Origin: Deltaproteobacteria bacterium HGW-Deltaproteobacteria-13
Lineage (GTDB): Bacteria; Desulfobacterota; Syntrophia; Syntrophales; Smithellaceae
NCBI GenBank assembly: GCA_002840555.1
Contig: PHBJ01000011.1
Span: forward strand, 1 to 64,000
Reading direction: 5' to 3'
Length of the DNA: 64,000 nt
The translations under genes were made by a program, and so were the position numbers. Positions 1-64,000 of the stretch are shown in pieces. Below the pieces are notes generated by a model. That model was not told the DNA's origin. It ran no database searches and saw only the letters and a program-made list of their open reading frames with translations. Within the stretch, counting starts at the first letter, position 1, and every line of letters begins with the position of its first letter.

Positions 1-77
1 GAGCAGGATTCGAACCCGCGAGGCTTTCACCCAACGGTTTTCAAGACCGCCGCCATCGACCACTCGGCCATCCCTCC
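1..77 (-). tRNA. tRNA-Ser (anticodon TGA), partial
   Basis: Read on the minus strand, this begins with the acceptor strand GGAGGGA, followed by a D arm containing GGCCGAGTGGTCGATGGCG. The anticodon loop is CTTGAAA (anticodon UGA, serine). A long variable arm and the T arm GGGTTCGAATCC follow. The long variable arm is typical of class II tRNAs (Ser/Leu). The window edge removes about the last dozen bases, including the 3' acceptor strand. The gene lies 36 bp downstream of serS on the same strand, so the synthetase and one of its substrates may share a transcript. Confidence 0.93.
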
Positions 78-113
78 ATAATTTACATTTTTCCGATTAT
101 CCTTCAGATTATC

Positions 114-1388
114 TTAAGGAGTAATTCGTTCCAGTCCTCTCATATAAGGACGCAAGACTTCGGGGATAATGATGCTTCCGTCCGCCTGCTGATAATTTTC
201 CAATACTGCCACAACGGTTCTGCCGACAGCAAGGCCGGAGCCGTTTAAAGTGTGGACAAATTCCACTTTGCCGCTTTCTTTTCTGCGAAATCTGATCGAA
301 GCGCGGCGCGCCTGAAAATCTTCAAAATTACTGCATGAAGAAATTTCTCTGTACGTATCCTGCCCGGGAAGCCACGCTTCCACGTCATATGTCTTGGCCG
401 AAGAGAATCCCAGATCAGCCGTGCACAAACACACCGTCCGATAGGGAATGCCAAGCTTTTCGAGAACGTCTTCCGCATTGGCGGTCAGCTTTTCCAGTTC
501 ATCATAAGACGTCTCGGGTTTGGAAAACTTTACCATCTCCACTTTGTTGAACTGATGCTGACGGATTAAGCCGCGTGTATCCTTGCCGTAAGAACCTGCC
601 TCCGCGCGGAAACAGGCTGAATAAGCCACCAGATATATCGGTAATTTTTCTTCTTCCAAGATTTCATCCCGGTGAATATTCGTTACCGGAACTTCCGCCG
701 TCGGAATCAGGTAATAGTCCATGCCTTCAATTTTGAAAAGGTCTTCTTTAAATTTCGGCAGCTGGCCTGTACCGGTCATGCTTTCGGCGTTGACCATAAA
801 AGGTGTAAACACTTCCGTGTAACCATGTTTTTCCGTATGCAAATCCAGCATAAAGTTCGTTATGGCCCGTTCCAACTGGGCGCCCGCTCCGCGATAAAGC
901 GTAAAGCGTGCTCCCGTTATTTTCGCGCCGCGCGCGAAATCCAGAATGTTCAGACTTTCGCCGAGATCGAAATGCTGTTTGGGTTCAAAGCTGAAAACCG
1001 GTTTTTCGCCCCAGGTGCGCACAACCGTATTGTCTTCGGACCCTGCGCCTTGCGGCACGGATTCATGCTGAATATTCGGAACAATCATAACGAAGGCATT
1101 CAGCTCTTCTTCCGTGACGCGCAGAGTCTCGTCATATTCTTTTATTTTGGCCGACACGTCGCCCATTTTCTCAATGAGCGCTGATGCGTCCTCTTTCTTT
1201 TTCTTGAGTTCGCCGACTTGCTTGGAAACGCTGTTGCGTTCATTACGCAGGGTTTCTACAGCCCCTAAAATATCTCTTCTTTTTGCGTCTAAACTGATGA
1301 AACGGTCAAAATCGATTTTTTGGCCCCGTTCATCCATTTTCTGGCGGACAACCTCGACGTTCTGCCTTAAATACTTAATATCTAACAT
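114..1388 (-). CDS. serS: Seryl-tRNA synthetase
   Basis: Cytoplasmic class II aminoacyl-tRNA synthetase that charges tRNA-Ser with serine. At 424 aa it has the usual bacterial length. The N-terminal coiled-coil arm (about residues 25-105, rich in K and E) binds the long variable arm of tRNA-Ser. The catalytic core shows motif 2 ([20 protein letters not shown]) and motif 3 ([18 protein letters not shown]). An in-frame start 13 codons upstream exists, but the chosen ATG is preceded by GGAAGGTG at good spacing and gives the family's usual beginning, [10 protein letters not shown]. It is the last protein gene of a minus-strand run that starts with an alpha/beta hydrolase at 4598, and it is followed directly by tRNA-Ser. 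Confidence 0.97.
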
Positions 1389-1488
1389 CTTACACCTTCC
1401 GTGTCTTTTGCCGGTCATGCCTGCCAAAGACTTGTATTTATATCACTTTGGCGTGTTGAAGTCAATCATTTTATCGTCTGGATCAATA

Positions 1489-3072
1489 CTAGGGACGGCT
1501 TAACCTCTTTTTGATCATATTCATGAGGGCGTGAATTTCCTGACTTTTCAACACGTAGGCAGAGATAAAGAATGCCCCCGCTCCCGCGACAATTGCGGTG
1601 GCCAGATAAATCAATCTTGTTTTAAATCCGGCGGAAGTATCCCACGGCATAAAATAATCAACCAGCATGATCGCGCCGACCATAACGACGGCGGATAAAA
1701 TAATTTTTAAAACAGAGGTATAAAAAGAACGGTCGAGGAATATGCCGATTTTTTTCCTCAAGACAAAAGACAAGACAAAAACGTTAACTGTAGCGGCAAG
1801 TGAATTGGCCAGAGCCAGGCCTTTGTGTTTCATGGAATACATCAGAGCCAGGCTGACGACTAAGTTGATCACCAGAGAAATAATAGCGGCCCTCATCGGC
1901 CACTTGGCATCCTGCAGTGAATAAAAGGACTGGACAAAAACACGAACAATGGAAAAAGCCCATAGACCCATGCCATAAAAAAACAGGGCCTCGCTGGTAT
2001 AAATGGCAGAGGTCGCGTCAAAAGCGCCGCGTTGAAATAAAACGGAGATAATCGGCAGGTTCAGCGTCATTAAAGCAAACGTTGCCGGAATAGTCAAAAA
2101 AAGCATCAGCCGCAGGGAAAAAGAAATACTGGATTTTAATTCGTCCATGTTGCCGGCAGCGACATGTCTCGAAAAGCTCGGCAGCGATGCCGTTCCTATG
2201 GCAATAGCAAAAACGCCAAGCGGTAATTCCATGATCCGGTCGGCATAAAAAAGATAAGTAACACTCCCGCCCGGCAGCATCGAAGCCAGGGTACTCCCGA
2301 TAAAAACATTGATGGTTGTTACTCCCGCGCCGAGAATCGCCGGAATCAGCATCCATCCGGCCTGTCTAATTCCCGGATGACGAAAATTAAACCGGAATTT
2401 TAATTTTACACCGAATTTCCGCAGGAAAGGCCATTGCATGGCCAGTTGTAATACGCCGCCGATTAAAACACCTATGGCCAATGCCGTAATCGGTTCGGCA
2501 AAAAAAGAGCGGAGGCCCAAAGCAGCCACGATGATGGAAATATTGAACATCACCGGAGATAACGCCGGGGCGGTAAAATGGCGGAAAGAATTCAAAATCC
2601 CCATGCATAAGGCGCCCAGTGAAATAACAAAAATATAAGGAAACATCAGACGGTTTAAAAAAACCGCCAGCGCGAACTGCCTCGGGTCCGAAGTAAAGCC
2701 ATGTCCAATCAGTCCGACAATCAACGGCGAAAAAACAATGCCGAGAACGGATATAACGGCCAGAATCATGGAGAGTATGGTAAAGGCGTTATAAACCAGT
2801 TCGAGAGCTTCTTCTTTTGTTCTCTTGTGCAGGTATTCGGTAAAAACCGGAACAAAAGAAGCCGTAAGCGAACCTTCTCCCAGCAGACGGCTTAACGTCG
2901 TAGGAATGCGAAAAGCAATCCAGAAGGCATCCGTCATCCAGTTGGCGCCGAAGATGGCGGCAATAACCGTATCACGCAGCAAACCGAAAACACGGCTGAC
3001 CATGGTTACCGCTCCGACAACTCCGGCGGCTTTGGCCATATTGGTATTTTCTGAATTTCCTTTTTTTTTCAT
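1489..3072 (-). CDS. murJ: Lipid II flippase MurJ (MviN)
   Basis: Integral inner-membrane protein of the MOP superfamily that moves lipid-linked peptidoglycan precursor across the membrane. It has 527 aa and about 14 hydrophobic segments. The typical N-terminal sequence is present (SRVFGLLRDTVIAAIFGA, then TDAFWIAFRIP and LLGEGSLTASFVPVF). The start is uncertain: an in-frame TTG lies 5 codons upstream, and an internal ATG (MAKAAGVVG) 11 codons downstream would also be plausible. No strong ribosome site singles one out. It lies 25 bp downstream of the DUF167 gene and 100 bp upstream of serS, probably in one transcript. Confidence 0.95.
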   Translation of the reverse strand: MKKKGNSENTNMAKAAGVVGAVTMVSRVFGLLRDTVIAAIFGANWMTDAFWIAFRIPTTLSRLLGEGSLTASFVPVFTEYLHKRTKEEALELVYNAFTILSMILAVISVLGIVFSPLIVGLIGHGFTSDPRQFALAVFLNRLMFPYIFVISLGALCMGILNSFRHFTAPALSPVMFNISIIVAALGLRSFFAEPITALAIGVLIGGVLQLAMQWPFLRKFGVKLKFRFNFRHPGIRQAGWMLIPAILGAGVTTINVFIGSTLASMLPGGSVTYLFYADRIMELPLGVFAIAIGTASLPSFSRHVAAGNMDELKSSISFSLRLMLFLTIPATFALMTLNLPIISVLFQRGAFDATSAIYTSEALFFYGMGLWAFSIVRVFVQSFYSLQDAKWPMRAAIISLVINLVVSLALMYSMKHKGLALANSLAATVNVFVLSFVLRKKIGIFLDRSFYTSVLKIILSAVVMVGAIMLVDYFMPWDTSAGFKTRLIYLATAIVAGAGAFFISAYVLKSQEIHALMNMIKKRLSRP

Positions 3073-3097
3073 AAAACTTGTCCGCAATATTATATCT

Positions 3098-3439
3098 TCA
3101 TATATTTTCTAATAAACTTTTTTGTTCGAAGATTTTATTTGCCTTTAGAAAACGGCTGATCTTCAATTCCAATTCCATTTTGTTTATATTTTTAACCATC
3201 ACTGTCTTTCTGCGCGATTTCGAACCGGAAAATATCTCCAACTGGCTTTTTTTCAGTCCCAGTTCCCCGGCCAGCAATTTTATACACGCCTCATTGGCTG
3301 CTCCCTCCACCGGCGGCGCGGTAACCTTTACCTTGAAAGCGCCATCCTGGATGCATACGATTTCCGCGCGCGATGCGTGCGGGATTACCTGAATATTAAA
3401 GGTCAGACCTTTTTTCGACTCGTTCAAGTTAATCATCAT
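3098..3439 (-). CDS. DUF167 / YggU family protein
   Basis: Small cytoplasmic protein (113 aa) of the YggU/UPF0235 family, whose biochemical role is not established. Recognisable family sequence is VTAPPVEGAANEACIKLLA followed by the KSQLEIFSGSKSRRKTV region. It follows the YggT gene by 30 bp. The yggT-yggU pairing is common in proteobacteria, often near proC, and proC does lie close by here on the other strand. The start has two consecutive ATG codons; the first is used. Confidence 0.9.
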   Translation of the reverse strand: MMINLNESKKGLTFNIQVIPHASRAEIVCIQDGAFKVKVTAPPVEGAANEACIKLLAGELGLKKSQLEIFSGSKSRRKTVMVKNINKMELELKISRFLKANKIFEQKSLLENI

Positions 3440-3469
3440 GTTCCGGAAAGATTCCTTTTTGAAAGAAAA

Positions 3470-3766
3470 CTAAAGACGGGCGGCCAGCTCAATCATCGTT
3501 TCCACCAGAAAATACTGCAAAAATAAAATGACCAGGATAACGATAACGGGCGAAAAATCTATTCCGATATTGCGTATGGGCAAAATTCTGCGAACATACC
3601 CGAGAACCGGCTCCGTAAGTCGATACAAACCGATAACAATTTTATTATAGGGATCGGGATTAACCCATGATATCAGAGCGCGACAAATAATAATCCACAT
3701 GTAAATGGTTAATACGATATCTATGATCTTCGCCACCGCAACAATAAAATGATTCAAAACAAACAT
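3470..3766 (-). CDS. YggT family membrane protein
   Basis: Short integral membrane protein (98 aa) with two hydrophobic segments: residues about 5-28, and the C-terminal part FSPVIVILVILFLQYFLVE. Between them is the family loop SWVNPDPYNKIVIGLYRLTEPVLGYVRRILP. YggT proteins are linked to membrane or osmotic homeostasis and to division-site proteins in various bacteria, but the mechanism is unsettled. A longer in-frame reading to 3829 exists. The chosen ATG has a good ribosome site (GGAGAGG), and the longer version would overlap the upstream hydrolase. Confidence 0.92.
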   Translation of the reverse strand: MFVLNHFIVAVAKIIDIVLTIYMWIIICRALISWVNPDPYNKIVIGLYRLTEPVLGYVRRILPIRNIGIDFSPVIVILVILFLQYFLVETMIELAARL

Positions 3767-3809
3767 AAAAAAACCTCTCCGTTCCGTGTTAGTGTTTTTT
3801 GAGAAACCT

Positions 3810-4598
3810 CTATGAAATTGATGCGGCAAAATTATTCAGAGAAACATTAAATTCTGCCGGTTTTTCCATCATCACCATGTGGCCCGCGCCTGCAACGATT
3901 TCCAGCTTTGCGCCTTTGATGCCTGCGGCAAGCGCGCGGGAAAGATCAGGCGGGGTCATTTTATCTTCCGCTCCGCAAATAATTAAAGCAGGCACTTTGA
4001 TTTTATCCGTGCTTTGGGTCAAGTCCAATTCATTGCAGGCAAAGAGATCACCGTATAGAATCCCGACTTTTGCTTGAGATATGCTTTTTTGCAAGGGAAC
4101 AAGGAATTGGGGACGGTTTTCTTTAGCCACTGAATATTTACTGATTAACTGGGCCACCTCGGCCGGCATCTGAGCCGGATTTGTTTTTAAATAATCTAAA
4201 AAGAAAGGATTAACCGGCATTTTCATTCCGGCGCCGATGCAGACAATTCCTGCGATTGCTTCAGAATGATCTATGGCAAATTGAAGTGCAATCGCCGCTC
4301 CCAGCGAATGACCCACAAGGACGGCTTGGTTCAGATCGAGGATATCCAGTAATTTCTTAAGCCACGCGCCGTAGCGCTTCACATCATTTTCTCCGTTGCC
4401 TTCGGAACGTCCATGCCCCGGGAGATCAAGTGCCACCATTTTATATTGCTTGCGCAATCGGGCATATTGGTGCGACCAGGCGCTGTGGTCGCTGCCGGAA
4501 CCGTGGAGAAAAACCAGACTTTGTTTGTGAGCGCCTGATTCGCTTTCGCTGACCAGGCAGGCAATTTTTAACGATTCAATGTTAAAATATTTCAACAT
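3810..4598 (-). CDS. Alpha/beta hydrolase
   Basis: Cytoplasmic alpha/beta-hydrolase fold enzyme, 262 aa, without a signal peptide. Visible elements are the oxyanion-loop HGSG (about residue 32), LDLPGHGRS, the nucleophile elbow GHSLG (about residue 96), an acid region (LIICGAEDKMTPP), and the final histidine in GAGHMVMMEKP. The catalytic triad is therefore complete. The substrate cannot be told; relatives include esterases and C-C bond hydrolases. It appears to be the first gene of the minus-strand run to YggT, DUF167, MurJ and SerS. Confidence 0.88.
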   Translation of the reverse strand: MLKYFNIESLKIACLVSESESGAHKQSLVFLHGSGSDHSAWSHQYARLRKQYKMVALDLPGHGRSEGNGENDVKRYGAWLKKLLDILDLNQAVLVGHSLGAAIALQFAIDHSEAIAGIVCIGAGMKMPVNPFFLDYLKTNPAQMPAEVAQLISKYSVAKENRPQFLVPLQKSISQAKVGILYGDLFACNELDLTQSTDKIKVPALIICGAEDKMTPPDLSRALAAGIKGAKLEIVAGAGHMVMMEKPAEFNVSLNNFAASIS

Positions 4599-4725
4599 AA
4601 ATTTAAAATCCTTTTAAACCCCTCGGGGGATGAATATCACAAAAGCCAAATTTAATACAATGGGAGAATAAATCGCTTGACCGGTTTTGGGTTGACGAGA
4701 TAATAAAGGAATAAATTATTCATTA

Positions 4726-4763
4726 GCGCGCCTCCCTTGAGGGAATGCGCTCCCGGTTAACAG
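4726..4763. repeat. Short GC-rich intergenic repeat, copy 1
   Basis: The 22 bases ending in CGCTCCCGGTTAACAG (4742-4763) recur with one mismatch at 12427-12448. In both copies a related, partly self-complementary CTCCC/GAGGG stretch precedes them. It lies in the gap between the hydrolase and proC. The function is unknown; it could be a REP-like element. Confidence 0.5.
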
Positions 4764-4801
4764 TCACAAAGACGCATAAATAGTATCGGAGGGATTAAAA
4801 T

Positions 4802-5620
4802 ATGCTTAAAGGGAAAAAGATAACCATCATTGGCGGCGGTAAAATGGGCAGCATTATTGCCCAGGGATTAATCAATAATAAGATCGCTTCATCTAAAGAT
4901 ATTATCATTACGGATATTGATGCCGGCAGACTGGATTACCTCCGTTCATCCATGAAATTAAAGGTATCTCAAAATAATGAAAAGGCCGTCAAGAACGCGG
5001 ACATCATTATCCTCGCCGTTAAACCGCAAAATATGGCTGCCACCCTCAAGGGAATCAGTTCCGTTACGGACAAGTCAAAGCTTGTTATTTCCATAGCGGC
5101 CGGAATTACGACAAACTTTATTGAAAAATCCCTGGCCAAAGGCGCACGGGTGGTAAGAGTAATGCCCAATACGCCCGCGCTTATCGGTGAGGGAGCGGCG
5201 GCAGTAGCCGGGGGAAGTTACGCCAAAGCTAATGATGTTAAGGTTACACGCGCCATTTTCAATGCCGTGGGCATCAGCGTCGAAGTAGAAGAAATGATGA
5301 TGGATGCCGTAACGGGACTGAGCGGCAGTGGTCCAGCTTATTTTTTCCTGATTATTGAAGCCATGATCGAAGCAGGATTAGCACACGGATTATCGAAAGC
5401 CTTGTCCAAGCAACTGGCGGTACAGACTATGCTGGGAGCCGCCCGTCTCTGTCTGCAAAGCGATAAGGAACCGGCTCAATTGAGGGAGATGGTCACATCG
5501 CCGAACGGCACAACCTTTGCCGGATTAAAAGTAATGGAAGAAAAAAACCTGCGCGCGATCATTGTTGCCGCGGTAAAAGCGGCAACGGCGCGATCCAAAG
5601 AACTGGCCTCGGGAAAATAG
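4802..5620 (+). CDS. proC: Pyrroline-5-carboxylate reductase
   Basis: Cytoplasmic enzyme that reduces 1-pyrroline-5-carboxylate to proline with NAD(P)H, the last step of proline synthesis. It has 272 aa, the normal length. The N-terminal dinucleotide-binding motif is IIGGGKMGSIIAQG. The family signature region VTGLSGSGPAYFFLIIEAM appears around residue 170, followed by LREMVTSPNGTT near the C-terminus. The ATG is preceded by GGAGG at good spacing. It is a single plus-strand gene, divergent from the hydrolase operon and convergent with the RNase G gene. Confidence 0.97.
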   Translation: MLKGKKITIIGGGKMGSIIAQGLINNKIASSKDIIITDIDAGRLDYLRSSMKLKVSQNNEKAVKNADIIILAVKPQNMAATLKGISSVTDKSKLVISIAAGITTNFIEKSLAKGARVVRVMPNTPALIGEGAAAVAGGSYAKANDVKVTRAIFNAVGISVEVEEMMMDAVTGLSGSGPAYFFLIIEAMIEAGLAHGLSKALSKQLAVQTMLGAARLCLQSDKEPAQLREMVTSPNGTTFAGLKVMEEKNLRAIIVAAVKAATARSKELASGK

Positions 5621-5626
5621 CGCGCG

Positions 5627-5646
5627 GATTCAATAATCATTGAATC
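5627..5646. terminator. Weak hairpin between convergent genes
   Basis: Inverted repeat GATTCAAT / ATTGAATC with a 4-nt loop, followed on the plus strand by TGTTATTT. It sits between the 3' ends of proC and the RNase G gene, so it may end one or both transcripts. The stem is short and AT-rich, so this is a tentative call. Confidence 0.35.
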
Positions 5647-5652
5647 TGTTAT

Positions 5653-7518
5653 TTAGTCTTCACCCTTTTCCGGGGTTTCAATAATGTTATTTTCCGCTTT
5701 CTCCGGTTCCGGGGTAACAACACTTTCTTCCGGCTTAGCCGGTTCGATGACAAGCGGGAGATGCTCTTCGTGACGATCCTGCGTCACCGGCAGGTTTCCG
5801 CCTTCAGCCGCGGGCTCTATCAGAGTTCTTTCCGGTGCAACATTTTCGGCCAGAGGTGTTCCATTGGCGGCCTCTCCCGATTTTCTTTTTTTGTGGCGTG
5901 GTCTTCGCCGGCTTTTCTTTTTAACAGGTGCTTCCCCGTTTACTGAACCTTTATCATCGGCCAAACTTTTTTCATCAGTCGTTGCCTCTGAAATTTCTTC
6001 TGTTTTGGCGGAAGATTCCTCTTCCGGCTCGTAAATTTCCGAAGCTTTCTCTTTAATCATCTGCTGTATTTCCACACCATCCCACGGTATCTCCGCACTG
6101 CCCGAAATATACAAATGGAGATCAAATGAAGACTCCAGATTCAGAAGTTCACTTCTTTTGCGGTTGAGAATGTAATTGGCGATTTCATGCGGCAAACTTA
6201 TTTTTAATTCGGAGTAGATGCCTTTGACGGCTTCCGACTCAATTTTGCGAAATGCCCCCAGCGCGGCATATTCCAGAGAGGGGCGCAAACCGCTGCCTTT
6301 GCAGTAAGGACACCTTGTGTAACTTATTTCCTGAATGGTTGACTGTTTCTTTTGCCGGGATAATTCAAGCATCCCGAACTTGGAAATACGTGAAAGCTGA
6401 ATCCTTGCCTTATCAATACTCAGCGCTTTTTTAAAAGATTTCTCCACTTCGGCGATATGTTTTTTGTCCATCATGTCAATAAAATCTATAACAATCAGTC
6501 CGCCCAAATCCCTCAGGCGCAGCTGACGGGCAATTTCTTCGCTCGCTTCAATGTTGGTCTTGAAGGCTGTTTCCTCAATATTTCTTTTATTGGAACCGCG
6601 GCCGGAATTCACATCAATCGTAATCATGGCCTCCGTCGGATTGATGACAATGTGACCTCCGGATTTCAGATCCACCCGTTCCTGATAGATCACACGGATT
6701 TGTTCTTCCAGCCGGAAACTGTCAAACAAGGGGGTTTTTTCTTTGTAGTGCTTGAGCATTCTTATATTGCGCAGAGCGATCGCCCTCAGGTAAGCGCGCA
6801 TTTTGCGGAAAGTTTCCAGATCATCAACCAGAATTTCGTCGATTTCCGACGTCAGGTAATCGCGTAAACTGCGCACACCGAAATCCGTTTCCTGGTAAAC
6901 CATGGAAGTCTTGTTGATGGTGCTCGACTTCTTGCATATTTCCTTCCAGAGACGAACCAGATGCTGATAGTCGCGGGCGATTTCCTGTTTCGTCCGGTTG
7001 AATCCCGCCGTCCGCACGATAAATCCCATATCTTCGGGAATTTTGATCTGCTTCATTATATTTTTAATTTTCTGCCGTTCTTCTTCGTCTTCTACTTTAC
7101 GGGAAATGCCGCTGCCGGGTTTGTTGGGAAGCAAAACCAGATATCTGCCGGGGAGGGAAATGTAAGAAGTTAAGAGAGCGCCTTTATTGCCGATTGCTTC
7201 TCTGACAGCCTGAACAATGATTTCCTGGCCTGCCTTCAAAACAGGTTTGCCGTCGCCCTGGCCGTTTGCCGGGGCGGTTAAATACTCATGGCTCACATCC
7301 TTAAGCGGAAGAAAACCATCTTTGCTGCCGCCATAATCGACAAAGGCCGCCTGCAGGCCGCGTTCAACTTTAAGAACCTTTCCTTTAAAAATATTACCGG
7401 TAATGGGTTCCCTTGTCGACATTTCAATGTTGAATTCAACAAGAATGCCCTTTTCGTTAACCGTAGCCATCCGCACCTGTTCTTTGTGAACAGCATTAAT
7501 CAGCATCGTATGTTTCAT
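5653..7518 (-). CDS. rng: Ribonuclease G/E family endoribonuclease
   Basis: Endoribonuclease for rRNA processing and mRNA decay. The N-terminal S1 domain (about residues 35-125) is followed by the RNase H-like/5'-sensor part. The DNase I-like catalytic part carries ITIDVNSGRG and LIVIDFIDM, which hold the two metal-binding aspartates. The zinc-link cysteines are in TRCPYCKGSG. The catalytic core resembles RNase G. At 621 aa the protein is longer than E. coli RNase G (about 490) and far shorter than RNase E. The extra C-terminal part (from about residue 505) is acidic and low-complexity, interrupted by a basic patch KKKSRRRPRHKKRKSG that could bind RNA. An alternative start at the second Met (codon 5) is possible. 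Confidence 0.93.
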   Translation of the reverse strand: MKHTMLINAVHKEQVRMATVNEKGILVEFNIEMSTREPITGNIFKGKVLKVERGLQAAFVDYGGSKDGFLPLKDVSHEYLTAPANGQGDGKPVLKAGQEIIVQAVREAIGNKGALLTSYISLPGRYLVLLPNKPGSGISRKVEDEEERQKIKNIMKQIKIPEDMGFIVRTAGFNRTKQEIARDYQHLVRLWKEICKKSSTINKTSMVYQETDFGVRSLRDYLTSEIDEILVDDLETFRKMRAYLRAIALRNIRMLKHYKEKTPLFDSFRLEEQIRVIYQERVDLKSGGHIVINPTEAMITIDVNSGRGSNKRNIEETAFKTNIEASEEIARQLRLRDLGGLIVIDFIDMMDKKHIAEVEKSFKKALSIDKARIQLSRISKFGMLELSRQKKQSTIQEISYTRCPYCKGSGLRPSLEYAALGAFRKIESEAVKGIYSELKISLPHEIANYILNRKRSELLNLESSFDLHLYISGSAEIPWDGVEIQQMIKEKASEIYEPEEESSAKTEEISEATTDEKSLADDKGSVNGEAPVKKKSRRRPRHKKRKSGEAANGTPLAENVAPERTLIEPAAEGGNLPVTQDRHEEHLPLVIEPAKPEESVVTPEPEKAENNIIETPEKGED

Positions 7519-7615
7519 AAATGTCCTTTTCGGCCGGCTGATATTTTGCGCGTCGTCCCGCCCAATAGACTTTTTGTGTGTCTATCTGCAAAAAATACCG
7601 CTCAACCTTTTGTAT

Positions 7616-8224
7616 TTATAGAAAGGCGCTTATATCGCCTTTTCCTATTCTTATAATTTCTATATTGTCATCAACAAGACTGATGACGCTCGATGGTTGC
7701 GGCATAATAATACCACCATCGATAATTAAATCAACTATCTTGCCAAAATATTCTTTGATGACAGAGGGATCGCCTAAAGCTTCACCCGTTTCCGTCTCCA
7801 CGCTGGTGCTGATGATCGGCTGTCGAAGTTCTTTAATCAGTGCCAGACAAATCTCATTATCCGGCACCCTTATGCCCGTCGTTGTTTTTTTCGGCAAAAT
7901 AATTTTAGGCACCAGGCGCGAAGCTTCAAGTATAAAAGTATAAGCTCCCGGCAAAAGCCTCTTCATTGTTTTATAGGCGTAATCGGTAACTTTGGCATAC
8001 TCGCTGATGTGCTTCAAATCGGAACACACAAAACTAAAAGGGTGTTTTCTGCTTCTTTTTTTTAATTCGTAAATTTTTTCAATTCCCTTTTTGTTGGATA
8101 AATCACAGCCTAAACCATAAACCGTATCGGTAGGATAAATTATTATCCCGCCCTGACTCAGTATTTCAGCGGCTTTTTTGATTAGACGCATTTGCGGATT
8201 CTGACTGTTGATAGACAGCAACAT
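7616..8224 (-). CDS. YciO/Sua5/YrdC domain protein
   Basis: Cytoplasmic protein of 202 aa with the YrdC fold. It matches the E. coli YciO pattern across its length: an N-terminal NPQMRLIKKA, IIIYPTDTVYGLG (nucleotide-binding pocket), LLPGAYTFIL, GIRVPDN and VDLIIDGG near the end. Family members of the TsaC/Sua5 branch make threonylcarbamoyl-AMP for the t6A tRNA modification. The YciO branch is related, but its in vivo role is less certain. No second YrdC gene is visible in the window. It is separated from cimA by a strong hairpin and may be transcribed separately. Confidence 0.88.
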   Translation of the reverse strand: MLLSINSQNPQMRLIKKAAEILSQGGIIIYPTDTVYGLGCDLSNKKGIEKIYELKKRSRKHPFSFVCSDLKHISEYAKVTDYAYKTMKRLLPGAYTFILEASRLVPKIILPKKTTTGIRVPDNEICLALIKELRQPIISTSVETETGEALGDPSVIKEYFGKIVDLIIDGGIIMPQPSSVISLVDDNIEIIRIGKGDISAFL

Positions 8225-8340
8225 ATTGCAACACCCTGATTACTTTTTAACTTTCACAATAAAGAAGTATATCAAGAAACGGATACTTTCGCAATGAGAG
8301 CTTAAGCAAGGGGAAAGAAGGCCGTAAAGTTATGATTACA

Positions 8341-8385
8341 GCCGCCCGGAATCCGCTGCCTGACGGGCGCCGGATTCCGGGCGGC
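8341..8385. terminator. Strong 15-bp hairpin downstream of cimA
   Basis: Perfect inverted repeat GCCGCCCGGAATCCG (8341-8355) / CGGATTCCGGGCGGC (8371-8385) with a 15-nt GC-rich loop, starting a few bases after the cimA stop. There is no U-run, so it may act with Rho, protect the mRNA 3' end, or be a REP-type palindrome. Confidence 0.55.
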
Positions 8386-8391
8386 CGGGTA

Positions 8392-9975
8392 TTATTTTAC
8401 GGCAAGATGGTCCTTGCTGAGTTTATATTCGATACTATCAACAAGGGCCTGCCAGCTGGCCTCAATAATATTTTCGGAAACACCGATCGTGCTCCAGAGT
8501 TCTTTTTCATCCGTGGAATCCAGAAGAACTCTGACGCCGGCCGCCGTTCCTTCCGAACCTTCCAGCGTACGCACCTTGAAATCAACCAGACGCATTTCCT
8601 TGATTTGCGGATAAAATTTCGTGAGCGCTTTGCGCAAGGCGTGATCCAAAGCATTGACCGGACCGTTTCCTTCCGCGGCGGTCAGTTCTTCTTCACCGGC
8701 AACAGATATTTTTATTGTCGCCTGAGAAAGGCAGGGATTATTCTCCGTGCGCGAGGTAACGACACTGAAGCACTCCAATGCAAACGGCTCAACAAACTCA
8801 CCGATTGCTTTCTTAATCAGCAGAGAAAGTGAGCCGTCGGCGGCGTCAAACTGAAAACCGCGGTCTTCCATCAGCTTGACTTCTCGGACGATCTTTTTAC
8901 TGACAGCGTCGTCCTTGGCCAGGTCAATGCCCAGCTCTTTTGCCTTATATTCAACATTGCTCTTCCCCGACAAATCCGAAACCAAAACGCGACGGTGATT
9001 GCCCACCAGTTCCGGTTGAATATGCTCATAGGCCATCGAGTTTTTAACGACGGCGCTGACATGCACGCCGCCCTTGTGAGCAAATGCGCTGCGGCCCACA
9101 AAAGGACGCGCGTTCAGCGGCGGAACATTGGCAACATCGCTGACAAAATGGGAAAGATTGGTGAGCTGCCGGATGGATTCCGGCGGCAAACAATTTTTGC
9201 CGAGCTTCAACTGCAAATTGGCAATCAGGGAAATCAAGTCGGCGTTGCCGCATCTTTCGCCGTAGCCATTGATGGTTCCCTGAATCATTTTCACTCCTTC
9301 CCGCACGGCGGCGATCGAATTGGCCACAGCCAGACCGCCGTCATTATGTGTGTGAATCGCGACAAGATCCAGGGGAATGGAAGAAGAAATTTTTCTTACG
9401 ATATCACTGATCTCATGGGGCAGGCAGCCGCCGTTGGTGTCGCAAAGCACAATGACATCCACGCCGGCGGCAAGCGCCGTTTTTACAACTCGGATTGTGT
9501 AGCGGGGATTGTTTTTGTAGCCATCGAAAAAATGCTCAGCGTCAAAAAGAACTTCCTTGCCCATCGATTTCAGATACCCGATCGAGTCCGCGATCATCGC
9601 CAGATTCTCGTTCAGGTCGGTTTTAAGAATTTCGGTCACGTGCAAATCCCACGATTTCCCGACAATAGCGGCAGCGGGTGTTCCCGCTTTTATCAATGCC
9701 TTTAAATTTGGACATGATGCCGGCTTTGTATGCGGTTTGCGCGTGCTGCCGAAGGCCGTCAGGCGCGAATTTTTAAATTCAATGTTTTTAGCCATCTCAA
9801 AAAAACGAATATCTTTAGGATTGGAACCCGGCCAGCCGCCCTCGATATAATCAAAATGGGCGTCATCAAGACGCTGGGCGATGCGTAATTTTTCTTCCGC
9901 CGAAAAATTGGTTTGCTCCCCCTGTGTGCCATCCCTTAAAGTTGTGTCGTACACCAGTACTTTGTTTTTTGTCAT
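8392..9975 (-). CDS. cimA: (R)-citramalate synthase
   Basis: Condenses pyruvate and acetyl-CoA to (R)-citramalate, the first step of the threonine-independent isoleucine route. It has 527 aa, the normal size for the long CimA type. The N-terminal DRE-TIM domain starts with VYDTTLRDGTQGEQTNFS and includes EGGWPGSNPKD and HTHNDGGLAVANS (metal-binding histidines). The C-terminal allosteric domain (about residues 400-527) ends the protein. The ATG has a GAGGAG ribosome site. Homologs include 2-isopropylmalate and homocitrate synthases, but the sequence pattern and the isoleucine-rich leader peptide upstream both favour citramalate synthase. Expression is probably controlled by transcription attenuation. 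Confidence 0.95.
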   Translation of the reverse strand: MTKNKVLVYDTTLRDGTQGEQTNFSAEEKLRIAQRLDDAHFDYIEGGWPGSNPKDIRFFEMAKNIEFKNSRLTAFGSTRKPHTKPASCPNLKALIKAGTPAAAIVGKSWDLHVTEILKTDLNENLAMIADSIGYLKSMGKEVLFDAEHFFDGYKNNPRYTIRVVKTALAAGVDVIVLCDTNGGCLPHEISDIVRKISSSIPLDLVAIHTHNDGGLAVANSIAAVREGVKMIQGTINGYGERCGNADLISLIANLQLKLGKNCLPPESIRQLTNLSHFVSDVANVPPLNARPFVGRSAFAHKGGVHVSAVVKNSMAYEHIQPELVGNHRRVLVSDLSGKSNVEYKAKELGIDLAKDDAVSKKIVREVKLMEDRGFQFDAADGSLSLLIKKAIGEFVEPFALECFSVVTSRTENNPCLSQATIKISVAGEEELTAAEGNGPVNALDHALRKALTKFYPQIKEMRLVDFKVRTLEGSEGTAAGVRVLLDSTDEKELWSTIGVSENIIEASWQALVDSIEYKLSKDHLAVK

Positions 9976-9990
9976 TTTCTCCTCGCTTTC

Positions 9991-10028
9991 AAAAAAAAAC
10001 CGCTGCCGGGTTTGCCTGGCAGCGGTTT
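9991..10028 (-). terminator. Intrinsic terminator of the cimA attenuator
   Basis: On the minus strand the stem AAACCGCTGCC / GGCAGCGGTTT (11 bp) is followed by an unbroken run of Ts that continues the right arm. It lies between the isoleucine-rich leader peptide and cimA, about 10 bp before the cimA ribosome site. A terminator directly in front of the gene it would silence is the hallmark of attenuation. The left arm CCGCTGCCAGGC can instead pair with GCCCGGTCGCGG in the last leader codons (10 of 12 pairs, one a G-U), giving an antiterminator. Confidence 0.85.
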
Positions 10029-10054
10029 GAGATTTTGCTTATTTTGAGTTGATA

Positions 10055-10132
10055 CTATTCCGCGACCGGGCCTCCTATGAAGAAGCTAATTATAATGTTG
10101 CTAATTATTATGGTGCGAATGTCTTTTGTCAT
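10055..10132 (-). CDS. Isoleucine-rich leader peptide of cimA (25 aa)
   Basis: Short reading frame encoding 25 residues, of which 8 are isoleucine: two runs of three (residues 8-10 and 13-15) plus residues 5 and 19. Four of the isoleucine codons are the rare ATA. There is no leucine and only one valine. The start is ATG with a weak AGG about 10 nt before it; an in-frame TTG 8 codons earlier exists but lies nearly at the predicted transcript start. The stop (TAG) lies 26 nt before the terminator stem. A ribosome stalled at the second Ile run would leave the antiterminator segment (codons 20-25) free. A ribosome reaching the stop would cover it and let the terminator form. The peptide itself probably has no function. 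Confidence 0.85.
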   Translation of the reverse strand: MTKDIRTIIISNIIISFFIGGPVAE

Positions 10133-10163
10133 TATAACATTAACCTATAGCCAATTTGGTTGA

Positions 10164-10192
10164 ATAATAGTTTTATAATGGCGTTTTGTCAA
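10164..10192 (-). promoter_or_regulatory. Sigma-70 type promoter of the cimA attenuator
   Basis: TTGACA (10192-10187), 17-nt spacer, TATTAT (10169-10164). This is a consensus -35 with optimal spacing and a near-consensus -10. Transcription should begin near 10157, about 25 nt before the leader peptide ATG, giving a leader RNA of roughly 180 nt before cimA. Confidence 0.8.
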
Positions 10193-10296
10193 TATAATTT
10201 TTTATAATCAAAAAGGTACGCTCATCAAAGAATATTTTCATAGAGGCGGAAATATGTTATTGTAATTAATAAATTCAATTTCAAAAAAGAGGATTC

Positions 10297-11229
10297 TTGA
10301 CGACTAACCATCATAATCATCATGACCATTCCGAATCATCGTGGGGCAAGCGTTTAATTGTTTCCATGGTTATGAACCTGATTATCCCGCTGGTTCAGAT
10401 TTACGGCGGCATTATCTCCGGCAGTATGGCGCTCATCAGCGACGCGCTGCATAATTTAAGTGATTTCATTTCTTTGATGATCAATTATGCCGCCCTTCTG
10501 ATCGGCAAACGCGGGCCTACTAATTCACACACCTTTGGATACAAACGTGTGGAAATATTCGCAACTTTAATAAGCGTCGGGCTCTTGTATGGCGCGGGCA
10601 TCTATATTGCCATAGAGGCATGGCAGAGATTCCGGGCACCCCAGCCAATTGCCGGACAATTAGTTATCTGGATAGCCCTTTTGGGATTTGCCGGCAACAT
10701 TATTTCCGCCCTGATGCTGCACGCGGGTTCGAAAGTCAACTTGAACATGAAAAGCGCCTTTTTGCACATGCTCAGCGATGCCGCGACTTCTCTCGTTGTT
10801 GCCGTTCTCGGCATTGTATGGATTTTCAGGCCATGGTACTGGCTTGATCCGGTATTCTCCTGGCTGATTGTCGGACTAATATTATATGGAGGATGGGGTT
10901 TATTAAAAGACAGTGTTCTTATTTTGATGAATGCGACCCCACCGGGAATAGACCTTTTCGATATTCAAAAGTCACTGGAATCCATTGACGGAATCACGGA
11001 AATTCACGACCTGCATGTCTGGAATCCCTCGGCGGAAAATATCGCCCTGGCCGTTCATATTACTGTGCCCGATCAAATGCTCGGCAAGGTTGATGAACTG
11101 GCCCAAAGAGTCAGAACTGTTCTTGCGGATAAATTCAATATCGACCATCCGACCCTGCAGTTCGAATCCAGCACCTGCAACGGCGGAAAGCTTCTGTGCG
11201 GTGTTGTAAAACATCACCCTCACGATTAA
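10297..11229 (+). CDS. Cation diffusion facilitator (zinc-type efflux)
   Basis: Inner-membrane proton/cation antiporter of the CDF family, most like CzcD/ZitB, which exports Zn2+ and similar metals. It has 310 aa and six hydrophobic segments. The metal-site motifs are HNLSD in TM2 and HMLSD in TM5. The N-terminus is histidine-rich (NHHNHHDH), as in zinc CDFs, and the cytoplasmic C-terminal domain (about residues 215-305) is present. The start is TTG, with AAGAGGA just upstream; no earlier ATG fits. It is divergent from the cimA leader. No metal-responsive regulator gene is adjacent. Confidence 0.93.
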   Translation: MTTNHHNHHDHSESSWGKRLIVSMVMNLIIPLVQIYGGIISGSMALISDALHNLSDFISLMINYAALLIGKRGPTNSHTFGYKRVEIFATLISVGLLYGAGIYIAIEAWQRFRAPQPIAGQLVIWIALLGFAGNIISALMLHAGSKVNLNMKSAFLHMLSDAATSLVVAVLGIVWIFRPWYWLDPVFSWLIVGLILYGGWGLLKDSVLILMNATPPGIDLFDIQKSLESIDGITEIHDLHVWNPSAENIALAVHITVPDQMLGKVDELAQRVRTVLADKFNIDHPTLQFESSTCNGGKLLCGVVKHHPHD

Positions 11230-11272
11230 ACTGATTATCGTCAGACCCAAAAACACGCAGGACAAATCCATT

Positions 11273-12172
11273 ATGCACGGAAATTCTAAAATAACACTTG
11301 CCATTGCAACATATAACAGAAAGCATATTCTGGAGAAGATGATCAAGTCTTTATACCTGTCGGACATTGGTAATAATGTTAATATAAGAATATATGATGA
11401 TGCCTCTACGGATTTTGATGAAATTTTTTTGAAAGAAGCATTTCCCGATTCAAAAACCATCATTAGAAATCCGGTCAATATGGGGCCCGGTAAAAATATG
11501 CATCGGATTTTTACCGATTTTATCGCTCATGATGATGACATATTGATTCTTAACGATTCCGATCTGATATTTAATCGGGAGTGGCTGGCTATTGTTGAAC
11601 AAATTATAGACCATACGGACGGTGTGATGAGTTTATATAATTCGGTTTTGCATACGGATATTCTGGAGAAATTTCAAATAGAGAATATCAATATGTTGAA
11701 TAAACGAAGTATAGGAGGAGCCGGATCAGTTTTTAAAAAACATATTATAAAAAAAATCCTCTCGGAGCTGCCGCCTTCCGACACTTATGACTGGGACTGG
11801 TCGAACTATCTTGTCAAATCGGGCATAAGATTATTGGTAACGGAAAGAAGCTATGTACAGCATATCGGCATAGCCGGCTTTTACAGCGGTAATTATTTTG
11901 GCGGTGAAATGAGCGGTGCTTTGTGTGATTATGGAATTAATTTTATTGGCGGAAATGAATATAATGAAAAAATCCAGGGTGAGTTTTTCAATGAATTATT
12001 GCAGATTTACACAAAAGAAATCGAACGATTTAAAAAAATAATCATTGGCGGCAAATTACTGAGGACTTATCATATGCTGCGATCCGTCTACAGACTTTTG
12101 AAAGGCGGGATGGCGCTGAAAATCAATGAATTAAATGCCAATTTACACAAATTGTTTTTATTCAAACATTAA
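11273..12172 (+). CDS. Family 2-type glycosyltransferase
   Basis: Predicted GT-A fold glycosyltransferase, 299 aa, with no signal peptide. Visible elements are an N-terminal ITLAIATYNRKHILEKMI, the nucleotide-sugar motif YDDAST (about residue 40), GPGKNMHRIF, and the metal-binding DSD (ILNDSDLIF, about residue 95). The acceptor is unknown; there is no polysaccharide cluster nearby. It follows the CDF gene by 43 bp but is more AT-rich and unrelated in function. Confidence 0.8.
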   Translation: MHGNSKITLAIATYNRKHILEKMIKSLYLSDIGNNVNIRIYDDASTDFDEIFLKEAFPDSKTIIRNPVNMGPGKNMHRIFTDFIAHDDDILILNDSDLIFNREWLAIVEQIIDHTDGVMSLYNSVLHTDILEKFQIENINMLNKRSIGGAGSVFKKHIIKKILSELPPSDTYDWDWSNYLVKSGIRLLVTERSYVQHIGIAGFYSGNYFGGEMSGALCDYGINFIGGNEYNEKIQGEFFNELLQIYTKEIERFKKIIIGGKLLRTYHMLRSVYRLLKGGMALKINELNANLHKLFLFKH

Positions 12173-12180
12173 TTGCTTTC

Positions 12181-12375
12181 TCCTGCTGGTTCAATCATTT
12201 TAATTGAACTAGCTCAAAATGTGTAGCAGGAGGCTGTTCAAAAGCTTGTCCCGTACTTGATACGGGATGCTTAGATGCAAGACGCGCAAAAAACGAATCG
12301 CGAGGCGTATATAGACATACGTCGAGCGGTGCGGTTTGCAGCGCAACACAGCAGATGAGCGTTTTGTAAAAACCT
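12181..12375. repeat. Structured palindromic intergenic element (MITE/REP-like)
   Basis: A block of nested inverted repeats. TCCTGCT (12181) pairs with AGCAGGA (12225) and encloses TTCAAT/ATTGAA. From 12231 a second unit begins with AGGCTGTTCAAAA and ends near 12375 with TTTTGTAAAAACCT, which is its imperfect inverse. Inside are CCCGTA/TACGGG and CGTAT/ATACG hairpins. Such elements with 'GGCTGTTCAAAA' ends are, in my recollection, dispersed in many deltaproteobacterial genomes. The first stem could also terminate the glycosyltransferase transcript. Confidence 0.6.
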
Positions 12376-12413
12376 TTGGTTTTTACCGGTAAAGAAGATT
12401 ATTGTTTATCACT

Positions 12414-12448
12414 GCGCTCTCCTGACGGAATGCGCTCCCGGTCAACAG
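12414..12448. repeat. Short GC-rich intergenic repeat, copy 2
   Basis: Second copy of the repeat at 4726-4763. The last 22 bases match with one difference. It runs into the last codons and stop of the minus-strand gene ending at 12442. Confidence 0.5.
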
Positions 12449-13437
12449 CCGAACCTGATTTTTTCCAGACCGGAGAAAACAGCCTTCTCTTCCTGCCATT
12501 GAAAACCAATAACGGAAATGTTATTTCTTTGGAGTTCATCCGCGTAATGATTCCTTGTGTCCTTCGGCATAACCAAAACAGGATGAGGCTTTAGCGCGGC
12601 ATCGGAAGTTTGCATAAGCAATTTACCCACCGCGGCGAACAAACTATTTTCTTTAGTATCCGTCAAAACTTCAAAAATATGAGAAATTCTGTTTTCAGAT
12701 ACATTCACCGTGAAAAGTTCGCTCTCCGTGTCGTTGCCGATTTTTATTTTTTGTTTCTGAAGCATAGCGGCCAGTTCGCTGATAACCAGTTCACGGTCGC
12801 AAGCGGAAACGATTTCATCCTCCGGGGAAGGCGTTGTACTTCCTATTAAATCTTCCCGAAAAGTTATTTCGGAAAAATTAATTTCCGTTTGCGTGGACGT
12901 GGCAACAGCCGATTTCAGCATTTCTATCTTTTTCACAAATTGAGCCGCCTGCAGGGCGAAACGTTCGGATTTGAGGTCGCCAATGACCGCCACCTGGCTG
13001 ATGGAATCCCCGTCTTCCATAAACGACCAGACGCCGCGGTAGTTATGCTCAAAAAGCGATTTGCCGATTCCCTTTTTCCCGCCGCCGATTTTACCCCGAT
13101 GAATGACAAAAATATTGCCCCAGGCGTCTTCGGCAAACGCACCGCCCGTTTTCCGGTCAATCTGGGCCCAGGGAAAATTAATTTCGGAGGCAATGGACAG
13201 AACACCGGGGGGTCCCGGCTTCTCCACACCAAAAGCATTCCAGTACCGGACTTCTTTTACGGCGCGTGAAAATTTCCAGACGCCCAACTTCTTCGACCAT
13301 GACACTTTTGCGGGGAAACCGGCGCCCTGATGCCCCAGCTTAACTTTTATTTCTTCATCAACAAAGGGCTTGAACTTTTTATTAAATTGTCCGGCATATT
13401 TTTTAATAGCCGGTTGAGCTGTAATTACTTTGAGCAT
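12442..13437 (-). CDS. Conserved-looking protein of unknown function
   Basis: 331 aa, soluble, with no signal peptide or membrane segment. I do not recognise the family. The N-terminal two thirds contain KVSWSKKLGVWKFSRAVKEVRYWNAFG and GGAFAEDAWGNIFVIHRGKIGGGKKGIGK, a glycine/lysine-rich stretch that might bind nucleic acid or nucleotide. The C-terminal 80 residues have LFAAVGKLLMQ followed by PHPVLVMPKD and a beta-strand-like NNISVIGFQW. That arrangement is reminiscent of PD-(D/E)XK nuclease-like folds, but a full catalytic motif is not clear. It is a single gene between two repeat clusters. Confidence 0.7.
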   Translation of the reverse strand: MLKVITAQPAIKKYAGQFNKKFKPFVDEEIKVKLGHQGAGFPAKVSWSKKLGVWKFSRAVKEVRYWNAFGVEKPGPPGVLSIASEINFPWAQIDRKTGGAFAEDAWGNIFVIHRGKIGGGKKGIGKSLFEHNYRGVWSFMEDGDSISQVAVIGDLKSERFALQAAQFVKKIEMLKSAVATSTQTEINFSEITFREDLIGSTTPSPEDEIVSACDRELVISELAAMLQKQKIKIGNDTESELFTVNVSENRISHIFEVLTDTKENSLFAAVGKLLMQTSDAALKPHPVLVMPKDTRNHYADELQRNNISVIGFQWQEEKAVFSGLEKIRFGC

Positions 13438-13469
13438 GAATCATAATTTCCTGAAATGTTATTTCATAT

Positions 13470-13590
13470 CCTCCGCCGGCGGAGGTGTCACGCAGTGACG
13501 GAGGTGGACAAAAGACTTCCAATTTGTAATTTGTACGAGCATTACGGCTAAATACATCCACCCCCTTAATCCCCCGCCAGCGGGGGACAG
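13470..13590. repeat. Cluster of GC-rich palindromes
   Basis: Three hairpins lie in the gap between the 331-aa protein and the ABC operon end: CCTCCGCCGGCGGAGG (13470-13485, perfect palindrome), GTCAC-GCA-GTGAC (13487-13499), and CCCCCGC-CA-GCGGGGG (13571-13586). They look like REP-type elements rather than an intrinsic terminator, as there is no T-run. They could still protect the 3' end of the efflux operon mRNA. Confidence 0.6.
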
Positions 13591-13666
13591 GCAAAAGCAC
13601 GCAATGACAAGACCGTTAATTACAACCCAGTTTAATTCCGAAGCAATAATATACGAGAATGCTTTT

Positions 13667-14788
13667 CTAATCCAGCCGTTTTTTGAACCGGATGATTGCG
13701 CCCGAAAAGACGATGGTTCCCAATATAGTCAGGGCCAGGTATTGAGGCCAGAGGACGTCAAAACCCACTCCCTTGAGAAAAATTACCCGGAGAATGACAA
13801 GAAAAAACCTCAACGGATTAAGATAGGTGAGCCATTGCACGACCTCGGGCATATTGGAAATCGGAAAAACAAAACCGCTGAGCATAAAAAACGGTAAAAT
13901 AAAAAAGAAGGAGGTCATCATGGCCTGTTGCTTGGTCGAAGAGATTGTGGAAATATAGAGTCCGATGCCCAGCGTGCTCAGTAAAAATAAGCAGGTGGCC
14001 AGAAAAAGCAGTGGAATACTTCCCTCTAAGGGTATCTCAAACCAGTAAATAGCCAAAACGATGACCGCCGCCATCTGGCCCAGAGAAAGAAGAATATAGG
14101 GAATGGTTTTGCCGATAATGAATTCATATGATTTTAATGGGGTCACAATAAGCTGTTCCATGGTGCCGTCTTCTTTTTCCCTGATGATGGCGATAGAGGT
14201 CAGAATAAAAGAAGTGATCATGACCAGAACAGCGACAATGCCGGGAACAAAAAAGTACTGGCTGTTGAGATTGGGATTATACCAGGTTCTAATGCGCGCA
14301 TCCAATTTGCCATAGTTCATTGTCCGCAGATACAGTTCATGCAGTTCTTCGCGGTTAAACTTATCCAGAACCGACGCGGTATAGGCCACCCTGACGGAGG
14401 CCATATTGCTCATGGAGCCGTCAACAAGAATCTGCACCGGCGCTGTTTGTCCTTTCCGGATCACGGATGCGAAATCCTGGCCGATCTTAATGCCCATATC
14501 AACTTTTTGCTGCAAGAGCAGTTGCGCCATCTGGCGTTCATCGGCTGCGTTATGGGTGATATGGAATATTTTACTGCCGGTAAAGCTGTCGACAAGCTTA
14601 CGGCTCTCAGCGGTTCGGGAATAATCGAGAACGGCCACGCGAATATTCGTGATATCGTAATTTACGACATAACCGAAAATAAGCATTTGAATAAAGGGGA
14701 AAACAAACATCATCGCACGATTGCGCCTGTCACTCAGAAGCTGAATAAATTCCTTGCGTACCAGTTCTCTGATTCGAAGCCAGCTCAT
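13667..14788 (-). CDS. ABC-2 type transporter permease (YbhR-like)
   Basis: Inner-membrane subunit of an ABC exporter, 373 aa. There is one N-terminal membrane segment (about residues 22-42), a long periplasmic domain (to about 170), and five membrane segments in the C-terminal half, the ABC2_membrane_3 layout of YbhS/YbhR and YhhJ. The chosen ATG has AAGGAAGG upstream and overlaps the previous gene's stop by 4 bp (ATGA), so translation is coupled. It is the last gene of the efflux operon, and the partner of the permease just upstream, with which it shares overall design. Confidence 0.92.
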   Translation of the reverse strand: MSWLRIRELVRKEFIQLLSDRRNRAMMFVFPFIQMLIFGYVVNYDITNIRVAVLDYSRTAESRKLVDSFTGSKIFHITHNAADERQMAQLLLQQKVDMGIKIGQDFASVIRKGQTAPVQILVDGSMSNMASVRVAYTASVLDKFNREELHELYLRTMNYGKLDARIRTWYNPNLNSQYFFVPGIVAVLVMITSFILTSIAIIREKEDGTMEQLIVTPLKSYEFIIGKTIPYILLSLGQMAAVIVLAIYWFEIPLEGSIPLLFLATCLFLLSTLGIGLYISTISSTKQQAMMTSFFFILPFFMLSGFVFPISNMPEVVQWLTYLNPLRFFLVILRVIFLKGVGFDVLWPQYLALTILGTIVFSGAIIRFKKRLD

Positions 14789-15918
14789 AGGCCTTCCTTT
14801 TTCAGCAATCTGTAGTTGGCGAACGTCAGCACCACGAACATCACAAACAAAACCAGCATGCTCGGCCATAAATAGGCAAAGCCCAGATTTCGCAGATAAA
14901 TTCCCGATAAGATATCAATAAAATATCTCGCCGGAACCACCAGCGTCAGTATTTGTAAAAATTCCGGCATATTGATGACCGGAAAAACGAAGTTGGAAAG
15001 CAGCAGTGAAGGCAGATAGGTTGTTAAAATGGCTATCTGGTTGGCCATTAATTGCGATTTTGTCAAATTGGAAATCCAAAGACCCAGCGATAAAGCAACG
15101 CATAAATAAAGAGAGGCGGAGGCGAGCATCAGCCAAAAATTTCCTTTCATCACGATGCCAAACAATAATTGGCCCAGGAGAATCGCAATTAAAACATTCG
15201 TAAGCCCGATGAAAAAATAAGGAAGAGCTTTGCCCAGAAGCAGTTCTCCGGCTCTGACCGGCATGGATTTGATGGTTTCCATTGTGCCGTTTTCGTATTC
15301 ACGGGCAATGATCAGAGACGTAAGCAGCGCGCCGACAATCATGATGATGACGGCAATGATTCCCGGAAGAATAAAATTACGGCTTTCCAAATCCTCATTA
15401 AACCAGATGCGGACACGCCCGTCCACGGGAGGGTTTATTTGTTCCTGCCCCTGCCGATTGAGAAAATCGAGCAATAACTTTTGATTGTACTGCTCAGTAA
15501 AAGAGGTGATGTAACCGCGGACAATGCTGCCGAAAGTCGGGTCACTGCCGTCAATGATAATTTGCATGGGGGTTTCCCTGTCGGCGCTGATGCTTTTCAT
15601 GAAGTCGGGTGGTATGACAATCACCAGTTTCGCCCGGTCATGATCGAGAGAATCAATTGCATCTTTCGTCTGCGGAAGCAGTCCTGCAACATGGAAATAA
15701 GAAGAGGAGTCCAGCTTGCGGATAAAATCACGGCTTAATTCGGATTTATCATAATCGACAAATATCGTTTCCACGTTATTCACATCAAGGCTCAACGCGT
15801 ATCCGAAAAGGATGATCAGGATCAGCGGGATGGCGAAAGCCAGATAAAGGCTGCGGTAGTCCCGGATCAAATGATAAAATTCCTTGCGGATGATGGCTTT
15901 GAGTCTGATGAATTTCAA
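14785..15918 (-). CDS. ABC-2 type transporter permease (YbhS-like)
   Basis: First of two permease subunits, 377 aa. It has an N-terminal membrane anchor (YLAFAIPLILIILFGYAL), a periplasmic domain of about 140 residues, then five membrane segments. The sequence after the periplasmic domain, AREYENGTMETIKSMPVRAGELLLGK, is the typical cytoplasmic coupling region of this family. Both ends overlap neighbouring genes by 4 bp. The two permeases probably form the heterodimeric channel of a drug/lipid exporter. Confidence 0.92.
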   Translation of the reverse strand: MKFIRLKAIIRKEFYHLIRDYRSLYLAFAIPLILIILFGYALSLDVNNVETIFVDYDKSELSRDFIRKLDSSSYFHVAGLLPQTKDAIDSLDHDRAKLVIVIPPDFMKSISADRETPMQIIIDGSDPTFGSIVRGYITSFTEQYNQKLLLDFLNRQGQEQINPPVDGRVRIWFNEDLESRNFILPGIIAVIIMIVGALLTSLIIAREYENGTMETIKSMPVRAGELLLGKALPYFFIGLTNVLIAILLGQLLFGIVMKGNFWLMLASASLYLCVALSLGLWISNLTKSQLMANQIAILTTYLPSLLLSNFVFPVINMPEFLQILTLVVPARYFIDILSGIYLRNLGFAYLWPSMLVLFVMFVVLTFANYRLLKKEGL

Positions 15919-16670
15919 GTCTCGTCCCTCTTCATCAATTTGATAAAAGCGTCATCGAGATCGGCGTCCGGCTTTTCCGGACAGGCGCGGGCAATAATTT
16001 CCGCGGGAGTTCCCGAGGCCACGATATTGCCCGTGTTAATCATGACGATTCTCTCGCAGAAACGCGCTTCATCCATGTAATGCGTGGTGACGAATATGGT
16101 CATTCCACTGGCGGCCAACTGCTTGATGAAATTCCAAAAGTGCCCTCTGGTGACGGGGTCAACGCCCGAAGTAGGTTCATCCAGAAACAGAATATCGGGT
16201 TTATGCAAGAGCGAACAGCCCAGGGCGAGCCGCTGACGCCAGCCCTGCGGCAACTCTCTGGTTCTGCGGTTGCGAACGTTCTGCAGCCGCGCCATGTTCA
16301 ACACCCAGTCAATGCGCTCCGGCCATTGTGATTCCGGAATATTGTATACGCCCAGATAGAAACGCAAATTTTCAAAGGGCGTCAACTCTTCATAAAGAGA
16401 AAATTTCTGCGACATGTAGCCGATGGATTGTTTTATCTCTTCCGCTTCGGTCATGATGTCATGCCCGGCAACAGATCCGCCGCCGGATGTCGGCGTGATG
16501 ATGCCGCAGAGCATGCGGATGGTCGTGGACTTGCCGGAACCGTTCGCGCCCAGGAAACCGAATATTTCACCCTTCTTTACAGAGAAGGAGATTTTATTGA
16601 CCGCTACAAACGCGCCGAATTTTTTTTCCAGATCAGTTACGGAAATGGAATCAGAAGTGGAAGGTGTCAT
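15915..16670 (-). CDS. ABC transporter ATP-binding protein (second)
   Basis: Cytoplasmic ATPase subunit, 251 aa. Walker A is GANGSGKST, the Q-loop region is IGYMSQKFSLYEELT, Walker B is ILFLDEPTSGVDP, and the switch histidine is in VTTHYMDEA. The ABC signature reads LPQGWRQRLAL instead of the usual LSGGQ. Such a degenerate signature is known from the C-terminal half of YbhF-type ATPases. A longer reading from a TTG at 16706 exists; the ATG at 16670 has GGAG upstream. It overlaps the preceding ATPase gene by 20 bp. Confidence 0.93.
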   Translation of the reverse strand: MTPSTSDSISVTDLEKKFGAFVAVNKISFSVKKGEIFGFLGANGSGKSTTIRMLCGIITPTSGGGSVAGHDIMTEAEEIKQSIGYMSQKFSLYEELTPFENLRFYLGVYNIPESQWPERIDWVLNMARLQNVRNRRTRELPQGWRQRLALGCSLLHKPDILFLDEPTSGVDPVTRGHFWNFIKQLAASGMTIFVTTHYMDEARFCERIVMINTGNIVASGTPAEIIARACPEKPDADLDDAFIKLMKRDET

Positions 16671-17424
16671 TAGCCAGTTCTCCGTCGGCGTCTTTAATTC
16701 GTTCAATGATTGCCTCTTCCAGTGTCTTAAAACTGCCGCGAAGAACAGATGGAGACGCCATATCCAGAAGAACGGAACTATGCATCAATCCCACCGTATC
16801 GCACTTTTCGCCTTCATCAAGATAGGCCGTAGAGACAAGGATCGTCATGCCTTCTTTTTGCATACTGCCCAGTATTTCCCAGAATTCATGGCGCGATACA
16901 GGATCAACGCCATTGGTCGGCTCGTCGAGGATTAACACTTGTGGTTCATGCACCAGCACACAGGCCAGCCCCAGCTTCTGTTTCATTCCGCCGGAAAGGT
17001 TACCGGCCAGCCGGTCGGTAAAGGGCAGGAGATTGGAAAAGCCCAGGTATTTATGTTTGCGCGTTTTTCTTTCCTTGCGCGGTATATCAAAAACATCCAT
17101 GAAGAAATCCATGTTTTCTTCAACCGTCAGATCCTGGTACAGGCCGAACCGCTGAGGCATATAACCGATAATGTTTTTTATTTTCTGTTTTTCGGAAAGA
17201 ACGCTGAGGCCATCGATATATATTTCTCCCAGCGTCGGCTTAATCATGGTGGCAATCAGCCGCAGGAGTGTTGATTTGCCGGCGCCGTCGGAGCCTACCA
17301 GACCTAAAACTTTTCCTCTGGCGACATGGAAAGAAACGTTTTTAACCGCTTCAACCGTATTAAAGCGCAGGGTAACGTTTTTGACGTCCACCATGGGGGT
17401 GGAATTTTCCTGGGATGCGACCAT
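16651..17424 (-). CDS. ABC transporter ATP-binding protein (first)
   Basis: Cytoplasmic ATPase subunit, 257 aa, with canonical motifs: Walker A GSDGAGKST, Q-loop IGYMPQRFGLYQDLT, signature NLSGGMKQKLGL, Walker B LILDEPTNGVDP. Together with the next gene it corresponds to the two halves of the fused YbhF ATPase of E. coli, here as separate proteins. A start at codon 11 (MVDVKNVTLRF) is also possible. It lies 12 bp after the HlyD-type gene. Confidence 0.93.
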   Translation of the reverse strand: MVASQENSTPMVDVKNVTLRFNTVEAVKNVSFHVARGKVLGLVGSDGAGKSTLLRLIATMIKPTLGEIYIDGLSVLSEKQKIKNIIGYMPQRFGLYQDLTVEENMDFFMDVFDIPRKERKTRKHKYLGFSNLLPFTDRLAGNLSGGMKQKLGLACVLVHEPQVLILDEPTNGVDPVSRHEFWEILGSMQKEGMTILVSTAYLDEGEKCDTVGLMHSSVLLDMASPSVLRGSFKTLEEAIIERIKDADGELANDTFHF

Positions 17425-17436
17425 CCGGGCCCCCCG

Positions 17437-18450
17437 CTATTGCCGCAGCCAGGCATCAGCCGGCATTCCCGCTTTGAGCTCAAATGCCGGATTCAGAATG
17501 GATACCTTGACCAGATACACCAGTTTTACCCGTTCTTTTTTTGTCTGGATTATTTTGGGTGTAAATTCTCCTTCCGGAGAAATAAAAGATACATATCCCG
17601 TGTAACTTTTGCCCGGAAAGGTATCTACCTTCACTTCCACTTTCTGCCCCGGCTTGACTTTCCCGATTTCCGTTTCATCGACGAATATTTTCAGATCAAC
17701 ACGGGAAAGATCGGAAATGGTAATGACTTCCCGTCCGGGAGTTACCGTTTCGCCCGGTTCAACATTGCGGCTGGTTATAACGCCGTCGCCGGGTGATTTT
17801 AACTGCGTATAATCCAACTGGATGGCGGCTTGATTTAAGGACGCGTGAATCGAATTAATTTGCGCGGCGGCAACTTCAACATCCTGTTTGGCGGCGTCTG
17901 TTTTGGTTAAATTACCCTGCGCCAGTTTCAGCATGGATTCGCTTTCGGCAAGACGTGACTGGGCCACTTCATAGTTGAGCTTCAAGGTATCCCTTTCTTT
18001 TTCCGTAACCACGCCTTTGCTATACAGTTCCTGAAATCGCTGATAATTCTTTTTAGCATCGGCCAGAGTTTCCCGGGCGCTATCCACGGACGCTGAGGCT
18101 CTTGCCACTTCCGAGGGTAAAGTTTTCTTATAGATATTCAGCACGGTCCCCAGTTGATTTTTTGTTTTTTGCGCCCGGTCCAGATTCGCTTTGGCCTGCG
18201 CTAAACGGGATTCAAATTCCGCCCGGTCCAACTCGGCAATAATCTGATTCTTCGTCACGGACTGACCTTCCTGGACAAAGACCTGCGCGACGCGTCCGGG
18301 CACCTGAAAGGATAATTTGGCCTGCGTTGTTTCGATGGTGCCTGAATAATAGAGCTCTTTTTTCTGATTGTTTTTCTGCCCGAAATAAACGAGCAATCCG
18401 ACTGAAACAAAAAGAATTATAAAAACGATGATAATGATTCTTTTTTTCAA
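17437..18450 (-). CDS. HlyD-family membrane fusion protein (YbhG-like)
   Basis: Periplasmic adaptor anchored by one N-terminal membrane helix (residues about 4-23, IIIIVFIILFVSVGLLVYFG), 337 aa. A biotinyl-lipoyl half-motif (LSFQVPGRVAQVFVQEGQSV) comes first. A long alpha-helical hairpin (about residues 80-200) follows, then the second half-motif (LKSPGDGVITSRNVEPGETV) and a beta-barrel. It would link the ABC pump to an outer-membrane channel; no TolC-type gene is in the window. It follows the TetR gene by 68 bp in the same direction. Confidence 0.94.
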   Translation of the reverse strand: MKKRIIIIVFIILFVSVGLLVYFGQKNNQKKELYYSGTIETTQAKLSFQVPGRVAQVFVQEGQSVTKNQIIAELDRAEFESRLAQAKANLDRAQKTKNQLGTVLNIYKKTLPSEVARASASVDSARETLADAKKNYQRFQELYSKGVVTEKERDTLKLNYEVAQSRLAESESMLKLAQGNLTKTDAAKQDVEVAAAQINSIHASLNQAAIQLDYTQLKSPGDGVITSRNVEPGETVTPGREVITISDLSRVDLKIFVDETEIGKVKPGQKVEVKVDTFPGKSYTGYVSFISPEGEFTPKIIQTKKERVKLVYLVKVSILNPAFELKAGMPADAWLRQ

Positions 18451-18518
18451 CGCCTATCCTCCAATTTTAGTTCGCGGTATTTTTTCTATCACCCGGCTGA
18501 ATTTTGCAGCATCATGGG

Positions 18519-19148
18519 TTATCGCTTGATCGCCTTTAGCACCAGCGCCGCCACTTCTTCCCCTAAACTCGACTTTAATTTTTTATCATGGGCCTTGAGT
18601 GTTGCCGGCAGCCATAACTGCCTGTCTTTTACCGGCGCGGCTTTTTTATAAAAAACAATTGTCCCCACGATCATCATGTGGATGAGAAATGGAACCGTTT
18701 CAATAAATACTCCTTTTTTTCTACCGTCTTCGAGAATGCCGATCAGAATGGTCAGGACCGAAGCGATATCCTCGATCACAACTCGCGGCAGTGTCGCGCC
18801 GCCCGATGCAACTTCCCGCATCATAATCGGCGGCAATTCGGGATTTTTATCCACATTCTCCGCAATGCAATTTATATAAGCCTTGAGTTTTTCTTCGGGG
18901 GAATCAGCTTTGGCTACGGCTCCGGCAATATTCTGGGCGGTATTGCCCAGAACCTGATGAATGACGTTAGCATATAAAGTGTCCTTATCGCCGATCTGAT
19001 AATAAATAGTGGCTTTGTTCACGCCGGCCCGCTCCGCGATTTCATCAACGTGCGCCCCGCTGTAGCCCTTCTCGGCAAACACCATTCTCGCCGCGACAAG
19101 AATTCGTTCAACGGTTTTATCTGATTTTTCTTTACGGATATCTTTCAT
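18519..19148 (-). CDS. TetR-family transcriptional regulator
   Basis: Predicted repressor of its own efflux operon, 209 aa. The N-terminal helix-turn-helix is clear (ILVAARMVFAEKGYSGAHVDEIAERAGVNKATIYYQIGDKD). The C-terminal domain is the CecR/YbiH-like ligand-binding type, to judge from length and from its neighbours; E. coli CecR likewise controls ybhGFSR. It is the first gene of the operon, with a promoter and direct-repeat operator candidates just upstream. Confidence 0.92.
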   Translation of the reverse strand: MKDIRKEKSDKTVERILVAARMVFAEKGYSGAHVDEIAERAGVNKATIYYQIGDKDTLYANVIHQVLGNTAQNIAGAVAKADSPEEKLKAYINCIAENVDKNPELPPIMMREVASGGATLPRVVIEDIASVLTILIGILEDGRKKGVFIETVPFLIHMMIVGTIVFYKKAAPVKDRQLWLPATLKAHDKKLKSSLGEEVAALVLKAIKR

Positions 19149-19201
19149 CTATCAGAGCTCCGGCAATGACGGATTACTGGAATGTTCTTTTCCAGGCCAT
19201 T

Positions 19202-19236
19202 ATTTAACTAAACGGTTATTTAAACTGAACGGTTAC
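19202..19236 (-). promoter_or_regulatory. Direct-repeat operator candidate upstream of tetR
   Basis: On the minus strand two similar 17-19 bp units lie in tandem (GTAACCGTTCAGTTTAAAT and ATAACCGTTTAGTTAAAT), with a 17-bp period of the core TAACCGTT. They sit at or just after the predicted -10 box, where a bound repressor would block transcription of its own operon. Confidence 0.6.
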
Positions 19237-19265
19237 ATTTAAATAAAGATACCGGATTATGTCAA
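19237..19265 (-). promoter_or_regulatory. Promoter candidate for the efflux operon
   Basis: TTGACA (19265-19260), 17-nt spacer, TTAAAT (19242-19237) on the minus strand. The -35 is perfect and the -10 weak. The -10 directly abuts the operator-like repeats. Confidence 0.55.
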
Positions 19266-19284
19266 GATATTTTTTAACGTCTAA

Positions 19285-19321
19285 AAAGGCCCCATGATCT
19301 TACAACGATCACGGGGCCTTT
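19285..19321 (-). terminator. Intrinsic terminator after the DUF1566-OmpA gene
   Basis: AAAGGCCCC (19285-19293) pairs with GGGGCCTTT (19313-19321), and the stem is extended inwards by TGATC/GATCA. On the minus strand it is followed by TTTTTAG, so it terminates the gene ending at 19354. It also insulates that gene from the efflux operon promoter. Confidence 0.85.
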
Positions 19322-19353
19322 CGTCTTTTTCCAGTTCTTAAACTGTTACAAAT

Positions 19354-20331
19354 TTATTTTGTTACCATCGTTTCGATGACGGCCTCAATCCTGCGGTTCT
19401 TTTGCCGTCCTTCTTCAGTACTATTGTCGGCAATCGGCCTGTTCGGTCCATAACCGATAGCAGTGATACGGGATGGATCAATCCCGAAGTTATCTATCAT
19501 GTATTTCCGGACACTGTGCGCGCGGGCCTGAGACAGTCGAATATTGTTGTCCGGATTGTTGAATCTGTCAACGTTATCCGTATGCCCTTCTATTACAACA
19601 TTAGTATTGGGATACATTCTCATAAAATCCGCAACTCTCTTGATGTCGTTATAATATTTCTCTTTGACAGCGGACTTGGCAGAATCAAATTCCACATTCA
19701 GCGTTATGGAAACCCTCTCCTGCACCGGAGGAGGAGGCGGTGGGGGTGGGGGTGGGGGCGGAGGAGCCACAGGAAGTGGAGGAGGGGGCGGCGGGGGTGG
19801 AGGAACGACAACCTCTTGCTTCTCTTCTATGATAACATTTTGAACTTCTCTTCCTTCCCGCACGGGAAGGGCCCGGTTTCTCCATTTGTTAGAAATGGAA
19901 TCCCAGGACCATGCGGCATAGTCGTAATCAAAGATTACGTATGCGGCCTGAGAACCTTGCATGTCGGATGCCCAGGGGAAAGATCCGGTCAGAGTTATCA
20001 GTTTCGTCAGATGATGACCGTTGTTTCCGAAAATTAACCGGTTATATAAACCCTTCAGTTCATCCTTCGTCGGCATTCGCCAGCCCTTATAACCGCCCGC
20101 GTTATAATTCTCACAATATAACTGGGCATCCCCCCAATCTATGTTTTTTCCATTGTCTCTGGCGGCCCACAATAGATTCGTTTTTGTATCTAATACTGTC
20201 CCGTCATCATAGGCAATAAAAGGCCCGTCGCTGGCCACCTCTTCTGCAGGGGAAGGCTTCGCAGTCATAAAAATCCCTGCTAAAATAATCACCACTATGA
20301 TCGCTACTATCTTTCCTAACGTCTTTCCCAT
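19354..20331 (-). CDS. DUF1566-OmpA fusion, cell-envelope protein
   Basis: Secreted or envelope protein of 325 aa. It has a signal peptide or N-terminal anchor (residues about 7-25), then a DUF1566 domain (about 35-155; FIAYDDGTVLDTKTNLLWAA, WGDAQLYCENY, GWRMPTKDEL). A proline-rich linker follows (about 175-205, long runs of P coded by GGA/GGG-rich DNA on the other strand). The C-terminal OmpA-like domain (about 215-325) contains VVIEGHTDNV, NIRLSQARAHSVRKYM and NRRIEAVI. The OmpA domain should bind peptidoglycan, and the proline-rich linker spans the periplasm. The DUF1566 part is closely similar to the protein at 57976-58767. DUF1566 function is not established. Confidence 0.9.
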   Translation of the reverse strand: MGKTLGKIVAIIVVIILAGIFMTAKPSPAEEVASDGPFIAYDDGTVLDTKTNLLWAARDNGKNIDWGDAQLYCENYNAGGYKGWRMPTKDELKGLYNRLIFGNNGHHLTKLITLTGSFPWASDMQGSQAAYVIFDYDYAAWSWDSISNKWRNRALPVREGREVQNVIIEEKQEVVVPPPPPPPPPLPVAPPPPPPPPPPPPPVQERVSITLNVEFDSAKSAVKEKYYNDIKRVADFMRMYPNTNVVIEGHTDNVDRFNNPDNNIRLSQARAHSVRKYMIDNFGIDPSRITAIGYGPNRPIADNSTEEGRQKNRRIEAVIETMVTK

Positions 20332-20571
20332 TCGTTATTAACTCCTCCTCTATTAATTTGTTTTCTCCCTGAGACGAGTTACTTTTCAACAGCGCTACAT
20401 TGCTTTAATTATTAGTGTTTCTCAACATTGCATAATTTTTGGAATTCGTCAATTAACGAAATAATGCTTTTTAGCCTCCGAACTGCCTCCACCTCTGCAC
20501 TTTTCCAGAGTTGCTGCATGACTTGTAGAGATATTAAGCACTCAAATTGATCAACCGGCAAAAACCGGCGG

Positions 20572-21477
20572 TTATTTTGATTTTACTTTTTTCATGAGTG
20601 TTTGAATCTTCTTATCTTTTTTCGCCCACAGATTCTGCACCCATTTATGCATGGATTCTCGAAAGACCGGATCGTCCTCGTAATCACCATGTAAAAGATG
20701 TTTTGGAATTTCTATTGTTTGCATGCGCACCGTTATGCGCTTGACTTTACCACAGAGAAAATCCCAGAAACCCGGGATTCCATCGGGATATACGATGGTA
20801 ATATCCAACAGGGAATTAAACTTTTCTCCCAGCACGTTTAAGGCCAGCGCGAGCCCCCCGGATTTGGGACGCAATAAATATTTATACTCACTTTTTTGTT
20901 TGTCGTGTTTGGCTTCGGTAAAGCGGGTGCCTTCAAGAAAATTCATCACGCTGGTGGGAACAAGACCGAATTTCTCGCAGGCTTTGCGTGTCGCTTCAAA
21001 ATCCTTGCCTTTTTGTTCGGGATGTTCTTTCAGATATTCGGAACTGTGCCGGTACAGGAAGGGATAATCCAGCGCCCACCAGGCAAAGCCCATTAATGGC
21101 ACCTTGATAAGTTCTCTTTTAATGAAGAATTTCAGAAGGGGAATCCGGCGGTTCAACAGGTACTGCATCACAAGGATATCCACCCAGGATTGATGATTGC
21201 TGACAACCAGATACCAGCCGTTGTAATTTAAATTCTCAATGCCCTGGACATCCCACTCGGTTTTTTGAGTAAGGTTCATCCATCCGATATTACCGGCAAT
21301 CCAATTTTCACCGATCCAGTGAAGAATCCTATTGATGACTTTCAGCAGCGGCGGCCAGGGCACAAGGATTTTCGGGATGGAAAACACGAATAAAATAGTC
21401 ACCCAAAACAAAATATTGATAAACAGAAGGAAGCTTGCGATGGCTCCCACAAGCTTTGACGGCAAGAAATTCAGCAT
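20572..21477 (-). CDS. Lysophospholipid acyltransferase family protein (PlsC-like)
   Basis: Membrane-associated acyltransferase, 301 aa, of the PlsC superfamily, most like the YihG type. An N-terminal hydrophobic segment precedes the catalytic HX4D motif (VSNHQSWVDIL, about residue 90); the substrate motif FLEGTRF is near residue 185. It probably acylates lysophosphatidic acid or a related lysophospholipid at the inner membrane. The start at 21477 has AAGGA 8 nt upstream, unlike an in-frame ATG at 21504. It is divergent from typA. Confidence 0.88.
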   Translation of the reverse strand: MLNFLPSKLVGAIASFLLFINILFWVTILFVFSIPKILVPWPPLLKVINRILHWIGENWIAGNIGWMNLTQKTEWDVQGIENLNYNGWYLVVSNHQSWVDILVMQYLLNRRIPLLKFFIKRELIKVPLMGFAWWALDYPFLYRHSSEYLKEHPEQKGKDFEATRKACEKFGLVPTSVMNFLEGTRFTEAKHDKQKSEYKYLLRPKSGGLALALNVLGEKFNSLLDITIVYPDGIPGFWDFLCGKVKRITVRMQTIEIPKHLLHGDYEDDPVFRESMHKWVQNLWAKKDKKIQTLMKKVKSK

Positions 21478-21671
21478 GATAATATCCTTAGAAATATAAA
21501 ACATTTAGATTGATTTTGGTGAGCATAAGAAAAAGAGGTTTACAAGTCAAGAAAATTATAGCATACTAAGATATATTATATTACCTGTCTTAAAGTTAAA
21601 CTGGTTGTGTTCAAAACTGCTATTCAATTAATAATTCAGTTCAAACTCATGACTCGGAAGGATTTTAGAAA

Positions 21672-23489
21672 ATGAAGAAGAATCATTTACGTAATATTGC
21701 CATCATTTCCCATGTTGATCATGGCAAAACCACGCTGCTTAACGCCATGTTAAAGCAGACCGGAGTATTTCGGGTCAATCAGGCCGTCGAGGATCGCGTG
21801 ATGGATTCAGGGGATCTGGAAAAAGAGCGCGGCATCACCATCACGGCAAAAAATACCGCTGTGGATTACAACGGCGTGAAAATTAATATTGTGGATACGC
21901 CCGGCCATGCCGATTTCGGCGGCGAAGTGGAACGCAGTCTCAACATGGTTGACGGCGCGATACTGCTGGTTGACGCCAGCGAAGGGCCATTGCCGCAGAC
22001 AAGATTTGTTTTAAAAAAAGCTCTGAAGCTGGGTCTCCCCATCATTTTAGTCATCAATAAAATTGATCGGAGCGACGCCCGGATTGACGAAGTGATCAAT
22101 GAAACCTACGATCTTTTCATCGATTTAGGGGCGGAAGAAAATCAAATCGAATTTCCAATTCTTTATACGATCGCCAAAATTGGCGTGAGCCATAAGAAAT
22201 TAGGCGATGACAGCACCGATCTGCAGCCGCTGCTGCAGACAATCATCGAACATATACCCGCGCCGGAAGGGAATGATGAAGATATCCCGCAGCTTCTTGT
22301 TACCAATCTGGATTACGATCCTTATGTCGGACAGATTGCCGTCGGACGTCTGCAAAGCGGCAAACTGGAAATGAATACTAATTACAGCCTTTGCACCCAG
22401 GAGAAAATCATCCCCGGCGTCAAGTTCACCGCGCTTTACACTTTTTACGGCCTGACCAAAAAACTGGTGCAATCGGTTGAGTCCGGCGACGTTATCGCTT
22501 TGTCGGGAGTGGAAAATGTCACCATAGGCGACACGATATCCTCTCTGGTTGATCCGCAGCCGCTTCCGCGTTTGCAGGTGGATGAGCCGACGGTGTCTAT
22601 GATGTTTTATGTCAACAGCGGTCCTTTTGCCGGCAAAGAAGGAAAATATCTTACTTCGCGCCACTTGCTGGAGCGGTTGGAAAAAGAAGCGCTGCGCAAT
22701 GTCGCCATCAGAATCATAAAGCTGGAAAGGACAGATGCGTTTGAGGTTTGCGGACGCGGCGAACTGCAAATGGCGATACTCATCGAAACCATGCGCCGTG
22801 AAGGCTACGAACTGATGGTTTCGCGTCCCCGGGTAATTACCAGGGAAGAAAAAGGCAAAACTTACGAACCGGTTGAGCGGATCTTTCTGGATATACCGGA
22901 AGATTTTGTCGGGAAAATTACCGAAAAGTTATCCATCAGAAAAGGCCGCATGGAAAGCCTGGTCAATAAAGGATCAGGCCGGGTCAGTATGGAATTTTTA
23001 ATCCCGTCGCGGGGATTGATCGGATTTCGCAGCCAGTTCCTGACGGACACCAAGGGCGGCGGCGTGATGAACTCATTGTTTGAAGATTATGCTCCCTGGT
23101 TCGGCCCGATTCCTCAGCGAACAACCGGCGCGCTGGTCGCCGACCGTTCAGGCCGCGTCACGCCATACGCGAGCTTTGCGATGGAAGACCGCGGGGAGAT
23201 GATTGTCGAGATCGGCACGGAGGTTTACTCGGGCATGATCGTGGGAGAGCACAACCGCAACAGCGATCTGAATGTGAATATCACCAAGGAAAAGAAGCTG
23301 ACAAATATGCGTGCCTCCACGTCGGACGCCACGATAATTTTGAGGCCGCCGCGTGTTCTGTCTCTGGATCAGGCCATAGAATTCATCGCTGAAGACGAGC
23401 TGGTGGAAGCAACTCCGAAAAGCATCCGCCTGAGAAAAATGGAACTGGACGCGACCAAACGGCAGATGAAAAGCCGCAAGGAAGAGTGA
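21672..23489 (+). CDS. typA: Ribosome-associated GTPase TypA/BipA
   Basis: Translational GTPase, 605 aa, the full family length. The G domain has [11 protein letters not shown] (G1), RGITI (G2), DTPGHADFG (G3) and NKIDR (G4). EF-G-like domains III and V and the BipA-specific C-terminal domain follow. In enteric bacteria BipA assists 50S assembly and stress or low-temperature growth. The ATG has GGA about 10 nt upstream. It heads a plus-strand trio with an MBL hydrolase and release factor 3. Confidence 0.97.
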
Positions 23490-23547
23490 ACACTTAAATT
23501 GGTTGAATGTTTTTCCCCGTCTTCTTACAGTCATTACGAAAATTTTC

Positions 23548-23637
23548 GTACTCCCCCTTTTTGTAAAGGGGGATTGAGGGGGATTTTAACAATTTTCAAA
23601 AATCCTCCCTTGCCCTCCTTTAAAAAAGGAGGGAATA
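23548..23637. repeat. Inverted-repeat element (CCCCC-rich, MITE-like)
   Basis: Two arms, AAAGGGGGATTGAGGGGG and its imperfect inverse CCTCCCTTGCCCTCCTTT, flank an AT-rich centre, and each arm carries its own small hairpin. This type of 'aaagggggattgaggggga' palindrome is widespread between genes in many bacteria. It lies between typA and the MBL gene, and its last GGAGGG may double as the ribosome site of the MBL gene. Confidence 0.65.
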
Positions 23638-23645
23638 AATGAAGT

Positions 23646-24614
23646 ATGATAAGTGAAATCGAAAAAAATTTCTACCGCATCACTCTGCGCATGCCTTATC
23701 GTCTAAGGCATGTTCATGCTTATCTTTTAGCACACGGCAAAGAACTGGCTCTGTTCGACACGGGCCTCAATACACCCGGCGCCTATGAAACGCTGGACAA
23801 GGATCTGACCGGCGCGGGATTGAGCATTAATAACATCAGGCATATTTTTCTGACTCATGTGCATACGGATCACTGCAGTATGGCCGGCCTTCTGCAAAAA
23901 AAGTCAGGCGCGAAAATTTATCTCTCCCAAGCGGCTTTTGAAGAATATCAGCATTTCCGTCAAACGGATCCGGCCGTGAAGCAGCTGAAGAAATTCTATT
24001 CGCGCCAGGGCATGTCTCCTCATCAAATTGACCTTGTCATCGAAGAATATGAAGATATCCGAGGCATCATTGCCGAATTCAATGCCGATAATTTTTTGCA
24101 GAACTATGAATCCCGCGAATTCGGCGACTGGAAATTTGAAGTCATCTTCACGCCGGGGCATGCCGCCGGACATGTTTGCTTTTTCTTCAGAGCAAAAGGT
24201 TTTCTGCTGGCCGGCGATCACATTCTGCCTTACATAGCGCCGATCCTCAGTCCCGATATATTTGATGATCATTTCCGCCCGCTTAAAACTTATCTGGATT
24301 CCTTAAGCGCAATAGAGAAACTGCCTGCCGCCACCATCTATCCGGGTCACGGCAACGCTTTTGTTGATATGATGGAAAGAATTGAAGATATACGCAGTCA
24401 CCATGAAAAAAGGAAACGGGTGATTTTTGAGCTTGTCGGCAAAGAGCCGAAGACAGCGTACGCTATTGCTGACGAAACATCCCGGTCCGTTACCGATGAT
24501 TTTGATAAATTCATGGCCTTGAATGAAACGATGGCGTATTTGAAGGAACTAAAAGCTGAAGGCGTCATCTGTGAAAATACCGCCGGTAAGGTTCTGGTTT
24601 ACACCAGGGCTTGA
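23646..24614 (+). CDS. Metallo-beta-lactamase fold hydrolase
   Basis: Cytoplasmic metal-dependent hydrolase, 322 aa. The metal-binding HXHXDH motif is HVHTDHCSM (about residue 76). Further ligands are in TPGHAAGHVCFF, LAGDHILP and YPGHG. After the MBL domain (to about residue 245) there is a winged-helix-like C-terminal part, the layout seen in LACTB2-like MBL proteins. The substrate is unknown. It lies between typA and prfC in the same direction. Confidence 0.88.
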   Translation: MISEIEKNFYRITLRMPYRLRHVHAYLLAHGKELALFDTGLNTPGAYETLDKDLTGAGLSINNIRHIFLTHVHTDHCSMAGLLQKKSGAKIYLSQAAFEEYQHFRQTDPAVKQLKKFYSRQGMSPHQIDLVIEEYEDIRGIIAEFNADNFLQNYESREFGDWKFEVIFTPGHAAGHVCFFFRAKGFLLAGDHILPYIAPILSPDIFDDHFRPLKTYLDSLSAIEKLPAATIYPGHGNAFVDMMERIEDIRSHHEKRKRVIFELVGKEPKTAYAIADETSRSVTDDFDKFMALNETMAYLKELKAEGVICENTAGKVLVYTRA

Positions 24615-24687
24615 GGATAGTTGTTGACAGATATCTAATTATGATTAATATACGCGCCCTGATTATTAGCAATAAAAGGTTGTTATT

Positions 24688-26274
24688 TTGAGCAAACATC
24701 TGGAAAAAGAAATTGAGCGCCGCCGCACATTCGGCATTATCAGTCATCCGGACGCGGGAAAAACCACGCTCACGGAAAAGCTGCTGCTTTTTGGCGGAGC
24801 CATTCAAATGGCCGGAGCGGTCAAAGCCCGCAAAGCCTCCAAGCATGCCTTGAGTGACTGGATGGCCATTGAAAAAGACCGCGGCATTTCCGTCACCTCG
24901 TCCGTCATGAAGTTCGAATATGCGGACTGCGAAATTAATCTTCTGGACACGCCCGGCCATCAGGATTTTTCTGAAGATACTTACCGTGTACTTACCGCGG
25001 TGGACAGCGCGCTGATGGTGATTGACGGCGCCAAGGGCGTGGAGACGCAAACACAGAAATTGATGGAAGTCTGCCGCCTGCGCAACACGCCGATTATAAC
25101 TTTCATCAACAAGATGGATCGCGATTCTCTCGCGCCGCTGGATATTCTGGCGGATATCGAAGACAAACTGCAGATTGAATGCTCACCGCTTTCCTGGCCT
25201 ATCGGCATGGGCAAACGTTTTAAGGGCGTTTACAATATATACGATAAAAAACTGCATCTGTTCACACCGGGAAAAGCAAAGCGCTCGGAAGGCGGCGTTG
25301 TCATCAACGATTTATCCGATCCGCTCCTTGATGAATTACTGGAAAGCCAGGCGAATGAATTGCGCGAGGAGATCGCCCTGCTGGAAGGAGCGGCTAATCC
25401 TTTTGATATCAAGGAATTTCTCAAAGCAGGGCAGACGCCGGTTTTTTTCGGCAGCGCCATTAACAATTTCGGTGTCAAGGAACTCCTCGACGCTTTCGTG
25501 GAAATCGCTCCGCCGCCTGTTGCCCGTCCAACCACCACCAGGAATGTAGACCCGGACGAGGATGACTTTTCCGGCTTTGTCTTTAAAATCCAGGCCAACA
25601 TGGACCCGGCGCACCGTGACCGCATCGCTTTTATGCGGATTTGTTCGGGACAGTTCCAGCGCGGGATGAAGGTAATGCATCACCGCATCGGCAAGGAAGT
25701 GTCTCTCGCCAACGCCACAATTTTTATGGCGCAGGACCGCACCAATATCGAAGAGGCCTATCCCGGCGACATCATCGGCATTCACAATCACGGCACGATT
25801 AAAATCGGCGATACGTTCACGCAGAAAGAACCGCTCAAGTTCACCGGCATTCCGCATTTCGCACCGGAGCATTTCTGCCGCGTACGGCTCAAAGATCCTC
25901 TGCGCATGAAACATCTGCAAAAAGGCCTGACGCAGCTCTCCGAAGAAGGCGCGATTCAGGTTTTTAAACCTTTGTGGGGATCGGATAATATTCTGGGCGC
26001 GGTCGGCGCTCTGCAGTTTGACGTGACAATGTCGCGTCTCAAAGACGAATACAGCGTTTACGCCGATTACGAAAAGACCGATTACGCCGCCGCCCGCTGG
26101 GTGACCTGCGATGACCCTAAAGTAATGGAAGACTTTCAGAAGAAACACCAGACCAATCTTGCCCTGGACACGGAAGGAAATCTTGTCTATCTGGCGCTCA
26201 GCGACTGGCGCCTGTCGCATACGATGGAAGAATGGCCGAAGGTGAAATTCCTTAAAACCATGGAAAAAAGCTGA
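24688..26274 (+). CDS. prfC: Peptide chain release factor 3
   Basis: Translational GTPase that removes RF1/RF2 from the ribosome after termination. At 528 aa it has the normal RF3 length. The G domain has [16 protein letters not shown] (G1), RGISVTSSV (G2), DTPGHQDF (G3) and NKMDR (G4). The start is TTG with AAAGG just upstream and gives the RF3-typical N-terminus ([20 protein letters not shown]). Confidence 0.97.
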
Positions 26275-26538
26275 ATACCAGACCATGAAGTAGCGCAATA
26301 CTGACGTATGGACTTTGCACTTAATAATATCATTCATTTTAATTTATATTTCTTTACTTCCCTTTGATTTTATGTTTACAAATTAAATATCTGAAATTAA
26401 TTACACCATAATTTAATATTTTATAATTGAAGCAGCAGCTAATCTAAAAAGCGCATACTTTTGTTTTTTCTACATGCATTAATCCGCACAGCGGCAAGTG
26501 ATGTTCTGATGTGAAATAAACTATGAGGAGGTTTTTAG

Positions 26539-27657
26539 ATGAAACGATTTCTTGATGTAATTTTATTCCCTTGCTTATTTTTCTATCTCGTCATTATTCC
26601 CAATGTTGCAATTTCTGAAGTTATCGATAGCATTGAAATTATCGAACCGAGAATTCTTAACAAGTATGGCAATATAGTAGAAGAACCCCAAATTTTATTT
26701 TTGACATACTGTTATGATATTCTTAACGGAGAAAAAAATAAATGTACCACTGAAATAACGATATCGGAAGCTTTTGATGAAACTTGTACGGGCGCACCAG
26801 ATATTAGATGCGGCCATAATGATGCGCAACATACACCGGCTAGCCGTTCGGCAATGCTCAAAAATAATTATCCAGATGTAACACGCATAATAGGTGGCTT
26901 GACTAATTCATGGCAGACAACAATGAAGACAAAATTGAACCCCATATCGCTTGCGGGGGACTATCATTATAATTATTTTCCAGGCGAAATAACGGGAATG
27001 GTCAGCATTAAACAATTTACTTATGGACTACCTCCCGGTTGGGTATTTCTTCCACCATGTGAATCTCCGTATACTTGTACTTATCTCACGCCTGTAATTA
27101 CTGAACAACTCGGTTACGTTGAATTATTCGCACCGAACCCACCGACTGAAGAAAATCTTCCTTATTGGTGGTTGTGGGATGGTTATGTCCGCTGCGGCAA
27201 AAGCAGCGACTGCAATGTGCCTGATTACTATGATCCGGTAAATTGGCTGGAATATGACAACCCTTACAATTGGCCGGCCCATCCGACAACTCATTGGGGG
27301 CAATGGCAGTTTTTGGAGGAGCTCAAGATGTTTGCACAAAGGTGGTATCTGGCATTTGGTAAACCTCTGGTTATCAATGATATCAGTTTGCCATACGGTG
27401 GGCTCTTGGATTGCACAACTCCAAAGCCTGATTGGAAGGTGCCCCATTCTTCACACCGCAAGGGCATTGACGCTGATATTTTAAGCATGAGCGTACCCGA
27501 ACGTATTGGAAGGCCTTCCGGAGCAAAAGATATAAAATGGGTAAAGCTCTATAAAAAATATAAATTGCTTAAATATTTAAATCTTATATATTTAACAAAT
27601 CCAATAGATTATAATCACATGCATTACACCAAATCCATCAATGTGAATCTTCCTTAA
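26539..27657 (+). CDS. Secreted LAS-type metallopeptidase candidate (MepA-like motif)
   Basis: 372-aa exported protein with a signal peptide (residues about 1-26). The C-terminal 100 residues carry SSHRKGIDADI and, near the end, NHMHY. This H-(X)n-D plus HXH arrangement is that of LAS metallopeptidases such as the penicillin-insensitive murein endopeptidase MepA, whose motif is SHQXGLDXDI. The N-terminal 270 residues are not recognised and contain several cysteines (possible disulfides). The ribosome site is GAGGAG. A second secreted protein gene starts 10 bp downstream, its ribosome site overlapping this stop. Activity on peptidoglycan is inferred only from the motif. Confidence 0.72.
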   Translation: MKRFLDVILFPCLFFYLVIIPNVAISEVIDSIEIIEPRILNKYGNIVEEPQILFLTYCYDILNGEKNKCTTEITISEAFDETCTGAPDIRCGHNDAQHTPASRSAMLKNNYPDVTRIIGGLTNSWQTTMKTKLNPISLAGDYHYNYFPGEITGMVSIKQFTYGLPPGWVFLPPCESPYTCTYLTPVITEQLGYVELFAPNPPTEENLPYWWLWDGYVRCGKSSDCNVPDYYDPVNWLEYDNPYNWPAHPTTHWGQWQFLEELKMFAQRWYLAFGKPLVINDISLPYGGLLDCTTPKPDWKVPHSSHRKGIDADILSMSVPERIGRPSGAKDIKWVKLYKKYKLLKYLNLIYLTNPIDYNHMHYTKSINVNLP

Positions 27658-27667
27658 GGAGGCAAGT

Positions 27668-29713
27668 ATGAAAATAAAAAATTTATTAGTATATTTCCTG
27701 ATAATTATTTCATTACTGTTTACAAATAATTTGTCTGCCCAAACTGCGCCACCGCCATTAAAGAATGTGAAAATCCAAGCACGGGTCGTACTGGATGATA
27801 ATGGTATATACCACTATTTTCATACAATCACTAATCCCACAGAGAACAAAATGGGAATTGGCGATATTAACATTGATATTACTATTCCCAATTACGGTAT
27901 TTCTCCTGAATACATATACATGGAAGGTTATGCCCAACCTGATCAATTCACACCCATACTGGCACAAAGAAATGGATTGCTCTATGTTTCCGTGGCATGG
28001 AAAGACACATCTCTGTGGTCAGGATCAGTGGACTTTGAAGATGGTCGCTGGGGTCTTATGGGCAATGCTGACGTTATGAATTGGGAAACAGAATATAATT
28101 TTGCTACAAATTTTCAATATCTCCTCAATCCGGGTAACATCAGTGAAGAATTGGAAAGCATCAGCTATGGCCTACCAGGAATCAGAAAAGTGGTATTTAA
28201 GCCGGATTGGTCAGAGCTGGATTTGCCTGATGAATTTCTTTGGGGAGAAGATAATACATTGGAAGAAAATATTGTAGCAAAGCATAATCTAGAATCCCTT
28301 GGCTGCCTAGGGACAACCATCGGCCCGACTGCACCACCATCCTATAATTCTCTGCAGTTTAATCAGATGATGCAAAACTATGTTGCCCAGTCAGTGACTC
28401 TAGGCTGGCTCAAGGATAATGCATTAACCATGCAACTAAATAATTATCTTACGCAAGTAGCTGCCGCTTTGAATGAAAACCGCCTTATGGATGCCCAAAG
28501 CACTGTTACGCAATTTATGAATGCCGTCAAAAACAGCACTCTCAGCCAGCGCACTGATGAAGCCTATGCCTTGCTGTATTTTAATGCCAAATATTTTTTT
28601 CAACAAATCCAAGCAGAGCTTCCGGTAATCGTAGAAATATCTCCCAGTAAGGGGGAACATTTTCTTAATGAAGAGCACTCAACGCAGGTGAAAATAACGC
28701 AGGGCAACCTACCGATAGAAGGCTATTGCCTTCCTCCTGCCAAGGTTATATCGGGGCCGAATACGGGATTGGTTTGGCGGGGCTGTACTGATACCGATGG
28801 CAAATGGTCATTTAGCTACAAAAGTGAAGTTTTAGGCACCGATATAATCATCTTCGCAATTGAACTTGCAGAGGCTGTTTCTTCTGATGCTATATTATGG
28901 CAGCCTTCAAAAATTAGTCAAAGCGCTCCAATAACAGTAATATGGAAAGGCGGGCCGGATTTGATGCTCGATAAGTTCTTCCCGCCCATGATTAAAATAC
29001 CTTTTGCCAAACCGGCAATACCTTTGGAAGAATCAACCATAAATGTCGGCAATTCACCGGTGCCTGCCAGTGTTACACGTTACTATATAACCAAGAATAA
29101 GCAGATGTCGCCGGATGATATCGTCATCGGTGAAAGGCAGGTTCCGGCATTAGGTGTCAAGAAGATCAGTGAATATAAAGCCGACATTCCTGTACCGTCC
29201 AATTTAGAGGAGGGTTTATATTACATTTACGGTTGCGCTGATGCCGATAAACAAATTATTGAACTTAGCGAAACCAATAATTGCCGGACATTAACCGTGC
29301 AGGTATATTTTCCGGTTCAATCCACAAACAGGCCGCCGGATTGTTCACAGGCCAAAGCAGACCCGGATATCCTGTGGCCGCCAAACCATAAATACCAAAA
29401 TATTAACATTGCTGGTGTAGCCGATCCTGATGGGGACCCGGTAACAATTAATGTCGATTACATTAAACAGGATGAAACTGTAAACGGTTTGGGTGATGGC
29501 GATACTTCACCTGACGCTGTAATAAATCCCTTGCAGGTAAGATCGGAGCGATCAGGCAACGGCAATGGAAGAGTTTACCAAATTGGCTTTTCCGCACAGG
29601 ACGGGAAAGGTGGCAAATGTGAAAGTGTTGTGAAGGTATGTGTCCCGCACGATCAGGGGCAAGGCAAAGTTTGCGTCGACGACGGCCCACAATACGATTC
29701 AACCAAGCCTTAA
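27668..29713 (+). CDS. Secreted protein with CARDB-like domain
   Basis: 681-aa exported protein with a signal peptide ending near residue 25 (NNLSAQT). It is co-transcribed with the LAS-type peptidase candidate (10-bp gap, AAGGAGG ribosome site). The N-terminal 200 residues look like beta-sandwich sequence. Residues about 240-310 are helical. A CARDB-like adhesion domain lies at about 435-550 (STINVGNSPVPASVTRYYIT, then ELSETNNCRTLTVQV). The C-terminal module has RPPDCSQAKADPDILWPPNHK and DGKGGKCESVVKVCVP, a pattern seen in extracellular calcium-rich proteins. It is probably surface-exposed or released, with an unknown role. Confidence 0.72.
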   Translation: MKIKNLLVYFLIIISLLFTNNLSAQTAPPPLKNVKIQARVVLDDNGIYHYFHTITNPTENKMGIGDINIDITIPNYGISPEYIYMEGYAQPDQFTPILAQRNGLLYVSVAWKDTSLWSGSVDFEDGRWGLMGNADVMNWETEYNFATNFQYLLNPGNISEELESISYGLPGIRKVVFKPDWSELDLPDEFLWGEDNTLEENIVAKHNLESLGCLGTTIGPTAPPSYNSLQFNQMMQNYVAQSVTLGWLKDNALTMQLNNYLTQVAAALNENRLMDAQSTVTQFMNAVKNSTLSQRTDEAYALLYFNAKYFFQQIQAELPVIVEISPSKGEHFLNEEHSTQVKITQGNLPIEGYCLPPAKVISGPNTGLVWRGCTDTDGKWSFSYKSEVLGTDIIIFAIELAEAVSSDAILWQPSKISQSAPITVIWKGGPDLMLDKFFPPMIKIPFAKPAIPLEESTINVGNSPVPASVTRYYITKNKQMSPDDIVIGERQVPALGVKKISEYKADIPVPSNLEEGLYYIYGCADADKQIIELSETNNCRTLTVQVYFPVQSTNRPPDCSQAKADPDILWPPNHKYQNINIAGVADPDGDPVTINVDYIKQDETVNGLGDGDTSPDAVINPLQVRSERSGNGNGRVYQIGFSAQDGKGGKCESVVKVCVPHDQGQGKVCVDDGPQYDSTKP

Positions 29714-29765
29714 TAAGAAAGTTTTTACTAAAGTGATTATCTTGTTCATTTGGCGCTAAGCTCTT

Positions 29766-29802
29766 TTCGGCCATTCTTCAACCAGAAGGAAGAATGGCCG
29801 AA
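29766..29802. terminator. 14-bp hairpin after the secreted-protein pair
   Basis: Perfect stem TTCGGCCATTCTTC / GAAGAATGGCCGAA with a 9-nt loop, 50 bp after the stop. It is followed by only a short TTT, so it may be an inefficient intrinsic terminator or an mRNA 3' stabiliser. Confidence 0.6.
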
Positions 29803-30371
29803 TTTAAGAAGGGCACCCCATGATATTTTTTGAGATATCCTTTTCTTGATTAAACTGAATTTACCACGGCGTACCTACTATTATAATGACACCCCTTGTT
29901 GCCACAGACAGAGTGAAGTTTTCTGTCTATTCCGTGTCGAATACTACAGCGATCTGCCTGCTTTTCACAATTAGTACTTCCTTATTTTTTTAAATGCTTG
30001 AACTTCTGCTCAATCCTATGACTTAACCGGGAAGCTAAAGGTTAATCTGTCGGGTCAACGAAGAGAACTCGTTTACAAATATTATAAGTCAGCATACGCT
30101 TTCAACGGAGGGATTGTCCTTGCTGACAAAGATCGATTTTTTTAAGACGGGCGTAAAATAATGATTAATTTCTTCAATCATTTAACGCGACTGACTTTAA
30201 AATAAAAGATTAAGGATGGGAAAAAAGGGACTACCGCATCCGCCCATTAAAAATTCATATTGAAATTATTATCGGTATCTGTATGATACGGGCAATCCTT
30301 TAGAGATAAAGAATAATTGCCACCATGAACATATCCATTAAGTACTGCTAAAATAATTTTGGGAGACTATT
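29803..30371. other. Intergenic stretch without a recognised gene
   Basis: About 570 bp, AT-rich, between two secreted-protein genes. No convincing reading frame, tRNA or known riboswitch pattern is visible. A GGGAG ribosome site at its end belongs to the next gene. Confidence 0.6.
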
Positions 30372-32087
30372 ATGAGAACCAGAGGACTATTGGTATCATT
30401 GCTGATTATTTGGATATTTGCGGTGATCTTTCTTAGCGGATGTGGAAAAAGTGATGATGCTCCGTTATCATCGGAAAAAGCGATTACCGAATATTCTCTG
30501 AACGGTATTGACGGAACGATCAATGAGACAGGCAAAACAATAGCGGTTACAGTGCCGTCATTAACAAATATTTATTCTCTGGTGGCAACATTCACAACAA
30601 CAGGCGCCGGCGTTAAAGTAGGAACAGCAGCACAGGCAAGCGGAGTAACGGCAAATAATTTTGTCTCTCCGCTGACCTATACGGTAACTGCGGCGGATGG
30701 ATCAACAACGACTTATACGGTTACCGTGACGGTCACCCGCGCCTGGCATCACCCCGCAAGTCTCTCCGACAACATCAGTCCCAATGGGCAAAATGCCATT
30801 CTTCCTACAATAGCGATAGACGGTGGCGGCAATCCCTTTACCGTGGAAAATAAACGTAATGTAGCCATGGATAATCAAGGCAATGCTATCATCGTCTGGA
30901 CGCAGTCTGACGGCGCCACTTCACAGATATTCAAAAGCGAATTCAGAGGAGGCGTTTGGCATCATCCTTCAGGTCTCGGCGACCACATCAGCATTAGCGG
31001 GCAGAATGCCGGATTACCTAAAGTGGCCATGGACGATAACGGCAATGCCATTATTGTCTGGGAGCAGTCTAACGGCGCCAATTCGCAGATATTTAAAAGT
31101 GAATACAGGAACGGGACCTGGACTAACCCGTTAAGCCTCGACGACAACATCAGTCCCGATGGGCAGGAAGCCTATTTCCCTCAGGTGGCGATGGATAATA
31201 ACGGCAACGCTTTAATTGTCTGGGCACAATCGAACGGAGCCAATTCGCAGATATTCAAAAGCGAGTACAGGAGTGGGACTTGGACTAACCCGTTAAGCCT
31301 CGACGACAACATCAGCCCCGATGGGCAGAATGCAGCTTTCCCCCAAGTGGCGATGGACGATAACGGCAATGCTATAATCGTCTGGTATCAATCTGACGGC
31401 GCCAATTCGCGGATATTTAAAAGCGAGTACAGGAGCGGTGCCTGGTCTTATCCAGACCTGACAGACGGCATCAGCCCCGCAGGGCAGAATGCCGGATTAC
31501 CTCAATTGGCCATGGGCAACAACGGCAATGCAATAATCGTCTGGATGCAATCTGACGGCGCTAATGTTCAGATATTTAAAAGCGAGTACAGGAATAGTTT
31601 CTGGATTAATCCGTCAGATCTCTCCGTCCACATCAGCCCCGACGGGCAGGATGCTTTCTTGCCGCAAGTGGCAATGGATCATAACGGCAATACTGTTATT
31701 GTCTGGTTCCAATCTGACGGCGCAAATTTACAGATATTCAAAAGCGAATATCGGAACCCGAGCAGAGTTTGGGTACATCCTTCAAGTCTCTCCGACAACA
31801 TCAGCCCCGATGGGCAGAACGCCGGTTTCCCTCAGGTGGATATCAACGACAGCGGCAATGCCATCATCGTTTGGACTCAATACGACGGCGCCACTGATCA
31901 GATCTTCAAAAGCGAGTACAAGAACGGAACATGGACTAATCCGTCAGGTCTTGCCGACAACATAAGTCCCGACGGGAGCCCGGCTATTTACCCTCAGGCG
32001 GCGATGGACGATAACGGCAATGCGATCATCATCTGGCAGCAGTCTGACAGCGCCAATTGGCAGATCTTCAAAAGCGAATACCGCTAA
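30372..32087 (+). CDS. Lipoprotein with eight tandem propeller-like repeats
   Basis: 571-aa lipoprotein. The signal peptide ends in the lipobox LSGC (lipidated Cys near residue 25). Residues about 35-118 form a DUF5018-like beta domain (ITEYSLNGIDGTI to TTTYTVTVTV). Eight repeats of about 53-55 residues follow, with the pattern W-x-P...ISPDGQNA...PQVAMDDNGNAIIVW-Q-S-GAN-QIFKSEYR. The repeat's alternating beta-strand character suggests an eight-bladed beta-propeller. Repeats 3 and 4 are almost identical in DNA with a 162-bp period, implying recent duplication or conversion. The probable location is the outer membrane or surface; function unknown. Confidence 0.8.
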   Translation: MRTRGLLVSLLIIWIFAVIFLSGCGKSDDAPLSSEKAITEYSLNGIDGTINETGKTIAVTVPSLTNIYSLVATFTTTGAGVKVGTAAQASGVTANNFVSPLTYTVTAADGSTTTYTVTVTVTRAWHHPASLSDNISPNGQNAILPTIAIDGGGNPFTVENKRNVAMDNQGNAIIVWTQSDGATSQIFKSEFRGGVWHHPSGLGDHISISGQNAGLPKVAMDDNGNAIIVWEQSNGANSQIFKSEYRNGTWTNPLSLDDNISPDGQEAYFPQVAMDNNGNALIVWAQSNGANSQIFKSEYRSGTWTNPLSLDDNISPDGQNAAFPQVAMDDNGNAIIVWYQSDGANSRIFKSEYRSGAWSYPDLTDGISPAGQNAGLPQLAMGNNGNAIIVWMQSDGANVQIFKSEYRNSFWINPSDLSVHISPDGQDAFLPQVAMDHNGNTVIVWFQSDGANLQIFKSEYRNPSRVWVHPSSLSDNISPDGQNAGFPQVDINDSGNAIIVWTQYDGATDQIFKSEYKNGTWTNPSGLADNISPDGSPAIYPQAAMDDNGNAIIIWQQSDSANWQIFKSEYR

Positions 32088-32105
32088 GCAGCAATACTTT
32101 TTACC

Positions 32106-32141
32106 CGGGCAGGAGATAATAATTTCCTGCCCGTTTTTTTT
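32106..32141 (+). terminator. Intrinsic terminator
   Basis: Stem CGGGCAGGA / TCCTGCCCG with an 10-nt AT-rich loop, immediately followed by eight Ts, 20 bp downstream of the repeat lipoprotein stop. A clear Rho-independent terminator. Confidence 0.92.
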
Positions 32142-32295
32142 CATTGAAGTTTTCCTTAATTTAACGTAACTGGTTTTTCAATAAGATTGAAGTAAGTCAT
32201 GATCCGAAAAAAGGGGAGGCCGTTTAGCTTGCAGTTTCCATTGTTTTTTCGGGGCATAAAAAAATAAAACCCCAATATACACAAGGAGATTAATC

Positions 32296-32646
32296 ATGAA
32301 TAACGCAAGCGGAACAAAAATAACGGATATTAAAATAGATCCCAACAATCTTTACAGGGAAGAATCCTTCACCGATCTGACTTTTGCCACTATCAGACGC
32401 CTGACGCCCGTCAAGATTGACGGTTCGGTCGACGAAAGCAGGGAAGCTATTTTCACCGGCATGACCCAGCTCATGTCGCCCAATGGCCCGATTCCCGTTC
32501 AATGTCTTATTGAAGGCGTAAAAAACTTAAGTGAAGCCGCCGCCAAGCTGCCGGAAGCGATTGAAAAAACCGTTCAGGCGATGATTGCCGAGGCGGAGGA
32601 AATGAGACGTCAGGAAGCTTCGAAAATAGTTATTCCCGGGCAATAG
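32296..32646 (+). CDS. Small soluble protein of unknown function
   Basis: 116 aa, with no signal or membrane segment and an excellent ribosome site (AAGGAG). The N-terminal half is mixed, with LTFATIRRLTPVKIDGS. The C-terminal half is an amphipathic helix rich in A and E (EAAAKLPEAIEKTVQAMIAEAEEM). I do not recognise the family. A terminator lies upstream of it and an alpha/beta hydrolase gene follows 116 bp later. Confidence 0.75.
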   Translation: MNNASGTKITDIKIDPNNLYREESFTDLTFATIRRLTPVKIDGSVDESREAIFTGMTQLMSPNGPIPVQCLIEGVKNLSEAAAKLPEAIEKTVQAMIAEAEEMRRQEASKIVIPGQ

Positions 32647-32762
32647 GAAGTGAGGGGAAGCCGTCCTTCATTTTCGTTATATTGATAAAGAGATTCCCGA
32701 TTGACCCTGAATAGATTACTGTAGAAGCGCCATCAAATGGAAATAATCTAGGATAACGAATA

Positions 32763-33617
32763 ATGGATTATTCTTCATACGCTGCCCAGTCAACGAGTGT
32801 GAAAGAATACATGTTGGAAGTTTCAGACGGGGTTTCTGTCAAGATAATTGAGTTCACTCCAAAAAATGTCTCTCCTGAGAAACCCGTTATTCTTTTTGTG
32901 GCCGGATGGATTTCATTGATTTCGGGATGGAAAGACGTGCTGAAAGTTCTGACGTCAGAGCACAGGATTATTTACCTGGAATCAAGGGAAAAACATTCAT
33001 CAAAAGTTCCTGATGTCAGAAAAGTAAGTTTCTCCATGGAACGTCTTAAACTGGATATCGGCGAGATGATCAAAAAAGACATCTCGCCGTCTGAAAAGTT
33101 TATTCTCGCAGGCAGTTCTCTGGGCGCTTCCGCCATTCTGGAATATTGCAGATCGGAAGGCAGAAAACCGCAATACGCCGTGTTGATCGCGCCCAATACC
33201 GAATTCAGATTCCCCAAGGTACTGGGATCAATCATTCCGGCCATTCATCCGTCGCTCTACCTGAGTGTGAAGCCTCTGATAAAATGGTATCTAAAAAACT
33301 TCCGGCTGGATAAAAAAGATTGCAAGGAACAGATCGAAAAATATGAAAACACGCTGGATTGTGCAGATCCTTACAAACTGAAGGCTAACGCGCTTGCGAT
33401 CAAGAATTACTCGATCTGGGAAAATCCCGACAGCGTCGACATTCCGTGTCTTATTATAGGTGCTACCAAGGACACACTCCATGACGCCGACAACATCAAG
33501 CGTCTTTTAAAGGTAGTCACTAAATCTACTTATATAGAACTGGAAAGCAATATGGAAACGCACAGCGAAAAAGCCGGGCATATTATTGCTCAATACATTC
33601 AGGGTATTCAGGATTAA
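32763..33617 (+). CDS. Alpha/beta hydrolase family protein
   Basis: 284 aa, cytoplasmic. Fold markers are VILFVAGWISL (oxyanion loop, about residue 45), the nucleophile elbow AGSSLGAS (about residue 120), the acid region CLIIGATKDTLHD (about residue 237), and a late histidine (METHSEKAGH). The elbow reads GSSLG rather than the usual GHSLG. The substrate is unknown. It is convergent with the small zinc-ribbon gene, whose stop lies 10 bp away. Confidence 0.8.
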   Translation: MDYSSYAAQSTSVKEYMLEVSDGVSVKIIEFTPKNVSPEKPVILFVAGWISLISGWKDVLKVLTSEHRIIYLESREKHSSKVPDVRKVSFSMERLKLDIGEMIKKDISPSEKFILAGSSLGASAILEYCRSEGRKPQYAVLIAPNTEFRFPKVLGSIIPAIHPSLYLSVKPLIKWYLKNFRLDKKDCKEQIEKYENTLDCADPYKLKANALAIKNYSIWENPDSVDIPCLIIGATKDTLHDADNIKRLLKVVTKSTYIELESNMETHSEKAGHIIAQYIQGIQD

Positions 33618-33626
33618 TTTAAGATC

Positions 33627-33809
33627 TTACTTCAGCCGTTTATCCATGCCCGTAAAACCGCAATCGGGCTGGTAGCAGGTCACATTTAGAAATTCACATT
33701 TCTGATTGCAGACCGGGCAAACTTCAGGCGGCTTAATTTCCACGATTGTGTTGCCGCAATTACTGCATTTCCAGGTATTTTCGGGAATTGATGTCTTATT
33801 GTCCGTCAT
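33627..33809 (-). CDS. Rubredoxin-like zinc-ribbon protein (60 aa)
   Basis: 60 aa. Two CXXC knuckles (WKCSNCGN and VCPVCNQKC) are spaced like the rubredoxin-type domain of rubrerythrin. A further pair of cysteines (VTCYQPDCGF) near the C-terminus is not part of standard rubredoxin. It probably binds Fe or Zn and may act in electron transfer in an anaerobe, but no partner oxidase or peroxidase gene is adjacent. The ribosome site is AGGAG. Confidence 0.8.
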   Translation of the reverse strand: MTDNKTSIPENTWKCSNCGNTIVEIKPPEVCPVCNQKCEFLNVTCYQPDCGFTGMDKRLK

Positions 33810-33954
33810 TACCGTATTTTCTCCTTATTTGATTTTTTTATCAATCCAACGCAAAAACAGCAGGATTAATATTTTTCGTTTCCTAAATGATTGTTCTTGA
33901 TATTATACCCTACTTTCGGTAAACGAATATATTATTTTTATTCGGGGTAAAGCG

Positions 33955-34368
33955 ATGCCGAAAAACACAAAAATAAACGATCTGGCAGGTTTAACGCTGC
34001 TGGGAAAACCGGCAAAACCGGTGCGTAAGCTCGAGACATTTCCCAACCACAACAACAGCCGCGATTATGTAGTTACCCTGCAGACCGAAGAATTTACCTG
34101 CGTCTGTCCCAAGACAGGCCAGCCTGATTTTGCCAAAATAAAAATTCAATACATACCGGATAAGAAAATTATCGAATCCAAATCGCTGAAATTGTACTTG
34201 TGGTCCTTCCGCGATGAAGGCGTTTTTCACGAACACGTCACGAATATAATTCTCGATGACCTGGTCGCGGCGCTTAAGCCTCGCTGGTGCAAGGTCAGCG
34301 CGGATTTTGCCGTGCGCGGCGGCATTGGAATAACAGTTGAAGCGGAACATCCGGACAAAAGAAAATAA
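33955..34368 (+). CDS. queF: NADPH-dependent preQ0 reductase (7-cyano-7-deazaguanine reductase)
   Basis: Converts preQ0 to preQ1 in queuosine synthesis. It has 137 aa and is the single-domain (type I) form. The catalytic cysteine is in CVCPKTGQPDFA and the substrate-binding glutamate in IESKSLKLYLWSFR; the closing GGIGITVEAEH is also typical. It is a lone gene: queC, queD and queE are not in the window, and no preQ1 riboswitch pattern was seen upstream. Confidence 0.95.
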   Translation: MPKNTKINDLAGLTLLGKPAKPVRKLETFPNHNNSRDYVVTLQTEEFTCVCPKTGQPDFAKIKIQYIPDKKIIESKSLKLYLWSFRDEGVFHEHVTNIILDDLVAALKPRWCKVSADFAVRGGIGITVEAEHPDKRK

Positions 34369-34780
34369 GTTAGATAAATCAAATCTTTAATTTATTGTAA
34401 AACTCAAATCTTAATGAGACCCAGGTTTTAGAAACATAGCGCACTGAAACTTGCAAACCGTAATGAGGCTCAAACTTTTAAAAGCGAAGCTCATTAAAGT
34501 TTGATAGTCGAATTATCCCATAGTCAAAGAATATCGAAAATTATCCCGCGTGCATAGCTTATCTAACAATCCTGCAAAGCCAAAGGCATGATCCTCTGGA
34601 TTTTGTTTGAGAATCGCAGCCAAAGCCTGCTTTGGGGTTCAGACCTGTGATTTGTGCTTTTTGCGTCACAATTCCTTTGACACGTTAGGCCAATCTACGT
34701 ATACTCCCGCAACAAATTTGTTCTCAATAGAATACATAAATGTATAAAAATAAATCAATGGGAAACTGAGAGGTTCAACT
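34369..34780. other. Intergenic stretch with interleaved inverted repeats
   Basis: 412 bp between queF and carB with no convincing gene. At 34461-34504 two inverted repeats interleave. TAATGAGGCT (34461) pairs with AGCTCATTA (34489), and TCAAACTTT (34470) pairs with AAAGTTTGA (34496), an order compatible with a pseudoknot or two alternative hairpins. A degenerate copy of the first unit (TTAATGAGACCCAGGTTTTA) lies about 50 bp upstream. No known riboswitch was recognised. Confidence 0.5.
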
Positions 34781-37700
34781 ATGGGAAAACGAACAGATAT
34801 AAAAAAAGTTTTGATTATCGGCTCGGGGCCTATCGTTATCGGACAGGCGTGTGAATTTGATTATTCGGGAACTCAGGCCTGCAAGGCGCTGCGTAAACTG
34901 GGCTACCAAATAGTGCTGGTAAATTCCAATCCGGCAACGATTATGACCGATCCGGGAATGGCCGATGTCACCTATATCGAGCCTCTTAATTTACAGACAT
35001 TGACCGAAATTATCGAAAATGAAAAACCGGACGCTATCCTCCCCAATCTCGGCGGGCAGACAGGACTCAATCTCACCTCGGAACTTTACAAAAAAGGCGT
35101 TTTAGAAAAGCACGGGGTAAAGGTCATCGGCGTTCAGGTTGACGCCATCGAGCGCGGCGAAGACAGAATCGCTTTCAAAGAAACGATGAACAAGCTCGGC
35201 ATCGAAATGCCCGCAAGCTCGCCGGCCACTTCCGTGGAAGAAGCGGAAAAGATTGCCGGGAAAATGGGCTACCCCGTTGTCATCCGGCCGGCCTATACGA
35301 TGGGCGGCACCGGCGGCGGCATTGTTTATAATCTGGAAGAGCTGCGCGTCATCGCCAGCCGCGGCATTTCGGCCAGCCTCATCGGCCAGATCCTGATTGA
35401 AGAGTCGGTTATCGGATGGGAAGAGCTGGAACTGGAAGTCGTCCGCGACGCGAAAAACCAGATGATTACCGTCTGCTTTATCGAAAATGTTGACGCGATG
35501 GGCGTGCACACCGGCGATTCCTACTGCACCGCGCCCATGCTGACCATTTCCCCCGAACTGCAGAAACGCCTTCAGAAATATTCTTATGATATCGTGGAAG
35601 CGATACAGGTTATCGGCGGCACTAACGTGCAGTTCGCGCATGATCCAAAAACCGATCGCGTGGTAGTTATTGAAATTAATCCGCGTACGTCGCGCTCTTC
35701 GGCGCTGGCATCGAAAGCCACCGGTTTCCCCATAGCGCTCATTTCCTCCATTCTCGCCTCCGGCGTGACAATGGATGAAATTCCTTACTGGCGCGACGGA
35801 TCTCTGGAAAAATACACACCGTCCGGGGACTACGTTGTCGTGAAATTCTCGCGCTGGGATTTTGAAAAATTCCCCGGAGCGCAAGACAAGCTGGGCACGC
35901 AGATGCGTGCCGTCGGCGAAGTTATGAGCATCGGCAAAAATTACAAGGAAGCTTTTCAAAAATCCATCCGCTCTCTGGAGAAAAAACGTTACGGACTGGG
36001 CTTTGTCAAAGACTTCAACACAAAATCGCTTGACGAATTGATGGAGATGCTTTCCGAGCCTTCCAGCGAACGGCAATTCATTATGTATGAAGCTCTGCGC
36101 AAGGGAGCGGCGGTGGATACACTTTGCGCCAAAACTTATATTAAGAAATTTTTTATCGGACAGATGAAGGAACTGGTCGAGCTGGAAGAAAAAATTCTCC
36201 AGTACAAGAACAAGAAGCTGCCTGATGATTTACTGATTCAAGCGAAAAAGGACGGTTTCGCTGATAGATATCTGGCGCAGATTCTGGACAAGAAAGAAGA
36301 AGATATCCGCAAACAGCGCCTTGCCTTGGGAATCACTGAAGCCTGGGAAGCCGTGCCGGTCAGCGGCGTAGAAAACGCGGCGTATTATTTTTCCACCTAC
36401 AACGCGCCCGATACGGTTTCCGTAACCTCCAACCGCAAGATTATGGTTCTGGGCGGCGGCCCCAACCGCATCGGACAGGGAATCGAATTTGATTACTGCT
36501 GTGTGCACGCGGCCTTTGCCCTGCGCGATGAGGGAATCGAATCCATCATGGTCAACTGCAACCCCGAAACCGTTTCCACGGATTATGACACATCCAACAA
36601 ACTTTATTTCGAGCCGCTCACCGTGGAAGATGTTTTGAGCATTTACGAAAAGGAAAAACCCGAGGGCGTCATCGTCCAGTTCGGCGGCCAGACTCCGCTG
36701 AATATCGCGGCGGATCTCGCCAGGGCGGGCGTGAAAATAATCGGCACATCGCCGGAAACGATTGATCTGGCTGAAGACCGCGACCGTTTCCGTAAGATGA
36801 TGGACAAACTGGGCATCCCCATGCCCAAATCCGGCATGGCCAGCAATCTGGAACAGGCGCTCAAAATCGCCAACGGAATCGGTTATCCGCTGATGGTTCG
36901 ACCTTCTTACGTGTTGGGCGGACGAGGCATGGAAGTCGTGCACGACGAAGAAATGCTCAAACGCTACGTCAACGCGGCAGTCGGCGTCACGCCGGACCGG
37001 CCGATTCTGATTGACAAGTTCCTGGAAAACGCCATCGAAGCCGAAGCCGACGCCATCTCCGACGGCACGGACGCCTTTGTCCCGGCGGTGATGGAACACA
37101 TCGAGCTTGCCGGTGTTCATTCCGGCGATTCCGCCTGCGTCATTCCGCCGGTCAGCATTCCGCTGCGCCACATTGAGACAATCAATGAATACACGAAAAA
37201 AATCGCCGTGGAATTCGGCGTAGTCGGATTAATGAATATTCAGTACGCCATCGCCAATGATGTCGTTTACATTCTGGAAGCCAATCCCCGCGCGTCACGG
37301 ACGGTGCCGCTGGTCTCCAAGGTCTGCAATATTTCCATGGCGCGCCTGGCTACGCAAATCATGCTGGGCAAGAAGCTTAAGGATTTAAAATTAAAAAATA
37401 AAACGTTTCATCATTTCGGCGTGAAGGAAGCTGTGTTCCCCTTCAACATGTATCCCGAAGTGGATCCGGTTTTAGGGCCGGAAATGCGCTCAACCGGTGA
37501 AGTTCTGGGACTTGCTGATTCCTTCGGCCTGGCTTATTACAAGGCGCAGGAAGCCACCCAGCAGAATCTTCCTTCGGAAGGCACGGTTCTAATTACCGTG
37601 GAAGAAAAGGATAAAGACGGCGTTCTGGAAGCGGCGCGCGCGTTCAAGAAAATCGGCTTTAAGATCAGAGCATCGGAAGGCACTTACAAATTTCTGAAAG

Positions 37701-37981
37701 AAAACGGAATAGCCGCTGAAAAAATATTAAAGATGCACGAGGGCAGACCCAACATTGTTGACGCCATCAAAAACGGCGAGATTCAACTGGTGATCAACAC
37801 CCCGGCAGGACGCCTCAGCAAATATGACGATTCCTACATCCGCAAAGCGGCGATCAAATATAAAATACCTTATATCACCACAATCGCAGCGGCCGTCGCC
37901 GCAGTGAAGGGCATCGCCGCTTTCCAACAGGGACATGGGCGGGCAAAATCTCTGCAAAGCTACCACGCGGAGATCAAGTAA
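34781..37981 (+). CDS. carB: Carbamoyl-phosphate synthase large subunit
   Basis: Makes carbamoyl phosphate from bicarbonate, ammonia (from the small subunit) and 2 ATP for pyrimidines and arginine. 1066 aa, the full family length. Two ATP-grasp halves repeat the same pattern: IIGSGPIVIGQACEFDYSGTQA near the start and VLGGGPNRIGQGIEFDYCCVHA near residue 555. The C-terminal MGS-like regulatory domain (about 930-1066) is present. The small subunit gene carA is not adjacent and not in the window. Confidence 0.97.
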   Translation: MGKRTDIKKVLIIGSGPIVIGQACEFDYSGTQACKALRKLGYQIVLVNSNPATIMTDPGMADVTYIEPLNLQTLTEIIENEKPDAILPNLGGQTGLNLTSELYKKGVLEKHGVKVIGVQVDAIERGEDRIAFKETMNKLGIEMPASSPATSVEEAEKIAGKMGYPVVIRPAYTMGGTGGGIVYNLEELRVIASRGISASLIGQILIEESVIGWEELELEVVRDAKNQMITVCFIENVDAMGVHTGDSYCTAPMLTISPELQKRLQKYSYDIVEAIQVIGGTNVQFAHDPKTDRVVVIEINPRTSRSSALASKATGFPIALISSILASGVTMDEIPYWRDGSLEKYTPSGDYVVVKFSRWDFEKFPGAQDKLGTQMRAVGEVMSIGKNYKEAFQKSIRSLEKKRYGLGFVKDFNTKSLDELMEMLSEPSSERQFIMYEALRKGAAVDTLCAKTYIKKFFIGQMKELVELEEKILQYKNKKLPDDLLIQAKKDGFADRYLAQILDKKEEDIRKQRLALGITEAWEAVPVSGVENAAYYFSTYNAPDTVSVTSNRKIMVLGGGPNRIGQGIEFDYCCVHAAFALRDEGIESIMVNCNPETVSTDYDTSNKLYFEPLTVEDVLSIYEKEKPEGVIVQFGGQTPLNIAADLARAGVKIIGTSPETIDLAEDRDRFRKMMDKLGIPMPKSGMASNLEQALKIANGIGYPLMVRPSYVLGGRGMEVVHDEEMLKRYVNAAVGVTPDRPILIDKFLENAIEAEADAISDGTDAFVPAVMEHIELAGVHSGDSACVIPPVSIPLRHIETINEYTKKIAVEFGVVGLMNIQYAIANDVVYILEANPRASRTVPLVSKVCNISMARLATQIMLGKKLKDLKLKNKTFHHFGVKEAVFPFNMYPEVDPVLGPEMRSTGEVLGLADSFGLAYYKAQEATQQNLPSEGTVLITVEEKDKDGVLEAARAFKKIGFKIRASEGTYKFLKENGIAAEKILKMHEGRPNIVDAIKNGEIQLVINTPAGRLSKYDDSYIRKAAIKYKIPYITTIAAAVAAVKGIAAFQQGHGRAKSLQSYHAEIK

Positions 37982-37984
37982 AAA

Positions 37985-38236
37985 CTACTCCATTGGATTC
38001 CCCGGTTGATCCGGGGAGTCCAATCTCGGAACTGCCTGTGCGATCTGGACAGGGATCGGAGCAGCAGGCACGTTCGTGGTGGGGATTATCTTCTCCAAAG
38101 ATCCGGCAACCCTGTTTCGCATAGCATCAGTAACATTAATCATTCGGGCATTATCGGGCTGAAACTGTCTCACACCTGAGGATAAAGAATATCCAGAATA
38201 TCCTGCGCCCCGGTTGATTTTTTCATTTCGAAACAT
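37985..38236 (-). CDS. Doubtful small open frame (83 aa)
   Basis: An 83-residue frame with no recognised domain and no ribosome site before its ATG. Its last third is encoded by the palindromic repeat at 37994-38025. The composition (proline- and alanine-containing tail) is not decisive. Listed because the stretch is otherwise empty; it is more likely not a gene. Confidence 0.2.
   Translation of the reverse strand: MFRNEKINRGAGYSGYSLSSGVRQFQPDNARMINVTDAMRNRVAGSLEKIIPTTNVPAAPIPVQIAQAVPRLDSPDQPGNPME
37994..38025. repeat. Palindromic repeat (REP-like), copy 1
   Basis: TGGATTCCCCGGT-TGAT-CCGGGGAGTCCA, a near-perfect hairpin, 13 bp after the carB stop. The core GGATTCCCCGGT...CCGGGGA recurs at 42994-43021. 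It may also act as the carB transcript end. Confidence 0.7.
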
Positions 38237-38403
38237 TAATTTAATTTATAAAAACAATATACAATTGCTTTATTTTTAAATTAAACACTAATGTGAGGTA
38301 AAAACGTCTCTTGGTTTGGCCATATATATTTGAAAAATAAAGCCCATTTAGCCGATCGCTACGCACCGGATAATTTTTTCCAATGAAAAGAAAGGAGAAA
38401 AAA

Positions 38404-38790
38404 ATGAAATATTATTTCAGTACCACAATGGCTGTCCCGTTTGATGACGCGATCATCAAAGTAGTTGATGAATTGAAGAAAGAAGGTTTCGGCGTTTTGA
38501 CCGACATCGATGTTAAAGCGACATTAAAGAATAAATTGGACGTTGATTTTCGCAAATATCGAATATTGGGAGCATGTAACCCTCTGTTTGCCTTCAAAGC
38601 ATTGCAAATTGAAAACAAAGTAGGAACAATGCTTCCGTGCAATGTCGTTGTTCAGGAAATTGACGGCGGAAAAGTTGAGGTTTCCGCCATAGATCCGGCT
38701 GCCTCAATGCAAGCGATTGGCAATGAAGAGTTGCGAGCCATCGGAAACCAGGTACAAGCAAAACTCCAAAAAGTTATCGACAGCCTCTAA
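38404..38790 (+). CDS. DUF302 family protein
   Basis: 128 aa, cytoplasmic. It shows the DUF302 pattern: FDDAIIKVVDELKKEGFGVLTDIDVKATL, then YRILGACNPLFAFKALQ and MLPCNVVVQE. Members have been linked to sulfur or stress contexts, but no function is established. The start with the AAAGGAG ribosome site is used rather than an ATG seven codons upstream. Confidence 0.9.
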   Translation: MKYYFSTTMAVPFDDAIIKVVDELKKEGFGVLTDIDVKATLKNKLDVDFRKYRILGACNPLFAFKALQIENKVGTMLPCNVVVQEIDGGKVEVSAIDPAASMQAIGNEELRAIGNQVQAKLQKVIDSL

Positions 38791-38811
38791 GAGACATAGA
38801 GCCGGACACGG

Positions 38812-38905
38812 TAACTGACTGTCATGCTTGCCTTTTGCTGCGGCAAGACAGTGCAATAAGTGCCGAGGAGAAGGCGGGAAGCAACCGCACATGACGCTAT
38901 TCGCC
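38812..38905. other. GC-richer, hairpin-forming gap between DUF302 and E1 alpha
   Basis: Contains CTTGCC/GGCAAG flanked by CTGTC/GACAG, and a GCGG/CCGC hairpin, in a stretch clearly more GC-rich than the AT-rich bases that follow it. It may be the DUF302 terminator or a structured leader of the downstream operon. No known riboswitch consensus was recognised. Confidence 0.35.
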
Positions 38906-39050
38906 TGCTGAAATGTTCTTCTATTTTAATTTTCAGGGATATTTTTTATTTACACATTTAATGAAACGAAGTAAAATCGCGCAGACATTTCAAAAAAGCC
39001 ATTTGGATATATAAATCTGAACCGTTAGCTTGCAACGAGGAAAGACAATT

Positions 39051-40079
39051 ATGCCATCCGATTTATGGTCTCTTTACGCCCTGATGCTCAAAAGCCGTTT
39101 GTTCGAAGAAGCCACAGCAAAACTCTGGCATGAGGGTTTGATCTCCGGCGAGATGCATCTTGGAACAGGCGAAGAGGCGATTATCGCCGGCGTGGTTTCA
39201 CACTTAAATGATGGCGATGCCATGGCACTGGATCACCGCGGAACGGCGGCTATGCTCATGCGCGGCGTAGACCCCATCTTGCTCCTCAGGGAATTTCTCG
39301 GTTATAAAGACGGCCTTTGCGGCGGGATGGGCGGACATATGCATCTATTTTCCAAAGAACATCTGGCCGCTTCCTCGGGAATCGTGGGATCCGAAGGACC
39401 GGCGGCGGCAGGCTTTGCCCTGGCGGCGCAATATTCGCGCCCCGGCGCGATTGCCGTTGCCTTTTTCGGCGATGGAGCCATGAACCAGGGTATGTTGATG
39501 GAATCGATGAATCTGGCTGCCATCTGGAAATTGCCGGTGTTGTTTGTCTGCAAGGATGACGGATGGGCCATAACCACAAAATCGGAAAGCTCGACCGGCG
39601 GGGATTTGAACGAACGGGCCCGCGGGCTGGGCGTCCCCGCTCTTGACTTTGAAGGATGCGATGCCGCCAAGGTTTGGGATACCGCAGGGACAGCAATCGA
39701 ACGTATCCGCTCCGGCGAGGGACCCATCTTCCTGCATGCCCGATGCGTACATTTTGAAGGCCATTTTCTGGGATTTCAGCCGATAAGGATCGTGCGTGAT
39801 CCTCTCAAAGAAATGCCGAAAGTGGCCATCGGCCTGACCAAGTCTATTCTGCGATTGGACGGCGCGGCCCTGAGCGAGCGGCTTGCCGGTTTGAAAAATG
39901 TTATGTCTTCCGTCATCACGACTCTGCGCGATCCGCGCCGCGATCCGGCAAACGACCCGCTTCTTCACACCCGCGCGGCTCTGCAGTCAGACCCGGTCCG
40001 ATTGAAGGAACTGGAGGACCAACTGGAAAAAGATATAAACAATATCCTTAAAATTGTCCTCGGGGAGGTGCCGTCATGA
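39051..40079 (+). CDS. acoA: Thiamine-PP dependent dehydrogenase E1, alpha subunit
   Basis: Alpha subunit of a pyruvate/acetoin-type 2-oxo acid dehydrogenase E1, 342 aa. The thiamine-diphosphate motif is GDGAMNQGMLMESMNLAAIWKLP; the N-terminal GEMHLGTGEEAI and the LDHRGTAAMLMRG region are also typical. The start follows GAGGAAAG; an in-frame TTG 7 codons earlier would lie upstream of that ribosome site. It overlaps the beta gene by 4 bp. E2 (lipoyl transacylase) and E3 genes are absent nearby, so whether it is acetoin-, pyruvate- or branched-chain-specific cannot be told; the symbol is provisional. Confidence 0.88.
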   Translation: MPSDLWSLYALMLKSRLFEEATAKLWHEGLISGEMHLGTGEEAIIAGVVSHLNDGDAMALDHRGTAAMLMRGVDPILLLREFLGYKDGLCGGMGGHMHLFSKEHLAASSGIVGSEGPAAAGFALAAQYSRPGAIAVAFFGDGAMNQGMLMESMNLAAIWKLPVLFVCKDDGWAITTKSESSTGGDLNERARGLGVPALDFEGCDAAKVWDTAGTAIERIRSGEGPIFLHARCVHFEGHFLGFQPIRIVRDPLKEMPKVAIGLTKSILRLDGAALSERLAGLKNVMSSVITTLRDPRRDPANDPLLHTRAALQSDPVRLKELEDQLEKDINNILKIVLGEVPS

Positions 40080-41086
40080 AAACCATGTTCTTCACGCAGG
40101 CGGCCGATGACGCTCTGGCCCAGGCAATGGCTGATGATCCCCGCATTGTTGTGTTCGGCGAAGATATTCCTCTCGTCAGGCGTGATCTTCTGGTGCGCTT
40201 TGGACCCAAGCGTGTGCGAGGCACACCGATCAGCGAAAGCGCATTCCTGGGGGCGGGAGTCACCGCTGCCATGGCCGGACTGCGCCCTGTTGTGGAAATG
40301 TATATGGTGGATTTCTTTGGAGTCTGCGTGGATGCGCTGCTGAATCATGCGGCCAAAACAGAAGCTTTTTCCGGAGGCAAATGGACCGTGCCCATGGTCG
40401 TGCGCGCGCCTTGCGGCGGAGGCTACGGCGACGGCGGGCAGCATGAACAGTCGCTGTGGGGATGGCTTGCGCACATTCCGGGGCTGACGGTAGTGGTTCC
40501 ATCCACACCGGCTGACGCGGGCGGTCTGATGCTGGCCTCGCTGCAAAATAACGGCCCGGTAATTTTCCTCGAACATAAACTGCTTTCGGAGTCCTGGCTG
40601 GAGTTCCTGGGCTCAGGAGCAAGAAAAACTGTCAGCTACGATATCCCTGCCGAAGGCGCAAAAGGCGAAGTGCCTTCAAAATGGGAACCGATTCCTCTGG
40701 GGGAGGCCGCCCTTCGCCGGACGGGAAGCGATGTAACAATTGTCAGCTTGGGGGTTAGTGTGCACCGCGCTTTAGAGGCTGCTAAAATCCTCGAAGCGGA
40801 GGGAATTTCCGCAGGCGTGCTGGACTTGCGAACCGTTTCTCCTTTGGATAAAACGACTCTCTGCAAAGCAGTTAAGCAAACCGGGCGTCTGTTAGTGGTG
40901 GATGAAGATTATGAAACCTTCGGTTTATCGGGTGAATTATCAGCGGTTGTGCTGGAAGCAGGTCTTTCATGCAAGTATGCGCGCGTTTGCACGCAGACGA
41001 CTATTCCTTACAATCGAAATCTCGAAGATCAGGCTCTCCCCAATGTAGAGCGCATCTGTACGAGCGTTCGACAACTGATGAAATGA
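40076..41086 (+). CDS. acoB: Thiamine-PP dependent dehydrogenase E1, beta subunit
   Basis: Beta subunit of the same heterotetrameric E1, 336 aa, translationally coupled to the alpha gene (ATGA overlap). Typical features are VVFGEDIP, GTPISESAFLGAGVTAAMAGLRPVVE (with the catalytic glutamate of the transketolase-type domain), GGGYGDGGQHEQS, and the C-terminal domain with LDLRTVSPLDKTTL and VVDEDYETFGLSGE. Confidence 0.9.
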   Translation: MKTMFFTQAADDALAQAMADDPRIVVFGEDIPLVRRDLLVRFGPKRVRGTPISESAFLGAGVTAAMAGLRPVVEMYMVDFFGVCVDALLNHAAKTEAFSGGKWTVPMVVRAPCGGGYGDGGQHEQSLWGWLAHIPGLTVVVPSTPADAGGLMLASLQNNGPVIFLEHKLLSESWLEFLGSGARKTVSYDIPAEGAKGEVPSKWEPIPLGEAALRRTGSDVTIVSLGVSVHRALEAAKILEAEGISAGVLDLRTVSPLDKTTLCKAVKQTGRLLVVDEDYETFGLSGELSAVVLEAGLSCKYARVCTQTTIPYNRNLEDQALPNVERICTSVRQLMK

Positions 41087-41172
41087 TTGTTACCAATACG
41101 GGTAGACGGTGATTCATGAAAAGATCGCCTGGCGTTTCTTTCCTGCGTTTACAGCTCCTTTGGCCTTACAGC

Positions 41173-42480
41173 CTAAAGCTTTCTCTTATCAATCACACGG
41201 GTGGCTTTGCCTTCTGAACGCGCTATGGTATTGGGTTCCACCAATTTGACCTTGGCGGTAATGCCCAGATAATCCTTCATGTCTTTCTTCAGCTGCCCCT
41301 CCAGTTTCTGGAGCACCTTGACTTCATCAGCGCCGGCAAACTGTTTTTCCGTTAATTCGACCTGGACCTCGAGGGTATCGAGCGTGCCTTCGCGATCCAC
41401 GATGAGCTGATAGTGCGGCTCCAATCCTTCGATGCCCACCATCACCGCTTCAATCTGCGAGGGGAAAACATTGACACCGCGGATGATGAGCATGTCGTCG
41501 CTGCGTCCCATGACGCGCCCCATGCGATGGTATGTCCGTCCGCAGCGGCAGGGTGCCGTATTCAAACGGGAAATATCGCGCGTCCGGTAGCGGATGAGCG
41601 GAACGGCTTCCTTGGTGAGTGTTGTAAAAACCAGCTCACCTTCTTCGCCGGGAGGGAGCACCTCTCCGGTTTTCGGATTGATGGTTTCCACGAGGAAATG
41701 ATCTTCAAAGATATGCATGCCTTCGCGCACCTCGGAGCACTCCATCGCCACTCCCGGCCCCATGATTTCAGACAGGCCGTAAATATTCATCGCCGTGATA
41801 TTCAGAGCTTTTTCAATTTCGGCGCGCATCTTTTCGCTCCAGGGTTCCGCGCCGAAAATGCCCACGCGAAGCGCCAGCGCGCGCATATCCACGCCCATGG
41901 CCCGCCCCTGTTCGGCCAGATTGAGCGCGTAGGACGGCGTGCAGCAAATAGCCGTCGGCCGGAAATCCTGCAATATCATAATCTGGCGTTTGGTGTTGCC
42001 GCCGGACATCGGAATCACACTGGCGCCGATTTTTTCCGCGCCGTAATGTGCGCCCAAGCCCCCGGTGAACAGGCCGTAACCGTATGCGTTATGGATAATG
42101 TCATTTTTGGTGAGACCCGCGGCCACAAAGCAGCGCCCCATCAATTCCGCCCAGATTTCGATATCGCGCTTTGTGTAGCCGGCCACGGTGGACGCGCCGG
42201 TTGTGCCCGACGAGGCATGCAGACGGACGACATTGCTCATCGGCGTGGCAAATAATCCGAAAGGATAATTATCCCGTAAATCCTGTTTGGTGGTAAAAGG
42301 AAAACGCTGAAGATCGTCGAGCGTTTTCAGATCAGCGGGCGAAACGCCTGCTTTATCAAAAGATTTTTTATAGAAATCAACATTGCTGTGAACCCTTGAC
42401 ACGACCTGTTGCAGTCTTTTGAGTTGCAGCGCTCCCAGAGCTTCCCGGGGCAGGGTTTCAAATTCTTCATTGTAGATCAT
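41173..42480 (-). CDS. paaK: Phenylacetate-CoA ligase (PaaK family)
   Basis: AMP-forming ligase that activates phenylacetate or a similar aromatic or short acid to its CoA thioester. 435 aa, the normal PaaK length. The adenylate motif is [12 protein letters not shown] (about residue 93), followed by [31 protein letters not shown] and YRTRDISRL. The C-terminal PaaK domain ends with the catalytic lysine region ([16 protein letters not shown]). The start at 42480 has AGGAG; a longer frame to 42546 exists. In anaerobes PaaK copies also serve other aryl acids. It is convergent with the E1 genes. Confidence 0.93.
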
Positions 42481-42639
42481 TCGTTGCAATTCTCCTGAAG
42501 CATAAATGCTTGGGACCCTATAGCATAAACTTAAATTCAATGCCAAATTAAAGCTGGTTTACGGATAAGGGAAGCATTGGGTTTTCGATGTTCGTTTGGA
42601 ATGAGTCAAAGCGTTTACGGAAAATTATTTCATAAATAT

Positions 42640-42969
42640 TTAATTTTTTTCCAAAAATCCCATATCCTGTAAAATCTCGATTGTCCGTTGAGCTTCTTCG
42701 GCTTTTACCAAAAGGCGGGCGTAAGCTCCTCCTCCAACCATTAAGTTAGAGTTTTCTCCCTCAAAATAATAAGTAATGTCTTCGCCATCCAGGACGGATT
42801 TAATGAACGCGATATCGCTTTGTTGATAAGTGGAGAAGACTTCCACAAAATCCACATAACCAACCCCTGTTTCCGGTTCCGGCGGCAACGAGGCAACAAG
42901 ATCAACGCCGCAATCGGAGCATTGATAAAGTCCTTCCCTGTATTCGCTTTTACATTTCGGGCAAAACAT
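42640..42969 (-). CDS. DUF2007 protein with N-terminal zinc ribbon
   Basis: 109 aa. The N-terminal zinc ribbon MFCPKCKSEYREGLYQCSDCG (CXXC...CXXC) is followed by a DUF2007 signal-transducer-like domain (VEVFSTYQQSDIAFIKSVLDGEDITYYFEGEN; then ARLLVKAEEAQRTIEIL). Such proteins are common in Desulfobacterota; their function is unknown. Confidence 0.88.
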   Translation of the reverse strand: MFCPKCKSEYREGLYQCSDCGVDLVASLPPEPETGVGYVDFVEVFSTYQQSDIAFIKSVLDGEDITYYFEGENSNLMVGGGAYARLLVKAEEAQRTIEILQDMGFLEKN

Positions 42970-42993
42970 AACATCGCTCTATTATTTCTATAC

Positions 42994-43021
42994 TGGATTC
43001 CCCGGTCAAGCCGGGGAATGA
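42994..43021. repeat. Palindromic repeat (REP-like), copy 2
   Basis: TGGATTCCCCGGT-CAAG-CCGGGGAATGA, the same palindrome family as at 37994-38025. It lies upstream of the DUF2007 gene, between it and the Cache protein gene. Confidence 0.7.
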
Positions 43022-43060
43022 CATCATTGAGGCGAACTTATCCGCATTACTAATGAACGT

Positions 43061-43585
43061 CTATGGCAGATAGACACCGGTTCCGATAAAATATTTTGTT
43101 CCCGGAACAGGCTCAACATAACCCAGTTTTTTCTGTTCACCTTTGGCGCCGGGTTTCAACCAGTAGAACTCAACGAAACCTCCGCCCTTCTTCGCCGCAG
43201 CGCTCAACTCGCGGATAACATATTTGCCTTTGGCGTCTTTATGATCATAAAGATTCTTGCCCTGTAAATCTTTTTGCGTCGCGTGAGCAATATTCACACA
43301 TTGGAAATCGTAAACGTAAAAATATCCTGAGTTATCCGGATAAAAGCGTATCGGACCGACAAAGGCACGAATAAGAGCGATGCGTTTTTCTTCGCCTTTT
43401 ACGTCTTTCAAAATATTACCTAATCCCAAAGCCGTCGTATGGACAACCGTTTTTGCGATTTCCTTGCTGCATTCAATGGATTTGTCCTGAGCGGGCTGGG
43501 CGAAACCGGCACTGGCGTTAATCATAAAAAAAATCGCCGCAAGCAATACAATCATTCCATAACTTTTAAAACTTTTCTTGATCAT
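43061..43585 (-). CDS. Secreted single-Cache protein
   Basis: 174 aa with a signal peptide (residues about 1-30, ending ASAGFAQ) followed by a single sCache_2-type domain. Motifs are NSGYFYVYDFQCVNIAH, DLQGKNLYDHKDAKGKYVIREL, GGGFVEFYWLKPG and GYVEPVPGTKYFIGTGVY. Cache domains normally sense small molecules in front of a signalling output; here there is no membrane anchor after the domain and no output, so it is a free periplasmic binding protein. The start is the ATG after GAGGAGGG; an in-frame ATG five codons earlier lies in that ribosome site. The larger Cache protein gene is 36 bp upstream. Confidence 0.88.
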   Translation of the reverse strand: MIKKSFKSYGMIVLLAAIFFMINASAGFAQPAQDKSIECSKEIAKTVVHTTALGLGNILKDVKGEEKRIALIRAFVGPIRFYPDNSGYFYVYDFQCVNIAHATQKDLQGKNLYDHKDAKGKYVIRELSAAAKKGGGFVEFYWLKPGAKGEQKKLGYVEPVPGTKYFIGTGVYLP

Positions 43586-43621
43586 CTGATCCCTCCTCAT
43601 TGTTACCGGATATTTAAGTTA

Positions 43622-44893
43622 TTATTTTATTTCCCTGTACGCCACAACAATCCAGTCGTTATTAAAGAAATGGATTGTTTTCCACGCCGCCTGTTTCTTT
43701 ACGATACTCTTTGTTCCAAGAGCCTGGAAGGTATAGAAGCCTTTCCCCTTCTTCTCCTTGACCATCCTCTTGCCCAAAGCAATTAATTCTGGATAATTTT
43801 TATAGAGATCATCTGAAAAGATATTAAGCCCTGTCTGCGCCGGATCCGTTTCATAAAGAATCACCCCGTCTTTCTGCATGACCCAGCAATGTACGCCCGC
43901 ATCTTTTTCAATAGCGGCGGCAACCGAACGAATTAATTCATCCGGTTTTACCAGAACACTGACAGAGCCGAGGAATTGCTGTCCTTTTGAAAAAACAGGA
44001 CATTCAATATCGACTGATTTTATGCCTTCAACGGCAAGAAATAAATTTCCCATCCGGGGCTTTTTTGTCTTCAGCATCTTAATGACAGCTTCCTGTTGAG
44101 AGATGTCCGATCCTTCATACTTACGGTATTGATCCGGTTCGATCATCTTCATCATTCCCTTGCCGTCGATGAATGCGGAATTGATGACATGAGGTTTTCC
44201 GTCATTGTAATTTTTCTGAAGGAGTTTTCTTATCTCAGCTTCGTTATGAAGTCCAAGCTTTCCTGTTTCTTTTGCCGCATGAGAAAGTGTATTACCGAGC
44301 TCGTTTAAGATATTTAAAATGCCGGCATCCAAGTCTGCGGTCGCCCGGGTCAAAGCATCAGATGACTGAGTCATTTTCCCATGCGCGGCATCTGCCCGGT
44401 AATATCCCGTGCCGATGACCCATCCGAAGGGAGCAAAGGACATCACATACGCCCGCTTCGCCAAGGGCTCGGTTTTCCCCTTCTTGGTGAAAATATATTC
44501 AACATAGCCGCCGCCCGATTTAGCCTTGCGAAGAAATTCCTTAATGTAATAGACGCCTTTAGCGTCCTTATCCTCGAACCGGTTGCGTCCCTCCGTATCT
44601 TTTCTGCCGTAGAGGACGACATTGACACCTTCGTTTGTGTCTGCCCAGAAATAGCCGTCTTTGCCGTAACTCATGTTGCGAAGCAGGTCAGCCCCCAGTT
44701 TCTTTGCCTCGTCCAGCGACATCTCGCCTTGTGCCTGTTTATAGGCAAGAACCTGGAGCATGCTAACCGCCGTCTCAACCTGGCTCTTGATCAGTATGTC
44801 CCGCGCGGACGAATTGCCGGATGTCTTGGCCCAGGCGCCGGCCGGCAGACAGAAAACAGCCACCGCCAATAAAGTCATTAATACTCTTTTCAT
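43622..44893 (-). CDS. Secreted double-Cache protein
   Basis: 423 aa with a signal peptide (residues about 1-22, PAGAWAK). The first sCache_2-type domain (about 30-175) shows GKDGYFWADTNEGVNVVLYG, FEDKDAKGVYYIKEFL, GGGYVEYIFTKKG and FGWVIGTGYY. After a helical linker the second Cache-like domain (about 225-420) has GMMKMIEPDQYRKYEG, CPVFSKGQQFLGSVSVLVKPDEL and CWVMQKDGVILYETDP. There is no membrane helix or output domain after them. Its first domain is similar to the protein encoded just downstream, so the pair may arise from duplication. The start follows a GGGGGAG ribosome site. Confidence 0.87.
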   Translation of the reverse strand: MKRVLMTLLAVAVFCLPAGAWAKTSGNSSARDILIKSQVETAVSMLQVLAYKQAQGEMSLDEAKKLGADLLRNMSYGKDGYFWADTNEGVNVVLYGRKDTEGRNRFEDKDAKGVYYIKEFLRKAKSGGGYVEYIFTKKGKTEPLAKRAYVMSFAPFGWVIGTGYYRADAAHGKMTQSSDALTRATADLDAGILNILNELGNTLSHAAKETGKLGLHNEAEIRKLLQKNYNDGKPHVINSAFIDGKGMMKMIEPDQYRKYEGSDISQQEAVIKMLKTKKPRMGNLFLAVEGIKSVDIECPVFSKGQQFLGSVSVLVKPDELIRSVAAAIEKDAGVHCWVMQKDGVILYETDPAQTGLNIFSDDLYKNYPELIALGKRMVKEKKGKGFYTFQALGTKSIVKKQAAWKTIHFFNNDWIVVAYREIK

Positions 44894-45123
44894 ATTTTTC
44901 GCTCCCCCCATCATTACGTTATTGAAAGACGAACAACCTTGCCTGCTTTGACGCCGGGCAAAAAGCGGGCATGAACATCATCCGGTTCGCCTGCCGCTCA
45001 GAACGAGTAGTTCCGGACACGAACGGAACACTGGTCAATCCGGAGCAAATCTTCCACTCGCCCCCTTCTTTGAAAAGCGTCACAGCATACCGGAAAAGCG
45101 TTTTAACTTTTCCCCCGCTTTTC

Positions 45124-45909
45124 TCAGGCGGCCATCGCAACACAAATCCGGTAATGAAGATAAGCGACGAAACCATCAGGTGTGCGCCGAAAAACATTCT
45201 CCATTTCGCCAAACTCCCCCGTCAACCTATCGCAGATTTTCGTGAAAGTCTGTGCATCCAATCCGTACCGCCGACCGAGTTCAACAGAGGATAATTTCAA
45301 CGGCGGCGCAGGAGCGATATCGATCACTTGCCAATTTGTATCAGCCATACAGCCGCGCAGTTCGCTGATTGTCGGGTACCACTTCCGGGTGCCCATCTCT
45401 TTATACAGAAGATTGATGCATTGCGCCTCCACGGCATTCTCGAAACAGGCGGTCTGGTGGATGAACATCTCTCCGGCCCGGGCCTGATTGCGAATGTGGC
45501 GAAGGACCGGATTCAACCCGTCCCTGCCGAAGTAGTGCAGCACGGAGCGCATAATAAAAAAAATCCTTTTGTCGGGTGCGGCAAGATTATTCCTGCGGAA
45601 ATCGGAAATCAGACCGTTGATACAGGAGATCCCTTTCTTTTCCATGGCCTCCAGTTGTACGGCGGAACAGTCCAGATTCACAGGAACCATGTTTTGAGCT
45701 GCGCCTTGCGAGATGAGTTCTAACAGAACGAACCCCGTCCCGCCTCCCAGATCCACCAGCACATCCGTATCAGAATCCGACAGATACTGAACAATCTTCG
45801 TTATCAGGGGACGAGCGATGACGGAATCTGAGAAATATCCTTCATGCATCGCGTTCCATAGTTTCCCATGCACGCCCATTTCCCGCATTATCTGTTCATT
45901 GATGTCCAT
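45124..45909 (-). CDS. SAM-dependent methyltransferase
   Basis: 261 aa, cytoplasmic class I methyltransferase. SAM-binding motif I is VDLGGGTGFVLLEL (about residue 52). The later sequence IMRSVLHYFGRDGLNPVLRHIRNQ resembles the post-I/II region of O-methyltransferase-like enzymes, and GLDAQTFTKICDRLTGEFG is a C-terminal segment. The substrate is unknown. Two ATGs are adjacent; AAGG precedes both and the second has the better spacing. It is divergent from the PEBP gene. Confidence 0.82.
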   Translation of the reverse strand: MDINEQIMREMGVHGKLWNAMHEGYFSDSVIARPLITKIVQYLSDSDTDVLVDLGGGTGFVLLELISQGAAQNMVPVNLDCSAVQLEAMEKKGISCINGLISDFRRNNLAAPDKRIFFIMRSVLHYFGRDGLNPVLRHIRNQARAGEMFIHQTACFENAVEAQCINLLYKEMGTRKWYPTISELRGCMADTNWQVIDIAPAPPLKLSSVELGRRYGLDAQTFTKICDRLTGEFGEMENVFRRTPDGFVAYLHYRICVAMAA

Positions 45910-46070
45910 CATGCAGCCTTGCCAAACCATTCATCTGTGGCACCGGCATCATCATACCACAGGAAGGGTATGTGTCAACATCGTTCACAAGGACTATTGA
46001 CGGCATTAAAATCTCCGGCTAAAATAGCGTCCATTAAACCAGCCTTATTTTTCGGAGGAAATAAAAGAAA

Positions 46071-46634
46071 ATGGGGAAATATCTGTTTTGTTTTTTTCTG
46101 ACCGTTTGTTTCATTGCCGGCAGTGCAGAAACGCTGAAGGCAAAAGATCAAGTCCATGCTCAAAGAAAAGGAGGAACAATTATGGAAATAACAAGTTCGT
46201 CGTTTAATCATGAAGGAATGATTCCGGCAAAATATACCTGTGACGGACAGAACATTTCGCCGCCGCTTTCCTGGAGCAAAGCGCCTGAAAAGGTAAAAAG
46301 CTTCGCGCTGATCTGCGATGATCCCGACGCGCCTGCGGGCATCTGGGTGCACTGGGTCATCTTCGATCTGCCGGCGAATGTTAATTCTTTGCCGGAAAAA
46401 GTATCCCGTCAGGAAGAAATCGCCGGATTGGGGAAAAACGGCAAAAACACTTCCGGGCGTTATGGCTACGATGGCCCCTGTCCTCCCGGCGGCACACACC
46501 GCTACTATTTTAAATTGTTCGCTTTGGATACCATGCTGAATCTTAAAGCAGGATTGACAAAAGAAGACCTGCTCAAAGCCATGAAAGGGCACGTTCTGGC
46601 CGAAACGCAGCTCATGGGAAAATATAAACGATAA
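46071..46634 (+). CDS. PEBP / YbhB-YbcL family protein, secreted form
   Basis: 187 aa in the long form. The signal peptide (YLFCFFLTVCFIAGSAET, residues about 4-22) is followed by a phosphatidylethanolamine-binding-protein fold domain: ISPPLSWSKAPEKVKSFALICDDPDAP, WVHWVIFDLP, and GYDGPCPPGGTHRYYFKLFALD. The DPDAP and GPCPP-G-HRY residues form the ligand pocket. GGAGG lies 12 nt before the first ATG. A second in-frame ATG at codon 38 (46182) has a better ribosome site and would give a 150-aa cytoplasmic form starting MEITSSSFNHEGMIP, the usual start of YbhB-type proteins. The role of bacterial PEBPs is unclear. Confidence 0.88.
   Translation: MGKYLFCFFLTVCFIAGSAETLKAKDQVHAQRKGGTIMEITSSSFNHEGMIPAKYTCDGQNISPPLSWSKAPEKVKSFALICDDPDAPAGIWVHWVIFDLPANVNSLPEKVSRQEEIAGLGKNGKNTSGRYGYDGPCPPGGTHRYYFKLFALDTMLNLKAGLTKEDLLKAMKGHVLAETQLMGKYKR
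46168..46184 (+). promoter_or_regulatory. Internal ribosome site and second start of the PEBP gene
   Basis: AAGGAGG at 46168-46174, 7 nt before an in-frame ATG (46182). This is closer to ideal than the site before the first ATG. It would produce the protein without its signal peptide. Confidence 0.65.
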
Positions 46635-46658
46635 TTTTATAAAAGCGTTTCCGGCTGC

Positions 46659-47546
46659 TCATCGGGTAATGTGCAAAAACAGATTCACGCCCAACGACTC
46701 CGATTTCACGGCAATATTCCTGCTGGGAACGTCGCATTCGCTCGCTATTCTAATCAAATCATCGGGTGAACGATGATGAAGAAACCAATGGCCAAACTCC
46801 ATGTAATCCCGGGAAGGATTATTCAGAGAAAAATTCCCGACCACCAACTCTCCACCGGATTTCACAAAAGCCAGCTGCTTCATTAATAACTTTTTAAAAA
46901 TTTCGTCGTCCAGATAATCGAAAAGCCCCGCTGACCAGATTAAATCAAATTGTTTAGACGGTTTGAACTTGAAAGCGTTTTCACGATGAAATTCAATATT
47001 ATTCAACAAACCTTTATCCTTCGCTTTGTTGAACGAATACTCTATGGCATTCTTATCGTAATCGACACACTCAAATAGTATCTGAGAATTTCCTTCTGAC
47101 AAAAATTCCACAACATCCTGTATCGGACCGCAGCCTATATTTAAAACCGTGCCCTTCGTCTTTTCAGCCCGAAGAGATCGCAAGAGATCAACAAAATATT
47201 TTTTCCGGTTTAAAATCGCACGGGGCGCCGCCTGAGCGTGAAAATAATGATCCCAATTGACCAGATGGGGATGGGGAGACAACCAGCCCGAATAAATTCG
47301 TTCAATGATCATATAATCACCGGCGTATCCATGAGGCTTGAGAACCGCATATCCCTGCATGGTGTCCGTCGTAAAAAAAACATTAGGCAATTCATGCCAC
47401 GCTTTTTGGATATCACTGTCGCTGATAATTCCTTTTTTACGCTTCAAATTTATGGATTTATATAAGTTGCCAAGTTCCTCATACTGACTTTCTTTGGGGC
47501 CTCCGTTTTTCTCCAAACCCTTCAAATACTCAATTTCCTCTCGCAT
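46659..47546 (-). CDS. SAM-dependent methyltransferase, PhcB-like family
   Basis: 295 aa, cytoplasmic. The N-terminal part carries AVLKPHGYAGDYMIIERIY, a motif I associate with the family annotated as 3-hydroxypalmitate methyl ester biosynthesis proteins (PhcB-like). The SAM-binding part starts VLNIGCGPIQDVVEFL (about residue 135), with CVDYDKNAIEY and DLIWSAGLFDYL following. In Ralstonia PhcB makes a fatty-acid methyl ester signal; whether this protein does is only an inference. The ATG is preceded by GGAG. It lies 81 bp downstream of the diguanylate cyclase gene on the same strand. Confidence 0.8.
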   Translation of the reverse strand: MREEIEYLKGLEKNGGPKESQYEELGNLYKSINLKRKKGIISDSDIQKAWHELPNVFFTTDTMQGYAVLKPHGYAGDYMIIERIYSGWLSPHPHLVNWDHYFHAQAAPRAILNRKKYFVDLLRSLRAEKTKGTVLNIGCGPIQDVVEFLSEGNSQILFECVDYDKNAIEYSFNKAKDKGLLNNIEFHRENAFKFKPSKQFDLIWSAGLFDYLDDEIFKKLLMKQLAFVKSGGELVVGNFSLNNPSRDYMEFGHWFLHHRSPDDLIRIASECDVPSRNIAVKSESLGVNLFLHITR

Positions 47547-47627
47547 TAGCTCTCCTTAGTATTTATTATCAGATCAACATCTGAATCCAATAACCGCAGT
47601 TCGTTTAATCGTGCAGTTTTTTTAATA

Positions 47628-49271
47628 TTATTCAAAACAAATTCTGTCTTTTCCGTTCTTTTTGCTGCGGTACATCAGGTGGTCAACCCGGTTGACAAAA
47701 GCCCTCATCTCCTCTTGTTTTCTGTACTGAGCAAGTCCTATGCTGACGGTAAGGTTGACGTTTCTTTCCCGCACCGGAGAAAAATTCTCTTTTTTAAATT
47801 CCTCTCTGATTCTCTCCGCGGTAACAGCGCCTTCCTCCTTTGTGGTCATGGGCAGAATGATGGTGAATTCTTCACCCCCATAACGATAGGCCGAATCTTC
47901 CTTGCGCAGGCATCTTTTTATCACCTGGCCAAGCCTAAACAAAACCAGGTCGCCCTCAATATGGCCGTAAGTATCGTTGAATATCTTGAAATCGTCAAGA
48001 TCGAGAAGCAGAAGCGCCAGGGGATATTCATGGCGTTCAAGCCTGTCTATTTCCATCTTCAGTTGATAGTAAAAATACCGGGAATTATAAAGCTGCGTAA
48101 GATCATCAATAATACTCAGGTCGCGGTATCTTTCTTCGCTTTCCCTTAACTCTTTTTCCAGCCGCCTGCGTTCGGTAATATCGCGGGAAACCGCCTGAAA
48201 ACCTATAACCTTACCATTGTCAAATATTAACTGAGTATTTTGCCCCAGCCAAATTTCATTGCCGTCTTTTTTGACAACAGGATATTCCGAATATGTGTTT
48301 TGAATTCTTTGTGCAAATTGATCGCTGAAAAATTTAGCGGCTTCTTCATGCATACCGGGATGGAGCAACTCCAGATAATGCTTGCCGATCATTTCTTTTT
48401 CTTCATATCCCAGAACACGAATCATCGAAACATTGGCGAAAGTAAAAAAACCATCATGATCCGTCTGGAAAACAATATCACTGGCATTTTCCACCAGCGT
48501 CCGATACTTTTCTTCGCTCTCACGCAAAGCTTTCTCGGCACGCTTGTGGCCGATGATTTCCTTTTCCAGCGCTATATTAACAAGGCGATAATCCTCCGTT
48601 CGCTTTTTGACTCTTTCTTCCAGTTCCTCATTCATCTTACTGACATTTTCCCGTTCAATCTCCAACTGCCTTGTCAGAAAAAAATCGCGCCGGGCATAGA
48701 ACTCAATTGAATAACAGGCCAGCATTCCAATAGCATTGGCGCTGATAAAAAAGAAATTGTTGCTGAACAGAACGGTAAACGGCGTAGGACTTATCCAGAT
48801 GGCGGCGATCTCGTATAATGCCACCTGCACCCATCCGGCTAATGACGCCCAGAGAAATCGAATGCGAACGAAAGAGTAACCCCACATAAAAACCAGCAGC
48901 AGGCCCGCATAATAATAATAATTGATTGGTCTTGGGGCAATAACAATCATGCCGACAATGCCCCCGCCGGCAAGAATCAGATTGGCCGCCAGAATGGGCT
49001 GCATATAATGTTCAAAGATTCTTGAATAGGAGAGCAGATAAGTTCCCAAAAACACGGGACAGGCGACGAAAAAACGAATAAACCACATGGTGGCTCTCTG
49101 CTCGGGCATGAGCACCGCGTCCAGTTGGCCGAATGCCGCATAAAGCAATGCTCCCAAGACCAGAGACAGGCGGATTTGAGGGAGTGACACCTCATAATAA
49201 TCGTTTAGAAATGGTTCTTCGAGATTTGATGACTCACCTGAGAATTTCAATGTCAACAGATTCAGCGTCAT
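47628..49271 (-). CDS. Membrane diguanylate cyclase (TM-PAS-GGDEF)
   Basis: 547 aa. The N-terminal half has about six membrane segments (residues about 30-190), followed by a short coiled coil. A PAS domain (about 250-365; YRTLVENASDIVFQTDHDGFF) and a second coiled coil lead to a GGDEF domain (about 385-547). The active-site loop is YRYGGEEFTIIL, so the enzyme should be active in making c-di-GMP. The inhibitory I-site RXXD is present (RKED, five residues before GGEEF). The input signal is unknown. An HD-GYP protein at the right end of the window could be an opposing activity. Confidence 0.92.
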   Translation of the reverse strand: MTLNLLTLKFSGESSNLEEPFLNDYYEVSLPQIRLSLVLGALLYAAFGQLDAVLMPEQRATMWFIRFFVACPVFLGTYLLSYSRIFEHYMQPILAANLILAGGGIVGMIVIAPRPINYYYYAGLLLVFMWGYSFVRIRFLWASLAGWVQVALYEIAAIWISPTPFTVLFSNNFFFISANAIGMLACYSIEFYARRDFFLTRQLEIERENVSKMNEELEERVKKRTEDYRLVNIALEKEIIGHKRAEKALRESEEKYRTLVENASDIVFQTDHDGFFTFANVSMIRVLGYEEKEMIGKHYLELLHPGMHEEAAKFFSDQFAQRIQNTYSEYPVVKKDGNEIWLGQNTQLIFDNGKVIGFQAVSRDITERRRLEKELRESEERYRDLSIIDDLTQLYNSRYFYYQLKMEIDRLERHEYPLALLLLDLDDFKIFNDTYGHIEGDLVLFRLGQVIKRCLRKEDSAYRYGGEEFTIILPMTTKEEGAVTAERIREEFKKENFSPVRERNVNLTVSIGLAQYRKQEEMRAFVNRVDHLMYRSKKNGKDRICFE

Positions 49272-49566
49272 GGTGTACCGGATAAATTACGATTCATTAC
49301 TTTATTCACTTAAAGCAAACTCGTATCAAATATACACTGTTTGATGCAGGATTTTGCCTTCAATTAACATTTTTTGAATGCATGCCGCAGTATTTCAATT
49401 ATATATATTGACTCAGGAAAACAATAATCATTTTATATCTTTATTTAATTGTATCATAATTACCGGCAAATAACAACTTTCATCGAACACTTCTTATTTA
49501 CAGCCGGTTATCACATTTCGTTTTGGCAAAAACGTGTTTGATAAAATCACGACTCAAACAAGTTTA

Positions 49567-50943
49567 CTATTTTTTATCGGTGAGAAAAAATTTTTCAATC
49601 CGGCGGCGGTCAATTTTACCGGTGGCTGTTCTGGTTATCGAGGAAACAATTTTCACGCGACGGGGAACAGCGTAGGGCTCCAGCATATCCATTAATAGCT
49701 TTTTTAAGTGTGTTTCCGTCAGATCGCAGGCAACCACTGCCGCGATAACGCTTTCCCGTCCCTTGTCCGTGGGAAACGCCACAACAACGGCATCGCTGAC
49801 CGTAGGCAATGTTTTTATTTTATTCTGGACATCCAGCAAATCAACTCTTTTACCGGCGACCTTCACAATACCGTCGGCTCTGCCCAACAAAACAAAACGG
49901 TTTTCCCTGTCTTCACGTGCTTCGTCTCCGGTCAAACAGAAGCCATCGGCATCGCGCTCCATTTCGCATGATGCAAAATCGGATTTGACGGACAGCCTGC
50001 TGCCTGTCAACTTCCAGGATACGGTGTCAAAAGCCTTCCAGCTATCCGTTTGTTCGCTGATGTTGCGCGCGGCAACGCCGCCGGTTTCCGTGGAACCATA
50101 GATTTCCGTTATTCCCAATCCCGTTTTTTTATAAAAATACAATCCATCGGAACGATCCAGCGCTCCGGAGGAAGAGAAAGCGACCTTGAGAGAAGGAAGC
50201 GACAAATTGTCAACTTTCATGGCGCGGTAATGAATGGGCACGCTGACCAGCACTGAGGCTTTATGCTTGTTCGTCGTGGAAATGATTTCCTGCGGAAAGG
50301 TGTAAATATCCGGCAAGATCCGCGCGTGAGCGATAAAAGGAACTAAAACGGAAAAAAGCAAACCGTAAATATGGTAAGGCGGAACGGTAGCCACAAAAAG
50401 GTCTTTATCCGAAAGAGCAAATTTTTCCTTTAAATAAAAAGCTTCCGCTAATAAATTGCGGGGAGATTTAGACCAGACTTTCGGTTTGCCGGTGGACCCC
50501 CCGGTAAAGAGGCGCAAGAACGGCTCATCCGGATGACGGATCATTTCGGGGTTAATATTTTCTTTTGCAGCGGGAAGCGGCGTTATTATTTCTACTCCCG
50601 CCGGTATTTCTTCGGGATGATCGGCTATGGCGAAGTTAAACCCCGTGGCCTCATACATTTCCGTCATGGCATGGGCGGAAAAAGAATAAGGCAGGATCAA
50701 TTTACAGGAACCGGCAAGCGAAGCCAGAACGCATGCGGCAGTGACCGCCTTGTTCGCGGTGCAAAGGCAAAGAACTTTCTCTCCGCCGCGCCGCGCCAGG
50801 GTTTTTTTCAGGCCGGCGGCTAATTCAAACACGTCGCCGTAACTGTATCCGGAAAAAGTAAATTCTTTCTGACAAACGGTTTTGGACGGCGTCAGAATTT
50901 TCTTATATAAATTGATAAAAGGGTCGTCTTTTATATCGTTCAT
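49567..50943 (-). CDS. AMP-dependent acyl/aryl ligase, aryl-polyene cluster type
   Basis: 458 aa adenylate-forming enzyme. The P-loop is LFTGGSTGKPKVWSKSP (about residue 147). YHIYGLLFSVLVPF and the adenylation motif EIYGSTETGGVA (about residue 282) follow. The C-terminal lysine is in ITRTATGKIDRRRIE. The closest family in memory is the acyl-CoA synthetase of aryl-polyene (APE) and related clusters, which activates the aryl starter acid. It is divergent from a dehydratase-ketoreductase-LolA-DUF3261 operon that also fits such clusters. Confidence 0.82.
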   Translation of the reverse strand: MNDIKDDPFINLYKKILTPSKTVCQKEFTFSGYSYGDVFELAAGLKKTLARRGGEKVLCLCTANKAVTAACVLASLAGSCKLILPYSFSAHAMTEMYEATGFNFAIADHPEEIPAGVEIITPLPAAKENINPEMIRHPDEPFLRLFTGGSTGKPKVWSKSPRNLLAEAFYLKEKFALSDKDLFVATVPPYHIYGLLFSVLVPFIAHARILPDIYTFPQEIISTTNKHKASVLVSVPIHYRAMKVDNLSLPSLKVAFSSSGALDRSDGLYFYKKTGLGITEIYGSTETGGVAARNISEQTDSWKAFDTVSWKLTGSRLSVKSDFASCEMERDADGFCLTGDEAREDRENRFVLLGRADGIVKVAGKRVDLLDVQNKIKTLPTVSDAVVVAFPTDKGRESVIAAVVACDLTETHLKKLLMDMLEPYAVPRRVKIVSSITRTATGKIDRRRIEKFFLTDKK

Positions 50944-51087
50944 ATTCAGATCATTCGATCAAATTATTTTTTTCTTATTTACCGTAAAAAAAGAAAAAAA
51001 GCACTTAATATAAAAAGAAGTACATTTCTTGTTGACTTCTGGGCGGTTTTTTCATTAGCTTATAGAAAAATTTTCTAAAAGTTGCTT

Positions 51088-51516
51088 ATGCTTGACATTG
51101 ATATTGACAGTTTAATTCCGCATCGCGAGAAGATAAAAATTATCACCGGAATTATTGAAGTAAAAGAAAACTCCGCCATCAGTTCGGCCACTGTAAATTC
51201 CGGATGGCCTCTTTATGACGGAGATGCGGTAAGTTCACTGGTCTTAATCGAGGCCATCGCTCAAACCGCGGCGATCGTGGAGGGTTACAAGAGAAAGCAA
51301 CAGGGCAAGTCCGGCGTTAGAGGATGGCTGGTCGGCATCAAGAGCGCGGAATTTAATGTCGATAAAATACCGGTGAACACAAACCTGATGATCATGATTA
51401 CCAGTAAGTATTCTTTTGATAATTATGGCGTGGTCGGAGGGACGGTTAAAGCCGGTGAAAAAATTCTGGCGACAGCCACTCTTCAGGCCCTGCGCCTGAA
51501 TGAAGATAATCAGTAA
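51088..51516 (+). CDS. Hotdog-fold 3-hydroxyacyl-ACP dehydratase (APE type)
   Basis: 142 aa. FabZ-like hotdog protein with LIPHREKI (catalytic His region), the helix IEAIAQTAAIVEGY (Glu region), and GIKSAEFNVDKIPVNTNL. It would dehydrate the beta-hydroxy intermediate on an ACP. A TTG two codons upstream is the alternative start; neither has a good ribosome site. The FabG gene follows by 21 bp. Confidence 0.82.
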   Translation: MLDIDIDSLIPHREKIKIITGIIEVKENSAISSATVNSGWPLYDGDAVSSLVLIEAIAQTAAIVEGYKRKQQGKSGVRGWLVGIKSAEFNVDKIPVNTNLMIMITSKYSFDNYGVVGGTVKAGEKILATATLQALRLNEDNQ

Positions 51517-51537
51517 TATTTTAAGGAGCTCTGGAAT

Positions 51538-52266
51538 ATGGATGAGAATAAAACAGCGATCGTCACAGGCGCCAGCCGCGGCATCGGCCGCGCAACAGCC
51601 GTTGAACTGGCAAAAGCCGGATATTTTGTAATAATAAACTTTAAATCCAATGAAGCGGCGGCGGCGGAAACATTGAATCTCGTAAAAGCCGCAGGCGGAG
51701 CCGGAGAAATTTCTCAATTTGATGTTGCTGATAACACGCAGACCAAAGAGGCCGTCAAAGCGATGACCGAACGTCATAAAAATATTCAGGTGCTCGTTAA
51801 CAACGCGGGAATAAATGCCGACGGTCTTTTTATGCTGCTGGGCGAAGAAGAGTGGGACAGCGTCATCAACACAAGCCTGAAAGGTTTTTACAACATCACG
51901 AAACCTTTATTACGCGAAATGGTCCGGAAAAAATGCGGTTCCATCGTTTCCGTTTCCTCTCTTTCGGCATTGATGCCCAATCGCGGACAATCAAATTACT
52001 CCGCGGCCAAAGCCGGAATCATCGCCGCCTCCCGCTCTCTGGCCACGGAAGTGGCGCGTTTTGGCATTCGCGTTAATGTCGTCGCCCCGGGTTTAATTGA
52101 AACGGATATGATCAAAGACGCTCCGGTTGCCGAAATCAAAAAAATGATTCCCATGGCGCGTTTAGGAAAGCCGGAAGAGGTAGCCAACGTCATTCGCTTT
52201 TTGTGCTCGAATGATGCCTCTTATATTACCGGACAGGTCATTGGTATTAATGGCGGAATATGTTGA
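51538..52266 (+). CDS. fabG: 3-oxoacyl-ACP reductase (FabG-like)
   Basis: 242-aa short-chain dehydrogenase. The NAD(P)-binding motif is VTGASRGIGRAT; LVNNAGINADGLF, the catalytic Ser-Tyr-Lys (SVSSLSAL, YSAAKAG), and the C-terminal GQVIGINGGIC follow. The cysteine ending (GGIC) instead of GGM is a feature I recall for APE-cluster ketoreductases. A strong AAGGAG site precedes the ATG. The stop overlaps the next gene's ATG by one base (TGATG). Confidence 0.9.
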   Translation: MDENKTAIVTGASRGIGRATAVELAKAGYFVIINFKSNEAAAAETLNLVKAAGGAGEISQFDVADNTQTKEAVKAMTERHKNIQVLVNNAGINADGLFMLLGEEEWDSVINTSLKGFYNITKPLLREMVRKKCGSIVSVSSLSALMPNRGQSNYSAAKAGIIAASRSLATEVARFGIRVNVVAPGLIETDMIKDAPVAEIKKMIPMARLGKPEEVANVIRFLCSNDASYITGQVIGINGGIC

Positions 52267-52901
52267 TGCAAATTCATCGCAAATTATCTGTTTTTGTGTG
52301 TATGGCTGCCGGCTTTTTTTTAATTTTCAGTCAGCTGGCTGACTCCAAAACAAACGATTTTGAGAAATTGCGCAGGGAATCAGCCAATATCAAAACGCTT
52401 CAGGCGGATTTTATTCAAAAGAAATCCATGAAAATATTATCGAAGCCTCTTATTTCGGAAGGCCGTTTTTATTATGCCGCCCCCGATTCTTTCCGCTGGG
52501 AATATCTTAAACCTTTAAGAAGCGTTGTGATGGCTTATAAAAACAGCACCAGGCGCTTCATGTATTCAGACGGAAAGATGGTGGAAGATAAAATGGGCGG
52601 CGCTCAGGCAATGAAGATTGTGCTGGGTGAGATCGCCGGCTGGATGAACGGCCGGTTCGATCAGAATCCTTCTTTTACGGCGGCCATTCATGAAGGAGCC
52701 GTCACCAGGATAACTTTGACTCCCGTGGGAAAAAGCATGGGTGGCATGATTGAAAAAATCGAGATCACTCTTTCTCAAAAAGCGGCTGCGGTGAAGTCTG
52801 TAAAAATTATCGAAGACGCCAATTCCTTCACTCAGATCAATTTCCAAAATGTAGAAATCAATAAAACGATTGATCCTTTGGTATTTCAGGATGTGAAATG
52901 A
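52266..52901 (+). CDS. LolA-like outer-membrane lipoprotein carrier
   Basis: 211 aa with a signal peptide (residues about 1-28). The LolA-fold pattern shows NIKTLQADFIQKKSMKILSKPLISEGRFYYAAPDSFRWEY and, near the end, INFQNVEINKTIDPLVF. It is the cluster-associated LolA paralog rather than the housekeeping LolA (no LolB or lolCDE nearby). In APE clusters this protein is thought to help move the lipid-linked product to the outer membrane. An ATG two codons earlier is possible. It overlaps the next gene by 4 bp. Confidence 0.85.
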   Translation: MQIHRKLSVFVCMAAGFFLIFSQLADSKTNDFEKLRRESANIKTLQADFIQKKSMKILSKPLISEGRFYYAAPDSFRWEYLKPLRSVVMAYKNSTRRFMYSDGKMVEDKMGGAQAMKIVLGEIAGWMNGRFDQNPSFTAAIHEGAVTRITLTPVGKSMGGMIEKIEITLSQKAAAVKSVKIIEDANSFTQINFQNVEINKTIDPLVFQDVK

Positions 52902-53566
52902 AGAAGATATTTTTTTTAATATCGACTATTTTTCTTTTTTCCTGCCAGACACTGCCTTTGATTAACTCACCGGCTTCTTTGTCCGGTCAAAAATCTTTCA
53001 CTTGTCCTTCGCCTTTTTTAAAACAGAAATATCGTCTGGTGCACTCCATTGAAACACGCATGGCCGGAAACACGCAAAGCGCAATTATCGGAGTAACTTT
53101 AGCCGATCCTTTTACCCGCTCCGTCTCCTGCGCTATTATAACCGCGGAAGGCATGACCCTGTTTGAGGCCGAGTCCGGTCCGCGCGGAATAAAAGTCCGG
53201 CGGGCGCTGCCTCCCTTCGATTCCGCGGATTTTGCGAAAAATATGATCGACGACATCAAACTGATTTTTTTGGCGCCGGAGGGAAAGCTCCAGGCGAAAG
53301 GCCGGCTTGCCGACGGATCTACAGCCTGCCGCTACCAGGAGAATAACGGAGAGTGGATCGATGTGACGGAAAACAAATCGGAAGGTACGCAGATTAAGCG
53401 CTACACATCCTCGGGCGCGCTGAAAAGACAGATCAGCTTTATGAGTACGGCGGGAAACATCTATCAGCGCATTGAACTGCGGGCAAAGGAGACCTTTGAT
53501 TATTCTTTGTTGATGACCCTTATCGAAGCCCAACCGGTAAAAACAAAAACATTTAAAAGAAAATGA
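52898..53566 (+). CDS. DUF3261-like lipoprotein
   Basis: 222 aa. The lipoprotein signal peptide has lipobox LFSC (Cys at residue 16). The body is beta-rich with no enzyme motif (KQKYRLVHSIETRMAGNTQSAIIGVTL, then GMTLFEAESGP). Size, lipidation and position after LolA match the DUF3261 lipoproteins of APE clusters. That assignment is based on context and general pattern, not a specific signature. It is the last gene of the operon. Confidence 0.7.
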   Translation: MKKIFFLISTIFLFSCQTLPLINSPASLSGQKSFTCPSPFLKQKYRLVHSIETRMAGNTQSAIIGVTLADPFTRSVSCAIITAEGMTLFEAESGPRGIKVRRALPPFDSADFAKNMIDDIKLIFLAPEGKLQAKGRLADGSTACRYQENNGEWIDVTENKSEGTQIKRYTSSGALKRQISFMSTAGNIYQRIELRAKETFDYSLLMTLIEAQPVKTKTFKRK

Positions 53567-53699
53567 AGAATCGTGCGAATGGCGATCCGTTTTCCCCCGC
53601 TTGTTTATTATTCCATTTCTAAATCCATAAGAAAATCGTTGCAAACAAGAGGAGGCGGCAAGGCATATTTACATGCGTTGAGGACACCAGCATAGCGCG

Positions 53700-54224
53700 T
53701 TATATCAAATCCGCGGCAAGTTTTCTCTCCATTTCTTTTGCCGTTGCGGAATCAATCGCCTCGGTTTCCAGCTGTTCCGGGATCATATCCAGCAATTGCC
53801 TGGCCAATTGCCTGCGCTGAGCCGTGTTTTCCCCGGAAGAGAGCCACGCTTCTTTTTTTTTGCTGAACAACAGTTTGTTGACAAGGTTGGTTAATTGCTT
53901 TTCACTGCCATTAGGATGTTGCTTGACAACGTTCTGAAGCACCTGCCACTCGGTTTCCGATACATAATCCGGACGTTGCGTTACCGCACTGGAAACTGTT
54001 TTGCCGGAAATAGCCGCCATTGCCGCCGCCTGTTGAGCATCCACAAGTACCTTTTCATGCATGTTGACGGCAACGGATTCCATTGGCGAAGCAGTCTGGC
54101 CGGCATTTTCGTCATCTCTATTGTACCCATACAAAAGAGCAACGATCATCACGACTCCGGCTATAAGCGCGACGATTATTATTTTTGTTCCCGACCCGCT
54201 TTGGTTCATATCATTTTGGGGCAT
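53700..54224 (-). CDS. Membrane-anchored protein of unknown function
   Basis: 174 aa. One N-terminal membrane helix (residues about 14-32, IIIVALIAGVVMIVALLYGY), then a polar, helical periplasmic domain rich in Q, A and K (QQAAAMAAISGKTVSSAV; KQHPNGSEKQLTNLVNKLLF). I do not recognise the family. The start at 54224 is supported by AAGGAGATCT; an extended frame to 54323 lacks a ribosome site. Convergent with the APE-like operon. Confidence 0.72.
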   Translation of the reverse strand: MPQNDMNQSGSGTKIIIVALIAGVVMIVALLYGYNRDDENAGQTASPMESVAVNMHEKVLVDAQQAAAMAAISGKTVSSAVTQRPDYVSETEWQVLQNVVKQHPNGSEKQLTNLVNKLLFSKKKEAWLSSGENTAQRRQLARQLLDMIPEQLETEAIDSATAKEMERKLAADLI

Positions 54225-54346
54225 CCCTGAGATCTCCTTGATCGTTTGTTCAAAAATCATGAAACACGATAGCGTTAAGACACCGCTCCAGTCCAGCCAC
54301 GCATGGCGGCCGGACCGGAGCAATGAATCATACTAGGTAAAAAACA

Positions 54347-56152
54347 TTACCACGTTGTCGGTGCCGGCGGAGTTACGGTGAATGTGAAAGTCTGGCCGGG
54401 ACCGGACATCAAAGTTGTAAACAGGCCTTGCCACGTTGCATCCCCTGTCATTTCCGGGAACGTCGTGGTACCGCTGAATGTCAAACTGCCGTCTCCCAGC
54501 GACGAAACGGGTCCGTCAAAGTCGATGGGGAAGTCAATCGGCGTTGCGGTATGCAGTGTCGTGCCAAAAAGACCTACGCCTAACTCGCCAATCTTAGTGA
54601 TGTTGAGATTTACAAACATATGCCCATGCACATGCAGTATTCCGTTATTATCCAGGGAAGCCGTCCCCGTCATCGGCGCGGCGGGAACAATCTCCATCGA
54701 AATTTGTAATGGAAGGAGCACCGTAACATAGGGCGCGAAAGCCGGAGCAGACAGCGAACCGGTAATGGTATTGTTCGTCATATTTGTTTCAGCTGAGAAC
54801 GTTGAACCATCCGGCAAATCCACATCCTGAGCCAGTGTTTTCAAATGGATCGCTCCGCTAAGGGTCCATCCTTTGAGAGAAAAAATAAAGTCGCCGTTAA
54901 CGGGGTTGGCCGTGGATACCGGACGCGGCTTTAAAGTGATGCATGTAGACGAAGCGGTTTTTCCACTAAACCGGTCTGCCAACCAGGACAGGGCATAAGG
55001 TGCAGCCTGGAATTGTGTGGTGATGTGTTCACCGGGGAAAACCATATAGGATGTTTTGACGCCAAGGTTACAGTATTTTTTCTTAAGATCAAGAGCCTGA
55101 TTCAGTTCAATAAATTCATCGGCAGTGCCGTGGTACAGGAAAACAGGCACATTGATTCTCGTTTTCCCGAGCGCCTGCGCATTTACAACGTTAGCAACTT
55201 CCGGTATCGCAAAAATCTGATCCGCAGTTTCGCCGTTCAGGGTATAGAGAGAAAGCGGTTTATTCATGAATGTAAGCAGAGCCTCAAACACCCCCATGGA
55301 CAGGCCGCTTGTGATGGCTGACCTGCCGTAGTTATTCACCCGGCTGTCAAGGTTAATTTTTTCCGGATACTGCGCGTTCAGTCCGATGCAGGTCTCAAGC
55401 AAAAAGGCCGATCCATTATTGCCATCCAGGTTTCTTCCGACGGCAAACAATTCAGCCGGGACTCCGCCAGCTGCAACACCGACCAGTTTGATGGACGATG
55501 CATAACTTGGCTGTAACTGGCCTGCCCATGCTGCCGTCTGGCCGCCCTGGGAATAACCCCAGATACCAACGTTCGCGGTTGATTTGAGGGTGATACCCGG
55601 TATCTGCAATGCCGCGGTAACGATGTCGAGAGCTGCATGCCCCTGGGCTATTCCCGCCATGTAGGTGGGTACATCGCCGGTTGTATAACCGGGATTATCA
55701 GTGATAAGAACGGCATAGCCCTTCTTAAGCGCCGCGTTAATATTCGAGTTTTCGTAATCTACGCCATTTTCGAGCTTAATTGAGGGGGCCCATTCCTGAG
55801 CAAGGCCGTGAGTGCCGACCGCGTAACTGATAATGGGACGTGTACCATAATAGTAAGCCTTCGGCACCAGCACCGTACCTGTAACTGCGTTGGCTACTCC
55901 CAGTGCATCCTGTGAAATGTACATGACGGTCCATGAGTAGCATGATGGTCCGCCCGGCGGAACTGATGTTGAAGTGCGATACCTGATCAGGGTACCATGC
56001 GTACCACTAAGCGTGGATGGCGCCGTGTAAAAAGCCATGCCGGCAGGGCCACTCTGCGGGGCGGCAATTGCCGAAAACGACAAAAGACATCCCATTGCAA
56101 AAATGATAAAGGATATAAAAAACAACTGCTTATAGAAAGACATCCGTTTCAT
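54347..56152 (-). CDS. Secretory lipase-like alpha/beta hydrolase
   Basis: 601-aa exported enzyme with a signal peptide (residues about 5-31). The alpha/beta-hydrolase domain (about 45-395) resembles the secretory lipase (LIP) family: nucleophile elbow GYSQGGQTAAW (about residue 200), acid YHGTADEFI (about 344), histidine FPGEHIT (about 377). It would hydrolyse esters or lipids outside the cytoplasm. The remaining 200 residues form a beta-rich domain without recognised family (GDFIFSLKGWTLSGAIHL, SGPGQTFTFTVTPPAP), perhaps lipid-binding. The ATG is preceded by GGGAGG. Confidence 0.85.
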   Translation of the reverse strand: MKRMSFYKQLFFISFIIFAMGCLLSFSAIAAPQSGPAGMAFYTAPSTLSGTHGTLIRYRTSTSVPPGGPSCYSWTVMYISQDALGVANAVTGTVLVPKAYYYGTRPIISYAVGTHGLAQEWAPSIKLENGVDYENSNINAALKKGYAVLITDNPGYTTGDVPTYMAGIAQGHAALDIVTAALQIPGITLKSTANVGIWGYSQGGQTAAWAGQLQPSYASSIKLVGVAAGGVPAELFAVGRNLDGNNGSAFLLETCIGLNAQYPEKINLDSRVNNYGRSAITSGLSMGVFEALLTFMNKPLSLYTLNGETADQIFAIPEVANVVNAQALGKTRINVPVFLYHGTADEFIELNQALDLKKKYCNLGVKTSYMVFPGEHITTQFQAAPYALSWLADRFSGKTASSTCITLKPRPVSTANPVNGDFIFSLKGWTLSGAIHLKTLAQDVDLPDGSTFSAETNMTNNTITGSLSAPAFAPYVTVLLPLQISMEIVPAAPMTGTASLDNNGILHVHGHMFVNLNITKIGELGVGLFGTTLHTATPIDFPIDFDGPVSSLGDGSLTFSGTTTFPEMTGDATWQGLFTTLMSGPGQTFTFTVTPPAPTTW

Positions 56153-56592
56153 AAAACCTCCCTGTAAAATTTTCTGAATTAGAGAATGAAGTGCAACCCA
56201 TAAGACGACAACACCACAACGAACGGGTGTTTTTATATGGGTCTTCTATGGTCAGAAACGTGCAGGGGAGGCCAGAAACGTACCGTGTGAGTTTTGAAAA
56301 TATTACTATTTTTAAAATTATTGTCAAGAAAAAATGTTAATCTCTGCGGGTTACAATAATCATAAAATCTTCCGCATGCATCCGTCTTGTTTGCCGGACA
56401 TAACTTGTCAATTGATATTTTCTGAAGTTTGCCCGCCATTGTTCTTTCTCCACGATTAATCTGTAAAAACATATGCTTATGCTTGCCCAATATGTTTTCT
56501 TCCAGTCCGTAATCAAGGACAAAGATTTTCCTCTTTTAAAGGAAAACTATGTTATGATTATTAACGGATGAGAGGAGTATCAGGGAGTATCC
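56153..56592. other. Divergent intergenic region
   Basis: 440 bp between the divergent lipase-like and NlpC/P60-like genes, mostly AT-rich. A short minus-strand frame (56233-56490) crosses it but has no recognised domain or good ribosome site. Promoters for both flanking genes must lie here; no convincing consensus pair was fixed. Confidence 0.5.
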
Positions 56593-57831
56593 ATGAGATA
56601 CATAAAGTTCCGGCCGGTCAGGCCGGGTAAGCATATCATGTTTATCTTTTTAATTGTTTTACCGGTATTTTCCGTGGTCGCAGCGCAGCGGGTCATGGCA
56701 GGTGTGGCAATCGATTGTGAAGGATCGGCGAAGGCTTACAGGCTGCAGGGGATTCCCTGTGACTGTGTGAACGGACAGATCGTCTGTAATCAGTCTTCAT
56801 CGAAAAGTTCTTCGAAAACCGGTCTTTCCACCCAAAATCAGATGAAGCTGCAGGTGATGCAATCCGTAACGGATGCGACGGCTGACGCTTTTGTCAGATG
56901 GATAAACGGCCCCTCTCCCGAAGAACGCGCAAAAGAGGCACAGCGGCAGCAGCAGCTCGACAGGAATCAAAAAGAAAGGGAAATGTTTCTGGAATCCCAG
57001 CGGCAGAAGAATTTTGACGGAAAAAAGAATCAAATCATGGGATCTCTCAAAGGAGTGAGTACGGAAACGCTCGGACTCAAGACAAACTTCGATGAAGACG
57101 CAAGGGGCTCAAAACGTGTCGATCTGACGCTGATCAAGGAGCAGGACGAATTTGAGACCATGAATGGCGCATGGATGAAGAAACAAAAACAACTGATTGA
57201 TGAGAGACTAAAGAAGCCAAACAAGTATGCCGACGCTCTCTATAAATCACTAAAGTCGAACGTCCCGCCGCTGCCGTGGGAAAAAATTAATGAACTCCAG
57301 CCCGGTGATGTTCTGCTTTTTAAGGGAGAAGCAATAGCATACGCGGACAATAAAATATCCGGCGGGAACGCGGCATCCACGGCGGCGCATACGGTTATTT
57401 ATCTTAAAGATGTACATGGCAAAAAGCTCTTTTTAGATAATCAGCCTAATCAGGGACCGCGTATCATTTCCGCGGAAGAGTTCCTGAGTTTGTACGGACA
57501 CCGCGGGGCTGATGTGGCCAAGCTGGCACAGCCGCTGAATGAAAAGGAAGGCAAGGCTCTTTTCTCGGCGGCCGTGGAGATGGCGCAAAAGAACAATCAG
57601 CAACTGGTCAATAAAGATACATGGTTCGGTAAATACCTGCTGACCGACACGAACTACGGCGCCTGGGGCGACAATAATGTTGTTTGCTCTGAGTCGGACT
57701 GGGCGCTCATCAATGCCGCCGGCCGCACGATACCGCACACCGATAATATACTGAAATTATCCCTGGGCCTTAATTTCAGCCCTTCGGACTTCTACAATTC
57801 ACAGTACTTCCTGGTTACGCGTTTTCAGTAA
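56593..57831 (+). CDS. Exported protein with permuted NlpC/P60-like domain
   Basis: 412 aa with a signal peptide (residues about 16-37). A short cysteine-containing part comes next (CEGSAKAYRLQGIPCDCVNGQIVC, read in two pieces). A Q/K/E-rich coiled-coil region lies at about 80-215. The C-terminal papain-like domain begins ELQPGDVLLFKGEAIAY, with a histidine in AAHTVIYLKD (about residue 262) and a cysteine in NNVVCSESDWALINAAG (about residue 365). Histidine before cysteine is the order of circularly permuted NlpC/P60 (YiiX/YebB-like) enzymes, which act on peptides, amides or lipids. Substrate unknown. Confidence 0.7.
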   Translation: MRYIKFRPVRPGKHIMFIFLIVLPVFSVVAAQRVMAGVAIDCEGSAKAYRLQGIPCDCVNGQIVCNQSSSKSSSKTGLSTQNQMKLQVMQSVTDATADAFVRWINGPSPEERAKEAQRQQQLDRNQKEREMFLESQRQKNFDGKKNQIMGSLKGVSTETLGLKTNFDEDARGSKRVDLTLIKEQDEFETMNGAWMKKQKQLIDERLKKPNKYADALYKSLKSNVPPLPWEKINELQPGDVLLFKGEAIAYADNKISGGNAASTAAHTVIYLKDVHGKKLFLDNQPNQGPRIISAEEFLSLYGHRGADVAKLAQPLNEKEGKALFSAAVEMAQKNNQQLVNKDTWFGKYLLTDTNYGAWGDNNVVCSESDWALINAAGRTIPHTDNILKLSLGLNFSPSDFYNSQYFLVTRFQ

Positions 57832-57975
57832 TTTATCCGTTATCCGTTTTCATGGAGGTTCACAGGCAAGAAAAAATAAATAGATTTTAAGGGTGGTAAA
57901 ACTATGTTAATATTCGGCAAGGCGACGGATGGATAATCCGTCAAAGTAATTTTTAAATCAGAAAGGATCATCGTA

Positions 57976-58767
57976 ATGAAAAAATCTTATTATCATATAA
58001 TAATGGCGGCATTTATAATCATGGCGCTGGCGGCGCCGGTTTTCGGACAGAACAACTCTGAAGAAGCCCGTAAATACATGGTGCGGGGCATGGCCGCCAT
58101 TGAAATGGCGAAAGACAATGAAGGACTGGAAGCGGCGGCGGCGGAATTCGGAAAAGCAATTAATATTGATCCGAATCTGGCGGCGGCCTGGTACAATCTG
58201 GGGTCGGTTCAGTCTAAATTGGGACACCTGAGTGAGGCAATCAAATGTTATCGCCGCTATTTAGTTCTGGCACCCGAAGCCAGTGACGCGCGGCAGGTCA
58301 GCGACGAGCTCATTAAGCTTGAGTACAGGATGGAAAAGGAAGAAGCGAGTATCCTGAAAAGAGACGATCGTTTTATCGCTTATAAAGATGGAACAGTTCT
58401 TGATACAAAAACGAAACTGATGTGGGCCGCCAGAGACAACGGGAGCGATATTGACTGGCCGGTAGCCCGATCCTACTGCGAGAACTATCGCGGGGGCGGT
58501 TACATGGATTGGCGGTTGCCAAGTTATGCTGAACTGGCAACTTTGTATGACACAGGCAAAACGTACAAGTCCGATTGCGGTTCCGAAGTCCATATCACGG
58601 ACCTGATTCATCTGAGCTGCCGCATGTTCTGGACTTCAAACACCAGTGTCCTGACCGGTACGAATATGGCCGCTATCTTCAAATTTGACGGGTCCGCGAC
58701 GGGACCCTGTGATCAACACGGATGCTTCGGCAGACAGATGGCGCTGCCTGTACGTTCAGTAAAATAG
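57976..58767 (+). CDS. Exported TPR-DUF1566 protein
   Basis: 263 aa with a signal peptide (residues about 1-24, APVFGQ). Two TPR-like repeats (about 28-115; LEAAAAEFGKAINIDPNLAAAWYNLG, SEAIKCYRRYLVLAP) precede a DUF1566 domain (about 130-263). The latter is nearly the same as in the DUF1566-OmpA protein at 19354-20331 (FIAYKDGTVLDTKTKLMWAARDNG). Four cysteines in the C-terminal half may form disulfides. The ribosome site is AAAGGA. Confidence 0.87.
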   Translation: MKKSYYHIIMAAFIIMALAAPVFGQNNSEEARKYMVRGMAAIEMAKDNEGLEAAAAEFGKAINIDPNLAAAWYNLGSVQSKLGHLSEAIKCYRRYLVLAPEASDARQVSDELIKLEYRMEKEEASILKRDDRFIAYKDGTVLDTKTKLMWAARDNGSDIDWPVARSYCENYRGGGYMDWRLPSYAELATLYDTGKTYKSDCGSEVHITDLIHLSCRMFWTSNTSVLTGTNMAAIFKFDGSATGPCDQHGCFGRQMALPVRSVK

Positions 58768-58861
58768 ATTCGAAATCCTGCGACATCAGAAAATCCGGGC
58801 TACACCATGCCGGTTTTCAGCCGAATTCATTTATTGCATCTTTCTATCATTGGCCGGCCCG

Positions 58862-58880
58862 ACCGGAAAATCCGGTTTTT
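58862..58880 (+). terminator. Small intrinsic terminator
   Basis: Stem ACCGGA / TCCGGT with a 3-nt loop, directly followed by TTTT, 95 bp after the TPR-DUF1566 gene. A short stem, so moderate confidence. Confidence 0.45.
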
Positions 58881-58978
58881 CTAACATAAACAAGAGCCGG
58901 CGTGACACCTTTGGGGGTATTCAATGGGCAGGGTGGAAGTCACAGGGGCACACTGAATCTTCTTATGACCCCCTCATC

Positions 58979-61900
58979 CTATGTAAGCTTATAGCCTTTC
59001 TCCCGAAATAATCTCAGGCAGGCATCTGCGACCGTTTCGTCATAAAGGATCCCCTTGTTTTTTTCAATTTCTTCGAGGGCGGCTCCGATCCCTAAAGACG
59101 GACGATGCAGACGGTGGGAAACCATAGCGGCCACAACATCGGCTACAGCCAGAACTCTCGCCTCCGGCAAAATTTCATCTCCCTTCAGACTTCTTGGATA
59201 ACCGGATCCGTTCATTCTTTCATGATGCTGGTGTACAATTTGTGCCAGCGGCCAGGGTGATTCCACATTTTTCATAATCTCGTATCCGCTCCGGGAGTGT
59301 TCTTTAATTAAAGCAAACTCAACGTTTGTCAGCTTGTCAGGCTTGGTCAATATCTCCGGAGGTATGGACAATTTCCCGATGTCATGAATGGCGCCGGCCA
59401 TGCGGATTCCGTCAATTTTATCCTGAGGCAATTTCATCTCCGCGGCAATATCCCGGGCAATATCGGCGGACCGGACCTGATGAAGAGCGGTATAGGGATC
59501 TCTCACCTCTACCGCGGAGACCATGACCTGAAGAGTGCTGTCATAAGCTTTGCTGAGACTTTCCAGGGTCTGCTGAAGTTTTTCTTCCATATTTTTGCGC
59601 TCGGTAATGTCGCGAACGATTCCTCTGAAACCAACCGGTTTCCCCGATGAGTCCTTCTGCAGTAATATGGATATTTCCACGTATCTTTTCGTCCCGTCTT
59701 TTCTGATAATCTGCCAGTCCAACCCTTTAAGAGGCTCTCCCGTTTTGTAAACTTTATTAAAAGCTTTAAAAACCTTTTTCGCGTTATCTTTATCCGTATA
59801 TTGCCGGTCATTCATACCCATCAATTCTTCTTTGGAATAGCCATGGATTTGGCACACTGAGTTGTTGAAAAATGTATAGTTGCCGGCAAGATCAATCTCA
59901 AAATAACCATCCTGTATGTTTTCCAGAGTCGTGGCTAATTCGAACAATTTGGCATTTTCAATAGATATGGCGGCCTGGGCGGAAATGAGCCGGAGAATTT
60001 CCAGACGTTCCGGCGTAAAGGCATCCACGCTTAAATTGTTCTCCATATAAAGGATACCCGATATCTTGCCCTTGTTCATGATGGGCGTGCACAGAATGGA
60101 TTTGCACTCCGTGCGCATGATATAGGGATCGTCCGTGAAGGGACCTTCCCGCAAGGCATTACTGAGGATGATATCTTTCCCGCTGTGATGGACATAGTTG
60201 ACGATGGCATGACAGATGTCGGGGCATTCCTGAAGAGAAATGGATTGCATCACCGTGGTGTCACTTTTACGAATATCTTCGCCGGCCTCAATCATCAGCT
60301 TGCCCTCCGACTCCAGCATCAAATACCCGCGCTGGGCGCCTGCATTGGTCAGGGACATTTGCATAGTTTTTTGCAGGAGCCGGTCAAGCATGATCTCGCT
60401 GGAGAGGGCCTGGGAAACCTGCATGACGGTGGAAAGGTCAAGCGCCGACATGGTACCGTTTGCTTTGGCGGGCATATCCCTCAAGATACCGCGGGAAACC
60501 TTGCCTTCCGACGGGACCAGATCCGGGTACATTTTATTAATTTTATTCAGCAGACCTTTCGCTCCCCATTTGGAATAGCAGGCATAGGCTTCGGTCATGT
60601 AATGTCCGGCCTTTTTATCATCTTCGATCGAACGATATATCCCCGCAATAATCTCGGAGGCAATTCCCTCGACGACAAAGTCTTCATATTCTCTACATTG
60701 CTTAATGGCCAGCTCAAAATTTTTTTCCGCTTTCTCCAGATTTTCATGAATAATCCAAGCGTATAAAGCCCGCATTAAATTATACATGTAGGAACAATTC
60801 ATGGGGGCGCTTCTTGCCCATGCCCGCATCTTAAGCTGATCGATTCCTATGAGCACGCGGTGCTTTATCTTGTTAAAGAAAGATGCATCTTTATACGCCA
60901 TCAGCCTCGCCACGGAGTCCAGCACAACGGAGTATTTGTTAATCAGAACTCCCTGTTGAGCATCCATATATTTTCTGAATTCATCAGAGGCCTTGAGGGC
61001 CAGTTTATATTCGCTGAATACAGAGTACATGATTAATTTTACAAACCAGTAGACGGAAAGAGCGGCGCGGTTTTCAGCGCTCTTCCACGAAGGAAGAAGT
61101 TTTTCCGCGTCTATCGCCTTACCTGTCAATTGAAGCGGATCATCGCACCGTCCCAGCAAATTCAAAATCGACTGCCAGGTAATCGACTGCAAAGTCAGCG
61201 TGTGTCCCTGTTTCAATCCCGCTATGGTTCTGTTATTTCTTTCCATGGTTTTCTCCAGCCCGGAGAGTTCCATGCCGGTAAATATATGGTGCACTTCCGT
61301 GAAATAGAGATTGAATGTGGCAAAGCCCAGGTCGCCAGTCTCCATCCCGATTCGGTATCCCTCCATCATCGGTTCGATACTTTCCTTCATGGGATATTTC
61401 CAGTGCCGCACCAGGGCGTTATATACAAAGATCGTTCTGCATTCCTGATCCCTGACACCAAATTTTTCCACAAACTTCAGCCCGAGTTTTCCAAATTCAA
61501 TGGCGCTCTTAAAATCCCATAGTCCCACCGCCAGCACAATTCCACAACCGGTAAACGCAAAAGCATGTTCAGGAACCAGCTGGCGATATTTGAACATCAG
61601 TCCGAAAGCTTTTAATATGATAAACGCAAGTAAATTGGGATCCGTGTAAAACGCAGCGTGCCCCATGCTCGCCAGAATCTTTCCCAGCGCAATGAGTTCA
61701 GGATCGGTCGCCACCGGAAAATCGAGCAGGCTTTCCGGTTTTTTCCCCAGGAGATTGATTTTCAGCTTCATCAATTCCATCGCCACATGAATCCGGGTCG
61801 GCTTTCTTGGTATCCTGACACCGAGGAGTCTCGCTACAGGCAAAGCCACATCGATAGCGCCCTGGAAGTCCTCTCTTGCGACACAGGCATAAATCCTCGG

Positions 61901-64000
61901 TGTATAAATTTTGATCTTTTCCAGTGTCGTTCTCGCGTACTTCAACGCGACCCCGGCCAGTTCATTCATTTTATCGTAATCGCCCATCAGATAAGCGGCT
62001 TCAGTGGACTCGCTATAAAGATCGAAGGCAAGATCCTCCTGCTGCTCCCGGGGATTCTCTTCCAAAAGATCAATCCCGCTTTTCAAATAATTGAAAGCCG
62101 GAGCGTAAGCCGCGGATGCCTTGGCTTTTTTCCCGGCCTCCAGATTGAGCCGGACAAGCATTTCCCGCCCCTCTCTGTCCGTTATCATTTTAACACCGAG
62201 ATTGAGCTGATCCACTATGTAGAATAACTTGTTGGGCAGTTCATCCTCAGTAACCGTATCAAGCGCCAATTTCCCGATCCGGTAGTGGAGTTGAAGTTTT
62301 TCTCTATCGGATACCAGCGAATAAGCGGCCTCCTGGATCCGGTCATGATGAAAGACGTATAAATCCCCCATCCGGCTCACCATTTCCTCGTTGATGGCTT
62401 CGGTCAGATCGCCAAGCGCTGTGTCTACCGATGTGCCCCTCACGGAAGCCAGGGTCTCCAGATCGAACCGGTTGCCGATGCAGGCGCATATCTTTAAAAC
62501 ATCCTGCGTGTTCGTTGACAGTTTTCCGATTTTCCCGGCCATCATTTCCACAAGATTGTCCGCCACTTTCATCCTGCTGATCTCGCCCACATCCCACTGC
62601 CAGCCCGAAGCGCCTTTATGGACAATCATTTTTTCATTATGCAATGTATGGAGAAACTGGCCTACAAAGAACGGATTGCCCCCTGCTTTCTTTTGTACAA
62701 GCTCGGCAAGTCCGAATCCCCTCTCTTCCGAACACTTCAAAAAATTAACGATGAGATCCGTAACGTCTTTTTCTTTCAGGGCTCCCAGCTTGATCGTGTC
62801 GACGATGATGTTATTCTTCCGTGCTTCATTCAGAAGATCCGCCACCGGATGGGTTTCATCCACTTCATTATCCCGGTATGAAAATATCGAATAAAGATGA
62901 TGAATATCACTGTGCAGTATAATATTAATCAGTTGAAGACTCGCCAAATCCGCCCATTGCATATCGTCCAGAAACAAGACGATCGGATGTTCTGTCTGCG
63001 GAAAGACTCTCATAAATTTTTCAAACACAAAATTAAATCTGTTTTTGGACTCTTCCGGACCCAGGACAGGCAACGGAGGCTGTTTTCCTATGATCAACTC
63101 GATTTCGGGAATGACCTCCGTTACAATTTTTCCATTATCTCCCAGAGCCTTTAAAAGATTATCCCTCCAGCGGCTGATTCGCTCTTCGCTTTCCGACAAT
63201 ATTTGTTTCACGAGGACCTGAAACGCCTGGATAATTGCACTATAAGGTTTATCCTTCATGAACTGCTCGTACTTGCCGGAAATAAAATATCCTCTCTTGG
63301 CCACTATCGGCTTATGGATCTCGTTCACCAGCGCCGACTTGCCTATTCCCGGTTCCCCTGTAACAACCATCACAGAAACGCCTTTTTCGCGATTCGCGAC
63401 ATCTTCAAAACTCGCTATCAATTGTGCTATTTCTTTTTCCCTGCCGAAAAGTTTTTGCGGGATGATGAACCTGTTGGATATGTCATGCCTGGCCAGTTCG
63501 AACGGCGATATCATTTTCTTTTCTTTAAGCCGTTTTAAGCACTCTCTGAAATCAGCCTCAAGACCGAAGCCGTTCTGATACCTTTCTTCCTGATTCTTTG
63601 CCATGAGCTTCATAATGATGTCCGAGACTACAACAGGAATACCGGAATCCAACCGCACGGGAGAGTCCGGTAAGATGGCGATATGTGAATGGATGAGTTT
63701 CATGGGATCGTGGGATTTAAACGGCAAAGCGCCTGTAAGCATCTCATAGAGGGAAATTCCGAACGAGTAAAAATCCGTCCGGTAATCCACAGTCCGGTTC
63801 ATCCTTCTTGTCTGCTCGGGCGACATATAAGCTAATGTGCCTGTTATAAAATCAGGATTGTAGATTTCATCGTTTTCGTTGGTCAGGATCGCCGATATTC
63901 CGAAACCCGTGATCTTCACCTGTCCGGTTTGCGGATTAATCAGGATATTGTTCGGTTTTATGGCGCCGTGAACGATTCCCTGAGCATGGATATTCCCCAG
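58979..64000 (-). CDS. Giant signalling protein: pseudokinase-AAA-GAF-PAS-HD-GYP (5' end outside window)
   Basis: At least 1673 residues, open at the window edge. A GTG inside (63919) is not the true start, because the kinase reading continues upstream. Domains in visible order: C-lobe of a Ser/Thr-kinase-like domain (1-165); AAA16-type ATPase (about 190-520) with Walker A GEPGIGKSA and Walker B IVLFLDDMQWAD; a long helical repeat region (about 560-1150); GAF (about 1190-1345); PAS (about 1350-1480); HD-GYP (about 1490-1673) with AGAIHDIGKL, KEHSRSGYEIM and HQHHERMNGSGYP. The kinase catalytic loop reads HGAIKPNNIL (no HRD aspartate) and the DFG motif reads GFG, so phosphotransfer is unlikely. 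The output is probably c-di-GMP hydrolysis. Confidence 0.9.
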   Translation of the reverse strand: MGNIHAQGIVHGAIKPNNILINPQTGQVKITGFGISAILTNENDEIYNPDFITGTLAYMSPEQTRRMNRTVDYRTDFYSFGISLYEMLTGALPFKSHDPMKLIHSHIAILPDSPVRLDSGIPVVVSDIIMKLMAKNQEERYQNGFGLEADFRECLKRLKEKKMISPFELARHDISNRFIIPQKLFGREKEIAQLIASFEDVANREKGVSVMVVTGEPGIGKSALVNEIHKPIVAKRGYFISGKYEQFMKDKPYSAIIQAFQVLVKQILSESEERISRWRDNLLKALGDNGKIVTEVIPEIELIIGKQPPLPVLGPEESKNRFNFVFEKFMRVFPQTEHPIVLFLDDMQWADLASLQLINIILHSDIHHLYSIFSYRDNEVDETHPVADLLNEARKNNIIVDTIKLGALKEKDVTDLIVNFLKCSEERGFGLAELVQKKAGGNPFFVGQFLHTLHNEKMIVHKGASGWQWDVGEISRMKVADNLVEMMAGKIGKLSTNTQDVLKICACIGNRFDLETLASVRGTSVDTALGDLTEAINEEMVSRMGDLYVFHHDRIQEAAYSLVSDREKLQLHYRIGKLALDTVTEDELPNKLFYIVDQLNLGVKMITDREGREMLVRLNLEAGKKAKASAAYAPAFNYLKSGIDLLEENPREQQEDLAFDLYSESTEAAYLMGDYDKMNELAGVALKYARTTLEKIKIYTPRIYACVAREDFQGAIDVALPVARLLGVRIPRKPTRIHVAMELMKLKINLLGKKPESLLDFPVATDPELIALGKILASMGHAAFYTDPNLLAFIILKAFGLMFKYRQLVPEHAFAFTGCGIVLAVGLWDFKSAIEFGKLGLKFVEKFGVRDQECRTIFVYNALVRHWKYPMKESIEPMMEGYRIGMETGDLGFATFNLYFTEVHHIFTGMELSGLEKTMERNNRTIAGLKQGHTLTLQSITWQSILNLLGRCDDPLQLTGKAIDAEKLLPSWKSAENRAALSVYWFVKLIMYSVFSEYKLALKASDEFRKYMDAQQGVLINKYSVVLDSVARLMAYKDASFFNKIKHRVLIGIDQLKMRAWARSAPMNCSYMYNLMRALYAWIIHENLEKAEKNFELAIKQCREYEDFVVEGIASEIIAGIYRSIEDDKKAGHYMTEAYACYSKWGAKGLLNKINKMYPDLVPSEGKVSRGILRDMPAKANGTMSALDLSTVMQVSQALSSEIMLDRLLQKTMQMSLTNAGAQRGYLMLESEGKLMIEAGEDIRKSDTTVMQSISLQECPDICHAIVNYVHHSGKDIILSNALREGPFTDDPYIMRTECKSILCTPIMNKGKISGILYMENNLSVDAFTPERLEILRLISAQAAISIENAKLFELATTLENIQDGYFEIDLAGNYTFFNNSVCQIHGYSKEELMGMNDRQYTDKDNAKKVFKAFNKVYKTGEPLKGLDWQIIRKDGTKRYVEISILLQKDSSGKPVGFRGIVRDITERKNMEEKLQQTLESLSKAYDSTLQVMVSAVEVRDPYTALHQVRSADIARDIAAEMKLPQDKIDGIRMAGAIHDIGKLSIPPEILTKPDKLTNVEFALIKEHSRSGYEIMKNVESPWPLAQIVHQHHERMNGSGYPRSLKGDEILPEARVLAVADVVAAMVSHRLHRPSLGIGAALEEIEKNKGILYDETVADACLRLFREKGYKLT

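Follow-up and report, generated by a model that had tools for sequence, protein, structure and literature searches.

The locus raises the question of whether the short, isoleucine-rich reading frame that precedes the citramalate synthase gene cimA ties expression of this gene to the supply of isoleucine. The locus lies on the minus strand of the window, i.e., the whole stretch of 64,000 nucleotides analysed here. Judged from sequence and its comparison, the region is very probably a ribosome-mediated transcription attenuator, through which cimA expression would depend on charged isoleucine tRNA. The analysis directly established the anatomy of the locus and its conservation, showed that the two stems covary and exclude each other, and defined how a ribosome would mask the leader. 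The following features are distinguished:

10164 to 10192, minus strand: promoter of the sigma-70 type, with TTGACA at 10192-10187, a 17-nt spacer, and TATTAT at 10169-10164 (11 of 12 consensus matches).
10055 to 10132, minus strand: leader reading frame MTKDIRTIIISNIIISFFIGGPVAE, 25 codons and a stop codon, with isoleucine at residues 5, 8-10, 13-15, and 19.
10070 to 10086, minus strand: segment 1 hairpin GCTTCTT-CAT-AGGAGGC, which abuts segment 2; a possible pause or competitor hairpin (folding).
10060 to 10071, minus strand: segment 2, the left arm of the antiterminator, within the last leader codons (folding, covariation, masking).
10014 to 10025, minus strand: segment 3, the shared arm, partner of segment 2 in the antiterminator or of segment 4 in the terminator (folding, covariation).
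9991 to 10028, minus strand: intrinsic terminator with the stem 10028-10015/10010-9997 and a T-run ending at 9991; the right arm of the stem is segment 4 (folding, covariation).
9979 to 9984, minus strand: GAGGAG, the ribosome site of cimA (sequence).
8392 to 9975, minus strand: cimA, citramalate synthase, 527 aa (TIGR00977, 730.1 bits, cut-off 450).

The TIGR00977 score supports the assignment as cimA made in the earlier note, and the genome contains a separate leuA with a leucine-rich leader. CimA scores below every LeuA model cut-off shown, the best LeuA model reaching 288.8 bits (cut-off 517). The gene upstream of the leader encodes a cation transporter on the opposite strand; due to this divergent arrangement, the terminator ends no other gene. 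The gene after cimA encodes an L-threonylcarbamoyladenylate synthase, and thus cimA heads no branched-chain operon here.

All elements described in the earlier note were recovered on the minus strand within the coordinates given there. The promoter TTGACA-17-TATTAT was found where it had been placed, and the 25-codon frame contains the eight isoleucine codons, the two III runs, and the four ATA codons attributed to it. With one valine and no leucine codon, its description as nearly isoleucine-only is apt. ATA, which had been called rare, is indeed the least used isoleucine codon in 43 reading frames of the window, but still accounts for 18.4%. The frame lacks a strong ribosome site. The terminator and its T-run are present as proposed, while the stem length of 11 bp was a slight undercount, as 13 of 14 positions pair around a 4-base loop. 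The antiterminator, formed by 10071-10060 with 10025-10014, comprises 10 pairs and two single mismatches. The proposal that the left arm of the terminator can alternatively pair with the last leader codons, so that the two structures exclude each other, is corroborated: segment 3 is common to both stems, and both covary.

Over the 300 bases upstream of the cimA match, the isoleucine score of the leader was matched by only 2 of 5000 dinucleotide shuffles. The fold of the full leader was as good in none of 200 shuffles (z -2.94), while 48 of 200 shuffles folded as well as the antiterminator alone, which is thus unexceptional. Four promoter-like sites were found in 2 kb, compared to a shuffle mean of 3.6. 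Because the statistics of the locus alone match those of shuffles for promoter and antiterminator, support for these two elements comes from comparison. A simple terminator scan did not report the terminator of the cimA leader, probably because the uninterrupted stem closes a 10-base loop, which is above the limit of the scan.

The comparison was performed in the order to which the genome belongs, probably Syntrophales. The three nearest named relatives (70-85% identity) are all deltaproteobacterial, one of them bearing the name Syntrophaceae. With an E-value limit of 1e-100, cimA was found in 126 of 149 genomes, including the genome studied here. From 122 genomes, 124 upstream regions were taken, G001 and G106 contributing two each; G011, G112, G116, and G146, whose matches do not include the gene start, and two further places in G126 were omitted. 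The start of cimA was estimated in G013 and G025; the estimate for G025 was wrong, and its stretch therefore stops before the terminator. A frame was regarded as isoleucine-rich if it reached at least 5 isoleucines in 12 codons.

The isoleucine-rich short frame is present in 98 of the 124 regions, the terminator motif in 119, and both in 96. Conservation of the isoleucine codons in relatives had been named in the earlier note as a point on which the reading would stand or fall, and relatives lacking the frame or the terminator as evidence against it; these counts favour the attenuator. Within the same family, the frame and the terminator are each found in 46 of 47 regions, and both in 45. The terminator motif occurred in 19 of 2480 shuffles. 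When only the last 300 bases are considered, 102 of 120 sufficiently long regions reach the isoleucine threshold, compared to 3.0% of 4800 shuffles; this count differs from 98 of 124 because the stretch and the set differ. An antisense-strand control for isoleucine runs gave 34 of 120. Shuffles were preferred to this control because runs of ATT/AAT probably read as isoleucine on both strands. Pooled, the 98 isoleucine-rich leaders contain 27.3% isoleucine, 5.7% leucine, and 4.4% valine. The threshold is missed by 26 of the 124 regions, among them G034 and G080, which are cut by contig ends. In the families f6 (1 of 7 regions passing) and f14 (6 of 15), isoleucine runs are weak or absent, and most regions still carry the terminator.

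In the same family, the codons at positions -17, -16, -12, and -11 from the leader end specify isoleucine in all 46 leaders, and ATA, ATT, and ATC are all used at each of these positions. A fixed isoleucine with wobbling codons indicates selection on the amino acid. The residues between the isoleucine triplets are variable, and the last isoleucine codon, at the position of residue 19, is isoleucine in 31 of 46 leaders. Across families, the isoleucine runs shift in number and place, with isoleucine kept in most. In 39 of 46 same-family regions, including the region studied here, a scan restricted to 110-230 bases before the terminator located TTGACA with a 17-nt spacer at a distance of 131-144 nt. 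The seven exceptions comprise five poorer sites (G003, G012, G001_L116, G016, and G022) and two cut regions (G034 and G049). In some same-family genomes, e.g., at L126, L030, L136, and L144, approximately 60-250 extra bases are located between terminator and cimA. By eye, these bases are alike between genomes and partly palindromic, resembling a small repeat element.

For the analysis of the stems, a strict terminator motif was required, which is present in 116 of the 124 regions. Thinning at 85% identity and removal of the cut region G034 resulted in 77 aligned leaders, whose conserved parts are the two rival stems and the isoleucine codons. The covariation that had been looked for in both stems is present in each. 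In the antiterminator, 89.2% of the cells are paired, with 65 double-change cells compared to 21.1 in shuffles; in the terminator, 93.9% are paired, with 67 compared to 18.6. None of 500 shuffles reached the number of double-change cells for either stem, although related sequences can beat all shuffles. The number of pairs with a double change was reached by 6 of 500 shuffles for the antiterminator and by 15 for the terminator, while the number of pair types did not exceed shuffles, being reached by 178 and 476 of 500, respectively. When the stems are slid, paired cells drop to 22-65% and 18-52%, and slides by three columns retain 33-47 double-change cells.

The covariation signal lies largely on the branch to the own family. 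Single positions also deviate: 33 of 75 leaders do not form the antiterminator pair 130/180, and 33 of 77 do not form the terminator pair 184/197. Because segment 3 is shared by the two stems, substitutions come as triplets. In most of the own family, segments 2/3/4 at one site read G-C combined with G, A or T; outside this family, G-C-G occurs in a single leader of each of f2g28, f2g52, and f10g37, with A-T or G-T elsewhere. Swapping segment 2 between clades weakens the duplex to -11.9 and -12.8 kcal/mol, compared to -18.8 and -15.2 kcal/mol within clades. At the locus studied here, the segment 2:3 duplex has -16.9 kcal/mol and the terminator -21.9 kcal/mol, and the weakest segment 2:3 duplex among the leaders has -1.4 kcal/mol.

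The position of the ribosome was modelled by masking folds for codons 5 to 26, computed before the right terminator arm is present and with the footprint edge assumed 9 nt past the A codon. A ribosome whose A site holds one of codons 5 to 17, a range that includes both isoleucine triplets, leaves all 10 pairs of the antiterminator able to form (-14.6 to -18.9 kcal/mol); within either triplet, the 10 pairs have -14.6 to -18.3 kcal/mol. At Ile19, 6 of 10 pairs remain (-4.5 kcal/mol), and from codon 21 through the stop codon there are none. In this model geometry, the isoleucine triplets are well placed as control codons. Ile19 is probably not a control codon, as only 6 of 10 pairs remain and its position is less conserved than the triplet positions (31 compared to 46 of 46 leaders). 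Once the whole leader with the right arm is present, every masking case tested yields the terminator as the best fold. The switch must therefore be kinetic, with the antiterminator winning by timing. Known attenuators are likewise decided by timing.

From this arrangement we infer where transcription starts, that the leader is translated, that the choice between the stems is kinetic, and that the switch responds to isoleucine. Based on the promoter, transcription would start approximately 25 bases before the leader ATG, and a ribosome would trail the polymerase through the leader. If isoleucyl-tRNA is scarce, the ribosome would stall at one of the two isoleucine triplets, leaving segment 2 free. 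Free segment 2 would pair with segment 3 while segment 4 has yet to be transcribed, no terminator would form, and cimA would be transcribed. If isoleucyl-tRNA is plentiful, the ribosome would reach the stop codon and cover segment 2, and segments 3 and 4 would form the terminator.

The role of segment 1 is less defined. On average, its region folds more stably than shuffles, with a mean z of -1.03 over 77 leaders compared to +0.33 over 70 for an upstream control, but a fixed 1:2 helix derived from leaders of other families does not covary. Local hairpins occur in relatives, but no single covarying helix. The hairpin at 10086-10070 may pause the polymerase or hold segment 2. A fixed 1:2 helix of CATAATTAGGC with GCCTGATNNTG was considered attractive, as the isoleucine codons would fall inside segment 1. 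It was rejected, with 61.5% of cells paired over the 77 leaders and covariation not above shuffles, although outside the own family 27 of 52 leaders form at least 8 of its 11 pairs.

Other explanations for an isoleucine-rich frame in front of a terminator were considered. The leader peptide could arrest its own ribosome, the isoleucine runs being part of the arrest peptide and isoleucine or some other small molecule serving as co-factor. Such a nascent-chain arrest would agree with the C-terminal GG-L-V-V-E-like ending, which is fairly conserved as a peptide within the own family. This ending, however, coincides with segment 2, the pairing of which covaries, and the residues near the isoleucine runs and at the ending differ between families (GGLVVE, RPENTGA, GGLMMG), making an arrest peptide very unlikely. 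The isoleucine runs would also suit a membrane helix, and the terminator might then be a plain attenuating or transcript-protecting element behind a real hydrophobic membrane micropeptide, with no amino-acid sensing. A functional micropeptide is difficult to reconcile with a leader length and N-terminus that vary widely while the distance between isoleucine run and terminator stays similar. The covarying antiterminator and the leuA and ilvB leaders of the same genome, each rich in the amino acids of its own pathway, likewise speak against this explanation, which is regarded as extremely improbable.

The frame could also be incidental if a tRNA or metabolite binds the RNA directly, as in T-boxes or riboswitches, or if a protein exerts control. 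T-boxes control branched-chain genes in Firmicutes. Searches with Rfam covariance models gave no match at gathering score in the cimA locus or three other loci, and four matches below it around the cimA leader. One of these overlaps is with the L10 leader, a protein-bound family, and is weak (21.6 bits, gathering score 44). As the conserved parts of the alignment are the two rival stems and the isoleucine codons, control of this kind is hardly credible, and attenuation by a ribosome reading isoleucine codons is the preferred explanation.

The genome contains further leaders in front of branched-chain genes. leuA (712 bits on TIGR00973) is followed by leuC, leuD, and leuB, with leuD just below one cut-off and above another. 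Its leader MPDRAKKQILAINLLPLILGLALLRLLLKAARPSFLGHH (contig C22 of G000, L002:1185-1304) contains 12 leucine, 3 isoleucine, and no valine codons among 39, and is followed by a terminator-like hairpin with a T-run. ilvB is followed by ilvN, ilvC, and ilvD, and its leader MFLKVKDRGVIQILTKVLVLVVVVLTGSAALYL (contig C18 of G000, L244, 256 to 155 bases before the match) contains 8 valine, 7 leucine, and 2 isoleucine codons among 33; behind it lies a terminator-like hairpin whose T-run is broken. The three branches headed by cimA, leuA, and ilvB are thus preceded by three differently tuned leaders, of which those of leuA and ilvB were examined in this genome alone. Regarding the threonine route, the best threonine-dehydratase-like protein of the genome scores below every cut-off shown, and hence cimA may be the main route to isoleucine in this genome.

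An RNA model comprising segment 2 and the terminator was built, with 63 of the 77 leaders as input. Within the genome studied here, it scores 86.5 bits at cimA; the next matches are one of 33 bits on C20, the reverse strand of the cimA hairpin, and four weaker ones. The five other places read (L209, L211-L214) carry no isoleucine-rich leader. Across the phylum, the model matches 70 of 395 genomes at E values up to 0.01, namely 16 listed members of the order, partly by construction because several supplied training leaders, and 54 others. All 14 loci returned for genomes outside the order were read. Five of them precede cimA (L226, L229, L234, L239, and L242), another five precede ilvD, three leuA, and one ilvB. 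The five cimA leaders contain 3-11 isoleucine, 7-11 leucine, and 2-6 valine codons. leuA is the next gene after cimA in all five genomes, and leuC is shown in the two tested. As leaders of such cimA-leuA operons carry isoleucine, leucine, and valine, the mixture of sensor codons corresponds to the operon. Where the scaffold precedes ilvD in other families of the phylum (L225, L227, L231, L232, and L243), the leaders contain isoleucine, valine, and leucine.

From other families of the phylum, 70 cimA genes were chosen among the best-scoring ones listed and thus not at random. The terminator of the scaffold was found in none of them, and an isoleucine frame above the threshold in three. These three frames presumably represent the end of an aspartate kinase. 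On balance, one scaffold, with segment 2 resembling CCTGATAATGG and segment 3 being CCGTTATCAGG, appears somewhat more likely than otherwise to have spread or been kept across the phylum before branched-chain operons. Its sensor codons would have been exchanged: isoleucine alone at stand-alone cimA, isoleucine, leucine, and valine at cimA-leuA, and mixes of leucine, valine, and isoleucine at leuA, ilvB, and ilvD. A shared scaffold with changing codons offers a way to ask whether attenuators are copied between operons and retuned by their codons.

Among named genomes, 8 of 80 cimA loci reach 5 isoleucines in 12 codons. Five are deltaproteobacterial (L035, L036, L037, L039, and L043), one is from Acidobacteriota (L060), and two are from other phyla (L086 and L109). 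At L060, in a record named Acidobacteriota, the isoleucine-rich frame is located 246 to 108 bases upstream of the cimA match and is accompanied, by eye, by a different strong hairpin. This leader is perhaps an independent or transferred attenuator. L111 belongs to a metagenome-assembled genome titled Klebsiella pneumoniae, the cimA of which is 55% identical to the cimA studied here, and the label looks doubtful. According to the search table, one stop codon is located inside the cimA match in each of G244, G173, G282, G308, G497, G418, and G241.

The mechanism proposed here is classical. Its target cimA, the isoleucine-only sensor, the order-wide conservation, and the common scaffold were not found in the literature searched. 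The search revealed no described attenuator of cimA, although an earlier mention is possible, as some comparative papers were outside its reach; citramalate and cimA are absent from PMC2965389. If the proposal is correct, the citramalate route to isoleucine would be under direct feedback by isoleucyl-tRNA in bacteria known largely from uncultured genomes. An isoleucine leader also helps to distinguish cimA from leuA, and the order-wide set of leaders with its natural covariation is suited to reporter work.

In the enteric attenuators of ilvGMEDA, ilvBN, and leu, the leader peptide contains codons for the end product, terminator and antiterminator are alternative structures, and the position of the ribosome decides between them. 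The cimA leader shares the end-product codons and the alternative terminator and antiterminator, and the decision by ribosome position is proposed for it here. It differs from the enteric systems in its target cimA, its isoleucine-only sensor (8 isoleucine, no leucine, and 1 valine codon), and the location of segment 2 within the last leader codons; the likeness is one of mechanism, and no sequence kinship is claimed. The three enteric operons are named as attenuated in PMC1183508. For Actinobacteria, candidate leader peptides of ilvB are presented in PMC1262725 as short frames with runs of isoleucine, valine, and leucine codons beside terminators. The same paper cites that substitution of the candidate codons was without effect for ilvB of Streptomyces coelicolor. 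These candidates resemble the cimA leader in combining a short frame with branched-chain codon runs, a terminator, and a branched-chain gene, but concern another gene in another phylum and contain mixed codons. A leucine-rich attenuator peptide of branched-chain synthesis in Staphylococcus aureus is described in PMC5794164. Both this leader and the cimA leader are thus rich in one branched-chain amino acid, which is leucine in the case of S. aureus, a member of another phylum. The leuA and ilvB leaders of the own genome share with the cimA leader a frame followed by a terminator-like hairpin, and according to their folds the leader end can pair with the left part of the hairpin. Unlike the cimA leader, they have other stem sequences and are not found by the cimA RNA model.
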